Of a stretch of DNA of 64,000 nucleotides, positions 1-64,000 are shown piece after piece; position 1 is the first letter of the stretch; the number at the start of each line of letters is the position of its first letter. The notes under the pieces are model-generated. The model was not told the DNA's origin, searched no databases, and saw only the letters and a list, made by a program, of their open reading frames with translations. Where the stretch lies: assembly GCF_015277775.1 (NCBI RefSeq), contig NZ_CP063849.1:1674001-1738000 (forward strand), read 5' to 3'. The translations under genes and the position numbers were made by a program. Origin of the DNA: Paludibaculum fermentans. Its GTDB lineage: Bacteria; Acidobacteriota; Terriglobia; Bryobacterales; Bryobacteraceae.

Positions 1-506
1 GTGCCTGTTCCGACGCCAACGCGCTTGTCCGCCAGGTCCTGTTTCTCCAACCGGTCGCTCACGCTGCGAGCCTCGGGCGTTGCCGTCAGGGTCTTCGGAG
101 TTGCGACAGATGAGGCGACCGGCTCGGGCTTGGGCAGATTTTGGGCGATCTCCTGGACTTTCTCTTGCGCCGGCGCCTGCGCCAACTCCGTCGTGGGAGC
201 AGGCTTCCGCACCACCAACAACACCAGCAGCGCCACCACGGCCGTCGCCGCCGCCGCCCAGGGCCACGGAGCCCGCCACCAGGCCCGGGCCTTTTCGACA
301 GGACGCAGCGCCGCCAGCAGCGCCGCCCGCGTATCGCCATCGGCCAGGGTCTCGCGCAGGGCTTCCTCGTCCATCAGCGCATCGAACAGCCGCTGGTCGT
401 GCAGGGCCGCATCCATCAGCGCCTTGTTTTCTTCGGGCGTGAGCGTGCCCGTGGCATAGCCGCCCAGCAGCATCTCAATCTGTTCGGGAGTGAAGCGTTG
501 GTTCAT
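1..506 (-). CDS. Anti-sigma-factor-like membrane protein, 3' end cut off by window
   Basis: The gene starts with an ATG at 506 and runs leftwards without a stop to the window edge, so only about 168 N-terminal residues are seen. The first 70 residues are acidic and helical (MNQRFTPEQIEMLLGGYATG at the start). A single membrane segment rich in Ala, Val and Leu follows at about residues 81-99, then a Pro/Ala/Thr-rich stretch that is probably extracytoplasmic. The ATG overlaps the TGA of the sigma factor gene (ATGA), so the two are translationally coupled. Position after an ECF sigma gene and the cytoplasm-helix-periplasm layout suggest an anti-sigma factor. No HxxxCxxC zinc motif is present in the N-terminal part. 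Role is inferred from context. Confidence 0.65.
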   Translation of the reverse strand, partial: MNQRFTPEQIEMLLGGYATGTLTPEENKALMDAALHDQRLFDALMDEEALRETLADGDTRAALLAALRPVEKARAWWRAPWPWAAAATAVVALLVLLVVRKPAPTTELAQAPAQEKVQEIAQNLPKPEPVASSVATPKTLTATPEARSVSDRLEKQDLADKRVGVGTG

Positions 507-1009
507 CGCGATCTCTCCCAGCGCCCGCCCAGCCGCTCCAGCAACGACTTCCGGCAGCGCGAATCCCACGTATAGATCGTGTTAATCGAATCCACCTCGA
601 AGTGGACCCGGATCTCCTCAAAATTGCGGCCCATCAGCTTCAGCCGGAAGATGTCCCGGCAGCGGTCGCCCAGGCCGCGAATCGCCTCCAGCAACTGACG
701 GCGCAGCTCAGCGCGCGAGGCCGCCTGCTCCGGATCGTCACCCTGGCTGGGCAGCGGCAACTCGTCCACCGGCACCGCCGTGTGCTCGCCGCGCCGTACC
801 GCTTTTCTGACCGCGCTGGACATCTTGAAGCGCACGATTTGGAAGGCCAGGGGCAGAAGTTCAGCGGGCTCCGCCACTTGCGGGTACTTTTCGTGGAGCA
901 CGAGCAGCGTCTCCTGCGTCACGTCTTCCGCGGCCTCCCTCGATAGACGTGATGCCGCGAAGTGGAAAATCCTTTCACGCAAAACGCCGAGAGTCTCGTC
1001 TGCTGGCAC
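503..1009 (-). CDS. ECF-type RNA polymerase sigma factor
   Basis: The protein has 168 residues, normal for an extracytoplasmic-function sigma-70 factor. A region-2-like segment (EDVTQETLLVLHEKY) lies near residues 26-40, and a C-terminal helix-turn-helix resembling region 4 (CRDIFRLKLMGRNFEEIRVHF) near residues 117-138. It starts with GTG at 1009, and its TGA overlaps the ATG of the membrane-anchored protein downstream, the usual sigma/anti-sigma pairing. It would direct RNA polymerase to a small regulon when the anti-sigma factor releases it. The target genes and the signal cannot be read from the sequence. Confidence 0.85.
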   Translation of the reverse strand: MPADETLGVLRERIFHFAASRLSREAAEDVTQETLLVLHEKYPQVAEPAELLPLAFQIVRFKMSSAVRKAVRRGEHTAVPVDELPLPSQGDDPEQAASRAELRRQLLEAIRGLGDRCRDIFRLKLMGRNFEEIRVHFEVDSINTIYTWDSRCRKSLLERLGGRWERSR

Positions 1010-1076
1010 TGAAATGGCTCACTGCCAAGATAGTCGAAGCGGAGGCTCATGGTAAAGTTGGTCTGAGGTCCTATTG

Positions 1077-1598
1077 ATGCCCGAAGCAGCCCACGGCGCC
1101 GGAACCGGAATAGCCAAAGACTCTTTGAAGCAGCGTGGAATCCGCCTGACCCGGCAGCGCCAGCTCCTCCTGGACCTGCTGGACAAGTCGGGCCAGCACC
1201 TGGACGCGGAAACGCTCTACCAGATGGCCCACCAGCGGGATCCCAAGCTCAATCGAGTTACCGTCTACCGCACTCTCAAGTTGCTGAAAGAAGGCGGACT
1301 CGTCGACGAGCTCGACCTCATGCACCACACCGGGGACCAGCACTTCTACGAGACCCGGACCAAGCAGGAACACGCCCACATCATCTGCCTGCGCTGCGGC
1401 AAGGTGGAAGAGTTCTTCGGCGATCCGCTGCAACGCCTGCGCCGCCAGGTGGAAGCGCACTTCGGCTTCCAGATCATCATCGCCCGCACCGAAATCGGCG
1501 GCTATTGCGCCCACTGCCAGGTGTTGAGGCTGCAGGAAGTGGATGCCGCCCGCCAGCCTGAAGTAGTAGAAAAAACCACAAAACGTAAGAGTTCCTGA
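1077..1598 (+). CDS. Fur-family metalloregulator (Fur/PerR/Zur type)
   Basis: About 173 residues. An N-terminal winged helix contains the family signature GIRLTRQRQLLLDLLDK and the recognition helix NRVTVYRTLKLLKEGGLVDE. The dimerisation/metal domain has HAHIICLRCGKVEEF and a second Cys pair (CAHC), the four-Cys structural zinc site of the family. The chosen start is ATG 1077, with GAGG about 9 bases upstream. An in-frame TTG at 1074 is less likely. Which metal or peroxide it senses cannot be decided: His/Asp-rich regulatory sites are present, but Fur and PerR are not separable by eye. A palindromic operator was not found nearby. Confidence 0.9.
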   Translation: MPEAAHGAGTGIAKDSLKQRGIRLTRQRQLLLDLLDKSGQHLDAETLYQMAHQRDPKLNRVTVYRTLKLLKEGGLVDELDLMHHTGDQHFYETRTKQEHAHIICLRCGKVEEFFGDPLQRLRRQVEAHFGFQIIIARTEIGGYCAHCQVLRLQEVDAARQPEVVEKTTKRKSS

Positions 1599-1664
1599 AA
1601 CTCTCTCTAGATCCCGCCATCTAAATAAGTGAGCCAGCGGGATGTTACACTGGTTCTGGAAGTA

Positions 1665-2000
1665 ATGAAGCGTCTGATCTTTTGGGAGTTCCCGCGCGGG
1701 AGCCGTCCCTACGACATTGCCGTCGCGCTGATCTTGCTGTTCATCTTCGGCGTGCCCCGGGACGTCTTCAAGGATCAGCCCCGGCCCGCCAGCATAGTCC
1801 AGATGCCCTCTGAACAAGGGGCCATCATCTACTGGATAGAAACCGGACTCTTGGCCGATACCCCTGAAGCGATGCGCCCCAAAGTAGCGACTGACCTGCT
1901 GGCTGCCCGAACCGGAAAACGACTGAATGTGGCGCGTGTCGAGCCTTTCTACGACGCCGAGCAGGAAGTCCGGGGCTTCATGGTCATCGTGAAACAGTGA
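1665..2000 (+). CDS. Small single-pass membrane protein, unknown function
   Basis: About 111 residues from ATG 1665, which has GGAAG just upstream; an in-frame GTG at 1629 would add 12 residues of poor character. It begins MKRLIFWEFPRGSRPYD and then has one hydrophobic helix (about residues 17-30, IAVALILLFIFGVP). A soluble tail with mixed charge ends in VEPFYDAEQEVRGFMVIVKQ. The stop overlaps the GTG start of the LolA-like gene (GTGA), so both are probably co-translated and may act together in envelope lipoprotein handling. No domain is recognised. Confidence 0.7.
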   Translation: MKRLIFWEFPRGSRPYDIAVALILLFIFGVPRDVFKDQPRPASIVQMPSEQGAIIYWIETGLLADTPEAMRPKVATDLLAARTGKRLNVARVEPFYDAEQEVRGFMVIVKQ

Positions 2001-2704
2001 ACTCCTACCATTCCTCTTCGCCCCTCCCCAGACTTGCCATCCCGTTCATGGCCGCACTCCTGCTTGGCGCTTCCGCCCAGGCGAATACCTTAGAAGAAGC
2101 GCTGGCCCGCATGGACAAGGCAGCGGTTGGCTTTCGCGGTCTCACCGCCTCGCTCAGCAAGACTTCCTATACCGCACTCATCAAGGAATCCACGGTCGAG
2201 AGCGGCACAATGACTCTCTTCCGGCCCAAGCCGCGCGACATGCGCGTGCTGATTGAGTTCAACAAACCAGAGGCCCACGCCGTTGGTTTTCAGAACAAGA
2301 AAGCCCAGATCTATATGCCCAAGGCCAATGTGGTCCAGGAATACGATCTTGGCAAGCAGAGTTCCCTCGTAGACCAGTTCCTCCTGCTCGGCTTCGGTAC
2401 ACCCGGCAGTGAGATCAAAAAGAGCTACGCCGTCAAGTACTTGGGCACTGAAACCGTCAACGGCGTCAAGTCGGACCATCTCGATCTCGTACCGAACTCG
2501 GAAGAGGCCCGCAAGGCCTTCCGCCATTTTGAGGTTTGGGTCTCCCAAGCCGATGGGGTTACCGTGCAGATGAAGGCGCACCAGCCGTCCAACGACTACG
2601 TCCTCTTCGTCTACACCGACATCAAAGTCAATCCTCCAATCAATGATGAATCGGTACGGCTAAAGCTGCCGAAAGGCGTAAAGAAGGAGACGCCGCAAAA
2701 GTAA
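1997..2704 (+). CDS. Outer-membrane lipoprotein carrier (LolA-like) protein
   Basis: 235 residues with a signal peptide that ends at about residue 29 (AALLLGASAQA). The mature part matches the LolA/LolB-like fold: a helix (TLEEALARMDKAAVGFRGLTASLS) is followed by beta strands that include GTMTLFRPKPRDMRVLIEF and a late FEVWVSQADGVTVQMKAH segment. Such proteins shuttle lipoproteins across the periplasm or sense envelope components. The GTG start overlaps the previous stop. In-frame ATG 2049 would remove most of the signal peptide, so GTG is preferred. The exact cargo is unknown, and the match is at family level only. Confidence 0.75.
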   Translation: MNSYHSSSPLPRLAIPFMAALLLGASAQANTLEEALARMDKAAVGFRGLTASLSKTSYTALIKESTVESGTMTLFRPKPRDMRVLIEFNKPEAHAVGFQNKKAQIYMPKANVVQEYDLGKQSSLVDQFLLLGFGTPGSEIKKSYAVKYLGTETVNGVKSDHLDLVPNSEEARKAFRHFEVWVSQADGVTVQMKAHQPSNDYVLFVYTDIKVNPPINDESVRLKLPKGVKKETPQK

Positions 2705-2707
2705 GCG

Positions 2708-3817
2708 ATGGGTAATTCGACTAGCAGGAGCGGCCAACGGCTCGCGTTTCTGGACTGGACACGAGGCTTCGCAGCCATGATCATGCTGCAGGGCCATGTC
2801 TTCCACTCCTTCACCAGCAAGGAGTTACGCGCAGATGGGCCGTATACGCTCTCGCAGTTCTGTGGCGGCCTCACACCCGCGGTTTTCCTCTTCCTCACCG
2901 GCGTCACGCTTGGTTTTCTGATGGATTCCGGCTGCCGCAAAGGCCTTTCGGGCTGGCAGCGCACCACCGCCGCCCTGCGCCGGGCCGGCTACCTCCTCGC
3001 CGTTGCCATCGCCTTCCGTTTCCAGATGTGGGCCTTCGCTTTCGGCCAGAGCCCCTGGACCGACATCTTCCGCGTCGACATCCTCAACTGCATGGCCCTG
3101 GGCATCGCAGTCCTGGCCCCCTTGGCCATCTTCGACACCCGCGAACGCATCCGCTTCGCCGCCATCAGTGGCCTGGCCATCGCCTGCGCCGCCCCGGTCA
3201 TCAGCGCGCTCAACCTGGACTGGGTGCATCCCTTCGCCCGCCACTGGTTCGTGCCGGATTCCAATTTCTTCGCCTTCTTCCCGTGGGCCGCGTTTATCGC
3301 GTTCGGCCTCAGCGCCGGCTCCATCCTGCGCATGGCCGCCGACGCCGATATGCAGCGGGTCATGCAGTGGGCCGCGCTCGCCGGACTGGGTATGATCTTC
3401 GGAGCTCAGTACTTCTCCAATCTGCCCTATTCCGTATATTCCAACTCGGACTTCTGGGTGAACAGCCCCGGCTTGATCTTCATCAAGATGGGGGTCATTC
3501 TGTTGCTCGCCAGCTTCGCCTACCTCTGGACCACCTTCATGAACCCCGGCTGGAGCTTTGTCCGCCAACTCGGCGGCACTTCCCTGCTCGTCTACTGGGT
3601 TCACACCGAGCTCGTCTACGGCCGCTGGTTCGGCTTCTGGAAGGAATCGCTCACCGTCCCGCAGACCGTCGCGATGGCCGCCTCCGTCATCACGCTGATG
3701 ATCACTCTCAGCGTCGCCCGCACCGGCTGGAAGGGTGGGCCCGGCTTCCATGTCTGGTTCCGCCAGCAGTGGAATGCCTGGCGCTCCATGACTCCGGACC
3801 AGGCAACCGGCGATTGA
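2708..3817 (+). CDS. Membrane acyltransferase, HGSNAT/DUF1624-like
   Basis: 369 residues with roughly ten hydrophobic helices. The N-terminus reads RLAFLDWTRGFAAMIMLQGH, the typical opening of the heparan-alpha-glucosaminide N-acetyltransferase-like (DUF1624) and related acyltransferase families, where an Asp/Arg and a His in the first helices are characteristic. Such proteins move acyl groups across or onto envelope carbohydrates. It begins three bases after the LolA-like gene and probably shares its transcript. The substrate cannot be inferred. Confidence 0.65.
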   Translation: MGNSTSRSGQRLAFLDWTRGFAAMIMLQGHVFHSFTSKELRADGPYTLSQFCGGLTPAVFLFLTGVTLGFLMDSGCRKGLSGWQRTTAALRRAGYLLAVAIAFRFQMWAFAFGQSPWTDIFRVDILNCMALGIAVLAPLAIFDTRERIRFAAISGLAIACAAPVISALNLDWVHPFARHWFVPDSNFFAFFPWAAFIAFGLSAGSILRMAADADMQRVMQWAALAGLGMIFGAQYFSNLPYSVYSNSDFWVNSPGLIFIKMGVILLLASFAYLWTTFMNPGWSFVRQLGGTSLLVYWVHTELVYGRWFGFWKESLTVPQTVAMAASVITLMITLSVARTGWKGGPGFHVWFRQQWNAWRSMTPDQATGD

Positions 3818-3916
3818 TCTCAACTTCGCCGCAACGCTGCACCCCGCCTCGTCCGTCCATCCTTAGGAGGATCTCGCGCATGAGGAACCTGGATGCCCGC
3901 AAGTCCTAGAGATGGC

Positions 3917-3922
3917 TACAAT
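3917..3922 (+). promoter_or_regulatory. Putative -10 box TACAAT, leaderless-type
   Basis: TACAAT lies six bases before the GTG at 3929 and there is no Shine-Dalgarno sequence between them. This spacing fits transcription starting at or next to the start codon. No convincing -35 box is visible. Confidence 0.45.
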
Positions 3923-3928
3923 TGGAAG

Positions 3929-6436
3929 GTGATCTCCCGCCTTCCGTGGCTCGTCCTTACCGGCGCGTCAATCCTGGCCTGTGCCGCACCCATGCCGCCC
4001 CTGGTCTGCCCGGCCGGCGCGCCCATCGGAAACGTCGACCTGCGCGTGATCTCGGCCGGCAATGCCGAACCGCTCCCGCTGCGCACCATCAACCGCGTCC
4101 AGGAAGGCGACCGCCTCCAATACCGCCCCATCCTGCGCTCCGGCGAGGAGCGCAAGGGCAAGGTGTCCATTGTCCTGGTCCCGGCCAACCGCCAGGCGAC
4201 CGGCGGCAAGCTGCTCATTCTGGAGCCCAAGGACGCCAAGCAGGTTCAGGAATGGACCGTGCCGTGGCGCGTCAGCGTCGTGGCTTTCGTATATGGGCCA
4301 TCCGGCCTGAACGAAGGCAAGATCAAGAACTTCCTCTCGCGCGACGACGAACTGGTGGCGCAGTTGGCCGAGTACGCCGAGAAGACCGCTCAAACAGAAG
4401 CCCTCATCTCCGCGCTCTCTTCCCCCAACTCGTCCTCCGCGCTCGTCCAGTCCGCCCTGCAGGGCTTCTCGTCGCAATTCGGCATCAACGTCCAGATCGA
4501 CAAGAACGCGCCGCCCAACCAGCAGGCCATGGCTTTGTTTCGTACCTTGAACCCGGCCATCGCCAACTACGACCCCATCGCGCCGCGCGCCAGCCAGCAG
4601 GTGGGACAGACCGCCAGCCTGGCCACTTCCGTCGCCGCCCTGTTCTTCGGCAGCCCCGTGGGCCTGGCCGCCGGCGGCACCGCGATGGTCCTGGAACTGC
4701 GGTCCATCGCGTTCCCCAAAGCGGAATTCCGCTCCCTGCTTTCCCAGACGATGCCCGGCGATGCCATGGGTCTCTGTGGCCGCATCGATCCCGCCGCGCC
4801 GCACACCAAGGTCGCCTACCTCTGGGCCGCCCGCCTGCCCAACCTGACCCTTCCGGAAATCTACGTCAAGGAAGCCAATGTCCTGCCTCCGGGCGTCAAA
4901 TCTCCCCTGCCGGTAACCGCCTCCGACGAGGAGTGGAAGTTCATCGACCGCGCCCGCACGTGGGCACTGGAGCCGGAGACTGGCCTGCCCATCCCCGTCA
5001 CCGTCCACAAGCTCAACGATCCCAAGCAGTTGGAAATCGAGCTTCCCTCCAACCTCAAGCCCGGCAAGTACAAGCTGGCCGGCCGCTGGGATTGGGATCC
5101 GTTCCAGCTTCGCGGTGACGTCCTCATCCGGCCGCTGGCCGACTTCCAGGCCGCCCGGCTCACCCCCAGTTCGCAGGACCTGCTCGTCGCCCGAACCGGT
5201 AAAGTCCCGCTCACCCTGGAAGGCGCGGACTTCGAATTCGTGAACAAGATCGAAGTCGTGAAGGTAAACGACAAGTTCGCCTCCCCCTACGCCGTGCCGT
5301 TCGTCCTCCCCAACGGCATCCGACGCGGGCAGCAGGATCGCATGGACATTCAGCTCAACACCATCGACATGGATCCCGGCCCCTACAAACTGCTGCTCTC
5401 CCAGGTCGATGGACGCGCTCACCCAGTGCCGCTGCAGGTGCTCCCTGCCCCGCCCCAGGTGGAGAACTTCCCGGTCACCCTCAGCCAGGGCACGGGCTAC
5501 ACGGAGTTCACCCTGCGCGGCCACCGGCTGGACCTGATCACCGGCATCGAAGTCTCCCGCGGTAAGGCGGAACTGGCCCCGCCGTCGTCCGATTCCACAA
5601 GCCGCCGCGTGATTCTGCGCATGGCTACCGATATTGACGCCGGCACCAGCCTGGCCGTCCGGGCCTTCACCAACGGACGCACCGAGCCGCTCACCTTCGC
5701 CGATGCCGTCCGCATTGTCGGCCCGCGCCCGCGCATCAACGAACTGCGAGTGTCGCAGTTGCCCTCCACCGACGTTCAGCTCGATCGCGGCGAACTGCCC
5801 AGTTCCGTCCTGCTCAGCAGCATGATCAAGGCCGACCACCTGCAATCGAACAGCGTGGTGAAACTCACCTGTGCCCAACCCAACTCCGCCGTGGTCACCC
5901 TGCGCCTGGGCGAACGGTCTGGCCAGATGAGCCTACAGCAACTTGCGCCCGGCCAATTGTTTATGTCGTTCGATACGGGCATCTGGCTGAACGGGTGCGT
6001 CCTGGGCGCCACCATCCTGAACGGCAACGAGAGCGAATCCGAGGTCTATCAGATCGGCCGGGTGATCCGGCTGCCGCGGGTCGAATCGCTCACCGTCACC
6101 ACCGAGGGTCTCACCCCCGGCGCGACGCTCTCCGGCCAGAACCTGGAGACGATCGAGAAAGCCGGCTGGAGCGACAAGGAGGGTGTCACCGTCCCGGGGC
6201 TCCCCCTTACCGTGAACGGCGAAGGGCTTAAGCAGACCCTGGAGATCCCGCTGCCGCCGCCCACTGCGGAACAAACCCAACTCTTCGTCTGGCTGCGGGG
6301 TGAGGAGAAAGCTCGGCCGACGCGCATCCGTCCGCCGGCCCAGCCCGCCAAACCGCCGCAGGCCGCGCAAACGCCGGCTCCTCCGGCCCAGCAGGCGCAG
6401 TCCCAAGCCATCAAGCCCGAGCAGCCGAACCAGTAG
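3929..6436 (+). CDS. Large exported protein of unknown function
   Basis: About 835 residues if it starts at GTG 3929. That start gives a compact signal peptide (ISRLPWLVLTGASILACAAP), and a -10 box sits just upstream. ATG 3893 in the same frame would add 12 residues before the same hydrophobic stretch. The mature protein contains a middle helical region around residues 130-260 (many Ala, Gln, Ser). A series of beta-rich segments of about 90-110 residues follows and may be Ig-like modules (GKVPLTLEGADFEFVNKIEVV, GYTEFTLRGHRLDLITGIEVS). The tail is rich in Pro, Ala and Gln. No enzymatic motif is seen. The gene stands alone and converges with the pentapeptide gene. Confidence 0.75.
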   Translation: MISRLPWLVLTGASILACAAPMPPLVCPAGAPIGNVDLRVISAGNAEPLPLRTINRVQEGDRLQYRPILRSGEERKGKVSIVLVPANRQATGGKLLILEPKDAKQVQEWTVPWRVSVVAFVYGPSGLNEGKIKNFLSRDDELVAQLAEYAEKTAQTEALISALSSPNSSSALVQSALQGFSSQFGINVQIDKNAPPNQQAMALFRTLNPAIANYDPIAPRASQQVGQTASLATSVAALFFGSPVGLAAGGTAMVLELRSIAFPKAEFRSLLSQTMPGDAMGLCGRIDPAAPHTKVAYLWAARLPNLTLPEIYVKEANVLPPGVKSPLPVTASDEEWKFIDRARTWALEPETGLPIPVTVHKLNDPKQLEIELPSNLKPGKYKLAGRWDWDPFQLRGDVLIRPLADFQAARLTPSSQDLLVARTGKVPLTLEGADFEFVNKIEVVKVNDKFASPYAVPFVLPNGIRRGQQDRMDIQLNTIDMDPGPYKLLLSQVDGRAHPVPLQVLPAPPQVENFPVTLSQGTGYTEFTLRGHRLDLITGIEVSRGKAELAPPSSDSTSRRVILRMATDIDAGTSLAVRAFTNGRTEPLTFADAVRIVGPRPRINELRVSQLPSTDVQLDRGELPSSVLLSSMIKADHLQSNSVVKLTCAQPNSAVVTLRLGERSGQMSLQQLAPGQLFMSFDTGIWLNGCVLGATILNGNESESEVYQIGRVIRLPRVESLTVTTEGLTPGATLSGQNLETIEKAGWSDKEGVTVPGLPLTVNGEGLKQTLEIPLPPPTAEQTQLFVWLRGEEKARPTRIRPPAQPAKPPQAAQTPAPPAQQAQSQAIKPEQPNQ

Positions 6437-6444
6437 CACGGACG

Positions 6445-7374
6445 CTACTTGCCGTTCTTCTTGAACGGTCCCGGCGTGCCATTCGGCAGCACGGTCGTCT
6501 CGTCAGTACGTGCCTGTCCCAGTTGTTGCGGAGTCAACTCGCGCGCTCCGCGCAGATTCGCACCGCGGAAGTCCGTTCCAAACGTCTTGGCGCTCTGGAA
6601 ACGCGCCCCCTCCACCTTCGTCCCCTGAAAGGCGCAGCCGCCCAAGTCTGTTTCGCGCAGATCCGCGCCGCGCATGCTGCAGGCGCGGAACGACGTGCCC
6701 CGCAGCGATGTCTGCGCGAATCTCACGTTGTCCAGCAGGCAGTGGTCAAAGGAGCAACGCTCGAGCTTTGAGCCCGTGAAGTTGGCCCCCAGTGCGCGCG
6801 TCTCGCGAAAGCGGCAGAATTGCAGGGATGCCTTGTAGAACAGCGCAGCCTCCAGGTCGCTCTCCACAAACGCGCACTCCATCAGCGAGACATGGTGCAG
6901 GGACGCCTGCCGCAGGACGCACTGCGTGAAATCGCACCGCGACAACCGGGCCTCCAGCCAGCGCGATCCGGGCGCCTTCACCTGCTGCAGGCTGGCCGTC
7001 TGCATCTCGGCCTCGCACAGATTGGCCGCCGACAAACTGGCATCGTTCAACCGCGACTTCAGCCACACGCTGCCCGTCAGGTCAGAGGAAGAGAGGTTCG
7101 ACATCGACAGGTCGCACTCTTCAAATTCCACCCGCGCCAAGTTGGCGCCGTTGAAATCGGACCCCGGCATCTCCAGGTGCCGGAAGATGGCCGAGCGCAG
7201 CCGCACCAGCGGAGCCTGCAGGTCCACCAGGTTCAGGTGCTCCAGCACAGCCCGCGTTCCACCCGGCCGCTGCTCCAGCCACAGTTCGTGCGGCCCCAAA
7301 GCCTGTTGCCACCGCTCCATCGACACCGGTCGATCCTCGTTGTCCGTGCTGTGTCCCGCAATTCTCATTGGCAT
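6445..7374 (-). CDS. Pentapeptide-repeat protein
   Basis: 309 residues. From about residue 50 to 280 the sequence is built of A(D/N)LxX-type five-residue repeats, for example DFNGANLARVEFEECDLSMS and DLRETDLGGCAFQGTKVEGA, which fold as a right-handed quadrilateral beta helix. About the first 45 residues are not repetitive, and the C-terminus is basic (GPFKKNGK). No signal peptide is seen, so it is probably cytoplasmic. Known relatives range from DNA-gyrase mimics to scaffold proteins, and nothing here decides. The start is ATG 7374 or the second ATG at 7368. It is divergent from the CoA-transferase gene, sharing a 57-base promoter region. Confidence 0.85.
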   Translation of the reverse strand: MPMRIAGHSTDNEDRPVSMERWQQALGPHELWLEQRPGGTRAVLEHLNLVDLQAPLVRLRSAIFRHLEMPGSDFNGANLARVEFEECDLSMSNLSSSDLTGSVWLKSRLNDASLSAANLCEAEMQTASLQQVKAPGSRWLEARLSRCDFTQCVLRQASLHHVSLMECAFVESDLEAALFYKASLQFCRFRETRALGANFTGSKLERCSFDHCLLDNVRFAQTSLRGTSFRACSMRGADLRETDLGGCAFQGTKVEGARFQSAKTFGTDFRGANLRGARELTPQQLGQARTDETTVLPNGTPGPFKKNGK

Positions 7375-7431
7375 GCAAATTGCTCATCGGTATGAAGACG
7401 TACTTGTTGAACGCTTCTGGGAACAACAAAC

Positions 7432-8733
7432 ATGAAGAACTGGTTATCCGAATACGAAAGCCGCCGCCGCACCGCCGCCCAGGCGCTCGAAGCCGTGCAA
7501 TCCGGCCAGCGCGTCTTTGTTCACATGGGCGCAGCGGCTCCCCTGCCCCTGCTGGATGCCCTGTGCGGCCACTCCGCCCGGCTGCGGGACGTGGAGGTGC
7601 TGCACTGCATCACCATCGGCAATGCTCCGTATACGGACCCGGCCTACTGCGGCAACTTCCGCCACAACGCCCTGTTCGTCAGCGGCAATACACGCTGCGC
7701 CGTGCAGCAGGGCCGCGGCGACTACATCCCCGTGTTCCTGCACGAGATCGAGGGCCTCTTCTCCAATGGAACCCTGCCTATCGACGTCGCCCTGATCCAG
7801 TGCACTCCGCCCGACCGTTTCGGCTACATGAGCCTGGGCACCGACATCGACATCTCCCTCACCGCCGCCCGCCAGGCCCGGCACCTCATCGTGCAGGTGA
7901 ATCCGCGCCTGCCGCGCACCTGCGGCGACACCATGATCCATGTCGAGGAGTGCCACGCCATCGTCGAGGCCACCCACGAACTGCCGGACTTCCTGCAAGG
8001 CGAAGTCACGTCCGCCCACCGCGCCATTGCCACCCATGTTTCGGCGCTGATCCCCGACGGTGCGACTATCCAGATCGGAGTCGGCGGCATTCCCGAGGCG
8101 GTCCTCGCCAGTCTCTCGAATCACCAACACCTCGGCGTCCACACTGAGATGTTCAGCGACGGCATCATTCCGCTCTTCGAAGCGGGCGTCATCACCAACG
8201 ACCGCAAGACGCTCCACCCGCACAAGGCTGTCACCAGCTTCGTCCTCGGCACGCGCGCCATCTACGACTACATCGACAACAACCCGGTCTTCGAGTTCCT
8301 GCCCAACCGCTATATCAACGATCCGTATGTGATTGGCCAGAATGACCGCATGGTCGCCGTCAACGCCGCACTGGAAGTTGATCTCTCCGGCCAGGTCTGC
8401 TCGGATTCCATCGGCTCCATTCCGTTCAGCGGTGTGGGCGGGCAGGTCGACTTCATCCGCGGAGCCGCGCGGTCCAAAGGCGGCGTGCCGATTATCGCCT
8501 TACCCGCGACCGCCAAGAACGGGGCGCTTTCGCGCATCGTCCCGCGCCTCAAGCCCGGAGCCGGCGTCGTGACTTCCCGCGCGGACGTGCATTGGGTGGC
8601 CACCGAATTCGGAGCGGTCAACCTGCATGGCCGCAACCTGCGCCAGCGCGCTGAAGCGCTGATCGGGATCGCCGATCCCAGGTTCCAGGCGGAATTGCAG
8701 CGCGAGGCCGCCGTTATGTTCCAGAAAAGCTAA
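7432..8733 (+). CDS. Acetyl-CoA hydrolase/CoA-transferase family protein
   Basis: 433 residues, the normal size for the Cat1/4-hydroxybutyrate CoA-transferase family. The motif IQIGVGGIPEAVLASL is the CoA-binding glycine loop. LGVHTEMFSDGIIPL contains the glutamate that forms the thioester intermediate in this family. The enzyme would exchange CoA between acyl-CoA and a free carboxylate (acetate, butyrate or 4-hydroxybutyrate), which suits a facultative fermenter. No companion dehydrogenase lies nearby, so the substrate is open. The last four bases overlap the end of the convergent Usp gene. Confidence 0.9.
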   Translation: MKNWLSEYESRRRTAAQALEAVQSGQRVFVHMGAAAPLPLLDALCGHSARLRDVEVLHCITIGNAPYTDPAYCGNFRHNALFVSGNTRCAVQQGRGDYIPVFLHEIEGLFSNGTLPIDVALIQCTPPDRFGYMSLGTDIDISLTAARQARHLIVQVNPRLPRTCGDTMIHVEECHAIVEATHELPDFLQGEVTSAHRAIATHVSALIPDGATIQIGVGGIPEAVLASLSNHQHLGVHTEMFSDGIIPLFEAGVITNDRKTLHPHKAVTSFVLGTRAIYDYIDNNPVFEFLPNRYINDPYVIGQNDRMVAVNAALEVDLSGQVCSDSIGSIPFSGVGGQVDFIRGAARSKGGVPIIALPATAKNGALSRIVPRLKPGAGVVTSRADVHWVATEFGAVNLHGRNLRQRAEALIGIADPRFQAELQREAAVMFQKS

Positions 8734-9596
8734 ACACTCACCACCGGGCAACACGACTGCCGGATGATCGAGTAGGCGTTTGCCCGCAGCCGTCCAAAGA
8801 CGCCTGCCGCTGAGCCGCGTCCAATCACCAGGACGTCCGCTTTCGCCTCCTGCGCCAAATCGCACACGGTCGACGCGGTTTCACCACAGGCAACCAGCAG
8901 CGGAGCCTGCACGCCGACGCGCCCCATCAGTTCGGCCGCCTCTTCCCGCACGGCCGATTCCATGTGCTTCTGCCAGTTGGGGTCGAAGTATTCTCCGGCA
9001 TAGCCCTCGAGGTTTGGAGTGGCGTGGAGCACGGTGAGCTCCGCGCCGGCCAGCTCGGCAAACCGCTTGCCCCACATGAGTGCGCGTTCACTCTGCGGCC
9101 CCATGTCGATGCCCACCGCGATCCGCTTCCACTGCAAGGCATCCACCGCGTCGCACTCCAGGTGTACGCCCGTCCACACAGGACAATCCGCGTCGTGCAA
9201 CACCTTCGCGGTGACGGAACCCAGGATGAACCGGCGGAAGGTCCCGTAGCCGTGTGTCGGCATCACAACCAGGCCGGCGCCGCGTTCGTGCGCCAGCTTG
9301 ATGATCTCCGTCGCGGGATCCCCCTCCTGCAGCAGCCGCTCTGTCGATTCCGGTGGGAGTTCTCCCACCAGAAACGACTTCAGATCCTGCTCAGCCTGTT
9401 CCACCCGGCTCCGGAACAAGTCCTCCAGAACACTGCCGCCCACTTCCATCGCTCCGAACTCGTAGTGCGGAGCGGGCAGCACGTGCAACAGGGAAACCTT
9501 GCTCCCAAAGCGGCGCTGCATTGCTTCGGCGTAGCGCGCCGCCCCTTCGCTTTTTTCCGAAAAATCGACCGGAACAACAACATCGCCGAGCGGCAT
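8730..9596 (-). CDS. Universal stress protein with two Usp domains
   Basis: 288 residues made of two tandem Usp domains. The first starts DVVVPVDFSEKS and carries the ATP-binding G-2x-G-9x-G(S/T) region in VMPTHGYGTFRRFILGSVTAKV. The second starts RIAVGIDMGPQS and ends VIGRGSAAGVFGRLRANAYSI, a more degenerate loop. GGGAGG lies six bases before the ATG. The gene follows the NapC-type cytochrome gene by 18 bases in the same direction and is likely the last gene of that operon. This hints at a role in anaerobic or redox stress. Confidence 0.9.
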   Translation of the reverse strand: MPLGDVVVPVDFSEKSEGAARYAEAMQRRFGSKVSLLHVLPAPHYEFGAMEVGGSVLEDLFRSRVEQAEQDLKSFLVGELPPESTERLLQEGDPATEIIKLAHERGAGLVVMPTHGYGTFRRFILGSVTAKVLHDADCPVWTGVHLECDAVDALQWKRIAVGIDMGPQSERALMWGKRFAELAGAELTVLHATPNLEGYAGEYFDPNWQKHMESAVREEAAELMGRVGVQAPLLVACGETASTVCDLAQEAKADVLVIGRGSAAGVFGRLRANAYSIIRQSCCPVVSV

Positions 9597-9614
9597 AACG
9601 CGCCTCCCTGCTTC

Positions 9615-11051
9615 TTAATGACCCACGGCCCTGGGCTTGTCAAGCCCCAGATCCGCCAGCACCTTGGGCGATTCCTCGTCCTGCGCCAGCGTCTTGTGGC
9701 ACGTATCGCAATCCTGCGGAATGGTACGGTTTCCCTTGGTGGAAGGACGCTCGTCATGGCACCGGAAACAACCGTCGAAATCCGTATGCCCGAGGTTCAC
9801 CGGATAAGCGCCCCACTGCACATTCATCTCCGGGAACACGCTGCGGCTGAATACCGCCAGCACGTTCCTGGCGCTGCTCTCCACCGCTGCTTTGCGGCTG
9901 GCCCAAACCTGCGGATAGTTCTTCTCGTAATAGGCCTTGAACTTCGCGGGAATGTCGCGCTCTGAGTCTTCGGTCGTGGCGTACTTCGCCTTCAGGATCT
10001 CCAGGGCCACTTTGCGGACATAGGGCAGGTCGCGATCGAGGTCGCCCGCCGCCAGCGCGCGGTTCACTCCGCGCTCAGCCAGTTCATAGGTATGCGAGGG
10101 CCGGTTGTGGCAGTCCATGCAGTCCATGGTGCGGACATCCAGGTTGCCGGGTCCGTCGGCCTTATACCCATCCGCCTTGAACGTGAACGTCTGTCCATCC
10201 TTGCCCGTATACTCCACCCACGGGATCTTCTGCCGCTGTTTGTCGCTATGCGCGTAGCGCACTTTGACACCCGGCCCCATATGCGCGCCGTGGATGCCTT
10301 CATAGCCGTTGCCGCCGCCGATGTGCATCAACAGCACCGACTTCGTCCACTTCGACTTCTCGTCATCCGAGAAGTTGTTGAACACCCGGATGCGGTCGCC
10401 GCCGAACTTCTGCGGCCAATGGCAGACTTCGCACGTCTCGCGCGCGGGCCGCAGGTTCTCGATGGGCGTCGGGATGGGGCGTGGGTACAGCTTCAACGTG
10501 ACCGAGATCACCTGCCACGAGCCGGAGATCTTGCTCTTCACAAACCAGTTGGCGCCCGGCCCGATGTGGCACGATACACACTCCACGCGGGAGTGCGGTG
10601 AATTCTGGTAGGCCGTGAATTCGGGCTTCATCACCACGTGGCAGGTCTGGCCGCAGAAGTTCACACTCTCCATGTAGCTGACGGCCTTGTACGTCAACTG
10701 ACCGCCAATGATGAAGTTGGCCAGCGTCGTGGCACCGAGAAACGCCAGCAGGCGGCGGAAGCGCGGATTGCTGAAATCCAGAGGGGGGAAGACATCGGGC
10801 AGCTTGCCCTTATTCCTCTTCTTGAACAGCCAGACGCCGGCCGGGATCAAGCCCAGGCCGAGGAAGAATACGGCCGGCAGAACCATGAACTGCAGAATGC
10901 CGATGTAGGGATCCGGCGAGTGCCCGCGCAGGGTGCTCGGCAGAAGAAAAAGCCACAAAATACCGGATGTCGTGACCAGGACCACACCGATGAGGCTGAT
11001 CCAGTTGCTGGCCAGATAGACTATGGGCGCCAACCATTCTTTCAGTTTCAT
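9615..11051 (-). CDS. Six-heme NapC/NirT-type inner-membrane cytochrome c
   Basis: 478 residues. Three N-terminal hydrophobic helices (about residues 16-38, 49-76, 99-117) are followed by a periplasmic heme domain. Heme-binding motifs are CGQTCH at 133 (three residues between the cysteines, not two), then CVSCH at 158, CEVCH at 207, CMDCH at 311, CFRCH at 428 and CDTCH at 448. NapC/NirT proteins oxidise menaquinol and pass electrons to periplasmic partners. The six-heme form with extra helices resembles ImcH of Geobacter (seven hemes) more than four-heme NapC. It lies 45 bases behind the nine-heme/cytochrome b gene and AAGG precedes the ATG. Electron acceptor not determinable. Confidence 0.88.
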   Translation of the reverse strand: MKLKEWLAPIVYLASNWISLIGVVLVTTSGILWLFLLPSTLRGHSPDPYIGILQFMVLPAVFFLGLGLIPAGVWLFKKRNKGKLPDVFPPLDFSNPRFRRLLAFLGATTLANFIIGGQLTYKAVSYMESVNFCGQTCHVVMKPEFTAYQNSPHSRVECVSCHIGPGANWFVKSKISGSWQVISVTLKLYPRPIPTPIENLRPARETCEVCHWPQKFGGDRIRVFNNFSDDEKSKWTKSVLLMHIGGGNGYEGIHGAHMGPGVKVRYAHSDKQRQKIPWVEYTGKDGQTFTFKADGYKADGPGNLDVRTMDCMDCHNRPSHTYELAERGVNRALAAGDLDRDLPYVRKVALEILKAKYATTEDSERDIPAKFKAYYEKNYPQVWASRKAAVESSARNVLAVFSRSVFPEMNVQWGAYPVNLGHTDFDGCFRCHDERPSTKGNRTIPQDCDTCHKTLAQDEESPKVLADLGLDKPRAVGH

Positions 11052-11096
11052 AAGACCTTGTTAGCTTACTCGCTTTTTCTCCTCAATCACGCACGC

Positions 11097-12758
11097 TCAA
11101 TGGCCGTGCTTCTTATCGTTTTCCGGACGCGGGCTGTGGCCGGTCAGCCACGCCGGGTCCATCGGGTAAACATCCGGGTCAAAGATTACCGAGTAGAAGT
11201 GCCATACGAAGATGGCCAGGGTCGCCAGCACGGCTTCAAAGAAGTGCACTGACCTTGCAAAGTCGATCCAGAGCTTGGGCAGGAACTTCATGGTCCAGTT
11301 GTTGGCCCACAGCAGGATGCCCGTCGCCGCCATCACCATCGTGCCCCACACCAGCGCCCAGTATTCGATCTTCTCGATGTAGGAGTGGGACGACTGATAC
11401 GGCTTCTGCTTGCGCATGCCCAACCGCCACAGCGTGCCTTCCACCATCTCGCGCAGGTCGCCCACAACCGGCAGGAACTCTTTCCAGTGGTTGCGCAGGC
11501 GGCTGCTCACGAACAGGGTGATGATGTGCAGGATCGAGGTGAGCACCAGCACGGCGCCGGCAGTTCTGTGGATGACGCCGCGCACCGGATAGGCTTTCTC
11601 CCATGCCAGCGTCGGGCGAGCCCACCAGGAATCTGGGAAATGCAGCGCAAAGCCCGTATAGGCCAGCGTAATGAAACTCACCGCCAGCAGGATGTGCTGG
11701 ATCCGCTCCCACTTATACATCCGTTCGTGCTTCGGCTGTTCGGGCCGCAGCATCTGCAGGGGAATCATCTTGCCCTGGAAGCGCATCCTCATCGTCTTCT
11801 GGACGAAATCGCCGCCATGGTGCAGCAACATGAACCCAATGGTGCCGGGGATGACCAGCACATAAAACAAGTTCGCCCACTGCAGCGGCAGCGGAGCCGT
11901 CTGGCCCTGCACCTCGTGAATACTGCCAATCACGAACCGCGATCCGGCTCCGGGGTGGCAGGCTCCGCAGGTGGTGGCCAGATTCTTTGCGTTCGTGCGG
12001 GATTTCGGATTGTCCGAGGGCAGAATATCGTGAAAACCGTGGCACGACGAACAGTCGGCCACGCTCTGGCTGCCCGCTTTTAGCGCCAGGCCATGAAAAC
12101 TATCGTTGAACGAAGTGATCCGGTCGAGCGGCAAGCCGAACCGGGACATCAGCCGCACATCGCCATGACAGCGTCCGCAGGTATCCGGCACACTGGCTGA
12201 GAAAACCGTCGACTTCGGATTGTCCGGCTTGAGAATCTTGTGGCCGCCGTGGCAATCCGTGCACACCGGAGCGTCCTTTACTCCCGCCGCCACAGCCTTC
12301 CCGTGCACGCTGGAGTTGAATTGAGCCGCTTCCTTGTCGTGGCACATGCCGCACGTCTCAGGCACGCTCTTGTGGAACGCCTCTGAGAGAGCCGGAGCCA
12401 GTTCATGCACGCCGCCGTGGCAGGTGGAGCACTCCGGCGCGGCCCCGTTGCCCTTCTTCATCTGTTGCGCATGCTCACTCTGCGAATAGTCGTTGGCCGG
12501 CTGTTCGTGGCAGGTGACGCACGCCGGTTTCGGCAGGTTTTCCGGGTGAGGGTACTGGTCGTGCTTCAAGTGGCACGACGCGCAGGCAACCTTGTTATGT
12601 GCCGACTTCTCCAGCTTCGCGCCCTGATCGTGACAATCCAGGCACACGGAGTTCGGGCTGGTGGGCGCCGGAACGGGCTTCTGGCCCGCCCACAACCCGG
12701 CTGCCGCCGCCAGACACAACACTATTCTTCGCGTAGTTACAGTTATCCCCAGTCGCAT
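11097..12758 (-). CDS. Nine-heme cytochrome c fused to a cytochrome b membrane domain (CbcL-like architecture)
   Basis: 553 residues. A signal-like hydrophobic segment (residues 12-25) precedes nine CxxCH motifs at about residues 39, 59, 80, 110, 136, 166, 194, 236 and 264. From about 293 to 545 there are five membrane helices with well-placed histidines (LLHHGGDF, RIQHILLAV, GVIHRTAGAV, SILHIITLF, FVWHFYSVIF), as in HydC/FdnI and b561-type diheme cytochromes b. Fusion of nine c hemes to a diheme b domain is the published layout of CbcL, an inner-membrane quinol oxidase for extracellular electron transfer in Geobacter. Orthology is not proven. GAAGGA lies seven bases before the ATG. Confidence 0.88.
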   Translation of the reverse strand: MRLGITVTTRRIVLCLAAAAGLWAGQKPVPAPTSPNSVCLDCHDQGAKLEKSAHNKVACASCHLKHDQYPHPENLPKPACVTCHEQPANDYSQSEHAQQMKKGNGAAPECSTCHGGVHELAPALSEAFHKSVPETCGMCHDKEAAQFNSSVHGKAVAAGVKDAPVCTDCHGGHKILKPDNPKSTVFSASVPDTCGRCHGDVRLMSRFGLPLDRITSFNDSFHGLALKAGSQSVADCSSCHGFHDILPSDNPKSRTNAKNLATTCGACHPGAGSRFVIGSIHEVQGQTAPLPLQWANLFYVLVIPGTIGFMLLHHGGDFVQKTMRMRFQGKMIPLQMLRPEQPKHERMYKWERIQHILLAVSFITLAYTGFALHFPDSWWARPTLAWEKAYPVRGVIHRTAGAVLVLTSILHIITLFVSSRLRNHWKEFLPVVGDLREMVEGTLWRLGMRKQKPYQSSHSYIEKIEYWALVWGTMVMAATGILLWANNWTMKFLPKLWIDFARSVHFFEAVLATLAIFVWHFYSVIFDPDVYPMDPAWLTGHSPRPENDKKHGH

Positions 12759-12842
12759 CCAGTTATCCTTCGCCGCGGGCGCAATCGAACCCCTCTTCGC
12801 CGCGCCGGCGACCCTCAGCCCAATCCGTAGTCTTTCAGATCA

Positions 12843-12868
12843 GGCCGGCAACCGTGCGGCTGCCGGCC
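12843..12868. other. Hairpin between the small membrane gene and the nine-heme gene
   Basis: GGCCGGCA and TGCCGGCC form a perfect 8 bp inverted repeat with a 10-base loop in the 125-base gap. No T tract follows on either strand, so it is more likely an mRNA processing or stabilising structure than a terminator. Confidence 0.45.
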
Positions 12869-12883
12869 CATGGTCGATTACTT

Positions 12884-13165
12884 TTAACCCAAGCCGGCTT
12901 TCGAGGTGGCGTCCCACACCTGCATACCATACAGGATGGCCAGGACCAACCCGGTCACCGCAAGCACCACAGTGAGCAGCTTGCCCCACTTGTCGATGGC
13001 TTCCAGTTTCTTCGCCGTGGTCATCTGCTGATCAATCGCACCGCTGGCCGCCCCCAGGTGGATCGAATCGTCCTCGTTGGCAGAAACGCTCCTTCTCATG
13101 AGCGCCAACGAAAGCACAATGACACCTAAAACAGCCCAGACAATCGCAAAAGGCAGTAGGTTCAT
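12884..13165 (-). CDS. Small two-helix membrane protein of the cytochrome operon
   Basis: 93 residues with hydrophobic helices at about residues 4-23 (LPFAIVWAVLGVIVLSLALM) and 60-80 (LLTVVLAVTGLVLAILYGM) around a soluble middle that contains MTTAKKLEAIDKWGKL. A strong AAGGAG site precedes the ATG. It is the gene just before the CbcL-like cytochrome gene, so it may be an accessory or assembly subunit. No named family is recognised. Confidence 0.75.
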   Translation of the reverse strand: MNLLPFAIVWAVLGVIVLSLALMRRSVSANEDDSIHLGAASGAIDQQMTTAKKLEAIDKWGKLLTVVLAVTGLVLAILYGMQVWDATSKAGLG

Positions 13166-13204
13166 GATCGTATCTCCTTTACAGCAACTGCGGACAGCCC
13201 GGCT

Positions 13205-13567
13205 TCAATGTTCGTTCCGGCCACCCGCCGACTTCGGTCTCGTTGTCCCCGTGCGCAAACAGGCGGCCAGCACAGCCAGCACCACCGTGTTCATCGGATC
13301 CTGCTCAGAGAGCACGGAGTTCACACCCGCCTCCCAGGCTTCCCGGAGATGCCCGGCATCATTCCTGGTAATCAAAACGATTCGCTCTGGATGCCTCAGC
13401 GGCGGTGTCATCGCCCCAAACCGCTCGCCATCCATCACCACCACACACGCAGAGTCAAAATCGGGACATTCCACACACTGCACCGGCACGTGCGTACTGC
13501 GCGCCAGCATGGAGCGCAAGGCATCGGCCCGGGCCGTGTCGCACATCGCTACTTGAATGGATCCCAT
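13205..13567 (-). CDS. Degenerate receiver-domain (pseudo-response-regulator) protein
   Basis: 120 residues from ATG 13567. The order of strands and helices resembles a CheY-type receiver: IQVAMCDTARADALRSMLA (beta1/alpha1), ACVVVMDGERFG (beta3 with one Asp), RIVLITRNDAGHLREAWEAG (beta4/alpha4) and NSVLSEQDPMNTVV (beta5). The acidic pair after beta1 and the conserved Lys after beta5 are missing, so phosphorylation is doubtful. An in-frame ATG at 13681 would add 38 residues without receiver character. It is the first gene of the leftward cytochrome operon and lies next to the divergent sigma-54 activator gene, so a regulatory role is plausible. Confidence 0.65.
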   Translation of the reverse strand: MGSIQVAMCDTARADALRSMLARSTHVPVQCVECPDFDSACVVVMDGERFGAMTPPLRHPERIVLITRNDAGHLREAWEAGVNSVLSEQDPMNTVVLAVLAACLRTGTTRPKSAGGRNEH

Positions 13568-13772
13568 AGTTCCCGCCTGCTCTCTCGCCTCGATCCGGCT
13601 GGCCTCCGCGCGGCAATCGCGATATTCGTCTCCAAAACTATTTCCGTCCGGCCTACCCGCCGGAACCCGGTTCCTTTCCACTCCGGCTACTCGACCGGCT
13701 GCTTCCGCCGCCGTCCGAAGCCGCTGCCTGGCTCCGCTTCGCCTGATTCTTTCAAGAACTCTCTTTCACACC

Positions 13773-13789
13773 TGCAATCAAAAGGCCAA
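13773..13789 (-). promoter_or_regulatory. Sigma-54 (RpoN) promoter for the cytochrome operon
   Basis: On the minus strand the sequence reads TTGGCCTTTTGATTGCA. It matches the -24/-12 consensus TTGGCACG-N4-TTGCA at both invariant doublets (GG and GC) with the exact 10-base spacing. Transcription would start near 13762 and run left into the pseudo-receiver and cytochrome genes. A sigma-54 activator gene lies divergently next to it. Confidence 0.65.
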
Positions 13790-13884
13790 TGCGGCAAATA
13801 TAAGCAGACCCTCATATCCTTATTTCAATGTTCAACTTACAGACCTTGCCCCTCGCGCAATCTCCCACTGCGCTTCGCCCTCAA

Positions 13885-13900
13885 TGGGGCAATTCCCCCA
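13885..13900. promoter_or_regulatory. Putative enhancer (activator-binding) palindrome
   Basis: TGGGGCAATTCCCCCA is a 16 bp palindrome with one mismatched pair. Its centre lies about 105 bp upstream of the -24 element of the leftward sigma-54 promoter, the usual distance for an activator enhancer site. It is a candidate binding site of the regulator encoded from 13966. Confidence 0.5.
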
Positions 13901-13965
13901 CTTATCTGCGTGAGTCCCTTTCATCTCCCCCTCAAGAGCCATACAATAGGTCTTCACAGGGGCAT

Positions 13966-15312
13966 ATGGCCAAACTAACGGCAACCTGGCAGAACGCAAA
14001 CGTTCTCAGCCACGTATTCGACCAACTCTCGGACGCTTTGGTGCTGTACGACACCAACCACCTCATCACTGGGGTCAATGCGGCCGCGGAGAAGCTGTTC
14101 GGTATGGGCGCGGAGGAACTCGTCGGCAAAGACTGTCACGAAATGTTCCGATGCCAGGATTGCGAACCCGGGTGCGGCATGCACACCGGCCTCACCCAAC
14201 CCTCAAACGGCAATTCCACGGTGCGGCTCCGCACCCAGAACGGCATGGAAAGGCTGGTTGTCATCCGCACCAGCCAGATCCACAACTCCGAGGGCGAACT
14301 CGAAGGCGCCGTCGCCGCTATCAAGGATGTCACCGCCGAGGTGGAACCGCAGAAGCGCGAGATCATCTGCGAATCGCCGGCCATGCTCGAGATGATGCAC
14401 TTCGTCCGCCGGGTCGCCATCAGCGAAGCCACCACCATCCTCCTGGAAGGCGAAAACGGCGTCGGCAAGGACCTGATCGCCAAAACCCTGCATTACCAGA
14501 GCACCCGCCAGGCGGAACCGTTCATCGCCATTAACTGCGCAGCCATCCCCGATACCCTGCTCGAAAGTGAGCTATTCGGCTACGAGAAGGGTGCGTTCAC
14601 TGACGCACGGGCCCAGAAAAAGGGCATCTTCGAGCTGGCCGACAAAGGCACACTGTTTCTGGACGAAATCGGCGAGATTCCTCTCATGCTGCAGGCGAAA
14701 CTCCTGCGCGTGCTGGAAGAGCAGTGCTTCCGCCGCCTGGGCGGCCTCAAGGACATCAAACTGGAGCTGCGCGTCGTCGCCGCCACGAACAAGAATCTGC
14801 GCGAAGCCGTCAAGGAAGGCGCGTTCCGGCAGGATCTGTTCTTCCGCCTCAACGTCATCCACATCACCATTCCCCCGCTGCGCGAGCGGCCGGAAGATGT
14901 CCCCCCACTGGCCAACTTCTTCCTGCAGCACTACAACAAGAAGTTCAAACGCCACATGGACGGCATCGCGCCCGATGCCATGCGGCTGCTGATCACCCAC
15001 GACTGGCCGGGCAACGTTCGCGAACTGCGCAACGCGATCGAACGGGCCATGATTCTGGAGGATTCCAGCTACATCACCGCGCCCAGCCTGCCGATGAGCG
15101 TCAGCCACAGCAATGCCATCGCCGCGGCGGCCGCCCCCGCCGCGTTCGCACCCGGCTTCCCGGACGAAGGCATCTCGCTGGAAGATAGCGAACGCCGCCT
15201 GCTGGTCTCCGCCCTGGAAAAGACCAGCGGCAACCAGACGCAGGCCGCGCGCCTGCTGCGCATCACCCGCGACACCCTGCGCTATAAGATGAAGAAATTC
15301 GACCTGCGCTAG
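13966..15312 (+). CDS. PAS-domain sigma-54-dependent transcriptional activator
   Basis: 448 residues from ATG 13966, with CAGGGG six bases upstream and a TACAAT box at 13942-13947. The N-terminal PAS domain (about residues 15-115) has a cysteine-rich insert (CHEMFRCQDCEPGC), perhaps a redox or metal site. An AAA+ domain (about 135-365) follows with Walker A GENGVGKD and Walker B GTLFLDEIGEI. The sigma-54 contact loop reads GAFTDA where most relatives have GAFTGA. A Fis-type helix-turn-helix closes the protein (NQTQAARLLRITRDTLRYKM). There is no receiver domain, so sensing is through PAS. The sigma-54 promoter and palindrome next door point to the cytochrome operon as target. Confidence 0.92.
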   Translation: MAKLTATWQNANVLSHVFDQLSDALVLYDTNHLITGVNAAAEKLFGMGAEELVGKDCHEMFRCQDCEPGCGMHTGLTQPSNGNSTVRLRTQNGMERLVVIRTSQIHNSEGELEGAVAAIKDVTAEVEPQKREIICESPAMLEMMHFVRRVAISEATTILLEGENGVGKDLIAKTLHYQSTRQAEPFIAINCAAIPDTLLESELFGYEKGAFTDARAQKKGIFELADKGTLFLDEIGEIPLMLQAKLLRVLEEQCFRRLGGLKDIKLELRVVAATNKNLREAVKEGAFRQDLFFRLNVIHITIPPLRERPEDVPPLANFFLQHYNKKFKRHMDGIAPDAMRLLITHDWPGNVRELRNAIERAMILEDSSYITAPSLPMSVSHSNAIAAAAAPAAFAPGFPDEGISLEDSERRLLVSALEKTSGNQTQAARLLRITRDTLRYKMKKFDLR

Positions 15313-15318
15313 CCGTCC

Positions 15319-16284
15319 TCAGACCAGCGCCATTTCCAGGTTCTGCTGGACCAGGTCGAAGAAACCGCCCGTGTCGACGTTCAGCGCCACACGGTGCCGG
15401 GAACCGGTCCCCAGCGTGGTGCGGCCCCGTTCCGGCCCGGCACCCGCTTCCACGGCCACCGTCGCCTGTACGGTCTCATACAGCTCCGGCGATTCCAGAT
15501 AGGCGAGGACATTCGGATCGTGCAGCGGCCCGCCCGCCGTTCCGCAGCGTGACCTTGTCCACGCCCCATACGCCCGCAGGGTCTCCGCCAACCCGCCGCC
15601 CCAGGTCTCCAACCCCGCAATCCGCACCAGCCGGTCTTCCGTCACCAGCGTACGGTGCGAAGTGTCCAGCGGAATGAAGACCAACTCCAGTCCGCTGTTG
15701 ACCACCTCCTGCGCCGCCTCGGCATCGGCCCAGATGTTGAACTCAGCCCACTGGGTGACATTCCCCTGCGACACCAGTGCCCCACCCTGCCCCTGTACGG
15801 TGTACGTCCCGAAGCCGCCGCCCATCACCACGACGGGGCCCAGCAGGTCCACGATGCCCGGATCCAGGCGCAGCGCCAGCGCCACATTGGTCAGAGGACC
15901 CAGGCAGGCCAGGCGCAGGCTGCGCGGCGGGCACTTCCTGGCCGTACGGCAAATCAGCTCGGCCGCGGACCACCGGCCCGGCTGCGCCAGCGGGGCCGGC
16001 AACGCCAATCCGTGCAGGCCGTCATCGCCATGGACTTCCGACGCAGTCCGCAAGGGAACCGATAGCGGCCCTGCTGCTCCGGCATAGACCGGCACATCCG
16101 GACGACCCGCCATCGCCAGGATCCCGAGCGCATTCCGCGTCACCTGCTCCAATTCGACGTTGCCGCCGATCGTCGTCAGGGCCTTCACCCTCAGCCGCTT
16201 CGACCCGAGCGCCGAAAGAATGGCGAACATGTCATCGACACCTGGATCCGTGTCAATGATCACGCAGTCGTATTGTTCGTTCAT
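15319..16284 (-). CDS. Inosine-uridine-preferring nucleoside hydrolase family protein
   Basis: 321 residues. The N-terminal calcium-binding motif VIIDTDPGVDDMFAIL is the hallmark of the IUNH family. LACLGPLTNVALALRLDP and VVVMGGGFGT are further family motifs, and the late Asp in GGPLHDPNVLAYL completes the metal/ribose site. The enzyme would split nucleosides into base and ribose for salvage. The gene follows the DUF5829 gene by seven bases and converges with the sigma-54 activator gene. Confidence 0.92.
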   Translation of the reverse strand: MNEQYDCVIIDTDPGVDDMFAILSALGSKRLRVKALTTIGGNVELEQVTRNALGILAMAGRPDVPVYAGAAGPLSVPLRTASEVHGDDGLHGLALPAPLAQPGRWSAAELICRTARKCPPRSLRLACLGPLTNVALALRLDPGIVDLLGPVVVMGGGFGTYTVQGQGGALVSQGNVTQWAEFNIWADAEAAQEVVNSGLELVFIPLDTSHRTLVTEDRLVRIAGLETWGGGLAETLRAYGAWTRSRCGTAGGPLHDPNVLAYLESPELYETVQATVAVEAGAGPERGRTTLGTGSRHRVALNVDTGGFFDLVQQNLEMALV

Positions 16285-16291
16285 TGGACCG

Positions 16292-17095
16292 TCAGAACTC
16301 CCAGATCGCCGTCTTGTCCGGCCTCAACGTCAGCACGGATCGGGCCCCAAACCGCACCGTCATCCGCTCCGCCGGCGCCTTTCGCAAGCGGAACGACACA
16401 CTGCGCAGCCCGTGCGGACCCTGCCCCATGGGCAGAAACCGGATCGTCACCGCCGGTTTCACCTGCCCCATCCAGTGCATCATGCGCTCCATCTCGTCCG
16501 CCGGCAAGGCCAGCGTAAGGCCTGTGACATCATCAAGATACGCGTCCGCCGGAGTCTCCGCCAGGACGCTCTTGTAGCGTTTCAGCACCTCGGCCCGAGT
16601 CACACCCTGCCCCACGCCGCCTTCCGGCCGCCACTTCGCGAGAAACTCCGGCGTGTACTCCATGATCCAGGACTCCAGCCCCTTAGCCAGTTGCGGCACG
16701 GGGCTCAGGCGATAGAACCAGGGGATCTGTTGGTCGTTCCAGCCGCGCGTGATCAGGTCCCGATGCGCGCCTTCGATGTCCGGCATGGCTCCCACGGCGT
16801 CGACACCGAAGGCAACGGCGGTCTCCCCCACGGCGCGTTTTTCCTGTGCGGAATCGAAGAACTCAAAGTACGTTTTGGTGCCGTAGAAGTAGATGCCCGT
16901 GTAGCTGCGGTCCGCGCGCACGGTCGTGCGTTTCTCAAAATTGGCGAACTCCTGCTTCAGAAAGGAGCTCTGCTCGATCGCCGCATAGGTGGCCGAATCG
17001 ACTGTCACATAAAAGTGGTTCAACTCTATCGAACTTTGGGCCATTGATGTCGACATCATTAGTATCAATAGATAGGGTTTCGTCAGAAGATTCAT
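16292..17095 (-). CDS. DUF5829-like protein, probably exported
   Basis: 267 residues. The N-terminus (MNLLTKPYLLILMMSTSMAQ) looks like a short signal peptide if ATG 17095 is used; in-frame ATGs further on would give a cytosolic protein. The mature part begins IELNHFYVTVDSATYAAI, which resembles the vicinal-oxygen-chelate-like opening of DUF5829 proteins, and contains GIYFYGTKTYFEFFD. No catalytic residues can be assigned. It is co-directional with the nucleoside hydrolase gene and divergent from the Oar-like receptor gene. Confidence 0.6.
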   Translation of the reverse strand: MNLLTKPYLLILMMSTSMAQSSIELNHFYVTVDSATYAAIEQSSFLKQEFANFEKRTTVRADRSYTGIYFYGTKTYFEFFDSAQEKRAVGETAVAFGVDAVGAMPDIEGAHRDLITRGWNDQQIPWFYRLSPVPQLAKGLESWIMEYTPEFLAKWRPEGGVGQGVTRAEVLKRYKSVLAETPADAYLDDVTGLTLALPADEMERMMHWMGQVKPAVTIRFLPMGQGPHGLRSVSFRLRKAPAERMTVRFGARSVLTLRPDKTAIWEF

Positions 17096-17139
17096 TGTAT
17101 CTTTATGCGCACTTCACTGGCGCATGATCTTGTCCATCT

Positions 17140-17145
17140 TAAAAT
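17140..17145 (+). promoter_or_regulatory. Putative -10 box TAAAAT, leaderless-type
   Basis: TAAAAT lies six bases before the ATG of the Oar-like receptor gene (17152), with no Shine-Dalgarno sequence. A good -35 box is not evident. Confidence 0.4.
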
Positions 17146-17151
17146 GGTTTC

Positions 17152-20082
17152 ATGCCTAGATTGCTTCAACTCGCTCTTGGTGTGTTTACACTCACCGGAG
17201 TACTCTTCGCCCAGTCCGAGGCCGGTGGGGCAACCGTCACCGGCACCGTGACTGATCCCAGTGGAGCCGCCGTAACGGGCGCAAAGGTGACACTGAACAG
17301 CGACCAGACCGGCTACACCCGCGTCTTCGAAACCAACGCCAGCGGCCTGTACAACTTTGCCCGCGTCCCCGTCGGACGCTACAGCCTCGTGATCGACAAG
17401 TCTGGCTTCAAGAGCGTCAAGCGCACCGACATGGACCTGACCGTGGGCGCCATGCTGACCGTCGATGCCGCCCTCACCGTCGGCTCCACCTCGGAAAGCA
17501 TTACGGTCAGCGGCGACCTGCCCCTCGTCGAGACTACCCGCTCCCAGACCTCCACGAATGTGGACGAGCGGGCCGTCAAGGATCTGCCCATCAACGGCCG
17601 TAACTTCCTCGATTTCACACTGTTGACGCCCGGTGTCAATCGCGACACGCGCGGCGGCGACCTCACCTTCGGAGGCCAGCGCGGCACCGCCAACAGCCTG
17701 CTGGTCGACGGCATGGACTCCAACAACCTCTTCTTCGGGCAGAGTTCCGGCCGCGCCGGTGTGCGCAATCCGTACTCTTTCTCGCAGGATGCCGTCGAGG
17801 AGTTCCAGGTGAACACCAACGGCTTTGCGGCGGAGATCGGCCGCGCCGGCGGCGGCGTCATCAACGTGGTGACGAAGTCGGGCACGAACACCTTCCACGG
17901 CAACGCCTTCGAGTTCTTCCGCGACCGCGAATTGAACGCCAACACGTTCATCAACAAGTCGCGTGGCATCGTGCGCCAGCCCTACCACTACAACCAGTTT
18001 GGCGGCACGGTCGGCGGCCCCATCAAGAAGGATAAGATTTTCTTCTTCCTCAGCTACGACGGCCAGCGCAACCTGAACCCGAATCCGGTGTTCTTCAACT
18101 TCACCGTTCCCACCGATTCGCTGTCCCAGGCCGGCGCGGCTGAGCTCTCGAAGTATCTGACGCCCTACACCACCGGGTATCGCAACGACATCGGCCTGGC
18201 CAAGGTCGACTGGAACCTTTCCAACACCCAGCGGCTCAGCGTCCGCGCCAACATCCACCGCTTCACCGGGATCAACTTCGAAAACGGCGGCAACCAGAGC
18301 GCCCAGGAGCACACCGGCAACTCGCTGGTGTCCACCAACAGCCTGGCTGTGAACTACAGCAAGGTGTTCGGCTCGGCGGTCGTTTTCGACTCCCGCTTCA
18401 ACTGGGTGAAGGACGACGAACCCGGCGAGGCCAATTCCACCGCGCCCGAGACCGTCGTCAACCAGAGCGGCGGCAGTTTCACCTTTGGCCGCAACAACTT
18501 CTCGCCCCGCTACACCAACTCCAAGCGCTACCAGTTCATCGAATCCGTCAGCTACCTGCGCGGCAAGCACGCCTACAAGATCGGCGGCGACCTGAACTTC
18601 GAACGGATCGACAACTTCTTCCCAGGCAACTTCTCGGGCGTTTACCGCTACAACAGCCTGGCCGATTTTGCCGCCCGCAAGCCGTTCCAGTTCACCCAGG
18701 GCTTTGCCGGCGACGGCACCGACGGGCCGCTCACCAAGCCGAACATCGCCGAGTTTGCCTTCTTCGTGCAGGATGCGTGGCGCGTCACGGACCGCCTGAC
18801 GCTGAACTACGGCTACCGCTACGACATCGCCTCGTACGCGCAACCCAAGGTGTTGAACCCCGACGCCGGCCTCGCCGCCCAGGGCCTGGCCACCAATCGC
18901 ATCAACACCGACAAGAACAACCATGCGCCCCGCTTTGGTTTCGCCTATCGCCTGGACGACAAAGGCCGGCAGTTGCTGCGCGGCGGCTATGGAATCTTCT
19001 ACTCGCGCACGCCGTCCATCCTCACCGGCACCGCGATGTCCCAGAACGGCATCCAGGTGCAGACCTACACGCTCAGCGCCAACCTGCCCACCTACCCCAA
19101 CATCCTTTCGGCGCCGCCCACCGTTTCGCGCACCCCGGACATTTATGTGGTTGCGCCGAACTACGTGTCGCCGCTCACGGCCCAGTGGAACTTTAACTAC
19201 GAAGTCCAGTTAAGCAAGGACTACGCCGTGACCTTCGGCTACCTTGGCCTGCACGGCTACCACCTGTCCCGCACGCGCGACATCAACCTGTTCCCGCTGT
19301 ATGCCGACACGGCCACCTATGCCAACGGGACCCCCACGGTGATCTACACCCGCCTGGCCAACCGCCCGAACGCCAACTTCGGCCGCATCAGCCTGTTCGA
19401 CTCTGGCGCCGACTCCATCTACCATGGAGCCTTTGTCCAGGGCACCAAGCGTTTCTCCCGCAACTTCCAGTTGCTGGCCAGCTACACCTTCTCCAAGGTC
19501 ATCGATACCGTACCCGACGCCACCAGCGTCGTTGTCGGCAGCGATGACGGCAAGGTCGCGCTGGACACCCTCAATCCGAACAACGACCGCGCAGCGGGCG
19601 ACACCAACGTGAAGCACCGCTTCGTGGCCTCCGGCGTGTGGGACCTGAACTACTTCCAGCGCTACAACAACGCCTTCGCCCACTACATCCTGAACGGTTG
19701 GCAGCTTTCCGGCATCTTCAATGCCCGCAGCGGCCAGCCTTACTCGGCCACGGTTGGCGGCAATGCGGATATCAACCGCGACGGCAACACGCGCAACGAT
19801 CGTGCTCCGATGACGGGCCGCAACATCTACACGCTGCCCAGCGTCTACACGCTCGACGCCCGCGTGACCAAGGTGGTGCCGCTGTACAAGGAGAGTGTCC
19901 GGCTGCGCCTGGTCGGCGAAGCGTTCAACCTCGCCAACCGGGCCAATGTTGCCAACGTGAACCGCACTCCCTTCAACTACAACTCCACCACCAAGGTCTT
20001 CAGCCCGGTGGCGATCTTCGGCACCGCCTCCACGGCTGGTGATCCGCGCATCCTTCAGATCGCGGCCAAGATCGAGTTCTAG
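17152..20082 (+). CDS. Oar-like TonB-dependent receptor with carboxypeptidase-regulatory domain
   Basis: 976 residues. A signal peptide (about 1-20, LGVFTLTGVLFAQ) is followed by a carboxypeptidase-regulatory-like beta sandwich (about 27-115, ATVTGTVTDPSGAAVTGAKVTL). A plug domain comes next (about 120-240, LPINGRNFLDFTLLTPGVN, SLLVDGMDSNN), then a long beta-barrel ending in ILQIAAKIEF with a terminal Phe, as outer-membrane barrels require. Such proteins are numerous in Acidobacteriota and are thought to take up large substrates or form surface structures. The ligand is unknown. The gene is monocistronic, closed by a strong terminator at 20101-20139. Confidence 0.9.
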   Translation: MPRLLQLALGVFTLTGVLFAQSEAGGATVTGTVTDPSGAAVTGAKVTLNSDQTGYTRVFETNASGLYNFARVPVGRYSLVIDKSGFKSVKRTDMDLTVGAMLTVDAALTVGSTSESITVSGDLPLVETTRSQTSTNVDERAVKDLPINGRNFLDFTLLTPGVNRDTRGGDLTFGGQRGTANSLLVDGMDSNNLFFGQSSGRAGVRNPYSFSQDAVEEFQVNTNGFAAEIGRAGGGVINVVTKSGTNTFHGNAFEFFRDRELNANTFINKSRGIVRQPYHYNQFGGTVGGPIKKDKIFFFLSYDGQRNLNPNPVFFNFTVPTDSLSQAGAAELSKYLTPYTTGYRNDIGLAKVDWNLSNTQRLSVRANIHRFTGINFENGGNQSAQEHTGNSLVSTNSLAVNYSKVFGSAVVFDSRFNWVKDDEPGEANSTAPETVVNQSGGSFTFGRNNFSPRYTNSKRYQFIESVSYLRGKHAYKIGGDLNFERIDNFFPGNFSGVYRYNSLADFAARKPFQFTQGFAGDGTDGPLTKPNIAEFAFFVQDAWRVTDRLTLNYGYRYDIASYAQPKVLNPDAGLAAQGLATNRINTDKNNHAPRFGFAYRLDDKGRQLLRGGYGIFYSRTPSILTGTAMSQNGIQVQTYTLSANLPTYPNILSAPPTVSRTPDIYVVAPNYVSPLTAQWNFNYEVQLSKDYAVTFGYLGLHGYHLSRTRDINLFPLYADTATYANGTPTVIYTRLANRPNANFGRISLFDSGADSIYHGAFVQGTKRFSRNFQLLASYTFSKVIDTVPDATSVVVGSDDGKVALDTLNPNNDRAAGDTNVKHRFVASGVWDLNYFQRYNNAFAHYILNGWQLSGIFNARSGQPYSATVGGNADINRDGNTRNDRAPMTGRNIYTLPSVYTLDARVTKVVPLYKESVRLRLVGEAFNLANRANVANVNRTPFNYNSTTKVFSPVAIFGTASTAGDPRILQIAAKIEF

Positions 20083-20100
20083 TTTCCGGTCCACTCCGAA

Positions 20101-20139
20101 CGCAAAAAAGGCCGGGCATGGCGCCCGGCCTTTTTGCGT
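20101..20139. terminator. Bidirectional Rho-independent terminator
   Basis: AAAAAGGCCGGGC pairs with GCCCGGCCTTTTT around the loop ATGG. The A-tract and T-tract make it usable in both directions, ending the receptor gene on the plus strand and the TadZ-like gene on the minus strand. Confidence 0.92.
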
Positions 20140-20156
20140 AGTTTGTGAGAGTTCGT

Positions 20157-21368
20157 CTAACCGGCGGATTTCTTTGGATCGGCGCCCACCGAGGAGTAGC
20201 GCGAAGGCAGGATGGAGAAGTACTCCACGAACCGCTTCTTGGTGTCGATTTCCATGGTCTTCTTCTCGAGGATGGCGTTCGCCAGGTTGGTGAACTGCTT
20301 GCCCAGTTCCGTGGTCGGATCCACGGCGCGGCCCGACTGCAGCGCGCGATGGACGCCCTGGTAGTCGTTCGAGAAGTTCATCATCACCGGCACGCCCAGC
20401 AGATCCTCTATCTGCGCCGGGCTCACGACGCTGCGTTTGTGGCCGCGGTTGAGCAGCACACTCACGCGGTCGCCAAGCTCCAACCCATTGAGGAAATTGA
20501 ACTTCTCCCGGGCTAGGTGCAGCGAAGGAATCTCCGGTGTCACCACCAGGAAGATGCGCTTGGCCTCGTGCATGATTTCCAGCGAATAGCGCTCCAGGTT
20601 GCCCGACAGATCCACGCAGATGGCGCGGTAGTGGCGGCGGGCGAACTCCAGGAGATGCCGGACCTGGGAAGACTCGATGCGGAAGTCAGGATTCAACCGG
20701 CCGGAATGGAGCACGTCCATCTGGCCGACACGCGTCACCAGTTGAGGCCAAAGGGATTCGTCGAGAGTCAGGGCGTTCTCGGCGGCTTCCACGACAGAAT
20801 GCGCATTGTTCAGCTTCAGCATGAAGCCGATGATGCCCGACGTCAGGTCCATGTCGAGAAGCAGGACCCCGGTTTCCGGATTGCGCGACAGTGCCACCGC
20901 GGCGTTTAAGGCGACCGTGGAGGTACCCACTCCCTGCTTCGAAGGCAGAAACGCGAAGAGCTGATCAGTCGCGTTCACCGCCGCCGGACGCTTCTGCGCC
21001 ACCGCCTCGACTCGAGCCAGGGTGTCGTAAATGGCTTGATTCGCAAACGGCAGGGACAAAAACTCGCGGACGCCTGCCCGCATGATATCCAGCAGAACTT
21101 CAGCGTCGGTCGAACGATGCACCGCGACCAACTGCAATCCAGGGAATTCGCGATCCACCAGACGGATGATCTCGGTCGCTTTCGGCAGCGACTCGGTGCT
21201 GAGAAATACTACCTGCGGTGCATGCGCCCGGGCAAACCGCATGAACTCAAGTTCCGTCGGGTACCGATCCAGATCGCGAACGAGTACGATCTGGCCCGTT
21301 TCCGACAGAGCTTGTTCCAGCCGTTCCGCCAACTCGGAATCCGGACAGATGACAAGTCCCCTCAACAT
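20157..21368 (-). CDS. CpaE/TadZ-like ATPase (pilus-assembly localisation type)
   Basis: 403 residues. The N-terminal 130 residues form a receiver-like domain (LVICPDSELAERLEQALSETG, GVREFLSLPF). The rest is a MinD/ParA-like ATPase with the deviant P-loop LPSKQGVGTSTVALNAA and the LLLDMDLTSG motif. TadZ proteins place Flp/Tad pilus machines at a cell pole. No other tad or cpa gene is present within the window, so the protein acts in trans or has another spatial role. A -10-like TAGGAT lies eight bases before the ATG. Confidence 0.82.
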   Translation of the reverse strand: MLRGLVICPDSELAERLEQALSETGQIVLVRDLDRYPTELEFMRFARAHAPQVVFLSTESLPKATEIIRLVDREFPGLQLVAVHRSTDAEVLLDIMRAGVREFLSLPFANQAIYDTLARVEAVAQKRPAAVNATDQLFAFLPSKQGVGTSTVALNAAVALSRNPETGVLLLDMDLTSGIIGFMLKLNNAHSVVEAAENALTLDESLWPQLVTRVGQMDVLHSGRLNPDFRIESSQVRHLLEFARRHYRAICVDLSGNLERYSLEIMHEAKRIFLVVTPEIPSLHLAREKFNFLNGLELGDRVSVLLNRGHKRSVVSPAQIEDLLGVPVMMNFSNDYQGVHRALQSGRAVDPTTELGKQFTNLANAILEKKTMEIDTKKRFVEYFSILPSRYSSVGADPKKSAG

Positions 21369-21376
21369 AGTCCAAT

Positions 21377-21382
21377 ATCCTA
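21377..21382 (-). promoter_or_regulatory. Putative -10 box TAGGAT, leaderless-type
   Basis: On the minus strand TAGGAT is separated by eight bases from the ATG of the TadZ-like gene, and no Shine-Dalgarno sequence lies between. Confidence 0.4.
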
Positions 21383-21513
21383 GATATCAAATTAGAGCGG
21401 ATGCTCGATTTCATCAATCGAACGTTCCCCTTAGCCCTGCCCCCCAGAGTGATCCACACTCTAAGGTGCCAGCTAAGGTTTATGCCGGACTAACCCTGCT
21501 GCCGTTCGAACTT

Positions 21514-22200
21514 CTACACTCCACGCCGATTGCCGTAAATCAGCACATGCAGCCGCGGGCAGAACCGGTAACCGTTCTGCTTGCAGATCTCTACAAGCCA
21601 TTCGGTACGCTCTTGCAGTCTATCGGCGGAAACACCTTCGGGCATAAGGAGGATGCGCTCAGGATTCGCATCGATTTCGGTGACGATCTTTCGGATCTCC
21701 TCCAGGTCGCCTGGCTGAGCCACCACAAACTTGACCTGGTAGTCGTAATCCGCCATCAGGCGTCGCAGCACATCCGGCCGGTAACGCAGCCGTTCGTGGC
21801 CCACCGCATACCGTCCGCCTTCCCGGTCCCAGGGCGTCGAATTGGCCAGCTTGGGACTCAGGCTCATCAGGTCGCATTCCACGGGTTGCCACACCGTGCC
21901 CGCGGTTTCGATGGTGATATGCCGGCCCAACGCCCGCAGTTGCCGCGTCAATTCGACGGTTTCGGCAAACAACATCGGCTCCCCGCCCGTGATCACCACA
22001 TGCCGGTAGCCGGGCTCCGATTCGACCCGCCGGACCAAGGAGTCCAGATCCGCCTCTTCCCCCTCCGGCTGCCAGGAGGTATAGGGCGTGTCACACCAGG
22101 TGCATCGGAGATTGCAGCCGGACACGCGAAGGAACAGCGAAGGCACTCCAGAGAGGATTCCTTCTCCCTGAATAGTGGTGAAAATCTCGGAGACTCTCAC
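21514..22200 (-). CDS. queE: 7-carboxy-7-deazaguanine synthase (radical SAM)
   Basis: 228 residues from GTG 22200, whose last two bases are shared with the queC stop (GTGA). [21 protein letters not shown] is the QueE opening, and CNLRCTWCD holds the CxxxCxxC cluster for the radical-SAM iron-sulfur centre; VITGGEPML is the SAM-binding GGE motif. The enzyme rearranges 6-carboxy-tetrahydropterin to 7-carboxy-7-deazaguanine, the precursor of preQ0 and queuosine. It is the last gene of the MFS-queC-queE operon. The longer reading frame starting at 22308 is overlap with queC and is not used. Confidence 0.93.
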
Positions 22201-22877
22201 CCCGCATACTCCAGCGGATCCCTCAGCCCGGCCTCCACGAAGCCGGCCAGCCGCAACTGGCAGGAATCGCAGCGCCCGCAGGGGCGGCCTTCCACCGGGT
22301 CGTAGCAACTGTGCGTCAACCCGTAATCCACGCCTAATGAGACACCTAGCTGGATGATCTCGGCCTTGGAGAGGCTGATGAGAGGGGTATGGATTTTGAG
22401 TGCGCCATGCCCTTCGACGCCCGCCTTGGTGGCCAGGTTGGCCATCTTCTCGAAGGCCTCGATGTACTCGGGCCGGCAGTCGGGATAGCCCGAGTAATCC
22501 ACCGCATTGACCCCTAGGTAGATATCGGTGGCCCCGAGCACCTCAGCCCAAGCCAAGGCAATGGAGAGGAAGACCGTGTTCCGGGCAGGTACGTAGGTGA
22601 TCGGGATGCCTTCCCCCATTTCGGCGGTGGGACGCCCCTTGGGGACGTCGATGTCCGCCGTCAAGGCGGAGCCGCCGAAGGCGCGCAGGTCAATCTTGAT
22701 CACTTTGTGCGCGGCGGCGCCAAGTGCGTCAGAGACGCGCTGCGCGCATTCAAGTTCCACTTGATGTCTTTGGCCGTAATCAAATGAAATACTATATACT
22801 TCAAAGCCATCACGGAGTGCACAGGCGAGGGTCGTCGCCGAATCCAATCCGCCGCTCAACAGGCACACTGCCCTCAT
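22197..22877 (-). CDS. queC: 7-cyano-7-deazaguanine (preQ0) synthase
   Basis: 226 residues from ATG 22875-22877. The PP-loop [11 protein letters not shown] binds ATP, and the C-terminal [16 protein letters not shown] supplies four cysteines for zinc, as in QueC. The enzyme converts 7-carboxy-7-deazaguanine, ATP and ammonia to preQ0. Its ATG overlaps the TGA of the MFS gene upstream and its TGA overlaps the queE start, so all three are translationally coupled. queD, queF and tgt are not in the window. Confidence 0.95.
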
Positions 22878-24073
22878 CGGCCAATATCCTCCGGCAACCT
22901 TCTCGTCAAGACAAAACCCAAGGCGGGAAACACCAGCAAACCGAACAGCGCCGTATGCAACGAAGCGTGGTCCGCGATCCAACCCGTCAGCGGAATAAAC
23001 AGCATACCCGCCATACCCCAGGCAAAACCCATCAGCAAGGCCGAAACGGTAGCTGCCTGAGATGGAACAAGCTGTTGCGCTACAACAACATTCACAGGAA
23101 TCGTAAACAAAAGGATGAACCCACCCAAAATCAAACTCGCCACGCCGACGGGTCCCGGCACCAGGAAGAAGACGGCCATGCAGGGCACCGACCAAAGGAA
23201 CGAATGGACGATAATCCGCTTCGCCCCAAAGCGCTCCGCCAGGTGTCCGCCGAGGAATCCACCGACGGCTCCAAAGCTCAAGTACAACGTGACCAAATAG
23301 GCCGCATCGCTCAGAGAATAATGCCGTTCCCTGCTCAGGTAGAGAATCAGGAATTGGCCGTAGGTGACCTGCACCGCCGACCGGAAGAACACGCCGAGGT
23401 ACAGAATCGTCATGGGCCCGCGTACCGCCTGAAGCGCCGCCCAATCGAAGCTTCGAACTTTGCGCGGCCCGGTCTCGCCGGGAGCCCGGACAATCACGAG
23501 CATGACCACGCTGAGGAGTACGCCCGGGACCGCGGCCCAGACCAGGTGGTCGACGCCGATGCGCTGGATCACTTCCTTGAAGAAGGCCGGCGACAGCGCC
23601 ATGCCGAGGGTGCCCGCGCTGATGAACACCGCCATCCAGCCGCCGCGATCGCCGCGCATGCCGGAGGTGGACCACGACGAGCCCTGCGGATGGAAGGCGC
23701 TGACGCCCGCTCCGCCGAGCATCATGAGTGCCAGCAAGGCCCCGTAGCCCGGAGCCATGGTGGCCCCGAGGATGAACAATCCGGCCACGGCGGGCCCTAG
23801 ACAGGAGAAGAGCTTCGACCGGTACCTATCCGAAAGGTAGCCATAAATTGGCTGCGTGACGGAGGAGCTGAAGACCAGGAGTCCGCCGATTAACCCCGCT
23901 TGCGACAGGTTGAGTCCGTAACGGGCGACCAGGAAGGGCTGCAGGACGCCCAAGGACCCGGAGTAGACGTCGACCAGAAAATGGGCGAGCGAGAACAAGG
24001 TCAACGTGATAGCGCCGGCGCGGAGCCGCGACCACGATGACGCCACGGGCCATGCTCCAGTGCCTGCGCTCAT
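22874..24073 (-). CDS. MFS transporter of the Fsr (fosmidomycin-resistance-like) group
   Basis: 399 residues with about twelve hydrophobic helices. [21 protein letters not shown] and [14 protein letters not shown] (an FHP motif between helices, typical of Fsr-like MFS proteins) place it in the group. It is the first gene of an operon with queC and queE, joined by an ATGA overlap. That may mean it moves a deazaguanine or a related compound, though known queuosine-precursor transporters belong to other families. A minus-strand TATACT (24098-24103) is a possible -10 box. Confidence 0.82.
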
Positions 24074-24132
24074 CGGTGAAAGGTGGGGTGAACTCTAAGT
24101 ATAGCGGGGTACGGCGCCGGCCCCTTCTAAGG

Positions 24133-24163
24133 TTGCCCTCCCAGTGAGTCACCTCGCTACAAT
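24133..24163 (+). promoter_or_regulatory. Promoter of the glycosyltransferase-like gene
   Basis: TTGCCC at 24133-24138 and TACAAT at 24158-24163 are 19 bases apart. The -10 box ends eight bases before the ATG, so the mRNA is probably leaderless. Confidence 0.5.
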
Positions 24164-24171
24164 AGCCTCTG

Positions 24172-25887
24172 ATGTCATTCTGGCGGGGTGCCGCGCTTTA
24201 CGCCGCGCTGGTGCTGTTCTTCCTCATCGCAAACCGGGGTGCCTACAAGGGCTACTTCAACGACGACGACCTCGACAATCTGGTCCAGACGCGTGGCGCC
24301 GCGGTCTCCCTGTTCGCTGAAGGCCTGGTCAGCCCGCAGCTTTCGCCCAGCAACTTCCGCCCCGTGGGCCACTTCTTCTACAAGGCCATGGGCCCGCTCG
24401 CCGGCCTGCAATACGCCCCGTATGTCGCCGTGCTCCAGTTCGTGCACCTGCTGAACGTCCTGCTGCTCTGGTTCGTGCTGCGCCGGTTGGGCGCTCCACC
24501 CCTGCCGGCTGCCGCCGGTGTCCTCTTCTATGCGTTCCACATGGCCTGCTTCGACGGCTACTGGAAGCCGATGTTCATCTTCGACGTCGCTTGTGCCGCG
24601 TTCCTGCTGGTTACCCTGCTGCTGTACCTGCGCGGCCACTGGCTGCTGGCGCTGATTCCGTTCTGGATCGCATACAAAACAAAGGAGCCGGCCGTCGCGC
24701 TTCCGGCTGTTCTGCTGCTGTACGAATTCGTACTGGGGGAACGCCGCTGGAAGCGCGTGCTGCCGTATCTGGGCATCGCCGCCCTGTTTTCCGTCCAGGC
24801 GATCTTCCAGAACCATCAAACCGACAACGACTACACGCTGCGGTTTACCGCGCCTGCGGTGTGGACCACGTTCTCCTTCTATTCTTCCAAGATCCTGCTG
24901 TTGCCTTATGCCGGAGCAGCCCTGCTCCTGCTGCTGTTCCGCCGCGACCGCCGCATCCTTTTCGGGCTCGGCGCGCTGGTGCTGCTCATGGGCCCGATGT
25001 GGTTCCTGCCCGGCCGCCTGTTTGGGGTCTACCTCTACATCCCGCTGATCGGGCTGGCCGTCGCTTTCGCGTTCCTGACGGAGAATTGGAAGCCGGCCTG
25101 GATCGCCCTGTTCTTTGCCGTCTGGATTCCCTGGAACTACTACTGGCTGCGCGAGCAGCGCCGGACGACTCTGACCATCGCATTCGAGAACCGGCCGTAT
25201 GTCGAGGCGCTGGGCCAGTTTCTAAAGGGCGAGAAGGACTTGCGAGCCGTACTCTACGATGGCGGCCCGTCCGGCATGCGAAATTGGGGCATCGAAGGCG
25301 CCATCCGCTGGTTCCTGCCGGATCCCGAGCTCAAGACCGGCCCGCTCGAAGACCAGCAGGCTCGGCAGTATTTGCAGTCGCCGCAATTGGCTTTGATCAG
25401 TTGGGACCCGGTGAAGAAGCACCTGATCACGAGTACCCGGCGGCAAGGGCAGCCGGATCCCTCGCAGATCGTGATGGCGACGGGCAATCCGGTCTGGCTG
25501 CTGGGCGACGGCTGGTTTCCCCTGGAGAACGGTTTCCGCTGGATCAAACCCACGGCCACCGCACACCTTGCGCATCCGGCCGCGGCGAAGGAGTTCTTCG
25601 TGCGCATCAACCTGGGGCCAGTTCAGTACAAGGACCAGGGCCGCGTCGAACTCGAACTGTTCCTGGACGGGCACTCGCAGGGCAGGCGCGTCTACGATCA
25701 GGTGGCCTGGCTGGAGCGCCGGTGGCCGGTTCCTTCCGGGCTGCCGGCGGAGGTCGAGGTCACGCTGCGGTCAGTGAATCCATACCAGCCTTCGAACGGC
25801 GACCCTCGGGTGCTGGGGGCGGCCATCGCGGGTTTTTGGGTTCGTGGAGTAACCGCGGCTCCCAGTTGGTGGCGGGTTTGGCTCTAG
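24172..25887 (+). CDS. Polytopic membrane protein, GT-C glycosyltransferase-like
   Basis: 571 residues. About ten hydrophobic helices fill residues 5-340, followed by a soluble C-terminal domain of about 230 residues that looks beta-rich near its end (FFVRINLGPVQYKDQGRVEL). In the first loop after helix 1 the acidic motif YFNDDDLDNL stands where GT-C glycosyltransferases carry their catalytic or metal-binding acidic residues. Such enzymes transfer sugars from lipid carriers on the periplasmic face. The assignment rests on topology and this motif only. The gene is monocistronic and divergent from the MFS gene. Confidence 0.6.
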   Translation: MSFWRGAALYAALVLFFLIANRGAYKGYFNDDDLDNLVQTRGAAVSLFAEGLVSPQLSPSNFRPVGHFFYKAMGPLAGLQYAPYVAVLQFVHLLNVLLLWFVLRRLGAPPLPAAAGVLFYAFHMACFDGYWKPMFIFDVACAAFLLVTLLLYLRGHWLLALIPFWIAYKTKEPAVALPAVLLLYEFVLGERRWKRVLPYLGIAALFSVQAIFQNHQTDNDYTLRFTAPAVWTTFSFYSSKILLLPYAGAALLLLLFRRDRRILFGLGALVLLMGPMWFLPGRLFGVYLYIPLIGLAVAFAFLTENWKPAWIALFFAVWIPWNYYWLREQRRTTLTIAFENRPYVEALGQFLKGEKDLRAVLYDGGPSGMRNWGIEGAIRWFLPDPELKTGPLEDQQARQYLQSPQLALISWDPVKKHLITSTRRQGQPDPSQIVMATGNPVWLLGDGWFPLENGFRWIKPTATAHLAHPAAAKEFFVRINLGPVQYKDQGRVELELFLDGHSQGRRVYDQVAWLERRWPVPSGLPAEVEVTLRSVNPYQPSNGDPRVLGAAIAGFWVRGVTAAPSWWRVWL

Positions 25888-26049
25888 CGAGTTGGTTGGG
25901 CAGTTTGGCGGGCTGCCCGTTCGTTGACACTCGCGGCTCAATGGGGTGGTTCACGGTAGTGGGAGAACAGTCTCGCATAGAAACGATATCGGGGAAAGAA
26001 TCACATAGCAGGGAGTAGAAGGAGGAGCGGACCGCACCGCCGCTAGCCT

Positions 26050-29000
26050 ATGGCGAATCAATCCTCACTGCCCTGGGGCGTCGCGCTGATCCTGTTCATC
26101 GCTTACGCGCTTGTCAGTTCCGGCACCATCACGCCCGGGCCACCTGTCTCGGCGGGGGCCCAACCGGCCGCTGCCGCGCCCCCGCCGCCAGCGAATCCAA
26201 AGGAAGAAGGCGATCTCGCCTGCCTCGATGTTCCGCCGCCGCTGCGCCCGGCCTGCCGCCAACTGACCCCTGCGCGCACCGTCTCGGGTGAGTTGCTTTC
26301 CCCTGCCCAGCAAGCCCCCGACTGCAAGACGAAACCCTGTCCAGAGGCAACGAAACACTGGGAGAAACAACCCTGGGTGACACGCGCCCACAAGAACCTG
26401 AAGGTGGTGATCGCCCTGGTTCCTGATCCGGAGATGACCCGCCTGGCCCTCTACTACGGACGCGCCCTGGACAGCATCACGCTCGCCGCTGAACGGGCCG
26501 ATTATCTCTTCGATTCCTATTGGGTGCCCTGGAAGACAGCAGGTTCGCGCAGCGCCGCCGACACGACGAAGGGGCTTCCTCCGTTGGTGCCCGCCGGCCT
26601 GGATCCTCCTTCCACCCTGCCTGGAGCACTCCTGTTCCGCCAATCGTCCTCTTCGTGGGAGCCGGCGGCACAAACCTCGGGCACCGCCTATCTGCTCGTG
26701 CTGCTGGTGGGGGAATCCAATGTCTCCGGCCTGTGCCGCGATCAGTTCAAGGAAGCGCTATACTACCGCTCCACGCTGACGCCAGACGCACCGGAAGTCC
26801 CCATCATCGGGCCCTCCTACTCAGGCACGTTTGCCTCCCTGCACAAGTGTCTGCGGGAGGACCGGCTGAGTTTCCCGGCGCACACCTACCGCATCGTGTC
26901 CTCCAATACGACCGTCAAGGAGGCGAGGCGCCAGATGCGCGAAAGTGACCTGCACGTGCAGCTCACCGCCATCCAGCGGGACGACGAGAGCACGATGAAC
27001 GCGTTGCTGCACAACGTCAGGGGGCTAGGGCGCATCGCTACGCTGTCAGAGGGCGACACCGCGTTCGGGACCACCAAGCTGCCGCAGTGGGGCGCCAAAC
27101 GCGGCGCGCCGGTGATCACGCGCATCTCGTTCCCGCGCGGCATCGCCCAACTGCGGGATGTGTATCCGGAAGATACTCCGTCCAAACCGGCGGCCGGCGC
27201 CGGCCCTTCGACGGAGCAGTTGCCGCTCTCGCTGCGCGGCAGTCCCGCCGGCAGCGATACGCCCGAGGTTTTCAACGTGAAACATCTCACCGTCGCCCAG
27301 GAAGCCCAGATGCAGACCATCGCCGGCATCCTGAACCGGGGCGGCTTCGAGACGGCCTTCATCTTCGCCTCGGATGTTCTGGACCTGACCTTTGTCACCG
27401 GCTACCTGCGCCAGTCGTGCCCCAATCTCAGGGTGATCGTGCAGGACTGGGATCTGCTCTTCGTCCAGACCACCACCAAGTGGTCGATGGACGGCGTATG
27501 GGTCGTGACCAGCCTGCTGCCCCCTCCACAGAATCTGCTTGTCCCCGAACGCCACCACTTCGACGTGCCCTCCTATTGGACTCCGTTGTTGGCCGCGAGC
27601 CAGTTTGAGCACGCCACTTACGACGCCGCCTATACGGTGTTGAGCGAGATGTTTCCGCCGCGCTGTAAGAACACGCCGGCGGACAAACCGCAGCCGCCGC
27701 CCGGGTGTCCTGACGAACACAGCCGCTCTTCGATCACGACGCTTGCCTCGGAGCAGCGTGAGCCCATTTGGCTCAGCATCGTCGGCCGCAGAAGTCTTTG
27801 GCCCGTACGCGATCTTGACGATGCCGCCCCATTTCTGGAAGCTGCATCCGACCAGGCGCAAAGCGAGGACTCCCCACCTGTCTCGGGCCGCCTCAGCCGG
27901 CTCACCGCGCTGCTGGTTTGCGTGATCTTCTGCGTGGCGGCCCTGTATCAATCCCTGGCCGCATACAGCATCCTCCATCCGTTGCTGCCCAGCCGAGTGT
28001 ACTCGGTCGCCGTACCCCGGCCTTTCCGGAGTTTCCGGTGGTGGGAGGAGGGCTTCGAAGGCCGGGTCGGGTATCACGCCCTGGGGATCCTGCTATTGGG
28101 CGGAATGTCCTATGTGCTCACCGCCCCCTTTGCCCATTGGCGGATCGAGCATCTGCCGCTTGCCTCCCTCGAAAGTGTGGGTCTCGTGCTGGCGCTGCTG
28201 TCACTCCTGCTGGCTGCGCTGGGAGTGGTGCGCCTGCTGGGGCCAACGGTCCGCAGGCTGCTGCGCCACCCCGAACCAGAGCCCCGAGCCCAGCCGGAGG
28301 GGCTCTTCCAGTGGCTGGTTTCCGGCGATCGCCGCATCCCGATGCTGATGGCGATCCTCACGGCGATGGGCGTGGCGCTGTCGTTCCTCTACTACTGGCG
28401 CGACCTCATGGGTGATCCCACCACCGTGCGCAGCCATTTCCTGGGGCTCCGCGCGTTGGATGCGTTCAGCGGGGTGGCCCCTTCCCTGCCCGTGCTGCTG
28501 CTGGGCTGCGGCTTCCTGACGCTTGCCTGGACCCAAATGAGCCGCCACGAGCTGTACATGCGGGTCCGTCCCGACATTCCAGAGGTGTTTCCCGCTGCCT
28601 TGAGCGCCTTCCAACCCGGCGGACCCGCGGCTGGACCGCTCACCGTGGCGGGCTTCGTGGCCGCGGCCACCCTCATCGCCACTACCCTGCTGCAGCTCTT
28701 CGAACGCCAGTCGTTCGACGGCCCACGGTTCGACCACCTGTACTTCGCCGGCCTGTCCGTGCTGTGGGCGGCGTTGGTGGTCGCCGCGGTCCGTCTCTAC
28801 CGGCTGTGGCGCCCCTTGCAGTGCCTGCTGCTGACGCTGGAGCGGTCGCCGCTGCGGCGCGCGTTCACGGCGCTGCCGCCAGAGTTCGCCAGTTCGCCGC
28901 TATTGCCGTCGTCGCGCCGCCAGGACCATCGGATCATGCTGGCCCGGTCGCTGGACACCCTGCGCGCGCTGGCCGTTGAAACGAAGTCGACCGAGTTCGC

Positions 29001-29637
29001 CGCACAATTGCGGGCGGCACTGCCGCCGATGACGAGGATCTGCGATCGCTACCTTTTCTCGGAGGCCTGCGGACACCGCTTCTCGGCCTTCTATTTCCGT
29101 TGGGTCCAGCGGGCTCTCGCCGAACAGGCAAGAGCGGCGGCCCTCCTTCTTCAACCCGTGTGGGCCAAGGGCATGGCCGTGAAGGAAGGCACCGAACCGC
29201 CACCCAAGGATTCCTCGAAGGAAACCAGCCTGGCCGAGGAGTTTCTCGCCTTGCGGTTCCTGGCCGTCATCCGGTACTCCGTCAGCCAGATGTGGTGCCA
29301 GATCTGGTTTCTGGCCCTCGGTTTCTTCTTCGCGGTTCTGTCCACTACCGCTTATCCGTTCCGGTCGCAGGGTTCCATCCGCTGGATGACGAATCTGTTC
29401 CTGGTCATCCTGGGCATTCCGGTGCTCATGATTGTCCTGCGCGCGGAACGGAGTTCCATCCTGCGCCGCCTGTCGGCCAATCCCGACGGCAAGCCGGGCG
29501 GTCAACTCGTTCAGTTGCTCACGCGCTTGCTGGTGCTGGGTGCGTTGCCCCTGTTGAGTGTGATCAACAGCTATGTGCCGCTGCTGGGGCGGTTCCTTTC
29601 CAGTTGGATCGAGCCCCTGGCCGCCGTCCCGAAATAA
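26050..29637 (+). CDS. Large protein: periplasmic-binding-like domain plus multi-helix membrane region, unknown
   Basis: 1195 residues. A membrane anchor (about 9-27) and a Pro/Ala linker are followed by a domain of about 450 residues that resembles a type-1 periplasmic binding protein or ANF receptor: KVVIALVPDPEMTRLALYYG, IIGPSYSGTFASLHKCL, and RGGFETAFIFASDVLDLTFV. Several Cys pairs suggest disulfides outside the cytoplasm. From about 625 to 925 there are seven hydrophobic helices, then a basic soluble region (about 930-1080), then two or three more helices near the C-terminus. No kinase, transporter or enzyme motif is seen. GGAGGAG lies too far (about 20 bases) upstream of the ATG to be certain of the start. 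Confidence 0.7.
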   Translation: MANQSSLPWGVALILFIAYALVSSGTITPGPPVSAGAQPAAAAPPPPANPKEEGDLACLDVPPPLRPACRQLTPARTVSGELLSPAQQAPDCKTKPCPEATKHWEKQPWVTRAHKNLKVVIALVPDPEMTRLALYYGRALDSITLAAERADYLFDSYWVPWKTAGSRSAADTTKGLPPLVPAGLDPPSTLPGALLFRQSSSSWEPAAQTSGTAYLLVLLVGESNVSGLCRDQFKEALYYRSTLTPDAPEVPIIGPSYSGTFASLHKCLREDRLSFPAHTYRIVSSNTTVKEARRQMRESDLHVQLTAIQRDDESTMNALLHNVRGLGRIATLSEGDTAFGTTKLPQWGAKRGAPVITRISFPRGIAQLRDVYPEDTPSKPAAGAGPSTEQLPLSLRGSPAGSDTPEVFNVKHLTVAQEAQMQTIAGILNRGGFETAFIFASDVLDLTFVTGYLRQSCPNLRVIVQDWDLLFVQTTTKWSMDGVWVVTSLLPPPQNLLVPERHHFDVPSYWTPLLAASQFEHATYDAAYTVLSEMFPPRCKNTPADKPQPPPGCPDEHSRSSITTLASEQREPIWLSIVGRRSLWPVRDLDDAAPFLEAASDQAQSEDSPPVSGRLSRLTALLVCVIFCVAALYQSLAAYSILHPLLPSRVYSVAVPRPFRSFRWWEEGFEGRVGYHALGILLLGGMSYVLTAPFAHWRIEHLPLASLESVGLVLALLSLLLAALGVVRLLGPTVRRLLRHPEPEPRAQPEGLFQWLVSGDRRIPMLMAILTAMGVALSFLYYWRDLMGDPTTVRSHFLGLRALDAFSGVAPSLPVLLLGCGFLTLAWTQMSRHELYMRVRPDIPEVFPAALSAFQPGGPAAGPLTVAGFVAAATLIATTLLQLFERQSFDGPRFDHLYFAGLSVLWAALVVAAVRLYRLWRPLQCLLLTLERSPLRRAFTALPPEFASSPLLPSSRRQDHRIMLARSLDTLRALAVETKSTEFAAQLRAALPPMTRICDRYLFSEACGHRFSAFYFRWVQRALAEQARAAALLLQPVWAKGMAVKEGTEPPPKDSSKETSLAEEFLALRFLAVIRYSVSQMWCQIWFLALGFFFAVLSTTAYPFRSQGSIRWMTNLFLVILGIPVLMIVLRAERSSILRRLSANPDGKPGGQLVQLLTRLLVLGALPLLSVINSYVPLLGRFLSSWIEPLAAVPK

Positions 29638-29652
29638 TCCTTCACGCTCCCC

Positions 29653-29696
29653 TTGATTACCTACAAGAGCAGGTGTATGCTCCTTCTTGTAGATAA
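29653..29696 (+). promoter_or_regulatory. PadR promoter with overlapping inverted-repeat operator
   Basis: TTGATT (29653-29658) and TATGCT (29675-29680) are 16 bases apart. Around the -10 box lie the arms CTACAAGA (29661-29668) and TCTTGTAG (29685-29692), which extend to 12 bp with one mismatch (TTAC/TCTACAAGA). A protein bound to these arms would cover the promoter, which suits autorepression by the PadR protein encoded from 29710. Confidence 0.65.
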
Positions 29697-29709
29697 CCAA
29701 GGGGGCGTA

Positions 29710-30039
29710 ATGAGCAAGCCGACCGACCTCGTGCAGGGCACGTTGAATCTTCTGATCCTGAAGACACTCACGCTTGGACCGCAGCACGGGTGGTCGATCG
29801 CGCAGCTCATCAAGGAGCGGTCTGAAGAGGTGCTGCTGGTCCAGCAGGGATCGCTCTATCCGGCGCTGCACAAGCTGGAGACGCTCGGTTTCATCGAGTC
29901 CGAATGGGGCGGCAGCGAGAACAACCGCCGCGCCAAGTTCTACTCGCTCACGCGCAAGGGCAAGCAGTATCTGAAAGAGGAAGAGGCGAATTGGGAGCGT
30001 CTTTCCCGCGCCATCGGCCTGATTGTCAAGATGGCCTGA
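29710..30039 (+). CDS. PadR-family transcriptional regulator
   Basis: 109 residues from ATG 29710 with AAGGGGG upstream. The winged-helix core reads VQGTLNLLILKTLTLGPQHG and VQQGSLYPALHKLETLGFIESEWG, typical of the short PadR subgroup (PadR-s1 size). These proteins repress their own gene and a neighbour until a small molecule binds. The next gene, 19 bases on, is a MacB/FtsX-type permease, the usual acidobacterial pairing. The inverted repeat in its own promoter is the likely operator. Confidence 0.93.
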   Translation: MSKPTDLVQGTLNLLILKTLTLGPQHGWSIAQLIKERSEEVLLVQQGSLYPALHKLETLGFIESEWGGSENNRRAKFYSLTRKGKQYLKEEEANWERLSRAIGLIVKMA

Positions 30040-30058
30040 ATTCATAAGGAGCAGCACC

Positions 30059-32668
30059 ATGAACTGGATTCAGAGACTTCGCTTTCTCGTACGGAAGAAC
30101 GAGACCGATGTTGAGCTCGACGAGGAACTGCGGTTCCATCTCGACCGCCAGATCGAGCTGAACCTCGCGAACGGCATGCCGCCCGCCGAAGCGCGCTATG
30201 CCGCAATGCAGGAATTCGGGATCGTTGAACAGATCAAGGAAGAGTGCCGTTCTTCGCGCGGGATGGACTGGTTGAACGGGATCGCTCAGGACGTCCGCTA
30301 TGCCCTGCGCAACTTCCGGCGCAACCGGAGCTTTGCCCTCACCGTACTGGCGGTCACCGCCATCGGCATTGGTTCTTCGACGGCTGTTTTCAGCGTTGTC
30401 GACCGGATTCTCTTCAGAAGCCTGCCGTACGCGGATGCCAGCCGCCTGGTCTCGATGGGCATCTCGATTCCCTGGATGGATTACGACTTCCTGACTTGGT
30501 CCGACTATGCCGAGTTCAAGCGAACGCCCACGAAGCTGCAGAGTGTCACCTCATGGACCGGAGTGGTGGACTGCGACCTGACAGGCGATCGGCCGTTGCG
30601 CCTGGCCTGCGCCCGGGTCGAGGCGTCCTTCCTGCCCGTGCTGGGCATTCAACCGGTGCTGGGCCGGAACTTCGTAGCCGAGGAGGATCGCCCGAATGTG
30701 CCCGGGGTCGCACTGATTACGCATGCCATGTGGCAGAACCGCTTTGGCGGCCTGCCGTCCACGATCGGGCACAAGTTGACGATCGATGGAACTGAGCGCC
30801 AGATCATCGGCATCCTGCCGCCCGATTTCGAGCTACCCACGCTCGAGAAGGCGGATTTGGTCATCCCCCAGGCGATGCCGCCGCTGCCGGCCGGCGGAGG
30901 ACGGCCCATGCAGGTTTACGGACGGCTGCAGGCCGGCGCGACACCGCAGCAGTTGAGGGACGCCGTGATGCCGCTGGCGGATCGCCTCTTCTCGTTCGCT
31001 CCGCCGGCCGCGCGGAAGCAGTTGAAGTTCCAGGTGAAGCCGCTGCAGGAGATGCAGTCCGGCAATATGTACCTGGCTGCCTGGACACTGCTGGGCGCCG
31101 TCCTCGCCATGCTGCTGATTGCCTGTGCGAATGTCGCTAACCTCCTGTTGGCGCGTGCCTTGGCGAGACAGAGGGAGCTGGCCGTGCGGGCCGCCCTGGG
31201 GGCCTCGCGGGGCCGCCTGGTCCGCCAGACTCTGACGGAGAGCATGCTGCTGAGCCTGTCCGGAGGCGCCGCGGGCATCCTGCTCGCCTACGGTTTGCTG
31301 CGCGTCTTTGTGTACATCGCCCCAGCGGGGTTGCCGCATCTGACCGGAGCCCGGCTGGACTTGCGGGTTCTCGGCTTCACAGTCGCCGCCTCGCTGCTCT
31401 GCGGGTTCATCTTCGGACTCGCGCCCTCGCTGCATACGCCGTCCGCTTCCACGATCTCCGGAACCCGCGCCACGCCGCGGTCCAGCATGATCACCCGGCA
31501 CGCCCTCGTCAGCGCCCAACTGAGCTTCTCGCTGATCCTGCTGACCTGCGCCGGGCTGCTGCTGCAGAGCCTGTGGAACCGGCAGCGGCTCTCCCTGGGG
31601 ATGAGGACCGACCATGTCGTGACGGCGGAGATGGCGTTGACCATCCGCTACTCGCAGCCGTCCGCCCGGCTGGCGTTCTTCGAGTCGCTGGAACAGCGGC
31701 TGGCCCGCCTGCCTGGAGTGGAGACGGTTGCCCTGAGCGATTCGCTGCCGCCCGGCGGTGTACCTCGTTCCCAGCCTTTGTACGCGCTGGAAGGCAGCGT
31801 CCGGACGCAGGCCGAGCCGAGCAGCGGCATCGTCGTCTGGCGGCATGTTTCCCCCGGCTATTTCAAGGCCCTGGGAATTCCCATCCTCAAGGGCCGGCCG
31901 TTCACGGAGGAGGATCGCGGTCCGAAACAGATGGTCGTGATCCTGAGCCAGTCGCTGGCGAGTCTGCTGTTTCCCGGTGAAGATGCGCTCGGCAAACAGA
32001 TGCGCCGCTTTCCGAAAGGGCCACTCTACACGGTGGTGGGTATCGCGTCGAGCGTACGAAACGGCGGCCTGATCGATGCCAACCATCCGGAGTACTACAT
32101 GGTGCGCCGGCATTCCGACGAAGATGCCCTGGCTGCGTCCGCGGTGATTGTGCGCGGCCAAGCCAAGCCGGAGTTATTGGAATCGTGGATCCGGTCGGAG
32201 GTGGCGGCGCTGGATCCCGTCATTCCGCCCCTGATCCAGACCTTTGACCAGCACATGGGCGAACTGGCGGCGCGGCCCCGCTTCCAGGCGCTGCTGCTGG
32301 CGCTGTTCGCCGCGATTGGCCTGATCCTCTCCGCCTCGGGCCTGTATGGCTTGATCTCGTACCTGGCCGCCCAGCGGGAGCGGGAGATCGGGGTAAGGCT
32401 GGCACTGGGCGCAACGCCCTCACAGATCCTGAGGATGATCCTGGCGCATGCGTTCCGCTGGACTTCGGCGGGCCTGGTTTTTGGGATCGCCGGTGCGGCC
32501 GCCGCCGCTTATGGATTGAGAGGGTTGTTGTTCCACATCCAGCCGGCCGATCCGGCGGCGTTTGCGTCGGCGGCCGTGAGCCTCGCGCTGGTGGCGCTGC
32601 TGGCGGCGCTGCTTCCGTCGCGCAGGGCATCGCGAGTGGATCCGATGACCACGCTCCGCCAGGACTAA
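30059..32668 (+). CDS. MacB/FtsX-type ABC permease of the ADOP family
   Basis: 869 residues from ATG 30059; AAGGAG lies seven bases upstream. The N-terminal cytoplasmic region of about 70 residues (ETDVELDEELRFHLDRQIEL) is followed by a transmembrane helix and a MacB-type periplasmic core domain. FtsX-like helices come next (about 340-430), then a second core domain and a second set of helices ending in SRRASRVDPMTTLRQD. This duplicated layout defines the acidobacterial orphan permeases, which occur without an ATPase gene beside them. They probably export peptides or lipoproteins, or transmit mechanical signals. Regulated with the PadR gene. Confidence 0.9.
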   Translation: MNWIQRLRFLVRKNETDVELDEELRFHLDRQIELNLANGMPPAEARYAAMQEFGIVEQIKEECRSSRGMDWLNGIAQDVRYALRNFRRNRSFALTVLAVTAIGIGSSTAVFSVVDRILFRSLPYADASRLVSMGISIPWMDYDFLTWSDYAEFKRTPTKLQSVTSWTGVVDCDLTGDRPLRLACARVEASFLPVLGIQPVLGRNFVAEEDRPNVPGVALITHAMWQNRFGGLPSTIGHKLTIDGTERQIIGILPPDFELPTLEKADLVIPQAMPPLPAGGGRPMQVYGRLQAGATPQQLRDAVMPLADRLFSFAPPAARKQLKFQVKPLQEMQSGNMYLAAWTLLGAVLAMLLIACANVANLLLARALARQRELAVRAALGASRGRLVRQTLTESMLLSLSGGAAGILLAYGLLRVFVYIAPAGLPHLTGARLDLRVLGFTVAASLLCGFIFGLAPSLHTPSASTISGTRATPRSSMITRHALVSAQLSFSLILLTCAGLLLQSLWNRQRLSLGMRTDHVVTAEMALTIRYSQPSARLAFFESLEQRLARLPGVETVALSDSLPPGGVPRSQPLYALEGSVRTQAEPSSGIVVWRHVSPGYFKALGIPILKGRPFTEEDRGPKQMVVILSQSLASLLFPGEDALGKQMRRFPKGPLYTVVGIASSVRNGGLIDANHPEYYMVRRHSDEDALAASAVIVRGQAKPELLESWIRSEVAALDPVIPPLIQTFDQHMGELAARPRFQALLLALFAAIGLILSASGLYGLISYLAAQREREIGVRLALGATPSQILRMILAHAFRWTSAGLVFGIAGAAAAAYGLRGLLFHIQPADPAAFASAAVSLALVALLAALLPSRRASRVDPMTTLRQD

Positions 32669-32749
32669 ACGGCGTGGGCACCGGGAAGGGCGTTTTCGTT
32701 GGGAAATGTGGCGATTCGACCGGTACACCCTCCTGGTGGTGGGCTATAC

Positions 32750-32772
32750 CGCCATAAACGCATTTAATGGCG
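32750..32772. promoter_or_regulatory. Inverted repeat just upstream of the ilv promoter
   Basis: CGCCAT and ATGGCG form a perfect 6 bp inverted repeat separated by 11 bases. It ends eight bases before the -35 box of the ilv leader promoter, a position suited to an activator. Confidence 0.4.
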
Positions 32773-32780
32773 ATCACATC

Positions 32781-32809
32781 TTGCATTTTCCGGACTAACA
32801 CCCTAATCT
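32781..32809 (+). promoter_or_regulatory. Promoter of the ilv leader and operon
   Basis: TTGCAT (32781-32786) and TAATCT (32804-32809) are exactly 17 bases apart. The -10 box ends seven bases before the ATG of the leader peptide, so the leader is likely read from a transcript beginning at its start codon. Confidence 0.65.
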
Positions 32810-32816
32810 GTAGAAG

Positions 32817-32930
32817 ATGACTCTGACCGAACAGCTCTGGAACCACCAGCAACTGAGCGGCAGAGCCGTGCAACTTTTCGTAGTAGTAGGGATTATTCAG
32901 ATTGGGGTCACCGTACTGGGACCTGCCTGA
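32817..32930 (+). CDS. ilv operon leader peptide (attenuator), 37 residues
   Basis: The frame ATG to TGA encodes 37 residues. Residues 22-34 read VVVGIIQIGVTVL, that is five Val, three Ile and one Leu in thirteen, using GTA three times and ATT three times, codons that are uncommon in this GC-rich DNA. Ribosomes short of charged Val or Ile tRNA would stall here. The stop codon lies inside the 5' arm of the antiterminator helix described next, so a ribosome that finishes the peptide covers that arm and lets the terminator form. The gene is too short for standard gene callers. Confidence 0.85.
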   Translation: MTLTEQLWNHQQLSGRAVQLFVVVGIIQIGVTVLGPA

Positions 32931-32995
32931 GTGAGCCTTACCTGAGTTACAAAAAAGGCCACCAGGCGGAAAGATCCCGCCGAGGTGGCCTTTTT
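32923..32995 (+). terminator. Transcription attenuator of the ilv operon (antiterminator and terminator)
   Basis: Terminator: GGCCACC (32957-32963) pairs with GGTGGCC (32984-32990), extended inside by GGCGG/CCGCC and outside by A6/T5, ending in a T tract. Antiterminator: CTGCCTGAGTGAGCC (32923-32937) can pair with GGCCACCAGGCGG (32957-32969), giving 13 base pairs with two bulged A residues. The two structures share the same segment and exclude each other. The antiterminator arm covers the leader stop codon, which gives the classic translation-coupled switch. Confidence 0.85.
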
Positions 32996-33041
32996 CAATT
33001 CACCCCAGTCCCTGATAGACAAGAGAGGATTCCTCAGACCG

Positions 33042-34772
33042 ATGTCCAACCTGATGAGTGGTGCACGCATTTTATTGGAGTGCCTGGCGCGCGAAGGCGT
33101 TGACGTGATCTTCGGCTATCCCGGAGGCGTCACGCTACCTTTGTACGACGTCATCTACGACAACCCCATTCGCCATGTTCTGGTGCGGCACGAGGAAAAC
33201 GCAGCTTTTTCCGCCGCCGGGTATGCGCGAGCAACGGGCAAGGTGGGCGTGTGTTGCGCGACCTCCGGCCCCGGCGCGACCAACCTGACGACCGGCCTGG
33301 TGGATGCCATGATGGACTCCATCCCGGTGGTGGCCCTCACCGGCCAGGTGACCAGCAAGCTGATCGGCAGCGACGCGTTCCAGGAAGCCGACACGTTCGG
33401 CATCACGCGGCCCTGCACGAAGCACAACTTCCTGGTCAAAGACATCAAGGAACTGGCGCAGATCGTTCACGAGGCCTTCCACATCGCCTCCACTGGCCGT
33501 CCCGGGCCGGTGCTGGTCGACATCACGAAGGACGTGCTGCAAGGCCAGGCGCACTACACGCCGATCAACGAGATTCACCTGCCGGGCTACAAGGTGGTCA
33601 CCGACGGCCATGCCGGCCAGATCCGGCGCGCGGCGCAGATGATGTGGGAAGCGCAGCGGCCTTACGTTTACGCGGGCGGCGGCATCCTGGCGGCGGGCGC
33701 ATCGCCTGAGCTGAAGGAACTGGTCGAGACGCTGGACGCGCCGGCGGTCTGCACCCTGATGGGTTTGGGCGGCCTGCCGGGTTCGCATCCGAACTTTATC
33801 TCGATGCCGGGCATGCACGGCTCCTACACGGCCAACATGGGCATGTATGAGTGCGACCTGCTGATCGCCCTGGGTGTGCGGTTTGACGACCGCGTGACGG
33901 GCCGGCTGGCGGCGTTCGCTCCGCATGCCAAGGTGATCCACGTGGACATCGATCCGGCCGAGATCGGCAAGAACCGCACGGCGGATCTGCCCATCGTCGG
34001 CGACGTGAAGAAGGTCCTCGGCAAGCTGAACCGGAACCTGAAGGAACTGGAACCGGAGATGGCCTCGAAGAACTCGGAAGGCCGCAATGCCTGGTGGAAG
34101 CAGGTGCGCGGCTGGCAGGCGGAGCATCCGCTGGAGCCGGTGTTCTCGGCCGACGAGATCAAGCCGCAGCACCTGATGTACGAGATCAACAAGCTCTCTG
34201 ACGGCAAGGCGATTGTGAGCGTGGATGTGGGCCAGCACCAGATGTGGGCCGCGCAGTTCATCAAGTTCGACAATCCGCGGACCTGGATCTGTTCGGGCGG
34301 CCTCGGCTCGATGGGCTTCGGCCTGCCGGCCGCGATCGGCGCGCAGATGGCGCATCCTGACCAGACCGTCTTCGCGATCTGCGGCGACGGCGGCTTCCAG
34401 ATGGCCCTGCCGGAACTGGCGACCCTGGTGAACTACCAGCTGCCGGTGAAGGTGATCATCATGAACAATGGCTACCTGGGCATGGTGCGCCAGTGGCAGG
34501 AATTGTTCTACAACAACCGTTTGTCGTCGGTGGAGTTGAGCGCGTTCCCGAACGTGGAACTGCTGGCCGCCGCGTATGGAATGAAGGGGCGCATCGTGCA
34601 CACCCCCATGGAACTGGCTTCGGCGTTGAAGGAAGCGGTGGACGAGCCGGGTCCTTACCTGATGGATGTGCGCGTGTCGCAGTTTGAAAACGTCTACCCG
34701 ATGGTTCCGGCCGGAGCCGCCATCAACGAGATGGTGCTGGCCCCGCCGCAACCGGTGGCTGTGCCCCGCTAA
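33042..34772 (+). CDS. ilvB: Acetolactate synthase large (catalytic) subunit
   Basis: 576 residues from ATG 33042, preceded by GAGAGGA. The thiamine-diphosphate enzyme signature is complete: the catalytic glutamate in VRHEENAAFSAAGYARATG, the GDGGFQMALPELATLVNY cofactor motif ending in IIMNN, and the FAD-binding middle domain. It condenses two pyruvates, or pyruvate and 2-oxobutyrate, in the first shared step of valine, leucine and isoleucine synthesis. First gene of ilvB-ilvN-ilvC-cimA, controlled by the attenuator upstream. Confidence 0.97.
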   Translation: MSNLMSGARILLECLAREGVDVIFGYPGGVTLPLYDVIYDNPIRHVLVRHEENAAFSAAGYARATGKVGVCCATSGPGATNLTTGLVDAMMDSIPVVALTGQVTSKLIGSDAFQEADTFGITRPCTKHNFLVKDIKELAQIVHEAFHIASTGRPGPVLVDITKDVLQGQAHYTPINEIHLPGYKVVTDGHAGQIRRAAQMMWEAQRPYVYAGGGILAAGASPELKELVETLDAPAVCTLMGLGGLPGSHPNFISMPGMHGSYTANMGMYECDLLIALGVRFDDRVTGRLAAFAPHAKVIHVDIDPAEIGKNRTADLPIVGDVKKVLGKLNRNLKELEPEMASKNSEGRNAWWKQVRGWQAEHPLEPVFSADEIKPQHLMYEINKLSDGKAIVSVDVGQHQMWAAQFIKFDNPRTWICSGGLGSMGFGLPAAIGAQMAHPDQTVFAICGDGGFQMALPELATLVNYQLPVKVIIMNNGYLGMVRQWQELFYNNRLSSVELSAFPNVELLAAAYGMKGRIVHTPMELASALKEAVDEPGPYLMDVRVSQFENVYPMVPAGAAINEMVLAPPQPVAVPR

Positions 34773-34784
34773 GGAGTAATTGTC

Positions 34785-35321
34785 ATGCTGATGACCATAT
34801 CTATATTGATGGAGAACAAGCCGGGCGCCCTGATGCGCGTCACGGGCCTGATCAGCCAGCGCGGCTACAATATCGAGTCATTGACAGTGGCTCGGACACT
34901 TGATCCGACGTTGTCCCGAATGACGCTGATGGTGGACGTCGAGTCGCGGCTGCGGGGCCTGGTGATTAAGCAGATGAACCGCCTGGTGAACGTACTGCAG
35001 GCGGCGGATCTGACGGACGCACCGGCCGTGATGCGCGAGATGGTGCTGCTGCGGGTGCGCGCCACCCAGGAGAACCGGACGGCTATCTTAAAAGAGTCGG
35101 AGATTTTCGGGGCCCGCGTGGTGGATTCCTCCGTGGAGGGCTTCGCCCTGGAGGCGACCGGCGCCTCGGAGAAGATGGAAGAGTTTATCGCCGTCATGGA
35201 AACTTACGGCGAAATCGAAGTCACGCGATCGGGGATGGTGGCGGTGAGCCTGGAAGCCAAGAAGCTCCGGCTGGCGCCGCCGATCTCCAAGGGCCAACCG
35301 GAGACGGTGGGACAGGTTTAG
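34785..35321 (+). CDS. ilvN: Acetolactate synthase small (regulatory) subunit
   Basis: 178 residues, starting 12 bases after ilvB with AAGGAG before the ATG. The N-terminal ACT domain (ISILMENKPGALMRVTGLISQRGYNIESLTV) binds valine for feedback inhibition, and the C-terminal half (ENRTAILKESEIFGARVVD) matches the IlvN/IlvH C-domain. It activates IlvB and makes it sensitive to end product. The symbol ilvH is equally used for this family. Confidence 0.95.
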   Translation: MLMTISILMENKPGALMRVTGLISQRGYNIESLTVARTLDPTLSRMTLMVDVESRLRGLVIKQMNRLVNVLQAADLTDAPAVMREMVLLRVRATQENRTAILKESEIFGARVVDSSVEGFALEATGASEKMEEFIAVMETYGEIEVTRSGMVAVSLEAKKLRLAPPISKGQPETVGQV

Positions 35322-35328
35322 CGGGGAA

Positions 35329-35393
35329 GATTCCGCTGAGGGGTGGGCGCTGCCCCCAGATCGAGGCGCGCCCCGTCCTGAAGAGGCGGAATC
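35329..35393 (+). ncRNA. Possible structured mRNA element between ilvN and ilvC
   Basis: In the 120-base gap, GATTCCGC (35329-35336) and GCGGAATC (35386-35393) form a perfect 8 bp helix. It encloses 49 GC-rich bases with at least one internal hairpin (GGGC, loop GCT, GCCC) and a self-complementary GGCGCGCC. No T tract follows, so it is not a simple terminator. It may be a processing site or a riboswitch-like element; no known class is matched. Confidence 0.4.
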
Positions 35394-35441
35394 GGTGAGA
35401 GTCCCCTGGTTTTGAATTGGAAAGGAATCTGAGTATTCGTT

Positions 35442-36449
35442 ATGGCAAATCGTTTTTATGAGAAGGACGGCTCGCTCGCTCCGCTCGCGGGCAAGACAGT
35501 GGCCATCGTCGGCTACGGCTCGCAGGGCCACGCGCACGCGCTGAACCTGCGGGATTCGGGCGTGAACGTGATTGTGGGCCTGCCGCCCACGTCGAAGTCC
35601 AAGGCGAAAGCCGAATCCGCCGGTCTCACCGTGGTGACCCCGGCCGAAGCGGGCGCCCAGGCCGACGTCATCATGGTTCTGGTCCCGGATCACATCCAGG
35701 CCGACCTCTACAACAACGACCTGGCGCCGTCGATGAAGCCGGGCAAGACGCTGATGTTCGCGCACGGTTTCAACATCCACTTCGGCTTCATCACTCCTCC
35801 GGCCGGCGTGGACGTTTCGATGATCGCGCCCAAGGCCCCCGGCCACCGCGTCCGCGAAGTCTTCACCGAAGGCCAGGGCGTGCCGGCGCTGATCGCCGTT
35901 GCCCAGGATGCCTCCGGCAAGGCCCACGAGAATGCCCTGGCGTATGCCCTGGCGCTCGGCTCCCTCAAGGCTGGTGTGATCGAGACCACGTTCAAGGAAG
36001 AGACCGAGTCGGACCTCTTCGGCGAGCAGGCTGTGTTGTGCGGCGGCGCCTCCGAACTGATCCGCGCCGGTTTCGAAACCCTGGTGGAAGCCGGCTACGC
36101 GCCGGAAATCGCCTACTTCGAGTGCCTGCACGAGCTGAAGCTGATTGTCGACCTCATCTATGAGGGCGGCCTCAGCTACATGCGCTACTCGGTTTCCGAC
36201 ACGGCCGAGTATGGCGACTACACGCGGGGTCCGCGCATCATCAACGAGCAGACCCGCGCCGAGATGCGGAAGATCCTCTCCGAAATCCAGTCCGGCGAAT
36301 TCGCCAAGACATGGATGGCGGAGAACAAGAGCGGCCGTTCCGGCTTCCTGGCCATGCGGGAAGGCGCGCGCAAGCAGCGTATCGAGACCGTCGGCGCCGA
36401 GTTGCGCGACATGATGACCTTCCTCAAGAAGAAGAAGGTAGAAGAGTAA
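35442..36449 (+). CDS. ilvC: Ketol-acid reductoisomerase
   Basis: 335 residues, the class I (short) form. The Rossmann motif [17 protein letters not shown] binds NAD(P)H. The loop [11 protein letters not shown] carries the Ser/Lys residues that often mark NADPH preference. Metal-binding acidic residues lie in [16 protein letters not shown] and [18 protein letters not shown]. It isomerises and reduces acetolactate or acetohydroxybutyrate. GGAAAGGA lies upstream of the ATG. Third gene of the operon. Confidence 0.97.
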
Positions 36450-36455
36450 ACTGCA

Positions 36456-38066
36456 ATGCGTATCTGGACATTTGACACCACCCTCCGTGACGGCACGCAA
36501 GGCGAAGCCGTGTCTTTCTCAGTGGAAGACAAGCTGCTCATTACCCAGAAGCTCGACGAACTGGGTATCGACTACATTGAGGGCGGCTGGCCGATGTCCA
36601 ACCCGAAGGACAAGGAGTTCTTCCTGAAGGCGCGTGAGCTGAAGCTGAAACATGCCAAGCTCACCGCCTTCGGGGCGACCCGGTTTGCCCGCAACCCGGT
36701 GGAGAAAGACTCCAACGTCCTGGCGCTGCTGGAGGCGGAAACGCCGGTCATCAGCATCTTTGGCAAGACCTGGGATATCCACGCCACGCGCGTTCTGGGA
36801 ATCTCGCTGGAAGAGAACCTGACGTTGATCGCCGACACGGTGCGGTTCCTCAAGGACCATGGCCGCGAAGTGGTCTACGACGCCGAGCACTTCTTCGACG
36901 GCTACCAGGCGAATGCGGACTACGCCTTGAGCACGCTGGAGGCCGCAAAGGAAGCGGGCGCGGACGTATTGTGCTTGTGCGACACCAATGGCGGGACGCT
37001 GACGCACCGCCTGGCCGAGATCGTCAGCATTGTCCGCGAACGGTTTGACGGCATCCTGGGCATCCACTGCCACAACGATTGCGACCTGGCCGTGGCCAAC
37101 ACCATGGCGGCGGTGGATCAGGGCGTGACGCATGTCCAGGGCTGCATGAACGGCTATGGCGAGCGCTGCGGCAACGCGAATCTGTCCAGCGTGATTGCCA
37201 ACCTGGAAGCAAAACTGGGCCACTCCACCATCGGCCCGGAGAAGCTGACTTCGCTCACTTCGGTGGCGCATTACATCGCCGAATTGGCCAACCTGCCGGT
37301 ACCGGCGGGCCAGCCGTTTGTGGGCCGCAGCGCGTTTGCCCACAAGGGCGGCGTGCACGTCAGCGCGGTTTTGAAGGACTCGATCACCTATGAGCACATC
37401 CGGCCGTCCGTTGTCGGCAACCGCCAGCGCGTCCTGTTGAGCGATCTAAGCGGCCGCGGCAACATCCTCTACAAGCTGCAGCAGTACGGCATTGGCGACC
37501 GCCTGAAGGACGATGCCAAGCGCGAACTGCTCGACCGCATGAAGACGATGGAGTACCTCGGCTACGAGTTGGAAGCCGCCGAAGGGACCTTCGAATTGCT
37601 GGTGCGGGAAGCCCTGCAGCCCGGCATGCATTTCTTCGAAGTGGTGAGCTTCGAAGTGGGTACTCGCATGATCGGCAGCCGGCCATCAGAAACGACGGCG
37701 ACGATCATTCTGCGGATCAACGAGGCGATTCATTCGGCCACCGCGTCGGGCGAAGGTCCGATGAACGCGTTGGACCTGTGCCTGCGGCAGTGCATCTCGG
37801 CCACGTATCCGGCCATCGCCAGTGTGCGGCTGACCGATTATAAGGTGCGCGTGATCTCGACAGAGAAAGGCACCGCCTCGAAGGTGCGCGTGCTGGTGGA
37901 ATGGTCCGATCACCGGCGCTCCTGGGCCACGGTGGGGGTCAGCGACAACGTGCTGGAAGCGTCGTGGAATGCGCTGGTCGACGCCATCCGGTTGGAACTG
38001 ATGCGGCTGGCGGACAAAGACGAGTCGATTGAGAAGGCCGTCGAGGATTACTGCTGGGGCGTGTAG
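36456..38066 (+). CDS. cimA: (R)-citramalate synthase
   Basis: 536 residues. The DRE-TIM signature FDTTLRDGTQGE opens the protein, HCHNDCDLAVANT holds the metal-binding His pair, and YDAEHFFDGY is typical of citramalate synthases as opposed to isopropylmalate synthases. The C-terminal 150 residues form the LeuA-type allosteric domain, the expected target of isoleucine feedback. The enzyme makes citramalate from pyruvate and acetyl-CoA, giving 2-oxobutyrate for isoleucine without threonine. It starts six bases after ilvC, so this route is co-controlled with ilvBNC. Confidence 0.9.
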   Translation: MRIWTFDTTLRDGTQGEAVSFSVEDKLLITQKLDELGIDYIEGGWPMSNPKDKEFFLKARELKLKHAKLTAFGATRFARNPVEKDSNVLALLEAETPVISIFGKTWDIHATRVLGISLEENLTLIADTVRFLKDHGREVVYDAEHFFDGYQANADYALSTLEAAKEAGADVLCLCDTNGGTLTHRLAEIVSIVRERFDGILGIHCHNDCDLAVANTMAAVDQGVTHVQGCMNGYGERCGNANLSSVIANLEAKLGHSTIGPEKLTSLTSVAHYIAELANLPVPAGQPFVGRSAFAHKGGVHVSAVLKDSITYEHIRPSVVGNRQRVLLSDLSGRGNILYKLQQYGIGDRLKDDAKRELLDRMKTMEYLGYELEAAEGTFELLVREALQPGMHFFEVVSFEVGTRMIGSRPSETTATIILRINEAIHSATASGEGPMNALDLCLRQCISATYPAIASVRLTDYKVRVISTEKGTASKVRVLVEWSDHRRSWATVGVSDNVLEASWNALVDAIRLELMRLADKDESIEKAVEDYCWGV

Positions 38067-38092
38067 GTTTAGATCGATTGCGTAAGATTGCC

Positions 38093-38128
38093 GGGGCTGC
38101 CTGCCGATGCGGGCGGCCCCTTCGCTTT
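38093..38128 (+). terminator. Terminator of the ilv-cimA operon
   Basis: GGGGCTGCCTGC pairs with GCGGGCGGCCCC around the loop CGAT (12 pairs, two of them G-U), followed by TTCGCTTT. It lies 26 bases after the cimA stop. Confidence 0.75.
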
Positions 38129-38139
38129 GGAATGCGAGA

Positions 38140-38520
38140 ATGGTTCGGATGCAACGGATTCCCAAGGAAAAGATCGTCCGGGCCCTGATGAAGGAGATTC
38201 AGAGGCCCAATGAAGAGCGGGATTCCGCCATCATGCGCGTGATCCGGTCGATTCCCAAGGGCAAGGTGGCGACGTACTCGCAGATTGCTGGCGCAGCCGG
38301 ATATCCGATGTACCACCGGCTGGTGGCGCGCATCCTGCGGCACTCCGGCGGGCGCCTGCCCTGGCAACGCGTGGTTGGCGCCGGCGGCGAAATCAAACTC
38401 CATCTGGACGCCGCGCTGGAGCAACGCCTGCGGCTCGAGATGGAGGGCGTGACGTTCCGGGGCCGGCGCGTGAACATGGAGCAGCACCAGCACGTGTTCC
38501 GGATGTGGGAAGAGGAGTAA
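38140..38520 (+). CDS. Alkyltransferase-like protein (ATL)
   Basis: About 126 residues from ATG 38140. The MGMT DNA-binding fold is visible (IPKGKVATYSQIAGAAGYPMYHRLVARIL). Where the methyltransferase has PCHRV, this protein has PWQRVVGAGGEI, so the reactive cysteine is replaced by Trp. Such ATL proteins bind O6-alkylguanine without repairing it and hand the lesion to nucleotide excision repair. The upstream in-frame ATG 38107 lies inside the terminator hairpin and is rejected. Confidence 0.88.
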   Translation: MVRMQRIPKEKIVRALMKEIQRPNEERDSAIMRVIRSIPKGKVATYSQIAGAAGYPMYHRLVARILRHSGGRLPWQRVVGAGGEIKLHLDAALEQRLRLEMEGVTFRGRRVNMEQHQHVFRMWEEE

Positions 38521-38553
38521 GACCGCGCCGGGATGGACAGGCGAACGAACAGT

Positions 38554-38559
38554 TAGAAT
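38554..38559 (+). promoter_or_regulatory. Putative -10 box TAGAAT, leaderless-type
   Basis: TAGAAT ends six bases before the TTG start at 38566 and no Shine-Dalgarno sequence is present. Confidence 0.4.
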
Positions 38560-38565
38560 TGTAGT

Positions 38566-39114
38566 TTGCGCTTATTCTTTTCACGGCATATCCCGCACTT
38601 CCGGCGCGTGCTGCTGGTTGAGAGCGGCTCGCGGTATCTGGTGGAGGGTCTGCTGCCCAGCCTCTACGCGAAGTTCGCTGAAGGGCAACAGGTGGATCTG
38701 GTCACCTGCTTCCCCGGCGTACCGAAGGGTTTCGACGCGTCGCGCGGGCGGGTCCACCGGGTGACCGACTATATCGGCTCCGAGGCGCGCACCCGCTTCT
38801 ATTCGAAGCTGCGGGCGCAGGGCTACGAGATCACGGGGATCATCTGCTCGGGCGAGCCGATCATGACGAAGTGGAAGTGGGTGCTGGCCTGGCAGGTGCA
38901 GGCCAAGGTCTTCATCCTGAATGAAAACGGCGACTACTTCTGGTTCCAGAAATCCGAGTGGCGCACGATCAAGCACTTCATCCTGTTCCGGGCCGGCCTG
39001 AGCGGTTCTGCCGGCATCAGCACCGTCCTGCGGGTGCTACTGTTCCCATTCACGTTCACTTACCTGCTGCTGTGTGCAGCGTATTACCATCTGCGGAGGA
39101 TCGCTCGAACATGA
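38566..39114 (+). CDS. Unrecognised protein with C-terminal membrane helix
   Basis: 182 residues from TTG 38566. The first 140 residues look like a Rossmann-type alpha/beta unit (FRRVLLVESGSRYLVEGLL, VDLVTCFPG, EITGIICSGEP, AKVFILNENGDYFW), similar in feel to the N-terminal half of glycosyltransferases of the GT-9 type. A hydrophobic helix (STVLRVLLFPFTFTYLLLCAAYY) near the end suggests inner-membrane attachment. No catalytic motif is seen. Its TGA overlaps the ATG of the quinone oxidoreductase gene. Confidence 0.6.
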   Translation: MRLFFSRHIPHFRRVLLVESGSRYLVEGLLPSLYAKFAEGQQVDLVTCFPGVPKGFDASRGRVHRVTDYIGSEARTRFYSKLRAQGYEITGIICSGEPIMTKWKWVLAWQVQAKVFILNENGDYFWFQKSEWRTIKHFILFRAGLSGSAGISTVLRVLLFPFTFTYLLLCAAYYHLRRIART

Positions 39115-40079
39115 AAGCTGTATTTGTTACGGAATTCGGCGGCGTCGACAAGCTGCAGTATGACGATCTGCCCGTGCCGGAACCGGTGGAAGGCCAGGCG
39201 CTGGTACGAATCCATGCCATCGGCGTGAACTTCATCGACATCTACTTCCGCACGGGCCTGTACCCGGCGGCCCCGCCGGTGATTCTCGGCATGGAAGCGG
39301 CTGGCGTAGTGGAAGCCGTCGCCCCGGACGTGAAGAGTGTGAAGCCTGGCGACCGGGTGGCCTTCGGGACGGTGCGCGGCGCATACGCCGAGTACGCCGC
39401 CCTTCCGGCCTGGCAACTGGTGCCGGTACCGGACGAGGTGGATTTCCAGACGGCGGCGGGCGCCATGCTGCAAGGCATGACGGCGCACTACCTGACCCAT
39501 TCGACCTACCCGCTGAAGCAGGGCGACACCTGCCTGGTTCACGCGGCGGCAGGCGGCGCGGGGCAATGGATTGTGGCGGCCGCCAAGCTGCGCGGGGCAC
39601 GCGTCATCGGAACCACCTCCTCAGCGGCCAAGGCCACGGTGGCAAGGCAGGCAGGCTGCGACGAGGTGATCAACTATTCCGAGCAGCAGTTCGACACGGA
39701 AGTGCGCAGGCTGACCGAGGGCCGAGGCGTCGATGTGGTTTACGACTCAGTGGGTGCGGCGACCTGGGAGCGCAGCCTGAACTCGATCAAGCCGCGCGGC
39801 ATGATGGTGACGTTCGGGAACGCCAGCGGCCCCGTGCCTCCGATGGCTCCGCTGGTGCTGAACCAGAAGGGATCCCTCTACCTGACGCGGCCCAAGCTGG
39901 GCGACTACACGTCGACGCGGGCCGAACTGGAATGGCGCGCTTCGGATATCCTCCGCTGGCTGAAGGACGGCACCTTAAAACTGCAGATCCACAAGGTGTA
40001 CCCATTGGCCGAAGCGGGCCAGGCGCAGACGGACCTGGAGTCGCGCGCAACGACTGGCAAGTTGATCCTCATCCCTTAG
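39111..40079 (+). CDS. NADPH:quinone oxidoreductase (zinc-independent MDR family)
   Basis: 322 residues from ATG 39111, with GGAGGA ten bases upstream and an ATGA overlap with the gene before. The opening MKAVFVTEFGGVDKLQYDD, NFIDIYFRTGLYPAAPPVILGMEAAG and the nucleotide-binding VHAAAGGAGQWIVAAAKLRGA match quinone oxidoreductase QorA and zeta-crystallin. Zinc ligands of alcohol dehydrogenases are absent. It would reduce quinones one electron at a time, using NADPH. Confidence 0.92.
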   Translation: MKAVFVTEFGGVDKLQYDDLPVPEPVEGQALVRIHAIGVNFIDIYFRTGLYPAAPPVILGMEAAGVVEAVAPDVKSVKPGDRVAFGTVRGAYAEYAALPAWQLVPVPDEVDFQTAAGAMLQGMTAHYLTHSTYPLKQGDTCLVHAAAGGAGQWIVAAAKLRGARVIGTTSSAAKATVARQAGCDEVINYSEQQFDTEVRRLTEGRGVDVVYDSVGAATWERSLNSIKPRGMMVTFGNASGPVPPMAPLVLNQKGSLYLTRPKLGDYTSTRAELEWRASDILRWLKDGTLKLQIHKVYPLAEAGQAQTDLESRATTGKLILIP

Positions 40080-40094
40080 AAATCGAGAGCGCCC

Positions 40095-41432
40095 TTGGCA
40101 GAAGTACGGCCGAAACGAGCGCTGGGCGTGTTCGACGCGACGATGATCGTCATGGGCGGCATCGTCGGGTCGGGCATCTTCATCAACCCTTACGTAGTCG
40201 CCCTGCACGTCCATACGCCGGTGCTGATCCTGGGTGCATGGCTGATGGGCGGCGGGCTGGCGATGATGGGCGCGTTCATCTGGGCGGAACTGGCCACGCG
40301 CCTGCCAGACTTCGGCGGACAGTACATGTACCTGCGGGAGGCGTACCATCCACTGGTCGCGTTCCTCTACGGCTGGGTGCTGCTGCTGGTGACGCAGACC
40401 GGCGGCATGGCTGCCGTGGCGATCACCTTCGCGCGCTACTTCCGGGAGATTTCGGGGCTGGACTTCAGCGACGGCGCGATTGCCGCGGCGGCGCTGCTGG
40501 GCCTGACGGCCATCAACTGCCTGGGCGTACGGGCCGGCAGCAATGCCCAGACGGTGCTGATGCTGCTGCGCGCCGGGGCGATTGCCGTGATGGTCCTGCT
40601 GGGTCTGTTTCTGGGCGGAGGTGAGCTGCATTGGTCGCCGGTGCTCGACCAACCGGTCTCCTTCGGGCTGATCGCCGCGATTGGCGCCGCGATTGTGCCG
40701 ATTGCCTTCGCTTACGGTGGTTGGCAGACGGCGAGCTTCATCACAGGCGAGATGCGGAACCCCGGGCGAGATCTATCCCGTGGCCTGGTATTGGGCGTGA
40801 CCGGCGTCGTGGTGCTCTACCTGTCGGTTAACTTCGTGTGCCTGAAGATGCTGGGCGCGCAGGGCCTGGCCGCGACAAAGACCCCGGCTACGGCGGTGAT
40901 GCGCGCCATCCTGGGTGACCGCGGAGCGTGGTGGATCGCCATCGGCATTGCCACCTCGACGCTCGGCTTCCTGAGCCAGGGGATCCTGACGGCTCCGCGA
41001 GTCTACTACACGATGGCGCGCGACGGCCTGTTCTTCGAGAGCGTCGGCCGGCTCTCCCCCAAGTCAGGCGTCCCCGTGGTAGCCATTGTCCTGCAGGGCG
41101 TGATGGCGACGCTGATCGCGCTGTCTGGGCGGTATGAACAGATCCTCAATTACGTCGTTTCGGTCGACTTCATCAGTTTTGGGCTGACGGCGGCGGCTTT
41201 GTTCGTGGTGCGAGCCAAGCGGCGCGGCTTGACCGGCGAGGGTGTGTTCCACACGCCGGGCCATCCCTGGACGACCTCCGTGTTCGTACTGGCCTGCGCG
41301 GGCATCGTCGCCAGCACGGTTTCGAGTTCGCCGGAGAACAGCCTGGTCGGGCTGTCCATCCTGGCCGGCGGCATTCCGGTGTATTTCTATTGGGGCCGGT
41401 GGAAACGCCGGCCCGGCGGGAAGGAAGCATGA
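40095..41432 (+). CDS. APC-family amino-acid permease
   Basis: 445 residues from TTG 40095, in line with the family opening (RALGVFDATMIVMGGIVGSGIF). The unwound helix-1 motif GGIVGSGIF binds the amino-acid backbone. About twelve hydrophobic helices are present. Its stop overlaps the start of an aminotransferase gene (ATGA), so uptake and transamination of the same amino acid may be linked. The substrate is not known. Confidence 0.88.
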   Translation: MAEVRPKRALGVFDATMIVMGGIVGSGIFINPYVVALHVHTPVLILGAWLMGGGLAMMGAFIWAELATRLPDFGGQYMYLREAYHPLVAFLYGWVLLLVTQTGGMAAVAITFARYFREISGLDFSDGAIAAAALLGLTAINCLGVRAGSNAQTVLMLLRAGAIAVMVLLGLFLGGGELHWSPVLDQPVSFGLIAAIGAAIVPIAFAYGGWQTASFITGEMRNPGRDLSRGLVLGVTGVVVLYLSVNFVCLKMLGAQGLAATKTPATAVMRAILGDRGAWWIAIGIATSTLGFLSQGILTAPRVYYTMARDGLFFESVGRLSPKSGVPVVAIVLQGVMATLIALSGRYEQILNYVVSVDFISFGLTAAALFVVRAKRRGLTGEGVFHTPGHPWTTSVFVLACAGIVASTVSSSPENSLVGLSILAGGIPVYFYWGRWKRRPGGKEA

Positions 41433-42511
41433 TTCAAAAGCATTCTGATTACATGAACTGGGCCAAGACCCGGAGCCATGCAAAGTTCAATCTGGCCACC
41501 AGCGGCGTGGGTTCGTTTCCGCTGCGGGCGTTGCCGATTGGGATGGACGACCTGGAGATCAACGGCGATACCAAGTATGGGTTCCTGCCGCTGCGCGAGG
41601 CGCTGGCCGCGAAGTGCGGCGTCAGCGCCGAGTGCGTGGTGACGGCCGATGGCGCATCGCAGGCGAACTACCTGGCGATGGCCACGATCCTTAATCCGGG
41701 CGATGAGGTGCTGATCGAGCAGCCCGCCTACGAACTGCTGGTCTCGGCGGCGCAGTTCACCGGAGCCACCGTCAAGCGCTTCCTGCGCCGCGAAGAGGAC
41801 GGTTACGCACTGGATTTCGAGGAGATCCGGCGCAACCTTACACCGAAGACGCGGCTGATCGTGATCACGAACCTGCACAATCCGACCAGCGTGCAGGCGG
41901 CTGCTGGTGTCTTCGAGCAGATTGGCGCGCTGGCGCGCGAGGCCGGGGCCCGGGTGCTGGTCGATGAGATCTACGTGGACGCGATCTACGAGAATACGCC
42001 GCCGAGCGTGTTTCACCTGGGGCCGGAGTTCGTCGTCACCAACAGCCTGACCAAGGTCTACGGTGTAAGCGGCCTGCGCTGCGGCTGGATCCTGGCCGAG
42101 CCGGAACTGGCTTGGGCAATGTACCGGCTGAACGATCTGTTCGGGTCCATCCCGTCGCACCCGGGCAACCAGATCGCGCTGCGGGTGCTGCAGCATTTGG
42201 ATATGGTGCGGACGCGGGCCCGCAGGGTGGTGGAAGCGGACCGCGCACTCTTCAACGCGTTCCTCGATGAACACCCTCAAGTGGTGGCGCCCCGGACCGC
42301 CCACGGCACGACGGCCTTTGTTCGCCTGGCCGGCGGCGGCTCTGCCGAATTCGTCGACCGGTTACGAGCGGAGTATGAGGTCTCGGTGGTGCCTGGCAGA
42401 TTCTTCGACAGCCCGGAGCATTTCCGCATCGGCATGGGCGTGAACACCGGGATGTTCCAGGAGGGTTTGCGCCGGATGGGCGAACTCCTGGCGCGGTTCC
42501 AGCCTGTCTAA
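41429..42511 (+). CDS. Class I/II PLP-dependent aminotransferase
   Basis: 360 residues from ATG 41429. Substrate and cofactor motifs are DGASQANYLAMATIL (phosphate-binding side), NLHNPTSVQ, VLVDEIYVDAIY with the Asp that binds the pyridine nitrogen, and the Schiff-base Lys in TNSLTKVYGVSGLRCGW. Coupled by overlap to the permease gene. The amino donor cannot be told from the sequence. Confidence 0.9.
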   Translation: MIQKHSDYMNWAKTRSHAKFNLATSGVGSFPLRALPIGMDDLEINGDTKYGFLPLREALAAKCGVSAECVVTADGASQANYLAMATILNPGDEVLIEQPAYELLVSAAQFTGATVKRFLRREEDGYALDFEEIRRNLTPKTRLIVITNLHNPTSVQAAAGVFEQIGALAREAGARVLVDEIYVDAIYENTPPSVFHLGPEFVVTNSLTKVYGVSGLRCGWILAEPELAWAMYRLNDLFGSIPSHPGNQIALRVLQHLDMVRTRARRVVEADRALFNAFLDEHPQVVAPRTAHGTTAFVRLAGGGSAEFVDRLRAEYEVSVVPGRFFDSPEHFRIGMGVNTGMFQEGLRRMGELLARFQPV

Positions 42512-42542
42512 AGTAGCGGTAACCGTTCGCCGTGCGGGTCCA

Positions 42543-42548
42543 TATAAT
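42543..42548 (+). promoter_or_regulatory. -10 box TATAAT of the Pro-rich exported protein gene
   Basis: A perfect TATAAT. The likely transcription start is near 42555, only about 13 bases before the preferred ATG at 42568. No clear -35 box. Confidence 0.5.
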
Positions 42549-42567
42549 ACCTATGGGGGCCTACAGT

Positions 42568-43947
42568 ATGCGGCGTTTCGGTAAGCTTGCGGTTCGAGGG
42601 ATGCTGGCGGTGTGGCTTGCCGCCGGAGCTGGCGAGGCGCTGGCGCAATACCCGCAACAGTATCCGCAGCAGTATCCGCCGGGCCAATACCCCCCGGGCC
42701 AATACCCGCCAGGGCAGTATCCGGGCGGTCAATACCCCGGTGGAAGCGGCGGTGGGCTGCCGATGCCGCGCATCAAGTGGCCGAAAAAGAAGTCCAAGGA
42801 CGACAAGAAAGACGAGAAGAAGGAAGGTTCCGACCAGGAGCTGAAGATCGCACTCCGTTCGGTGGACGGAACACTGCGCAACTTTGGCGAGAAGGACCTG
42901 CTGCTGGAAACATCGACGACGCGGGTGCTGCGGTTCCGCCTGCTGCCGAAGACGCAATTCCGCAATCCCGAAGGCGAATCGATGCGCGACTCCCTGCTGC
43001 ATCCGGGCGACCGGCTGATGGTGCAGGTGAGCGCCGATGACACCGAAACCGCCTACCGGGTGACCCAGGTCCGTGTAGGAACTCCGGACGAACGCAAGGA
43101 AGCGGAGCGGAAGGTGGAGGCGGCGCTGATCCACCCCCCAACCTCGCAGGATCTGGACGGGACGGCCCCGGCAGAGCCCGAAGCTGCCGCGGCAAAGCCG
43201 CCTGAAGACGAAGAGGGTCCGCCCAAGAAAGAAGCGCGCGGGGAGCCCCAGGCACTGGAAGATGCGCGTCAAGCCTCCGCCAGCATCCTGCAGGACATGC
43301 CCAATTTCGTGGCGGAACAAACCACGACCCGGTCCAGCGGCTTCACCGATCCGCCACGCTGGCGCGTCGTCGACATTGTGGCTGCGGACGTGTCGGTGGT
43401 GAACGGCAAGGAAGAGTACAAAAACCTGCGGATCAATGGCCGCCCCACACAGGATCCGATCGGCAAGACAGGTGCCTGGACGACAGGCGAGTTTGTCGTG
43501 ACGCTGCAGGACATTATGTCTCCCGTCACGAATGCCAGGTTCACGCGGCATGGCGAGGAGCAGATCGGCGGCAGGACTGCCCTGCTCTTCGATATCAGTG
43601 TGACCGCGGCGAATTCGCACTGGATCCTGGTCAGCCAGGACGGCAGGCAGGTGCGGCCCGCATATACAGGCCAGGTGTGGATCGACAAGGCGACACACAA
43701 AGTACTGCGTATCGACCAGAAGGCCATCATCACGCGGGACATGCCCTACGAAAGCGCGGAGACGTCGGTGGAGTTCGGCTTCATCAAGCTTGATTCTGGC
43801 ACCTTCCTTTTGCCGTCAAAGGGCGAGAGCGTGGGATGCGTGGGCGGGGACGCTCCGTGCTTCAAGAACCAACTGGTCTTCAAGGGCTACCGCAAATTCG
43901 GATCGTCTTCGACCATCACCTTCGATAAGTTTGCACAGTCGCGGTGA
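42568..43947 (+). CDS. Exported protein with Pro/Gln/Tyr repeats, unknown function
   Basis: About 459 residues from ATG 42568; an in-frame ATG at 42553 is too close to the -10 box. A signal peptide (RRFGKLAVRGMLAVWLAAG, ending ALA) is followed by six or so copies of a YPPGQ-like pentapeptide. A basic Lys/Asp stretch, a small beta domain (about 95-190), an acidic Pro-rich linker, and a C-terminal beta-rich domain (about 255-459) with WILVSQDGRQVRPAYTGQVW come next. The last part resembles lipoprotein-carrier-like folds common in acidobacterial exported proteins, but the match is weak. Confidence 0.7.
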   Translation: MRRFGKLAVRGMLAVWLAAGAGEALAQYPQQYPQQYPPGQYPPGQYPPGQYPGGQYPGGSGGGLPMPRIKWPKKKSKDDKKDEKKEGSDQELKIALRSVDGTLRNFGEKDLLLETSTTRVLRFRLLPKTQFRNPEGESMRDSLLHPGDRLMVQVSADDTETAYRVTQVRVGTPDERKEAERKVEAALIHPPTSQDLDGTAPAEPEAAAAKPPEDEEGPPKKEARGEPQALEDARQASASILQDMPNFVAEQTTTRSSGFTDPPRWRVVDIVAADVSVVNGKEEYKNLRINGRPTQDPIGKTGAWTTGEFVVTLQDIMSPVTNARFTRHGEEQIGGRTALLFDISVTAANSHWILVSQDGRQVRPAYTGQVWIDKATHKVLRIDQKAIITRDMPYESAETSVEFGFIKLDSGTFLLPSKGESVGCVGGDAPCFKNQLVFKGYRKFGSSSTITFDKFAQSR

Positions 43948-44010
43948 GCCGAATCCGGCGGTGAGCCGAATCCGGCGGTGAGCCGAATCCGGCGGTGAGC
44001 CGAATCCGGC
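43943..44010 (+). repeat. Four tandem copies of a 17 bp repeat
   Basis: The unit GGTGAGCCGAATCCGGC is repeated four times without a mismatch or spacer, then decays (GGCAAGCCGG). The first copy contains the TGA stop of the preceding gene. Each unit contains the self-pairing GCCG/CGGC, so the RNA could form small hairpins. Confidence 0.9.
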
Positions 44011-44046
44011 GGCAAGCCGGCGCGCGATGCTTCCTCTCCGGTCAAC

Positions 44047-44081
44047 TATATCGCGTTACGATATTATCGTAGTACGATATA
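44047..44081. promoter_or_regulatory. Nested palindrome, likely MarR operator
   Basis: An inner repeat TACGATATTATCGTA (44057-44071) and an outer pair TATATCG/CGATATA share the same centre at 44064. They end three bases before the MarR ATG at 44085 and include a possible -10 box (TACGAT at 44073-44078 or TATTAT at 44062-44067). This is the expected place for an autorepressor site. Confidence 0.7.
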
Positions 44082-44084
44082 AAC

Positions 44085-44531
44085 ATGATCACGACAGGCC
44101 GCAAGCCGTTGTCGGCGGTGGAGTATCAGGAGCTTGCCGAATTCCGGTACCAGATCCGCCGCTTTCTCCAGTTCAGTGAAGCCATAGCGAAGGCGGAGGG
44201 ACTCGAGCCGCAGCATCACCAGGCACTGCTAGCCCTGAAGGGGCTGCCCTATGGCTTGGAGCCCACGATCGGGGCGGTGGCTGAGCGGCTGTTCCTGCGG
44301 CATCAGAGCGCCGTGGGTCTCGTGGACAGGATGGAGCGCGGCGGCCTGGTGCAGCGTGTCGCGGCCAAGGCCGACGGCCGGCAAGTGCTGGTGAAACTGA
44401 CGCCGCATGGCGAAGAGGTGCTGGCCCATCTCTCATTGACGCACCGTGAAGAGTTAGAGGAAACGGCTCCACAACTTTCCAAGGCTCTGCGGGCGATCAT
44501 CCGCCGGTCGGCGCAGGGCGGGCTGGCATGA
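44085..44531 (+). CDS. MarR-family transcriptional regulator
   Basis: 148 residues. The winged helix-turn-helix reads TIGAVAERLFLRHQSAVGLVDRMERGGLVQRVAAKADGRQVLVKLT, the core MarR motif including the D-x-R wing. The stop overlaps the ClC gene start (ATGA), so the regulator and the channel form one transcript. The palindrome directly upstream is the probable operator. The ligand is unknown. Confidence 0.92.
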   Translation: MITTGRKPLSAVEYQELAEFRYQIRRFLQFSEAIAKAEGLEPQHHQALLALKGLPYGLEPTIGAVAERLFLRHQSAVGLVDRMERGGLVQRVAAKADGRQVLVKLTPHGEEVLAHLSLTHREELEETAPQLSKALRAIIRRSAQGGLA

Positions 44532-46336
44532 GTAAGGGCGCCGGAGAGTTGGGCGATTTCACGGCATCGGCCCGCCTGGTGCCGATTTCGGCGCTGGCAG
44601 TGGTCATCGGGCTGGTGAGTTCGGTCGTAGCCCTACTGCTGTTGAAGCTGATCGGGCTGTGCACGAACCTGTTCTACTTCCAGCGCTGGTCGACGGAACT
44701 CGTGTCGCCGGCGGGACACCATCTGGGCGCCTGGTCGGTCCTGGTGCCGGTGGCGGGCGCGCTGGTGATCGGGCTGATGGCGCGCTACGGGTCGGAGCGG
44801 ATTCGCGGGCACGGCATTCCAGAGGCGATCGAGTCGATTCTTTTGAACGGCAGCCGCGTACAGCCCCGCCTGGCCATCCTGAAGCCGCTGTCGTCGGCAA
44901 TCTCCATCGGCTCGGGCGGACCGTTTGGAGCGGAAGGGCCCATTATCATGACGGGCGGCGCATTCGGCTCGATGATCGCTCAGTTGTTCCACCTGAGCAG
45001 TGCGGAGCGGAAGACGCTGCTGGTGGCCGGCGCGGCCGCGGGCATGTCGGCCACATTCGCGGCTCCGTTATCAGCCGTCCTGCTGGCGGTGGAACTGCTC
45101 CTGTTTGAGTGGAAGCCGCGCAGCCTGATCCCCGTTGCGCTGGCGAGCGCGAGTGCAGGCGCAGCACGGCGGTACCTGATGGGGCTGGGTCCGTTGTTCC
45201 ACACGGCCGCGCATCCTGTGTTCATCGGCCCGGCGGGCCTGGCAGGCTGCGTCGTGGCGGGACTGCTGGCCGGGTTGCTGTCTGCGGCTTTGACCCGCGC
45301 GGTCTATGTGGCCGAGGACTCGTTCCAAAAGCTGCCGATTCATTGGATGTGGTGGCCGGCGATCGGCGGGTTGGTCGTGGGCCTCGGAGGACTCGTGTTC
45401 CCGCAGGCTTTGGGCGTGGGCTACGAAACAATCGGCGCGCTGGTGCAGGGCGATGTGCCGAAGGCCACGATCATCGGGATTCTGGTGGTGAAATCGATCA
45501 TATGGGCCGTGTCGCTGGGCTCGGGGACGTCAGGCGGGGTGCTGGCTCCGCTGCTGATGATGGGCGGAGCGCTGGGTGGAGTGGAAGCCATGTTCCTGCC
45601 GGCCGTGGGCGCAGGCTTCTGGCCGCTGGTGAGCATGGGCGCGATCCTGGGAGGCACGATGCGGTCGCCGTTCACAGGGATCGTCTTCGCACTCGAACTG
45701 ACGCACGACTTCAGCGCGCTGCTGCCGCTGCTGGTAGCCAACGTGATCGCCTATGCGGTGACGGTGCTGATGATGAAGCGCTCGATCCTGACTGAGAAGG
45801 TGAGCCGGCGCGGGTTCCACCTGAGCAGGGAGTACGAGGTGGATCCGCTGGAGATCCAGTTTGTCCGCGAGGTAATGCGGGCCAACCTGGTGGCATTCCC
45901 TGAGAGCGAGACGCTGGTGCAGATCGCCGGCTGGTTCCGGCCAGACCATTCGCCGCGGGGGCAACATCTGTTTCCCGTGGTGGATGAACAGAAACGGCTG
46001 CGGGGCGTGATCACGCGAAAGGACGTGCGGCTGTGGCTGGCGGACGGAGACGGAAAAGGCCGACAGACGGCGGGCCTGCTGGCACGGCGGGATCCGGTGG
46101 TGGCTTACACGGATGAACCACTGCGCGTAGCAGTGTACCGGATGGCGGAGAGCGGTTTCACGCGCATGCCGGTAGTGGACCCGGCCAACGGAGATCGACT
46201 CGCCGGCATGATTTCGCTGGAGGATCTGCTGCGGGCACGCTCGAGGAACCTGACCGAGGAGCGGCACCGCGAGCGGGTGCTGCGGATCCGGTTGCCGTTT
46301 GGAAGAAGGGCGGAGGAGGCGAGGCAGGGGCGCTGA
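44528..46336 (+). CDS. ClC-type chloride channel/transporter with CBS domains
   Basis: 602 residues. About ten to twelve membrane-embedded helices carry the anion-path motifs GHGIPEAIES, GSGGPFGAEGP (with the gating glutamate) and GSGTSGGVLAP. In the helix that follows FAAPLSAVLLAVELLLFEW, the second Glu of the E. coli ClcA EE pair (E203, the internal proton glutamate) is Leu. Two CBS domains (about 455-575) form a cytoplasmic regulatory region. It belongs to the MarR operon. It may be a passive channel instead of a proton exchanger. Confidence 0.9.
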   Translation: MSKGAGELGDFTASARLVPISALAVVIGLVSSVVALLLLKLIGLCTNLFYFQRWSTELVSPAGHHLGAWSVLVPVAGALVIGLMARYGSERIRGHGIPEAIESILLNGSRVQPRLAILKPLSSAISIGSGGPFGAEGPIIMTGGAFGSMIAQLFHLSSAERKTLLVAGAAAGMSATFAAPLSAVLLAVELLLFEWKPRSLIPVALASASAGAARRYLMGLGPLFHTAAHPVFIGPAGLAGCVVAGLLAGLLSAALTRAVYVAEDSFQKLPIHWMWWPAIGGLVVGLGGLVFPQALGVGYETIGALVQGDVPKATIIGILVVKSIIWAVSLGSGTSGGVLAPLLMMGGALGGVEAMFLPAVGAGFWPLVSMGAILGGTMRSPFTGIVFALELTHDFSALLPLLVANVIAYAVTVLMMKRSILTEKVSRRGFHLSREYEVDPLEIQFVREVMRANLVAFPESETLVQIAGWFRPDHSPRGQHLFPVVDEQKRLRGVITRKDVRLWLADGDGKGRQTAGLLARRDPVVAYTDEPLRVAVYRMAESGFTRMPVVDPANGDRLAGMISLEDLLRARSRNLTEERHRERVLRIRLPFGRRAEEARQGR

Positions 46337-46359
46337 TGAAGCTTCCCTGCCCCGTGAGA

Positions 46360-47493
46360 CTAGACGAGGATGGCGAACGTACTCTCGGTACGCTGGACGC
46401 GGTTGTAGGCGGTATCGCGCTCGACCGGTTCGCGGCCGGCGGCGCGGATCAGGCTCAGCAGCTCGTTGCGGCGCAGGCCCTGGCTGGTGTCGGCTCCGGC
46501 ATCGTGGTAGATCTTCTCCTCCACCACGGTACCGTCGATGTCGTCGGCTCCGAAGCGCTGGGCGATCTGCGCGATCTTGGGCGTCATCATCACCCAATAG
46601 GCCTTGATGTGCGGGATGTTGTCGAGCATCAGGCGGGCGACGGCGATGTTCTTGAGGTCGTCGAAGCCGGTGGTCTTCGAGATGTGCTCCAGCGGCGTGT
46701 TGTCCGGATGAAAGGCCAGCGGGATGTAGGTGACGAAGCCATTGGTGTCGGACTGGACGGCGCGCAGGCGGACGAGGTGATCCGTGCGATCCTCCTCGTT
46801 CTCGATGTGGCCGTACAGCATGGTGCAGTTGGACTTCAGGCCCATCTTATGGGCGAGGCGGGCGATATCGAGCCACTCGTTGCCGTCGATCTTGTGATCG
46901 CAGATAATGCGGCGGACTCGCTCGGTGAAGATCTCGGCTCCACCGCCGGGCATGGAGTCCATGCCGGCTTCCTTGAGGCGGCGCAGCACCTCTTCAATCG
47001 GGATCTTGAAGCGCTTGTGGAAGTAGGCGATCTCCACCATGGTGAAGGCCTTGAGGTGGACCTGCGGATAGCGCTGCTTGAGGCCGCGCAGCATCTCGCA
47101 GAACCAGTCGACCGTGAGTTCGGGGTGGAGCCCGCCGACGATATGGAACTCGGTGACGGCTTCGCTGACCCCGTGCCCGGCACGAGCCCAGACGTCCTCC
47201 AGCGACATGGTGTAGGCGGTGGGATCCTTGGCCTTCTTGCCGAAGGCGCAGAGCTTGCAGGAGGCCACGCAGACGTCGGTGGGGTTGATGTGGCGGTTTA
47301 CGTTGAAGTAGGTGACGTTGCCGTGCAGACGCTCGCGAACCAGGTTGGCCATGTGGCCGACGGCGAGGAGGTCGGGCGAGCGGTAGAGGGTCAGCCCGTC
47401 TTCGTAGCTGAGCCGTTCGCCGGCCTTGACCTTGTCGTAGATGGGCAGCAGGCGGCGGTCGTCGAAAGTGGGCTGAGAGAAATCAGGCAGCAT
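46360..47493 (-). CDS. mqnE: Aminofutalosine synthase (radical SAM), menaquinone synthesis
   Basis: 377 residues from ATG 47493. NPTDVCVASCKLCAFGKK holds the CxxxCxxC cluster. HIVGGLHPELTVDWFCEMLRGLK and CTMLYGHIENEEDRTDHL are typical of MqnE, which joins the enolpyruvyl compound made by MqnA to SAM to form aminofutalosine. The related MqnC is possible but fits less well. It follows the prenyltransferase gene by seven bases, so two steps of the futalosine menaquinone route are linked. Confidence 0.9.
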   Translation of the reverse strand: MLPDFSQPTFDDRRLLPIYDKVKAGERLSYEDGLTLYRSPDLLAVGHMANLVRERLHGNVTYFNVNRHINPTDVCVASCKLCAFGKKAKDPTAYTMSLEDVWARAGHGVSEAVTEFHIVGGLHPELTVDWFCEMLRGLKQRYPQVHLKAFTMVEIAYFHKRFKIPIEEVLRRLKEAGMDSMPGGGAEIFTERVRRIICDHKIDGNEWLDIARLAHKMGLKSNCTMLYGHIENEEDRTDHLVRLRAVQSDTNGFVTYIPLAFHPDNTPLEHISKTTGFDDLKNIAVARLMLDNIPHIKAYWVMMTPKIAQIAQRFGADDIDGTVVEEKIYHDAGADTSQGLRRNELLSLIRAAGREPVERDTAYNRVQRTESTFAILV

Positions 47494-47500
47494 AGGTGTG

Positions 47501-48433
47501 TCAGTTTCCCAGGAGATGCAGTCCGGGCATGGCGGAGAGGATGTCAAAGGCCCAGAAACCAAAGAATAACATGCCGACCCAGCCGTTCACGGTGAAGAAG
47601 GCGGCGTCGACACGGGAGAAGTCGTTGGCATGGACCAGAGAATGTTCGTAGAGCAGCAGGGCGGCCACCACGCCGATGCCGAGCCAGGACGAGATGCCGC
47701 CGCCCAGCGAGAGGGCCAGCAGCACCAGGCAGCCGATCATGGCGAGGTGAAAGAAACGGGCAACGATGAGCGCATTGGCGAGGCCCAGTTTGGCGGGCAG
47801 GCTGAAGAGGCCTTCGCGCTGGTCGAAGTCATAATCCTGGCAGGAGTAGATGATGTCGAAGCCGGCGGTCCAGAGGGTGACGGCAGCAGTGAGCCAGAGG
47901 ATGCGCGGATTGAGCGAGCCGGTCATGGCGATCCAGGAGGCGGCCGGGGCGATGCCCAGCGCGAAGCCCAGGACCACGTGGGAGAGAGGCGTGAAGCGTT
48001 TCGTCCAGGAGTAGAAGAAGACGACGCCGAGCGCGACCGGGGCGAGGCGGAAGCAGAGCGGATTCAACATGCCGGCGGCCAGCAGGAAGACGGCCGAGGT
48101 GGCGGCGATGAAGCCCCAGGCAAAGGTCCGGCTGAGCAGCCCGGCCGGGATGTGGCGGGCCTTGGTGCGCGGATTGCGGGCGTCGATATCGGCGTCAAGG
48201 ACACGGTTGAAGGCCATGGCGGCCGAGCGCGCACCCACCATGGCGACGACAATCCAGGCGAGCTTGGCCGCCATGCCGTCCAGCGGGTAGCCGATGGAGC
48301 GCCAGCCGAGCAGGGCGCCGGTGAGGGCGAAAGGCAAGGCGAACACCGAGTGCTCAAACTTGATCATGTCGAGCGTCAGGACGAGGCGGCGCCAGATGGC
48401 TGGGGGACTAAAAGTAGAGGTGGCTTGGTGCAT
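47501..48433 (-). CDS. mqnP: UbiA-family prenyltransferase of the futalosine menaquinone route (MqnP-like)
   Basis: About 310 residues from ATG 48433; an in-frame ATG at 48457 is an alternative. Eight or nine helices carry the two Asp-rich motifs of UbiA enzymes: NRVLDADIDARNPRTKAR and the second in DYDFDQREGLFSLP. It would attach the polyprenyl tail to the naphthoate (or a late futalosine-pathway) ring. Linkage with mqnE supports menaquinone and not ubiquinone. The C-terminal region is more divergent. Confidence 0.85.
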   Translation of the reverse strand: MHQATSTFSPPAIWRRLVLTLDMIKFEHSVFALPFALTGALLGWRSIGYPLDGMAAKLAWIVVAMVGARSAAMAFNRVLDADIDARNPRTKARHIPAGLLSRTFAWGFIAATSAVFLLAAGMLNPLCFRLAPVALGVVFFYSWTKRFTPLSHVVLGFALGIAPAASWIAMTGSLNPRILWLTAAVTLWTAGFDIIYSCQDYDFDQREGLFSLPAKLGLANALIVARFFHLAMIGCLVLLALSLGGGISSWLGIGVVAALLLYEHSLVHANDFSRVDAAFFTVNGWVGMLFFGFWAFDILSAMPGLHLLGN

Positions 48434-48451
48434 TCCGGCTGGCAATCCAGC

Positions 48452-48457
48452 TACCAT
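48452..48457 (+). promoter_or_regulatory. Putative -10 box TACCAT, leaderless-type
   Basis: TACCAT ends eight bases before the ATG of the DUF192 gene at 48466. No Shine-Dalgarno sequence lies between. Confidence 0.35.
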
Positions 48458-48465
48458 TTTAATCG

Positions 48466-48936
48466 ATGCATGTAAGACGCTTCCGGATTTTCTGGCTGGC
48501 GACGGCGGCCCTGTCATTTCTGATGGCCGGCTGTGGCGGCGGCGAGAGCGGAAACGGAGTGGGTTACAACTCGCGCCAGGTGACCTTCCCGAACGGCACG
48601 AAGATCCGGGCGGAACTGGCGATTCAACCGGCGGATGTGATGCGCGGCATGAAGTTCCGCGATTCGCTGCCGGAGAACGAGGGCATGTTGTTCGTCCACC
48701 AGAAGGAGGGCAAGTACCCTTACTGGATGTTCGAAGTGAAGGTGCCGCTCGACATGATCTGGATGGATCGCCAGCATACAGTGGTTCAGCTGGTACACAA
48801 GGTGCCGCCCTGCCCCGGTCCGCAGGAGAAGTGCCTGTCGTACGGTGGGGGCTTCAACGCCGCCTACGTGTTGGAAGTGGCCGCCGGCGTGGCTGCGAAG
48901 AACAATATCAAGCCGGGCATGACGCTGGATTTCTAG
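48466..48936 (+). CDS. DUF192-family lipoprotein
   Basis: 156 residues with a lipoprotein signal (ATAALSFLMAGC, lipobox LMAG-C). The DUF192 core follows: IRAELAIQPADVMRGMKFRDSLPENEGMLF, VPLDMIWMDRQHTVV, and AAYVLEVAAGVAAKNNIKPGM. The family is widespread, small and of unknown function. The protein would sit in the periplasm attached to a membrane. larB follows 18 bases later. Confidence 0.88.
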   Translation: MHVRRFRIFWLATAALSFLMAGCGGGESGNGVGYNSRQVTFPNGTKIRAELAIQPADVMRGMKFRDSLPENEGMLFVHQKEGKYPYWMFEVKVPLDMIWMDRQHTVVQLVHKVPPCPGPQEKCLSYGGGFNAAYVLEVAAGVAAKNNIKPGMTLDF

Positions 48937-48954
48937 AGAGGCGCAAACACCGAA

Positions 48955-49701
48955 ATGGATCAGGATCACCTCAAGTCACTGTTGGAACAGGTGCGTTCGG
49001 GCGCGGTAGAGATTGACGCGGCGATCGAGCGCCTGCGGCACATGCCGTTCGAGAATCTGGGCTACGCCACGGTGGACCATCATCGCGCCATTCGCACCGG
49101 GATGCCGGAGGTGATCTTCGGCAAAGGCAAGACCACTGAGCAGATCCTGGGGATTGCGGAGCGACTGCTGGAGCGGGCTTCCAATGTCCTGGTGACGCGG
49201 ACCAACGAAGAAGTGGCGGGCCGGATGAAGGCGTTGTACCCGGAGGCCGAGTATTTTCCCGCCTGCGGGGCGCTGCGGGTGTGGCGCGACCGGACCATGC
49301 ACGGCAAGGGACCGCTGGCTGTGATCAGCGCGGGTACAACGGACATGCCCGTCGCCCTCGAAGCGGTGGTAACGGCCGAGGTGATGGGCAACGATGTGGA
49401 TCAGATCCATGACGTCGGCGTGGCGGGGATTCACCGGCTCTTCGGAAACCTGGATCGCATCACAAAGGCGCGCGTGATCGTCGTGTGCGCAGGGATGGAG
49501 GGTGCCCTGCCCAGTGCCGTGGGCGGGCTCGTCAGTTGTCCAGTCATCGCGGTGCCGACCAGCGTGGGTTACGGCGCCAGCTTCCATGGACTGGCAGCGC
49601 TGCTGGGGATGCTGAATAGCTGCGCCAGCAACGTGAGCGTGGTGAACATCGACAACGGGTTCGGCGGCGGCTATGTCGCCAGCCTCATCAACCGTCTGTA
49701 G
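48955..49701 (+). CDS. larB: Nickel-pincer cofactor biosynthesis protein LarB
   Basis: 248 residues. The C-terminal PurE-like carboxylase domain is clear: VCAGMEGALPSAVGGLVSCPVIAVPTSVGYGASFHGLAALLGMLNSCASNVSVVNIDNGFGGG is continuous from about residue 182 in the published LarB pattern. LarB carboxylates and hydrolyses nicotinic acid adenine dinucleotide in the first step toward the nickel-pincer nucleotide of lactate racemase and relatives. No larA, larC or larE is in the window. Confidence 0.92.
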   Translation: MDQDHLKSLLEQVRSGAVEIDAAIERLRHMPFENLGYATVDHHRAIRTGMPEVIFGKGKTTEQILGIAERLLERASNVLVTRTNEEVAGRMKALYPEAEYFPACGALRVWRDRTMHGKGPLAVISAGTTDMPVALEAVVTAEVMGNDVDQIHDVGVAGIHRLFGNLDRITKARVIVVCAGMEGALPSAVGGLVSCPVIAVPTSVGYGASFHGLAALLGMLNSCASNVSVVNIDNGFGGGYVASLINRL

Positions 49702-49713
49702 CGGCGCCAGCGG

Positions 49714-50097
49714 TTAGCCGGCGGCGCCCATTACACCTTGGCCAACAGCTTCGGCGAAGACGTACATTCCAAATAAGGGCGTCGGCTCTCCCCGGCCCCA
49801 GCGGCTGACTTTCCAGTCAACACGCAGGAAACGAACGTCCGGCCGGTCAGAGAGATCCACAATCAAGCTATACACACCGCAATAAAACTTCTGCGGAAAA
49901 GCGGCCAGAGGCTTGTCGCCCCAGTTTTCACCGTCCACTGAGCCGGAAATCGACAAGTCCAGGCTCTGTTGTTCAATGGTTCGATGAATCCCCAGCGTCA
50001 GGCTGATTACATCGCCTGCGGAATCGCCGATCTCGAGCGTGGGACCGGACCCGTTCTGACGGACTACCTGTTCCGGCAGGAGGAAATTCGGCAGCAT
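49714..50097 (-). CDS. Small beta-rich protein of unknown function
   Basis: 127 residues from ATG 50097, which has AAGGAG six bases upstream. The sequence alternates short beta strands (PTLEIGDSAGDVISLTLGI, SLDLSISGSVDGENWGDKP, VYSLIVDLSDRPDVRFLRVDWKV), suggesting a beta sandwich such as a discoidin-like or carbohydrate-binding fold. No signal peptide or catalytic motif. It lies 58 bases after the aminotransferase gene and could be the last gene of that chain. Confidence 0.7.
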   Translation of the reverse strand: MLPNFLLPEQVVRQNGSGPTLEIGDSAGDVISLTLGIHRTIEQQSLDLSISGSVDGENWGDKPLAAFPQKFYCGVYSLIVDLSDRPDVRFLRVDWKVSRWGRGEPTPLFGMYVFAEAVGQGVMGAAG

Positions 50098-50155
50098 CGT
50101 TTCTCCTTCAGCCAATCGAATGCACTTCAACTGCTATGACGCTTGTTAGCGTCAG

Positions 50156-51346
50156 TTAGTCGGCGGCACCACGGAACGCACGCTGTAAACGGCGCCCCGC
50201 CTCCTCCAGCGTCTCATACTTCTTACAGAAACAGAAGCGAATTAAGTGCGATCCCAAACCCTGCCGGCTGAAAAATGACCCTCCAGGTACACATGCAACT
50301 CCCACCGTTTCAACAAGATGACGGCTAAGGAGAACATCATCCGAATACCCGATGGATTTAATGTCGCTCATGATATAGTATGCGCCGGCGGGCCGATAGG
50401 GGGCCAATCCGGCAACTCGGAGCAGCCCCATTAGATAGTCTCGGCGCTCAGCATAATGCACTGCTAAATCAATGAAATACTTGTCAGGTAAAGATAGGGC
50501 AAACGCGCCCGCCTGCTGCAGCGGTGTGGCCGCGCCCACAGTCAGGAAGTCGTGTACCTTCCGGATGGACGTAGTGAGGTGGGGAGCCGCCAGTACCCAA
50601 CCGACGCGCCACCCGGTCACTGAGAACGTCTTGGACATGGAGTTGACCAGGATGGTGCGGTCCCGCATGCCGGGCAGGGTCAGCACAGGAACGTGGACGG
50701 CGCCGTCGTACAGGATGTGCTCGTAGATCTCATCTGTGATGCAGAGGGCATCATGCTCCTGGCACAGTTCGGCAATCAACTCCAACTCCGTGCGAGTGAA
50801 AACCTTACCCGTCGGATTGTTGGGCGTATTGACGATGATGGCCTTCGTCTTTGAGTTGAAGGCAGCGCGCAGTTCGTCGGGATCAAACGTCCAGTCCGGC
50901 GCGTGCAGCGTGACATACCGCCGCTTGGCCGAGCAGAGATCCGCGTCGGGCCCGTAGTTCTCGTAGTAGGGCTCGAAGATCACGATCTCGTCGTCAGGAT
51001 TCGTCGTGGCGAGCAGCGACGCGATCATGCCCTCGGTGGAGCCGCAAACGACGGTGATCTCGGTCTCGGGGTCCAGTTCCAACGCGTAGTGCCGGAGGTA
51101 CTTCGCCGCAATGGCGTCGCGCAGCGGCTTGGCGCCCCAGGTGACGGCGTACTGGTTGAAGTCTTCCTCGATGGCGCGGGTGGCCGCCTCTTTGAGCTCG
51201 GCCGGCGCGGGGAAATCGGGGAACCCCTGGGCCAGGTTCACGGCGGAGTGGCGCAGGGCGAGGCGGGTCATTTCGCGGATGACACTTTCGGTGAAGTGCT
51301 CCACGCGGTGGGCGCGAAAGCGCTCAGTTGTTGGTTCGAGTGGCAC
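50156..51346 (-). CDS. Class I aminotransferase, kynurenine/methionine aminotransferase-like
   Basis: 396 residues from GTG 51346, with AAGG upstream; the gene starts inside the last 23 bases of the lytic transglycosylase gene. FTESVIREMTRLALRHSAVNLAQGFPDFPAP is the opening of the kynurenine-oxoglutarate/cysteine-conjugate lyase group, with VVCGSTEGMIASLLA, NTPNNPTGKVFT, ITDEIYEHI and the Schiff-base Lys in NSMSKTFSVTGWRVGW. It would transaminate aromatic or sulfur amino acids. The longer frame reaching 51673 is overlap with the neighbour. Confidence 0.9.
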   Translation of the reverse strand: MPLEPTTERFRAHRVEHFTESVIREMTRLALRHSAVNLAQGFPDFPAPAELKEAATRAIEEDFNQYAVTWGAKPLRDAIAAKYLRHYALELDPETEITVVCGSTEGMIASLLATTNPDDEIVIFEPYYENYGPDADLCSAKRRYVTLHAPDWTFDPDELRAAFNSKTKAIIVNTPNNPTGKVFTRTELELIAELCQEHDALCITDEIYEHILYDGAVHVPVLTLPGMRDRTILVNSMSKTFSVTGWRVGWVLAAPHLTTSIRKVHDFLTVGAATPLQQAGAFALSLPDKYFIDLAVHYAERRDYLMGLLRVAGLAPYRPAGAYYIMSDIKSIGYSDDVLLSRHLVETVGVACVPGGSFFSRQGLGSHLIRFCFCKKYETLEEAGRRLQRAFRGAAD

Positions 51347-53594
51347 TCGGCTTACCTTTTTTGGAGTTGGAGTGTTTCGACTTCCTGGTCGTCGCTTTGA
51401 CTGGTGCTTTGGCGGTCTTCCTGGCCGGCGGGGCGGCAGTGATGGTGGCCGGCGGCGGGGGCGGCTCGGGCTCGATGGAATACGGTTCGTTGGCGTAGAT
51501 CCGGCGGTACATCTCCGCGTTGCGCATGACGATCTGGACGTATTCGCGGGTCTGCGTAAACGGGATAGTCTCCACGAATTCGCTGGATTCGCGGAAGTCC
51601 CACCAAGAGCGCCAGACGGGCACGCGCGAGGGCCCCGCATTGTAGCCGGCGAGGGTGTCCTCGACACTGCCATTGCGGGCGGCCAACTGGTGCTGCAAAT
51701 AGTAGGTCCCGATGTTGAGGTTGATATCCGGGACCTTCAGGGAGCTGGGCATGACGGCTTTGAGGCCGACGCGGCGGCCGAGTTCTCGGCCGGTGCCGGG
51801 CATCACCTGCATCAACCCCACAGCCTTGGCCACGGAGATAGCCGCCGGGTTAAACTCCGATTCCTGGCGGATCAGCGCGGCGACGAGGAAGGGATCGAGC
51901 GACCGCTCCTTCGCAAAGCGTTCGATCTTGGCGCGGTAAGGAAACGGGAAGGCGAGCTTCCAGAAGCTCTTGGGCGCGCCCTCCGCGGTCAGCCACAGGT
52001 AATCCGGGATGGTGCTCTTGATGTAGCGCAGGCCGACGTCGGGGGCTCCGCGGCGATGGGCGGTTTCGGCCAGTTCGACGGCCAGGGGGAAGCGCTTGCC
52101 GCCGTTGCGGATCCCGAAGCGCAGTTCGCCTTCGGCCCACTGGTCCAGGCCGGCACGGGCCAGCAGGCGAGCCCGCTCGATCCGGCGGCTGGTGAGTTCA
52201 TCCGCGTTGAAGTCGGCCTGGCGAATGCGGTCGGGCCAGGCGATGGTGCCCAGCCAGCGTTCGGTCTCCGGCGAAGCCGCCGCGAGGGCGACCTGCGAGC
52301 GTTTCAACTGCTCCCGGGCCAGCGCGGTGTAGTAGTAGTTCGGGAAGCGGCCCAGCACCTCGTTGTAGAAGCGTTTGGCCGCCGGCAGGTCGGAAGCCGA
52401 CTCGGCCAGGCGGCCCAGGTAATACAGCGCGGCGCCGGCCTTGTCGGAGGACGGGTACTGGGTGACGTGCTGGCGGAGCAGTTCGCCGGCGTTCGCCTTT
52501 CGTTCGAGATACACGCGCCAGGTGTACTTCCAGTGGCAGCCAGGCCCTTCCTCGGAGTTGGGGAAGGCCTCGGCGCAAGCCTGGAAGAGAGGCGTGAACT
52601 TCCTCCAGTCGTTGGCGACCAGGTAATTGTTAGCCGCGAGGATCAGTGCCTTCAGCCGCCAGGGTGAGGAGGGCGCCTTGGGGCCGATCTCCTGCACAGT
52701 GGCCAGCATCTCGGCATCGCGATCGAGACGGCGGTAGCAGGCGGCGAGGTAGTAAAGGCGTTCGGCTTCGGCCTCGGGATCGTCCACCTGCAGGCTGCGC
52801 AGGTAGGAGGCCGCTGTTTCCGTGCGCTTCATCTGATAGTCGGCAGCGCCCAGCCGGACGCGGGCCTGGTCTCGTTCCAGGCCGCCCAGCAGGGGGATCA
52901 TGGCTTCGAGTTCGGACTTGGCGCGGGTCGCCTGGCCGCCATCGATCAGCTTTTGCGAGCGCTGCAGGCGGGCTGTGGGCATGGCCGGCGGATAACGCTC
53001 ACCCAGTTCCCGTTCCAGCCCGGCCAGGGCCGTACCGGCGTCTCCAGCCTCGGCGGTCAGCGGGTAGTAGAAGTAAACAGTCTGGTACTGCACGGCTGCT
53101 GAAACTGAGTCGCCCGTGCCCGAGTAAGCCTGGGCGAATAACAAGGCGGCCTGCGGCATCGGCAACTGATCCATTGCGACGCGGCTGAGCGCCTGCAGGG
53201 CAGGTCCGAAGGAGTTCAGTTCGACCAGCGCGCGGGCCGCCATGATCGCGGCGCGGCCGGCCAGGGGCGATGCCGGAGTTTGCCGGAAGACGGGCTCCAA
53301 TGCGGGCGCAACGGCGGCATAATTCCTGCTCTGCAGGTGCGCCTGGGCCGTCCAGAAGGCGAGGTAGTCGGCAATCTGGGGCAGGCGGGCAGGCAGTCCG
53401 GAAAACTGTCCCAAAGCCACCGCGGACGCATTCTTGTCCAGGGCTTCCACACCGGCTTTCAGGCGCAGGGCCGGGTCTGTCTGCGCGCCCGCGGTGAGCG
53501 CGCAGACTAAGAGCGGGATGAGCCCGCCGCCCGCGCGTTTGGCTTTAGACGAGTGGGCCCGGATATTCCGGCCCCAACAGCGAAGCATCGTCAT
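51324..53594 (-). CDS. slt: Soluble lytic murein transglycosylase (Slt family)
   Basis: About 756 residues from ATG 53594 (53588 is also possible). A signal peptide (GGGLIPLLVCALTAGAQ) is followed by a long helical superhelix of TPR-like hairpins (about 40-560) as in Slt70. The lysozyme-like catalytic domain comes next: AALIRQESEFNPAAISVAKAVGLMQVMPGTGRELG with the catalytic Glu, and NLNIGTYYLQHQL, AGYNAGPSRV. The tail is rich in Pro, Lys and Ser. It cleaves peptidoglycan to 1,6-anhydro products in the periplasm. The start overlaps the preceding gene by about 50 bases. Confidence 0.92.
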   Translation of the reverse strand: MTMLRCWGRNIRAHSSKAKRAGGGLIPLLVCALTAGAQTDPALRLKAGVEALDKNASAVALGQFSGLPARLPQIADYLAFWTAQAHLQSRNYAAVAPALEPVFRQTPASPLAGRAAIMAARALVELNSFGPALQALSRVAMDQLPMPQAALLFAQAYSGTGDSVSAAVQYQTVYFYYPLTAEAGDAGTALAGLERELGERYPPAMPTARLQRSQKLIDGGQATRAKSELEAMIPLLGGLERDQARVRLGAADYQMKRTETAASYLRSLQVDDPEAEAERLYYLAACYRRLDRDAEMLATVQEIGPKAPSSPWRLKALILAANNYLVANDWRKFTPLFQACAEAFPNSEEGPGCHWKYTWRVYLERKANAGELLRQHVTQYPSSDKAGAALYYLGRLAESASDLPAAKRFYNEVLGRFPNYYYTALAREQLKRSQVALAAASPETERWLGTIAWPDRIRQADFNADELTSRRIERARLLARAGLDQWAEGELRFGIRNGGKRFPLAVELAETAHRRGAPDVGLRYIKSTIPDYLWLTAEGAPKSFWKLAFPFPYRAKIERFAKERSLDPFLVAALIRQESEFNPAAISVAKAVGLMQVMPGTGRELGRRVGLKAVMPSSLKVPDINLNIGTYYLQHQLAARNGSVEDTLAGYNAGPSRVPVWRSWWDFRESSEFVETIPFTQTREYVQIVMRNAEMYRRIYANEPYSIEPEPPPPPATITAAPPARKTAKAPVKATTRKSKHSNSKKGKPSATRTNN

Positions 53595-54696
53595 TGGCAA
53601 GAGTACGGACCAGCTCCATGTGAAAGTAATCGATCATGGACGGGATGTGGAGAAACTCGTGCTTGAACTGCGCGCGGCCGCGATCCATCTCGCCGCGCAG
53701 GGCCACGTAGAGCCTGGCGTCTTCCCTGCCCTGGCGGACAGCCTGGGCCTGATACAGGCGCATCTCCGCGACACGGACGCGGGCGAAACGCTGTGCTTTG
53801 GCGTGGAGTTCCTGCTCTTCACGAGGCAGCTTGGACCAGTCAGGACCGGTGGCGGCGGGGGCGGCGACCGGCAAGGCAACCACCGGTGCGATGCTCATCA
53901 GGTTGCCGGCCGGCGCTGAGGTCGCCTGGCGCTGGGAGGCCTGGCGGGCGTCCAACGTGTTGCCGGCGATGGCGGTGATCACTTCCAGCACATTCACATC
54001 GATCGGTTCGGAATCGTTCTCAGCGTAAAGAATCGCGGCAACGCGCCGTTTGCCCTGGCTCTGGCCGACGATGACCGGCAGCAGGGAAACGCGGCGGTCT
54101 TCGCTGGAGCCGAGGACGTCAGCCAGGCGCGCCGAGATTTCGCCCGCGGTGGCCATGCAGATGACGGCATCCATGGTCTCCAGCACGCTGCCGAAGGCAG
54201 GCGCGTCGCTCAGCGCAATCCGGCCATCCAGGACATCGGCCAGACCCTGCTCTTCATTGGAACGATGGTCTTCGTACTGAAGTTCGCCATTGATCACGCT
54301 GAACAGGATGGCGCGGGAGGCGTAGGCGGCGGCTCCGTCCAGCAGCGCGGCAGCCCACGTGTGGCCGTCTTCCGCCTGGTCCAGCCGGCGGGCGGTCTGG
54401 TTGAGACGTTCGCTCATGACGCGCAATGAGGCGGCGCGGACACGGTCTGACGCCTCCGCCACACGGGCCGCGGTGCGAGTCTCGATCTCTGCCTCGAAGC
54501 CGGCACGCAGGGCCGCGAAACGCTCTTCGAAGACGCGCTCGATGTTCTCCTGCCAGCCGCGTTCGATCTGCTCCTGCAGCCGTTCGACATGCAACTGCCA
54601 GGCGGCGGTTATCTGCTCGCGCGCCGTGTCTCGTTCCGCATCAACGAAGTCGCGGGCGGGTGGCAGCGCTTGAAGTTCATCCATAGACAAATTCAT
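53545..54696 (-). CDS. Coiled-coil protein with GAF-like middle domain, unknown
   Basis: About 383 residues from ATG 54696, with GAGGG close upstream. Residues 15-115 form a charged coiled coil (ARDFVDAERDTAREQITAAW, NIERVFEERFAALRAGFEAEIETRT). A GAF-like alpha/beta domain follows (about 118-265, ALLDGAAAYASRAILFSVINGE, PVIVGQSQGKRRVAAILYAEN). The C-terminal part is helical and ends in a short conserved-looking segment (HIPSMIDYFHMELVRTL). No kinase or cyclase domain is attached. It sits between asmA and slt, so an envelope role is plausible. Confidence 0.7.
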   Translation of the reverse strand: MNLSMDELQALPPARDFVDAERDTAREQITAAWQLHVERLQEQIERGWQENIERVFEERFAALRAGFEAEIETRTAARVAEASDRVRAASLRVMSERLNQTARRLDQAEDGHTWAAALLDGAAAYASRAILFSVINGELQYEDHRSNEEQGLADVLDGRIALSDAPAFGSVLETMDAVICMATAGEISARLADVLGSSEDRRVSLLPVIVGQSQGKRRVAAILYAENDSEPIDVNVLEVITAIAGNTLDARQASQRQATSAPAGNLMSIAPVVALPVAAPAATGPDWSKLPREEQELHAKAQRFARVRVAEMRLYQAQAVRQGREDARLYVALRGEMDRGRAQFKHEFLHIPSMIDYFHMELVRTLANDDASLLGPEYPGPLV

Positions 54697-54713
54697 CAAC
54701 CCTCGCTCGAATT

Positions 54714-57125
54714 TTAGCGCGTTCGGCTGCTATCGCCTGTTGCGGACTCAAACTGTAGGGGCTGCAGGGTGCCCGTCAGCCGCAGGGCACGGTGAGCGCC
54801 CGTCAGATCCACGATGACTTTCTGGTCGCCTTTGGGATCGGCCGCGGCCCATCCCTGGCCCTGCATCCACTCGCCGCCATGCTGGGCTTCCAGGCAGCCG
54901 ATCTTCAGTCGCTGGGCGCGTTGGCCGTCAAAATCGAGGCAGCCGGAGACCTGTTTCAGTGCATCGTCGCCCAGATCCACTGAACGGGCCGTGAACTGGC
55001 CCGTACCCCGAAGGTTTGGCGAAAACGGTGTAGCCAGGCTGGAGGCGCGAGCATCCAGCTCGAAGTCGAGCGTCCCCTGTTTCCATTCAAACCCATCCAC
55101 GTGGCCCTTCAGCCGGTAATCGAACCGTTCCCCCCCAAGGTTCAGGCGGATCCGGCCGGAGACGGCTGCGTCATCCCAGCGGGCCGAGACGTCGGGCAGT
55201 TCCAGCGCGGCGCCGTCCCAATAGGCGTGGCCGGCAAAGTTGGAGAGCGTTTCCTCGCCGAGCTTGAGGGCTGCGATGTGGATGTCCCCCTCGGCGTGGC
55301 GGGCCCGCAGCCAGGCGGGTACGGGCTGGGCGCGGCGCAGGGTCCTGTCGATGAAACCGCGCCGGGTGAGGAGTGCGGGCCGCAGAAACTGATCGATGTC
55401 GGCACCCTGGATCTCATCGATTTTCAGGTTGAACTTGTAGGGGCGCCGCGCATTGACGAGCCCCGAATGGGCCAGTTCGAGTTGAAAGGGCTGTTTTCCG
55501 AAGAGGCCGCGAGCCTTCCGCAGGCTCCACTGGGTGGGCTTCAGCGCCAGGGAGCCAGCTTCGAGAACGACGGGCTGGGCAGCCCCATCCAGGGCGCACT
55601 GGACGCGGTCAAGCCCAACTTCTCCAGACCAGCCTCCGGCAACAGGGTGGTCGACATTCTGGGCCGTACGCTCGTAACTGAGCGCGCCGCGCAAGTCGCC
55701 TTCTGTGCAGGCCGCCAGCAGCGGGACGGAGGCGACGTCCTTCAGGCTGGAGATGGCCGCCTGGAGCTCAGTTAACGCCAACCCTTCGGAATCGATCTGG
55801 AAACTCAGCGCCTCGGAGGTCATCTCCCACGCTCCGGAGATCTCCGCCTGGTGGCCGCCGGGTGTGGCGACCTTGACCGGCGCGAGCGAGACGCCCTCGC
55901 CAGCGAGGGAGACCTGGGCGGTTTCGAAGGCCAGCGGGCCGGCCGCCCCCAGAGTGACTTTCCCCTCGCGCAGCTCGACGCTGCCTTCCAGCGGCTTCGC
56001 CTGGGAGTAGGTGATGGAGCCGACTACCTTGCCGAGCACCGTGAGCTCTTCCGGCAGTTTGGCGCCCAGGCGGCGGCCGAAGTCCAGCAGCGCGGGCGCG
56101 GGGATCTCGTCGAAGGCGAACGCGGCGCTCCATTGGGGATCCAGCAGCAGGCGGCGGCACTCGAGTTGAACCATCAGCGGCAGGGGGGCCTTCTCACGCG
56201 GCTTGCGGGTGGCGATCTGGAGGGTCTCGCCGGGCAGGTTCAAAGTCCCTTCGTAGGCCAGCGCCCACTGGTTGCCGCGGAGTCCGAAGAATGTGGAGCG
56301 GTCGACGTCTTCGAGTTCGACCGAACCTTTGACGGTCATGTTATTCAGCGGGCCGTCGAGGGAGGTGCGGGTGCTGAAGCGGCCCTGCACGCCCAGGTCG
56401 TGGCCGGTGAGCAGGGTGAGGAACTCGCCGATCGGGCTGCGGTCGAGTTCCAGTTCCACCGCGAGGGTGCCGTCGCCGCCGCCCGCGGCGCGCCATTTGC
56501 CGCTGCCGGTGAAGCGGCCGAAGCCCTCTTCGGCGCGGTCCGTGCGGGCAGGCGAGGCCTCATAACGCCACTGCAGCGAGCCCCCGGTGGCGTCCGGCGG
56601 GTCGATGTCGAGGTCGACCCCGTTCAGGAAGAGGGGCGACTTCAGCGTGCCGGTGCGGAAGTTGATGCGGCTTTCGCGGATCTCAACAGCCGGAGCGGAC
56701 CCGCTTTGCTTGACGTTCGTGGCCATGCGGCTCAGCAGCCGGGCAAAGTTCCAGCCCAGGTCGTCCTTGCGGGCGAGGTTGACGCTGGCGTCGACGAGGC
56801 GGACAGAGGAGATGCGCAGGCGGCCCGTAAACAGGCTGGTGAAACTGATGCCGGCCTGCATCTCACCGACATAGGCGAGGGGCTCCAGGCCAAAGGCCGG
56901 TTCGTCGGGGATTACGAGGTCGGTCGCGGACAGGCCCGGCTTCGGGAACACCTGATAGCGGACTTCGCGGACTTCGACAGGCCGGCCGAGCGTCTCGCGC
57001 AGGGCGGATTCGAGCGGCGCGCGCATGCGGCCCGCGTCGAGCTCAGGCGCGACCAGGCCGGCCACTCCGGTCAGAACCGCAATTCCGGTGCAGATGAGGG
57101 CGACGCGGCCCCAGCGGATGGTCAT
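54714..57125 (-). CDS. AsmA-family protein
   Basis: 803 residues. One N-terminal helix (IRWGRVALICTGIAVLTGVAGLVAP) anchors it, followed by the AsmA opening (LESALRETLGRPVEVREVRYQVFPKPGLSATDLVIPD) and a long run of beta strands. AsmA-like proteins form beta-taco bridges that carry lipids between membranes. Its ATG overlaps the stop of the nucleotidyltransferase gene. The C-terminus ends in beta strands without a recognisable second domain. Confidence 0.85.
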   Translation of the reverse strand: MTIRWGRVALICTGIAVLTGVAGLVAPELDAGRMRAPLESALRETLGRPVEVREVRYQVFPKPGLSATDLVIPDEPAFGLEPLAYVGEMQAGISFTSLFTGRLRISSVRLVDASVNLARKDDLGWNFARLLSRMATNVKQSGSAPAVEIRESRINFRTGTLKSPLFLNGVDLDIDPPDATGGSLQWRYEASPARTDRAEEGFGRFTGSGKWRAAGGGDGTLAVELELDRSPIGEFLTLLTGHDLGVQGRFSTRTSLDGPLNNMTVKGSVELEDVDRSTFFGLRGNQWALAYEGTLNLPGETLQIATRKPREKAPLPLMVQLECRRLLLDPQWSAAFAFDEIPAPALLDFGRRLGAKLPEELTVLGKVVGSITYSQAKPLEGSVELREGKVTLGAAGPLAFETAQVSLAGEGVSLAPVKVATPGGHQAEISGAWEMTSEALSFQIDSEGLALTELQAAISSLKDVASVPLLAACTEGDLRGALSYERTAQNVDHPVAGGWSGEVGLDRVQCALDGAAQPVVLEAGSLALKPTQWSLRKARGLFGKQPFQLELAHSGLVNARRPYKFNLKIDEIQGADIDQFLRPALLTRRGFIDRTLRRAQPVPAWLRARHAEGDIHIAALKLGEETLSNFAGHAYWDGAALELPDVSARWDDAAVSGRIRLNLGGERFDYRLKGHVDGFEWKQGTLDFELDARASSLATPFSPNLRGTGQFTARSVDLGDDALKQVSGCLDFDGQRAQRLKIGCLEAQHGGEWMQGQGWAAADPKGDQKVIVDLTGAHRALRLTGTLQPLQFESATGDSSRTR

Positions 57126-57730
57126 GGGCGGACCTCCGCCAGCAGCGCCTGGTAGGCGGCCGGATCGTCGATGTCGAGGTGGATGGCGGGGTCGTCGACG
57201 TCCACGTAGAGCGTCGTGCCCAGGTGGGCGTGGACCACTTCGCGGGCGGTGGCGGACGGAGCGAGCGCGAGGAATTCAGGGATCAGGGTATAACGCATCA
57301 ACACAGGGTGGCCGCGGCGGCCGGAATGTCTGGGAATCACGATATCGGATTCGGGCGAAGAGTGGAGCGCCGCGAGCAGGCGGCGTAGCGTGCCGGGCTG
57401 GACGCCGGGCGAATCGATGGGCAGAAAGAAAACGGACGAGCAGGGCGGCAGGGCGCGCAGGCCGCATTGGAGCGAACTGAGCTGGCCGCGGGCCGGCTGT
57501 GGGTTGAGGACCAGCGTCGCGAGGTCGGCGTTCAAGAGTCCGGCGGCGATCTCGGGCGCGGCGTGGCCCAGCACGGCAACTACGGGAGCGCAGACTGCGC
57601 GGAATAGCGCAATTTGGCGATCAAGGAAGGTCTCGCCATGGAATTCGAGCAGCGGTTTTGGGCGCCCCATGCGCGAGGAGGCTCCTGCGGCGAGGAGCAC
57701 GGCCGCGGGCTGGAGTAAAGCGGGGTTCAC
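57122..57730 (-). CDS. MobA-like nucleotidyltransferase (molybdenum cofactor cytidylyl/guanylyltransferase type)
   Basis: 202 residues from GTG 57730, overlapping the xdhC stop (GTGA). The N-terminal motif AAVLLAAGASSRMGRPKPLLEFHG is the NTP-binding signature. FFLPIDSPGVQPGTL holds the metal-binding Asp, and PRHSGRRGHPVLM is the specificity loop of the MocA-like group, which adds CMP to molybdopterin for the xanthine dehydrogenase family. Pairing with xdhC fits maturation of such an enzyme, though none is in the window. Confidence 0.88.
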   Translation of the reverse strand: MNPALLQPAAVLLAAGASSRMGRPKPLLEFHGETFLDRQIALFRAVCAPVVAVLGHAAPEIAAGLLNADLATLVLNPQPARGQLSSLQCGLRALPPCSSVFFLPIDSPGVQPGTLRRLLAALHSSPESDIVIPRHSGRRGHPVLMRYTLIPEFLALAPSATAREVVHAHLGTTLYVDVDDPAIHLDIDDPAAYQALLAEVRP

Positions 57731-58563
57731 TTCTGGAGCGCTCGCACTTCGTCGCTCGCATGCAGGGACTTGGACAGGGCGCGCCAGCCGGACTCGGAGT
57801 TCCGGCGGACGGCAATCATCTCGGCGGCCACGCTGACTGCGATCTCTTCCGGCGACTGGGCGCCGATATCCAGACCCATGGGGGCCGAAACGCGCTGGAA
57901 GCTTTCGGCGGGGATGCCCTCTTTTTCGAGCTCGCGGACCACGCCGATCACCTTGCGTTTGCTGCCGATCATGGCGATGTAGCGAGCCGGGGTGGTGACG
58001 GCCCAGCGCAGGATGCGCATGTCGTCGCGGTGGCCACGGGTGACGATCACCAGATAAGAGGAGGATGTGATTTCGAGCTGCGGGAAGAGTTCCTCGTACT
58101 CTCCGGCGAGGATGTCGTCGGCGATGGGGAAGCGCTCGCGGTTGGCGAACGACTCGCGGTCGTCGACGACGGTGGTGGCAAAGCCGATCAGCGATGCGAC
58201 CTGGCAGAGGCTCTTGGAGATGTGTCCGGCGCCGAAGATGAAGGCGCGCGGCTGGGGCTCGATGGGTTCGATGAAAACCTCCAATTGGCCTCCGCAGATC
58301 AGGCCGTTGTCGTAAGCGGCATCCTGGCCCAGTGAGAAGTTCAGGCGGCGCGGCTTGCCGGTCTCCATGACTTCGCGGGCCGCGGTCCAGACTTCGGCCT
58401 CGACGCAGCCACCGCCGATGGTGCCGGTGATGGAGCCGTCCTCACGCACCAGCAGTTTGGCGCTGGTGTAGCTGGGGATCGACCCGTTGGCTTGTACGAT
58501 AGTGGCCAGGGCGCACTTCTGGCCGGCACGGCGCAATCGCACCAGTTCTTCAAGTACGTCCAT
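57727..58563 (-). CDS. XdhC/CoxI-family molybdenum-enzyme maturation factor
   Basis: 278 residues. The XdhC N-terminal domain (ALATIVQANGSIPSYTSAKLLVREDGSITGTIGGGCVEAEV) is followed by a Rossmann domain (RAFIFGAGHISKSLCQVA) with the late IGSKRK motif. XdhC proteins bind molybdenum cofactor and insert its sulfurated form into xanthine dehydrogenase or CO dehydrogenase-like enzymes. First gene of an overlapping chain: xdhC, mocA-like, asmA, coiled-coil gene, slt, aminotransferase. TATAAT lies eight bases before its ATG. Confidence 0.92.
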   Translation of the reverse strand: MDVLEELVRLRRAGQKCALATIVQANGSIPSYTSAKLLVREDGSITGTIGGGCVEAEVWTAAREVMETGKPRRLNFSLGQDAAYDNGLICGGQLEVFIEPIEPQPRAFIFGAGHISKSLCQVASLIGFATTVVDDRESFANRERFPIADDILAGEYEELFPQLEITSSSYLVIVTRGHRDDMRILRWAVTTPARYIAMIGSKRKVIGVVRELEKEGIPAESFQRVSAPMGLDIGAQSPEEIAVSVAAEMIAVRRNSESGWRALSKSLHASDEVRALQK

Positions 58564-58878
58564 TCCCTAGAATTATATCGTGTGGGCGAGGAAAGGCAGG
58601 TTATTCCTCTCCGGGGGCGGGCGCGGGCTGGATTGGGCTGACGGAGACAAGCGTGGCTTCGTTCGGAGAATGTGCAGCGGGGGAATCCATGGCGCTCCTC
58701 GATTGCAGCCGGAGCCGGGGCGTGAGCGGGGTTCCTGCCAATCCTTTTGGGTTGTGGTTGACTCCACGGCAGAAGCAGGGTGAACTACGGCCGGGCCGCA
58801 TCTCTCGCGCCGGAAAGGCCGTTCTCCAACCGGTGGTCGGCGATGATGGTTCGGCCAGACGGCTGCTAGCCTTAAGCA
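58564..58878. other. Intergenic region between divergent xdhC and the Ntn-hydrolase gene
   Basis: 315 bases. It holds the xdhC -10 box at its left end and a TAGCCT near 58867 at its right end. The middle has open frames on both strands, but none has a start signal, recognisable sequence or plausible composition. No terminator, tRNA or repeat is seen. Confidence 0.5.
58572..58577 (-). promoter_or_regulatory. -10 box TATAAT of xdhC, leaderless-type
   Basis: A perfect TATAAT on the minus strand ends eight bases before the xdhC ATG at 58563. There is no Shine-Dalgarno sequence. Confidence 0.55.
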
Positions 58879-59805
58879 ATGCGCGTGGATCTACACAGGC
58901 CGGCGGAAACGCGATGGCAACTCTCCACCGCCCAGCAGGATGCGGCACGCGAGCTGCTAGCTGTGTATCAACGCGATCTCGGATTGCAGCCAGCGGTTGT
59001 CGCCGGGATGGCGCGGCCCATCGTTCGGGCCGACTATTGGGCCGAAATGGAAGGCATCGCGAGCGCCGCCGGAGTGCCCGTCGACGTAGTGGTCACTGGG
59101 AATCTATACTACGACGCCCTGAAGGCCGTCCTGGTGGGATGCACCGCGTTTGCCGTGGACACTCCCAATGGGCCGCTCCACGCAAGGAACCTCGATTGGT
59201 GGAGTGAAAACGATGTCCTTCGCCGCCACACGCTGGAAACCGAGTTTGTGGGCGGGCCGGCCGGACGCTTCAGGACGGTCGGTTGGCCGGGTTTTGTGGG
59301 CGCATTCTCCGGCGTCGCGGAGAACCGGTTTGCCGTCACCCTCAATGCCGTGATCAGCGATGAGCCCCTGCAGGCGGCGGCGCCGGTGGTGTTTGCCCTG
59401 CGGCAGGTGCTGGAAGAAGCGGAGAACTTCGAAGCCGTGCTGCACACGCTTCGAACAATCCCCCTGGCCTCTGACTCGTTGTTGCTGCTGACTGGCGTTC
59501 GCGAAGGAGAGATGGTGGTCATCGAGCGAACTCCGACGCGCGCCGAGGTGCGCCGGCCGGAGAACGGAGCCATCTTCGTGACGAATGACTACAGAATGCT
59601 GCGAACAGGGTTGCGCGGGTTCGAATCCGAGTTGCAGGCGAGCGCCTGCCGGCGTTACGACCGGGCATCGGCATTGGTGGCATCCCAAAAACCGAAAGAT
59701 GCAGCGGAGTGCTTCGCGTGCCTCAGCGATCCGGAAGTGCGGATGGGGCTGACGGTGCAGCAGATGGTATTCCAGGCGGGGACGGGGTTGTGTGCGGTGA
59801 AGTGA
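58879..59805 (+). CDS. Ntn-hydrolase of the acid-ceramidase/NAAA-like (C45-like) group
   Basis: 308 residues. VGCTAFAVDTPNGPLHARNLDWW has the pattern of N-terminal-nucleophile amidases: a Cys nucleophile followed about 15 residues later by the (A/G)RNLDW motif of acid ceramidase, NAAA and bile-salt-hydrolase-like enzymes. Later strands (FAVTLNAVISD, DSLLLLTGVREGEMVVIERTP) and IFVTNDYRML fit the four-layer Ntn fold. A propeptide of about 80 residues would have to be removed to free the Cys. It would cleave an amide, possibly N-acyl lipids or peptides. A TAGCCT box ends six bases before the ATG. Confidence 0.68.
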   Translation: MRVDLHRPAETRWQLSTAQQDAARELLAVYQRDLGLQPAVVAGMARPIVRADYWAEMEGIASAAGVPVDVVVTGNLYYDALKAVLVGCTAFAVDTPNGPLHARNLDWWSENDVLRRHTLETEFVGGPAGRFRTVGWPGFVGAFSGVAENRFAVTLNAVISDEPLQAAAPVVFALRQVLEEAENFEAVLHTLRTIPLASDSLLLLTGVREGEMVVIERTPTRAEVRRPENGAIFVTNDYRMLRTGLRGFESELQASACRRYDRASALVASQKPKDAAECFACLSDPEVRMGLTVQQMVFQAGTGLCAVK

Positions 59806-60079
59806 GGGGTTTTTTCGGCGGGTAGCTGGGCGGGGCGCTCAGTGATTGCCCGTGACGTGCCGCTGCCCTAGCAGATGGCAACTGGCCCTGGCCGGTGACC
59901 GGATGCGCCGTCCAGCGAACGGGAGCAGTTCCACGAGATGAGTGAGTGGATCGGCTCTCACCACCGATTTGGATACTCCGGAAAGGCGATGAGCATTTCA
60001 GAGCCCCGGTAGGGACAGACCTTAACCGGGTGGCCACTCCCGTGAAGCAACGTGGCGAGCCCAACTCTAAAGTGGGCAG
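59806..60079. other. Non-coding region, perhaps decayed sequence
   Basis: No frame here has a convincing start or a recognisable product. It has a T-rich start (GGGGTTTTTT) just after the hydrolase stop. The region may be remnant DNA, but no insertion-sequence ends were identified. Confidence 0.35.
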
Positions 60080-60282
60080 CTAAATACTTGGCACATCCAG
60101 AGTCCCGCCCAAGTATTCACGCCATGACTGGACGACTTCCTTGGCGAACAGGCCCACGATGCACCCTTCGAGTCAACGAAGAAGACGTATCCATCAGCTT
60201 CTTCATCTTCATCCCCGACATCAGCAGTGATGCGCTCCGTTGTGCCGTCCTTATAGGATATGACAAACCGTTTTGGGGCCAT
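60080..60282 (-). pseudogene. Small gene broken by a one-base frameshift
   Basis: The frame from ATG 60282 reads MAPKRFVISYKDGTTERITA and continues with an acidic stretch and YVFFVDSKG, then changes character. Shifting one base at the CCC run near 60164-60166 restores a natural continuation (CIVGLFAKEVVQSWREYLGG) that ends at TAG 60080. Together they give about 67 residues, a beta-hairpin protein with a closing helix. Either a real mutation or a sequencing error. The frame as it stands would run on to 60067. Confidence 0.6.
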
Positions 60283-60437
60283 GGATCGTCAGTCTGCAGC
60301 GGAGCGCCCCTGCGCTGGTGAGTTAGGTATACAAACGCCTTTATGGGACTGGGGCCGAACGTCTACCGGCCTCTGCTTTGGCGGCGCGGAGGGCACAGCG
60401 GTTTCTGCGCCCCCCCCGGCACTGGCGCACGATCCGT

Positions 60438-61250
60438 TCAGACTAGTTTTTGCGAAGGCGATAGCGCAACGGCAGCTTCCGTCGTCAGCACGCGGAAGAC
60501 AAACGTCTCCTGAAGATAGAGCTGCACGGTGGAATCGTTGTGGCTGAGATAGCCGATCGAAATGTCCTGGCCGACGTTCAGCTCAAAGTCGCCGCCTCTG
60601 GTGGTCAGCACAAATGCGCCTTCAATCGCCGGAGCCCAGATCAGGTTGCCATCCACGATGCGCTTCACGTGCTCGAGCACAGGGTATCCGTGATCTCGGG
60701 TTTCCGCAAGCGCCGTATACTCTTCCGCGCCCAGCACCACGGAGTAGGGCCCGTTGACGCCCATCAGCCGTAACTGGCTCAGGGCATGCGCCACCACATC
60801 CGGATAATCCCGCACATCGGCGGGCAGCGTATCGATGGGATTGCTGGTGCACTCGCGAATGCCCCGGATGCCGGCGTCCGGGTAGCCGTTGAAGACGGCC
60901 CGGTCTTCCGCAAAGGCCAGCTTTTTCGCGGCGTCCTTCGCAGGCTGCCAGTCGGAGTCCTCGGAACCGCGCTCCACATCGTCGATATCCTGGCGGGACA
61001 ATTCGAAGGGCACCCGCAGTTCCACCAGCGGCTTCACCTCACGCTGTTTGGCGAGGATCCCCTCAGCAGGAGCGGCAATCGTCTTCAGATGTCCGGTGGC
61101 CACTCCAGGCAAGGCGATTCCGCCCGGGGCGGGCACATCCACGACGCGCCGCGCGGCTAGATAGCGCTTCAGCGTTCTCGATGTCTCTTCCTCAATCTGA
61201 GCCCATGCGGCGTCGGAAATCGGCGCTAACTCCCGGTGGAGGTTATTCAT
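60438..61250 (-). CDS. Encapsulin nanocompartment shell protein (family 1)
   Basis: 270 residues, the normal length of family 1 encapsulins with the HK97 phage-capsid fold. The N-terminus LHRELAPISDAAWAQIEEETSRTLKRYLAARR, VELRVPFELSRQDIDDVERG (E-loop region) and AAKKLAFAEDRAVFNGYPDAGIRGI match the shell protein of Thermotoga and Mycobacterium. Sixty or so subunits self-assemble into a hollow shell of about 24 nm that encloses cargo enzymes. It starts inside the last eight bases of the DyP peroxidase gene, so cargo and shell are made from one mRNA. Confidence 0.95.
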   Translation of the reverse strand: MNNLHRELAPISDAAWAQIEEETSRTLKRYLAARRVVDVPAPGGIALPGVATGHLKTIAAPAEGILAKQREVKPLVELRVPFELSRQDIDDVERGSEDSDWQPAKDAAKKLAFAEDRAVFNGYPDAGIRGIRECTSNPIDTLPADVRDYPDVVAHALSQLRLMGVNGPYSVVLGAEEYTALAETRDHGYPVLEHVKRIVDGNLIWAPAIEGAFVLTTRGGDFELNVGQDISIGYLSHNDSTVQLYLQETFVFRVLTTEAAVALSPSQKLV

Positions 61251-62328
61251 CCTTCACTCCCTTCAGAGATCCTATTCCTAGTGATGAATCGCGCGGCGCG
61301 CTGGGCTCAGGTAAAGGTGCGGGCGGGGTTGGGCCGGTGGCCGGCGCCTCCGCGCTTTCCTCCACCAGCGGCGTGCCGTCAGTGACGTTATCCAGAAAAG
61401 ACGCCGTCGGCACGAAGAACAGGCTGCCCGTCACGGCGCGGCTAACGTCGAGCAGCCGGTCGTAGTTGCCCGGCGGCCGGCCGACGAACATGTTCTCCAG
61501 CATGAGCTCAGTGGGCCGCGGTGTCCGGCTGTAGCCGATGAAGTACGTTCCGAATTCGCCCTGTCCAGGACGCCCGAACGGCATGTTGTCCCGCAGAATC
61601 TGGAGCTGTCGTCCGTTTTCTTCAATATTGGTGAGCGCGTTGTGCGCGTTTGTCGGCTTCTCGGCGTCGCTCAGTTCCACATCGGAGAGCTTGCGGCGGC
61701 CGATGATGCGTTCCTGCACCTCGACCGGCAGCGCATTCCACGCCTTCATGTCGTGAAGATACTTCTGCACTATGACGTAGCTGCCTCCCGAAAAGGAGGG
61801 ATCCTCGCTGCCGACGATGGCTGCTTCGCGCGCCGCATCCGCACGCGGATTCTCGGTGCCGTCGACGAAGCCAAGCACGTCTCGATCGTCGAAATAGCGG
61901 AAGCCGTGCACCTCGTCGGCCACAGACACCACGTCCCCGATCCGGTCCATGATCTGCATGGCCAATTCGAAGCACAGGTCCATCCGTTTGGCGCGAATGT
62001 GAAACAGAATGTCGCCCGGAGTAGAGACGGCGTGGCGGGTACCGGAGCGAATCTCCCGGAACGGATGAAGTTCGGCGGGACGAGGCGCCCCAAAGAGCTT
62101 GTCCCAGGCATCGGAGCCGAATCCGGCGATGCAGGTCAGGCCCGCTTCTATGTCGCGAAACTCCACTGCGCGAATCAGCCCGGAGAGGTCCGCGCAGAAG
62201 GCGCGCAAGTCCGTATAGGCGGCCTCGTCCTGGCGGATGCACACCACCAGGAAAATCGCCGCCCGCGTCAGCGGACCCACCACAGGCTGTGGGAGAACGA
62301 CCTCGTTCAGTTCGCTGGGAGTGTCCAT
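61243..62328 (-). CDS. Dye-decolorising peroxidase (DyP, B type), encapsulin cargo
   Basis: 361 residues from ATG 62328. DyP features: GFVDGTENP (distal Asp of the GxxDG motif), TNAHNALTNI (proximal heme His), ILRDNMPFG (distal Arg) and GTYFIGYSRT. The last residues, DSSLGIGSLKG, match the encapsulin cargo-loading peptide (consensus around SLGIGSL) after a flexible Pro/Ala linker. The enzyme would reduce hydrogen peroxide inside the shell. The longer frame to 62724 is low-quality sequence and is rejected as N-terminus. Confidence 0.95.
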   Translation of the reverse strand: MDTPSELNEVVLPQPVVGPLTRAAIFLVVCIRQDEAAYTDLRAFCADLSGLIRAVEFRDIEAGLTCIAGFGSDAWDKLFGAPRPAELHPFREIRSGTRHAVSTPGDILFHIRAKRMDLCFELAMQIMDRIGDVVSVADEVHGFRYFDDRDVLGFVDGTENPRADAAREAAIVGSEDPSFSGGSYVIVQKYLHDMKAWNALPVEVQERIIGRRKLSDVELSDAEKPTNAHNALTNIEENGRQLQILRDNMPFGRPGQGEFGTYFIGYSRTPRPTELMLENMFVGRPPGNYDRLLDVSRAVTGSLFFVPTASFLDNVTDGTPLVEESAEAPATGPTPPAPLPEPSAPRDSSLGIGSLKGVKDE

Positions 62329-62638
62329 AAGTGCAATTTCGATCTGCCCGGTCTTTCGTCGTATTATCGCATTTTCATGATGGGCAATCTCCGCGTTGGC
62401 ACTCACCCGGACGAACGTTTCGCACCTGGAAGGCGGCCCCACAGCAGGATCCGGGGAGGAAGAGGAGTTGGGCCGGCGACCTCTGTCCGCGATCGGAGAA
62501 ACCGGCCAGGCGATTCGGCCCTCCATGTCGATGCCTCCAGCCCTGGACACAGCCGTCGCCCGATGCTGCCTGCACTGGAGAACTCGGCCTCGCATTCGTC
62601 CGCGGGACCGCCGCCCGGCTATGCTATCATGCCCGCAA
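62329..62638. other. Intergenic region between divergent DyP and HAD genes
   Basis: 310 bases. On the minus strand TTGCCC and TAATAC about 15 bases apart, near 62390 and 62361, could serve the DyP-encapsulin operon. On the plus strand TATCAT at 62625 serves the HAD gene. The rest has open frames without start signals or recognisable products. Confidence 0.4.
62625..62630 (+). promoter_or_regulatory. Putative -10 box TATCAT, leaderless-type
   Basis: TATCAT ends eight bases before the GTG at 62639 and supports that start for the HAD gene. Confidence 0.4.
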
Positions 62639-63316
62639 GTGTTCGAGAATCTACACGTTGCCCCGGGTCTCGCATTCCTTTTCGATATGGACGGCGTGAT
62701 CGTTGAATCCACTGTGCTGCACACGCGCGCCTGGGAACTCTATCTTTCCAGGCTCGGCATCGATTCCAAAGGAATCATGGCGCGCATGTTGGGGAAGCGG
62801 AACGACCAGATTGTCCATGACATCTTCGGACCGGATCTGCCGGAGCACGAAGTTTTCCGCCATGGCGCGGACAAAGAACGGCTCTACCGAGAGATGATGG
62901 CGCCCGTGCTGCAGTCGCAGTTGGTGCCCGGCGTGGTGGAATTCGCCCGCGCCGCGCACGCCCTGGGCGTGCCCTGCGCCGTGGCCACCAATGCCGAGCC
63001 CTTGAACGTCGAATTCGTTCTGGAAGGCGCGGGCTTGGCCGGATGCTTCCAAACGATCGTCGACGGATACCAGGTGGCCCGGCCAAAACCGGACCCCGAA
63101 GTATATCTGACGGCTGCGGGCCGGCTGGGCGTGAACCCGGCCAATTGTGTAGTGTTTGAGGATTCGCCAGGCGGCATGCAGGCGGCACAAGCCGCTGGAG
63201 CCCACCTGGTGGGCCTGCTGACGACGCTGACGGAAGCGCCGCTGGCCGGCCTGGCTGTACCCGATTTTCTAGATGAGCGGTTGTTGCCATGGATTTCAGC
63301 TCTGGAGCCTCGTTAG
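62639..63316 (+). CDS. HAD-superfamily hydrolase, beta-phosphoglucomutase-like
   Basis: 225 residues from GTG 62639, chosen because the first motif lies shortly after and a -10 box precedes it; in-frame ATG 62621 is an alternative. FLFDMDGVIVEST has the two catalytic Asp residues, VATNAEPLNVEFVL the Thr/Asn motif II, KPDPEVYLTAAGRLGV motif III, and CVVFEDSPGGMQAA motif IV with the metal-binding acids. A helical cap sits between motifs I and II. It would remove phosphate from, or isomerise, a sugar phosphate. The end overlaps the next gene by 28 bases. Confidence 0.88.
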   Translation: MFENLHVAPGLAFLFDMDGVIVESTVLHTRAWELYLSRLGIDSKGIMARMLGKRNDQIVHDIFGPDLPEHEVFRHGADKERLYREMMAPVLQSQLVPGVVEFARAAHALGVPCAVATNAEPLNVEFVLEGAGLAGCFQTIVDGYQVARPKPDPEVYLTAAGRLGVNPANCVVFEDSPGGMQAAQAAGAHLVGLLTTLTEAPLAGLAVPDFLDERLLPWISALEPR

Positions 63317-64000
63317 ACCGGACGACCGTCGGCACCGCGGTGGTGTCCATGCTGCTGGCGTCACTGGTATGGTGGCGGCGGCTGGGCCGGCTGACGAAAC
63401 AGCGCCGCACCGTCGGACAAATCTACGCCTTGAGTGAGGAGGCCTTCCGCGCCCGCTCCGCAGCCGAGATCCTCAGCCAACTGGCGGGCAAACTGCGCGA
63501 ATCCGCCGGACTGGAAGCCGTCACCATCTTCGTCGCCGAATCGGGCAGCGAGCAACTGGAAGTGGTTGCAGGCAAAGCAGTAGATGCGAAGGCAGCACAG
63601 CGCTGCCACGATTCCGCGGAAGCGGTCCTGACCCCGAACTCCTTGAGCCTCCCGATGCTGTCGCAGGGCGCCGGCAGCGGCGTGCTGCAGTGTACTGCCC
63701 ACCAGGGCGTACATCCGCCGGCCGATGAGATGGCCGCCCTCCGGCATCTGGCCAATCAGGTGGGGATCGCCCTGCAACTGCTGGAGCAGCGTCAGTTGCG
63801 AGACCAACTGCTGCGCAGCGAGAAACTGGGCGCGGTGGGTCAGTTGATCTCCAGCATCGCCACCGAGTTGCAGCCTCCCCTGCAGCGCATCTCGGCTGCA
63901 GCCCGCGGCCCGGCGCTATCCGAGGTGGCGGGCGATGCAAACCAGGCGCTGGACACCCTGGAGCGGCTGATCTCCTTCGGACGTCCGGATCAGGCGCGCG
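63289..64000 (+). CDS. GAF sensor histidine-kinase-like protein, 3' end cut off by window
   Basis: 237 codons are seen from ATG 63289 to the window edge without a stop. One N-terminal membrane helix (about 10-25, TAVVSMLLASLVWW) is followed by a GAF domain (about 45-175, LAGKLRESAGLEAVTIFVAE and LANQVGIALQLLEQ). A HisKA-like helix comes next: SEKLGAVGQLISSIATELQPPL. The usual phospho-acceptor His of the (A/S)HELNNPL motif is Thr here. The ATPase part lies outside. It overlaps the HAD gene by 28 bases. Confidence 0.75.
   Translation, partial: MDFSSGASLDRTTVGTAVVSMLLASLVWWRRLGRLTKQRRTVGQIYALSEEAFRARSAAEILSQLAGKLRESAGLEAVTIFVAESGSEQLEVVAGKAVDAKAAQRCHDSAEAVLTPNSLSLPMLSQGAGSGVLQCTAHQGVHPPADEMAALRHLANQVGIALQLLEQRQLRDQLLRSEKLGAVGQLISSIATELQPPLQRISAAARGPALSEVAGDANQALDTLERLISFGRPDQAR

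Follow-up and report, generated by a model that had tools for sequence, protein, structure and literature searches.

The enterobacterial ilvGMEDA and ilvBN attenuators combine a leader peptide with a logic of three competing helices, features that recur at the locus described here, from which they differ in their ordinary ribosome binding sites, in the order of their operons and, in ilvG, in carrying Leu codons too. In the leader of Corynebacterium ilvBNC (IlvL, the 'ilvB uORF' motif), 15 residues with Ile, Val and Leu codons precede a competing terminator and antiterminator (PMC11857589, PMC11109978); in C. glutamicum, the reported transcription start of ilvBNC and the start codon of the leader are a single nucleotide apart, and the leader peptide is reported to be formed without a ribosome binding site (Morbach et al. 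2000, cited in PMC11857589). In Streptomyces and Mycobacterium, too, terminators and short frames containing Ile, Val and Leu codons precede ilvB, and because replacing the supposed regulatory codons of the S. coelicolor ilvB leader was reported to be without effect (PMC1262725), attenuator anatomy alone is no proof of mechanism. By the account given in PMC2965389, hardly any attenuator predicted in Acidobacteria and other such phyla has an associated function, and none of the literature matches listed (titles and abstract starts of open-licence papers) describes an acidobacterial ilv attenuator.

Here we describe what is very probably a ribosome-mediated Val/Ile transcription attenuator ahead of ilvBNC-cimA in Paludibaculum fermentans. 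Such an element had been proposed in a first-pass annotation of the window (the whole 64,000-nucleotide stretch of DNA analysed), and our analysis confirms its parts, with coordinates that were correct to within two bases. The assignments of ilvB, ilvN, ilvC and cimA each exceed a curated NCBIfam cut-off, and the closest named relatives of the window's IlvB, at 72-74% identity, come from Acidobacteria and Bryobacterales MAGs. With the Corynebacterium leader, compared by description and not by sequence, the locus shares the first genes of the operon, Val and Ile leader codons, competing terminator and antiterminator helices and, probably, a leader start at the transcription start with no ribosome binding site; it differs in phylum, in lacking an Rfam match in the window, and in the leader itself, which spans 18-51 codons across the family and is rich in Val and Ile but depleted in Leu. 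The principle, then, is already known from other bacteria; new are the acidobacterial case, its patchy spread and a conserved upstream palindrome. For a phylum in which predicted attenuators had been given hardly any function (PMC2965389), the locus provides a comparative case of attenuation by a leader peptide. Its features are as follows.

32754-32768, unstranded: palindrome and candidate operator, family consensus ATAAA-N5-TTTAT (ATAAACGCATTTAAT in the window)
32781-32786, plus strand: -35 box TTGCAT (extended TTGCATTT), conserved in the family
32804-32809, plus strand: -10 box TAATCT, matched by TANNNT at the corresponding position in 46 of the 52 distinct sequences of the family
32817-32930, plus strand: leader open reading frame of 37 codons with a Val/Ile-rich end, its stop TGA within the antiterminator
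32886-32941, plus strand: protector helix hiding the antiterminator arm (32886-32900 with 32927-32941), from the minimum-energy fold
32923-32969, plus strand: antiterminator (32923-32939 with 32955-32969), from folding, with pairing and covariation in relatives
32952-32995, plus strand: intrinsic terminator (32952-32969 with 32977-32995) with a U-run at its end, from folding and covariation
33042-34772, plus strand: ilvB, acetolactate synthase large subunit (ATG at 33042), above the TIGR00118 cut-off
34785-35321, plus strand: ilvN, acetolactate synthase small subunit, above the TIGR00119 cut-off
35442-36449, plus strand: ilvC, ketol-acid reductoisomerase, above the TIGR00465 cut-off
36456-38066, plus strand: cimA, citramalate synthase, above the TIGR00977 cut-off

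The leader is probably leaderless or nearly so, with transcription predicted to begin at its start codon. Only 7 nt separate the -10 box from the leader ATG, and TTGCAT (in one case TTGCGT) followed by a -10-like hexamer recurs in 54 of 56 family sequences; because a generic sigma-70 scan returned no promoter at the window's leader and TTGCAT agrees with TTGACA at only three of six positions, the promoter call rests on this conservation. If transcription is assumed to start 7 nt past the -10 box, the first in-frame start lies -2 to +3 nt from that point in 32 of the 52 distinct family sequences and within 13 nt of it in 51 (identical sequences counted once, 52 of 54, with G036 and G159 excluded for having no promoter match). 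Those 32 leaders open with GTG (18), ATG (12) or TTG (2). A real attenuator whose transcript starts farther upstream, or whose leader is started from a Shine-Dalgarno sequence, is an unlikely alternative that nonetheless deserves weight: the transcription start is here a prediction from sequence, the generic promoter scan is empty, a Shine-Dalgarno-like stretch occurs in 6 of the 52 sequences, and to the eye, the boxes resembling a promoter in sister family f3 seem to stand farther from the frame. Against it, the spacing of TTGCAT, -10 box and first in-frame start is near-fixed, the distance from stop to promoter varying by contrast with a standard deviation of 17 nt.

Because the boxes of f3 seem more distant, the probable leaderless start looks like a family-specific trait. 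Leaderless genes have been reported in all three Acidobacteria genomes surveyed, at 9.7-19.4% of genes (PMC3160421). When the leader is folded at full length, its ATG is itself paired (helix 32817-32869), which could hinder initiation. The first-pass annotation had placed the transcription start at the leader ATG, a placement that the conserved spacing of -35 box, -10 box and start codon favours as a prediction, and had called a leaderless leader combined with attenuation unusual, which holds only in part, the combination having already been reported for C. glutamicum ilvBNC. With this locus, attenuation would seem to be driven in a second lineage by a start codon placed where transcription begins, and the system is a ready test of ribosome-polymerase coupling by leaderless initiation.

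The leader frame (32817-32930) translates as MTLTEQLWNHQQLSGRAVQLFVVVGIIQIGVTVLGPA*, 37 amino acids, and both its length and its Val/Ile-rich character are as first annotated. As in branched-chain leader attenuators generally, it is a short frame rich in codons for the operon's own amino acids: across 52 distinct family leaders, Val and Ile make up 45% of the last 18 codons, as against 12% in seven long open reading frames of the window. The two codons singled out as rare in the first-pass annotation are indeed so, GTA accounting for 5.9% of Val codons and ATT for 18% of Ile codons in the seven window frames, whereas in the leaders they supply 52% and 62%, respectively. Leu codons, at 6.8% in the leaders and 11.8% in the window frames, are depleted; because GTA and ATT are over-used and Leu is not, the signal appears to be Val and Ile rather than Leu.

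The antiterminator, annotated at first with 13 pairs, is slightly longer, its 15 pairs joining 32923-32929, 32931-32933 and 32935-32939 to 32955-32969 across two single-base bulges; as annotated, the leader stop (32928-32930) sits in its 5' arm, an arrangement repeated in relatives. A terminating ribosome is thus placed, in the window and in its relatives, to block the antiterminator. The terminator draws on the same segment, as had also been claimed (32952-32969, against 32955-32969 in the antiterminator), forming 17 pairs with 32977-32995 and ending in TTTTT, and by folding and comparison the two helices are mutually exclusive. A generic terminator scan did not list the window's terminator (32952-32995), probably because its stem is interrupted. 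The attenuator region as a whole folds with a z-score of -6.4, none of 200 shuffles being equally stable. The minimum-energy fold contains a third helix, 14 pairs long, between the Val/Ile codons and the arm of the antiterminator. This protector helix is strong in the window's own genus and is not kept across the whole family: pairing of the antiterminator arm exceeds 0.5 in 34 of 53 family sequences versus 21 of 53 codon-shuffled leaders (p about 0.05), and with pairing at or below 0.16 in 15 of the 53 we reject the helix as a universal feature.

The sequences themselves show the parts, the way these compete, are conserved and covary, and the bias in codons; leader translation, the transcription start and amino-acid-dependent read-through we infer. 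RNA polymerase would start at the leader ATG or no more than one or two bases away, and a ribosome would translate the nascent leader. With Val-tRNA and Ile-tRNA plentiful, the ribosome would reach the stop and cover the 5' arm of the antiterminator, whereupon the terminator would form and transcription would stop ahead of ilvB; with Val or Ile scarce, it would stall at GTA or ATT codons well upstream of the stop, opening the protector helix and leaving the antiterminator arm free, so that the antiterminator would form and ilvBNC-cimA be transcribed. Across the family, the leaders' Val/Ile codons cluster 5 to 14 codons ahead of the stop; by the inferred geometry, a ribosome stalled 5 to 7 codons before the stop probably still covers the antiterminator arm, and one stalled at the farther codons would free it.

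Most of the order's genomes that were searched have the same layout. IlvB is present in 57 of 61 genomes, that of P. fermentans included, and the stretch before ilvB was examined in 49: 32 from its own family (f1, itself included), 15 from the sister families f2 and f3, and 2 from other orders (left out were G003, at locus L012, and G011, G014, G043, G051, G055, G056 and G060). By inspection, a frame rich in Val/Ile codons terminates in 47 of the 49 within an arm that has its complement in a hairpin farther downstream, the layout being absent from the two other-order genomes; G045 and G046, which score 9 and 8 where the two negatives score 8 and 8, enter the 47 only through alignment with G042 and G052, and the U-run is weak or missing in six f3 genomes (G038, G041, G042, G045, G046 and G052). 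Loss of the leader codons and competing pairings in close relatives, which the first-pass annotation had held would count against it, is thus not what we see, and the comparison strongly supports its proposal of a Val/Ile attenuator that would be coupled to translation.

A detector requiring a frame of at least 12 codons, at least five Val/Ile codons near its end, a hairpin with a T-run and at least six pairs between the stop region and a hairpin arm called 29 of the 32 f1 and 8 of the 15 f2/f3 genomes, and, on controls from all groups together, none of 89 reverse strands and none of 356 dinucleotide shuffles. A covariance model (R1), built from 36 of the 47 sequences with near copies and most f3 sequences with poor terminators omitted, matches, at E <= 0.01, 221 of the 250 genomes searched from the order, and 152 of the 163 with a completeness of at least 90% and a contamination of at most 5%, counts in which the model's source genomes are partly among those searched and in which some of the 221 matches, such as those in G100, G167 and G232 (E 0.004-0.007), are weak and perhaps represent other terminators. 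In all 37 order members with a placed IlvB, the match lies 2-139 nt before it on the same strand. In one genome (G016), ilvB, cimA and an ilvN-like gene occupy three separate places and each has a leader and attenuator of its own ahead of it, which ties the element to the pathway and not to one spot.

The helices covary in relatives upstream of ilvB, where the first-pass annotation had proposed that covariation be sought: the terminator clearly, the antiterminator modestly. Because two arm types differ by one base, a first alignment (A1) missed the antiterminator, RNAalifold recovering only the terminator from it; sequences were therefore split by 3'-arm pattern before counting, a step that favours structure. 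Alignments A4 and A5 contain 53 of the 54 distinct sequences of the family, G002 being absent from A5 and G019 and G023 being trimmed at their 3' ends. Among 40 sequences of one arm type, terminator positions are 98.5% paired with 36 cells changed on both sides, and antiterminator positions 97.1% paired with 8 such cells, 6 of them on a single pair; in both cases none of 500 shuffles did as well, although related sequences can beat shuffles without structure. In the arm type to which the window belongs (13 sequences), terminator pairing stands at 98.3%, and 7 cells are changed on both sides (0 of 500 shuffles). For the antiterminator of these 13, 92.3% of cells are paired as against at most 51.1% when the arms are slid, and both-side changes affect four pairs, a number attained by 2 of 500 shuffles; a control slid by one column shows as many such changes (four pairs, five cells), and the other four of five measures are attained by between 22 and 389 of the 500. 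Between two species of the window's own genus (G007 and G008), one pair difference is compensated.

Attenuators also occur, scattered, beyond the order, in counts that cover the stretch directly before ilvB, so that a leader ahead of ilvD in ilvD-ilvB genomes would be missed. The detector was positive in 1 of 23 loci from other orders of the class (G328) and in 4 of 19 loci, from 18 genomes, of other classes (G481 twice, G505 and G558); inspection by eye together with R1 added G372, G366, G319 and possibly G355 in the class, and G578 in another. The detector found no attenuator in 12 chosen loci of family f6 or in G059, yet the attenuator-bearing G372 and G366 also belong to f6; the spread in the phylum is thus patchy. 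The distant attenuators have their principle in common more than their sequence. Outside the order, 24 genomes have an R1 match, and of the 12 examined, four carry an ilvB attenuator (G355, G372, G319, G366) and eight do not. One of the four, G355 (L162), may be contamination: its IlvB, which contains one stop codon, is 73% identical to the window's, as against 46-54% for other members of f7. Of 20 R1 regions examined, eight hold an attenuator upstream of ilvB, cimA or an ilvN-like gene (L162-L165, L172-L174 and L178), one (L179) has a hit sequence identical to that of L178 and lies where its contig ends, and the remaining 11 are other terminators or chance matches, for which reason R1 was rejected as sole proof.

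Further observations concern leaders elsewhere. In G481, of another class, two ilvB genes (L203 and L207) each follow a Val/Ile-rich leader and a terminator, the two peptides differing. At L197 (G287) and L214 (G527), neither called by the detector, a short frame containing Val or Leu codons precedes a terminator and ilvB; these are possible further attenuators. In the P. fermentans genome, no leader was noticed by eye in the roughly 510-610 nt before a leuA-like gene and two ilvD matches.

That the element might be a plain or constitutive terminator preceded by a chance open frame we regard as very improbable. Strong terminators are common, and R1 catches others, as in the 11 of 20 regions above; but the leader here has its own conserved promoter, the family's leaders are biased towards Val and Ile codons, the antiterminator is paired and partly covarying, the copies in G016 stand before ilvB, cimA and an ilvN-like gene, and reverse strands and shuffles yield no detector call. 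A riboswitch, T-box or protein-bound antiterminator with an incidental short frame, which has precedent in that ilvB is elsewhere under other RNA control, including a ppGpp riboswitch in some firmicutes (PMC11109978), is equally implausible, since no Rfam family reaches its gathering score in the window (seven weak matches appear at a permissive threshold, none near that score) and conservation lies in the codons and two hairpins with no separate folded domain seen.

Ahead of the attenuator's predicted promoter, the palindrome stands at a fixed distance from the -35 box, 12 nt before TTGCAT, in 54 aligned family sequences, with seven of its ten arm positions 83-98% conserved and three 54%. The P. 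fermentans genome matches the palindrome followed by TTGCAT with one mismatch or none at this place only; five more places have two mismatches, a number similar to the three of the control. In two genomes of other orders (G258 and, by eye, G057), the palindrome lies 11 nt before a TTGACA box and the detector calls no attenuator, and a Bryobacterales MAG (L033) keeps palindrome and TTGCAT promoter with no R1 match. Tentatively, and with more doubt than confidence, we suggest two layers of control in Bryobacterales-like Acidobacteriota: a dimeric regulator at ATAAA-N5-TTTAT might set promoter firing, after which the leaderless leader would meter read-through, the Val/Ile signal depending on initiation directly at the 5' end. 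On this proposal the palindrome would be older than the attenuator, remaining where the latter is absent (L033, G057, G258), and attenuators would have arisen or been lost several times in the phylum, independently of the equivalent solution in Actinobacteria.

The shape of the palindrome fits a T-N11-A box, which suggests a LysR-type regulator as a hypothesis. Elsewhere in the P. fermentans genome (C1:2780491-2782708; L222, L229), a LysR-type gene is divergent from a leuA-like gene that falls below the leuA family cut-off, and is a candidate regulator of branched-chain genes; as the regulator of the palindrome it is at most a tentative candidate, the stretch before it having no match to the palindrome patterns tried. 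In the f6 loci (L184-L195), a palindrome like TACCGACTGGTCGGTA lies past the ilvB -10 box in 11 of 12, that of G336 being one base short; we take it to resemble a TetR-type operator, standing in place of the attenuator.
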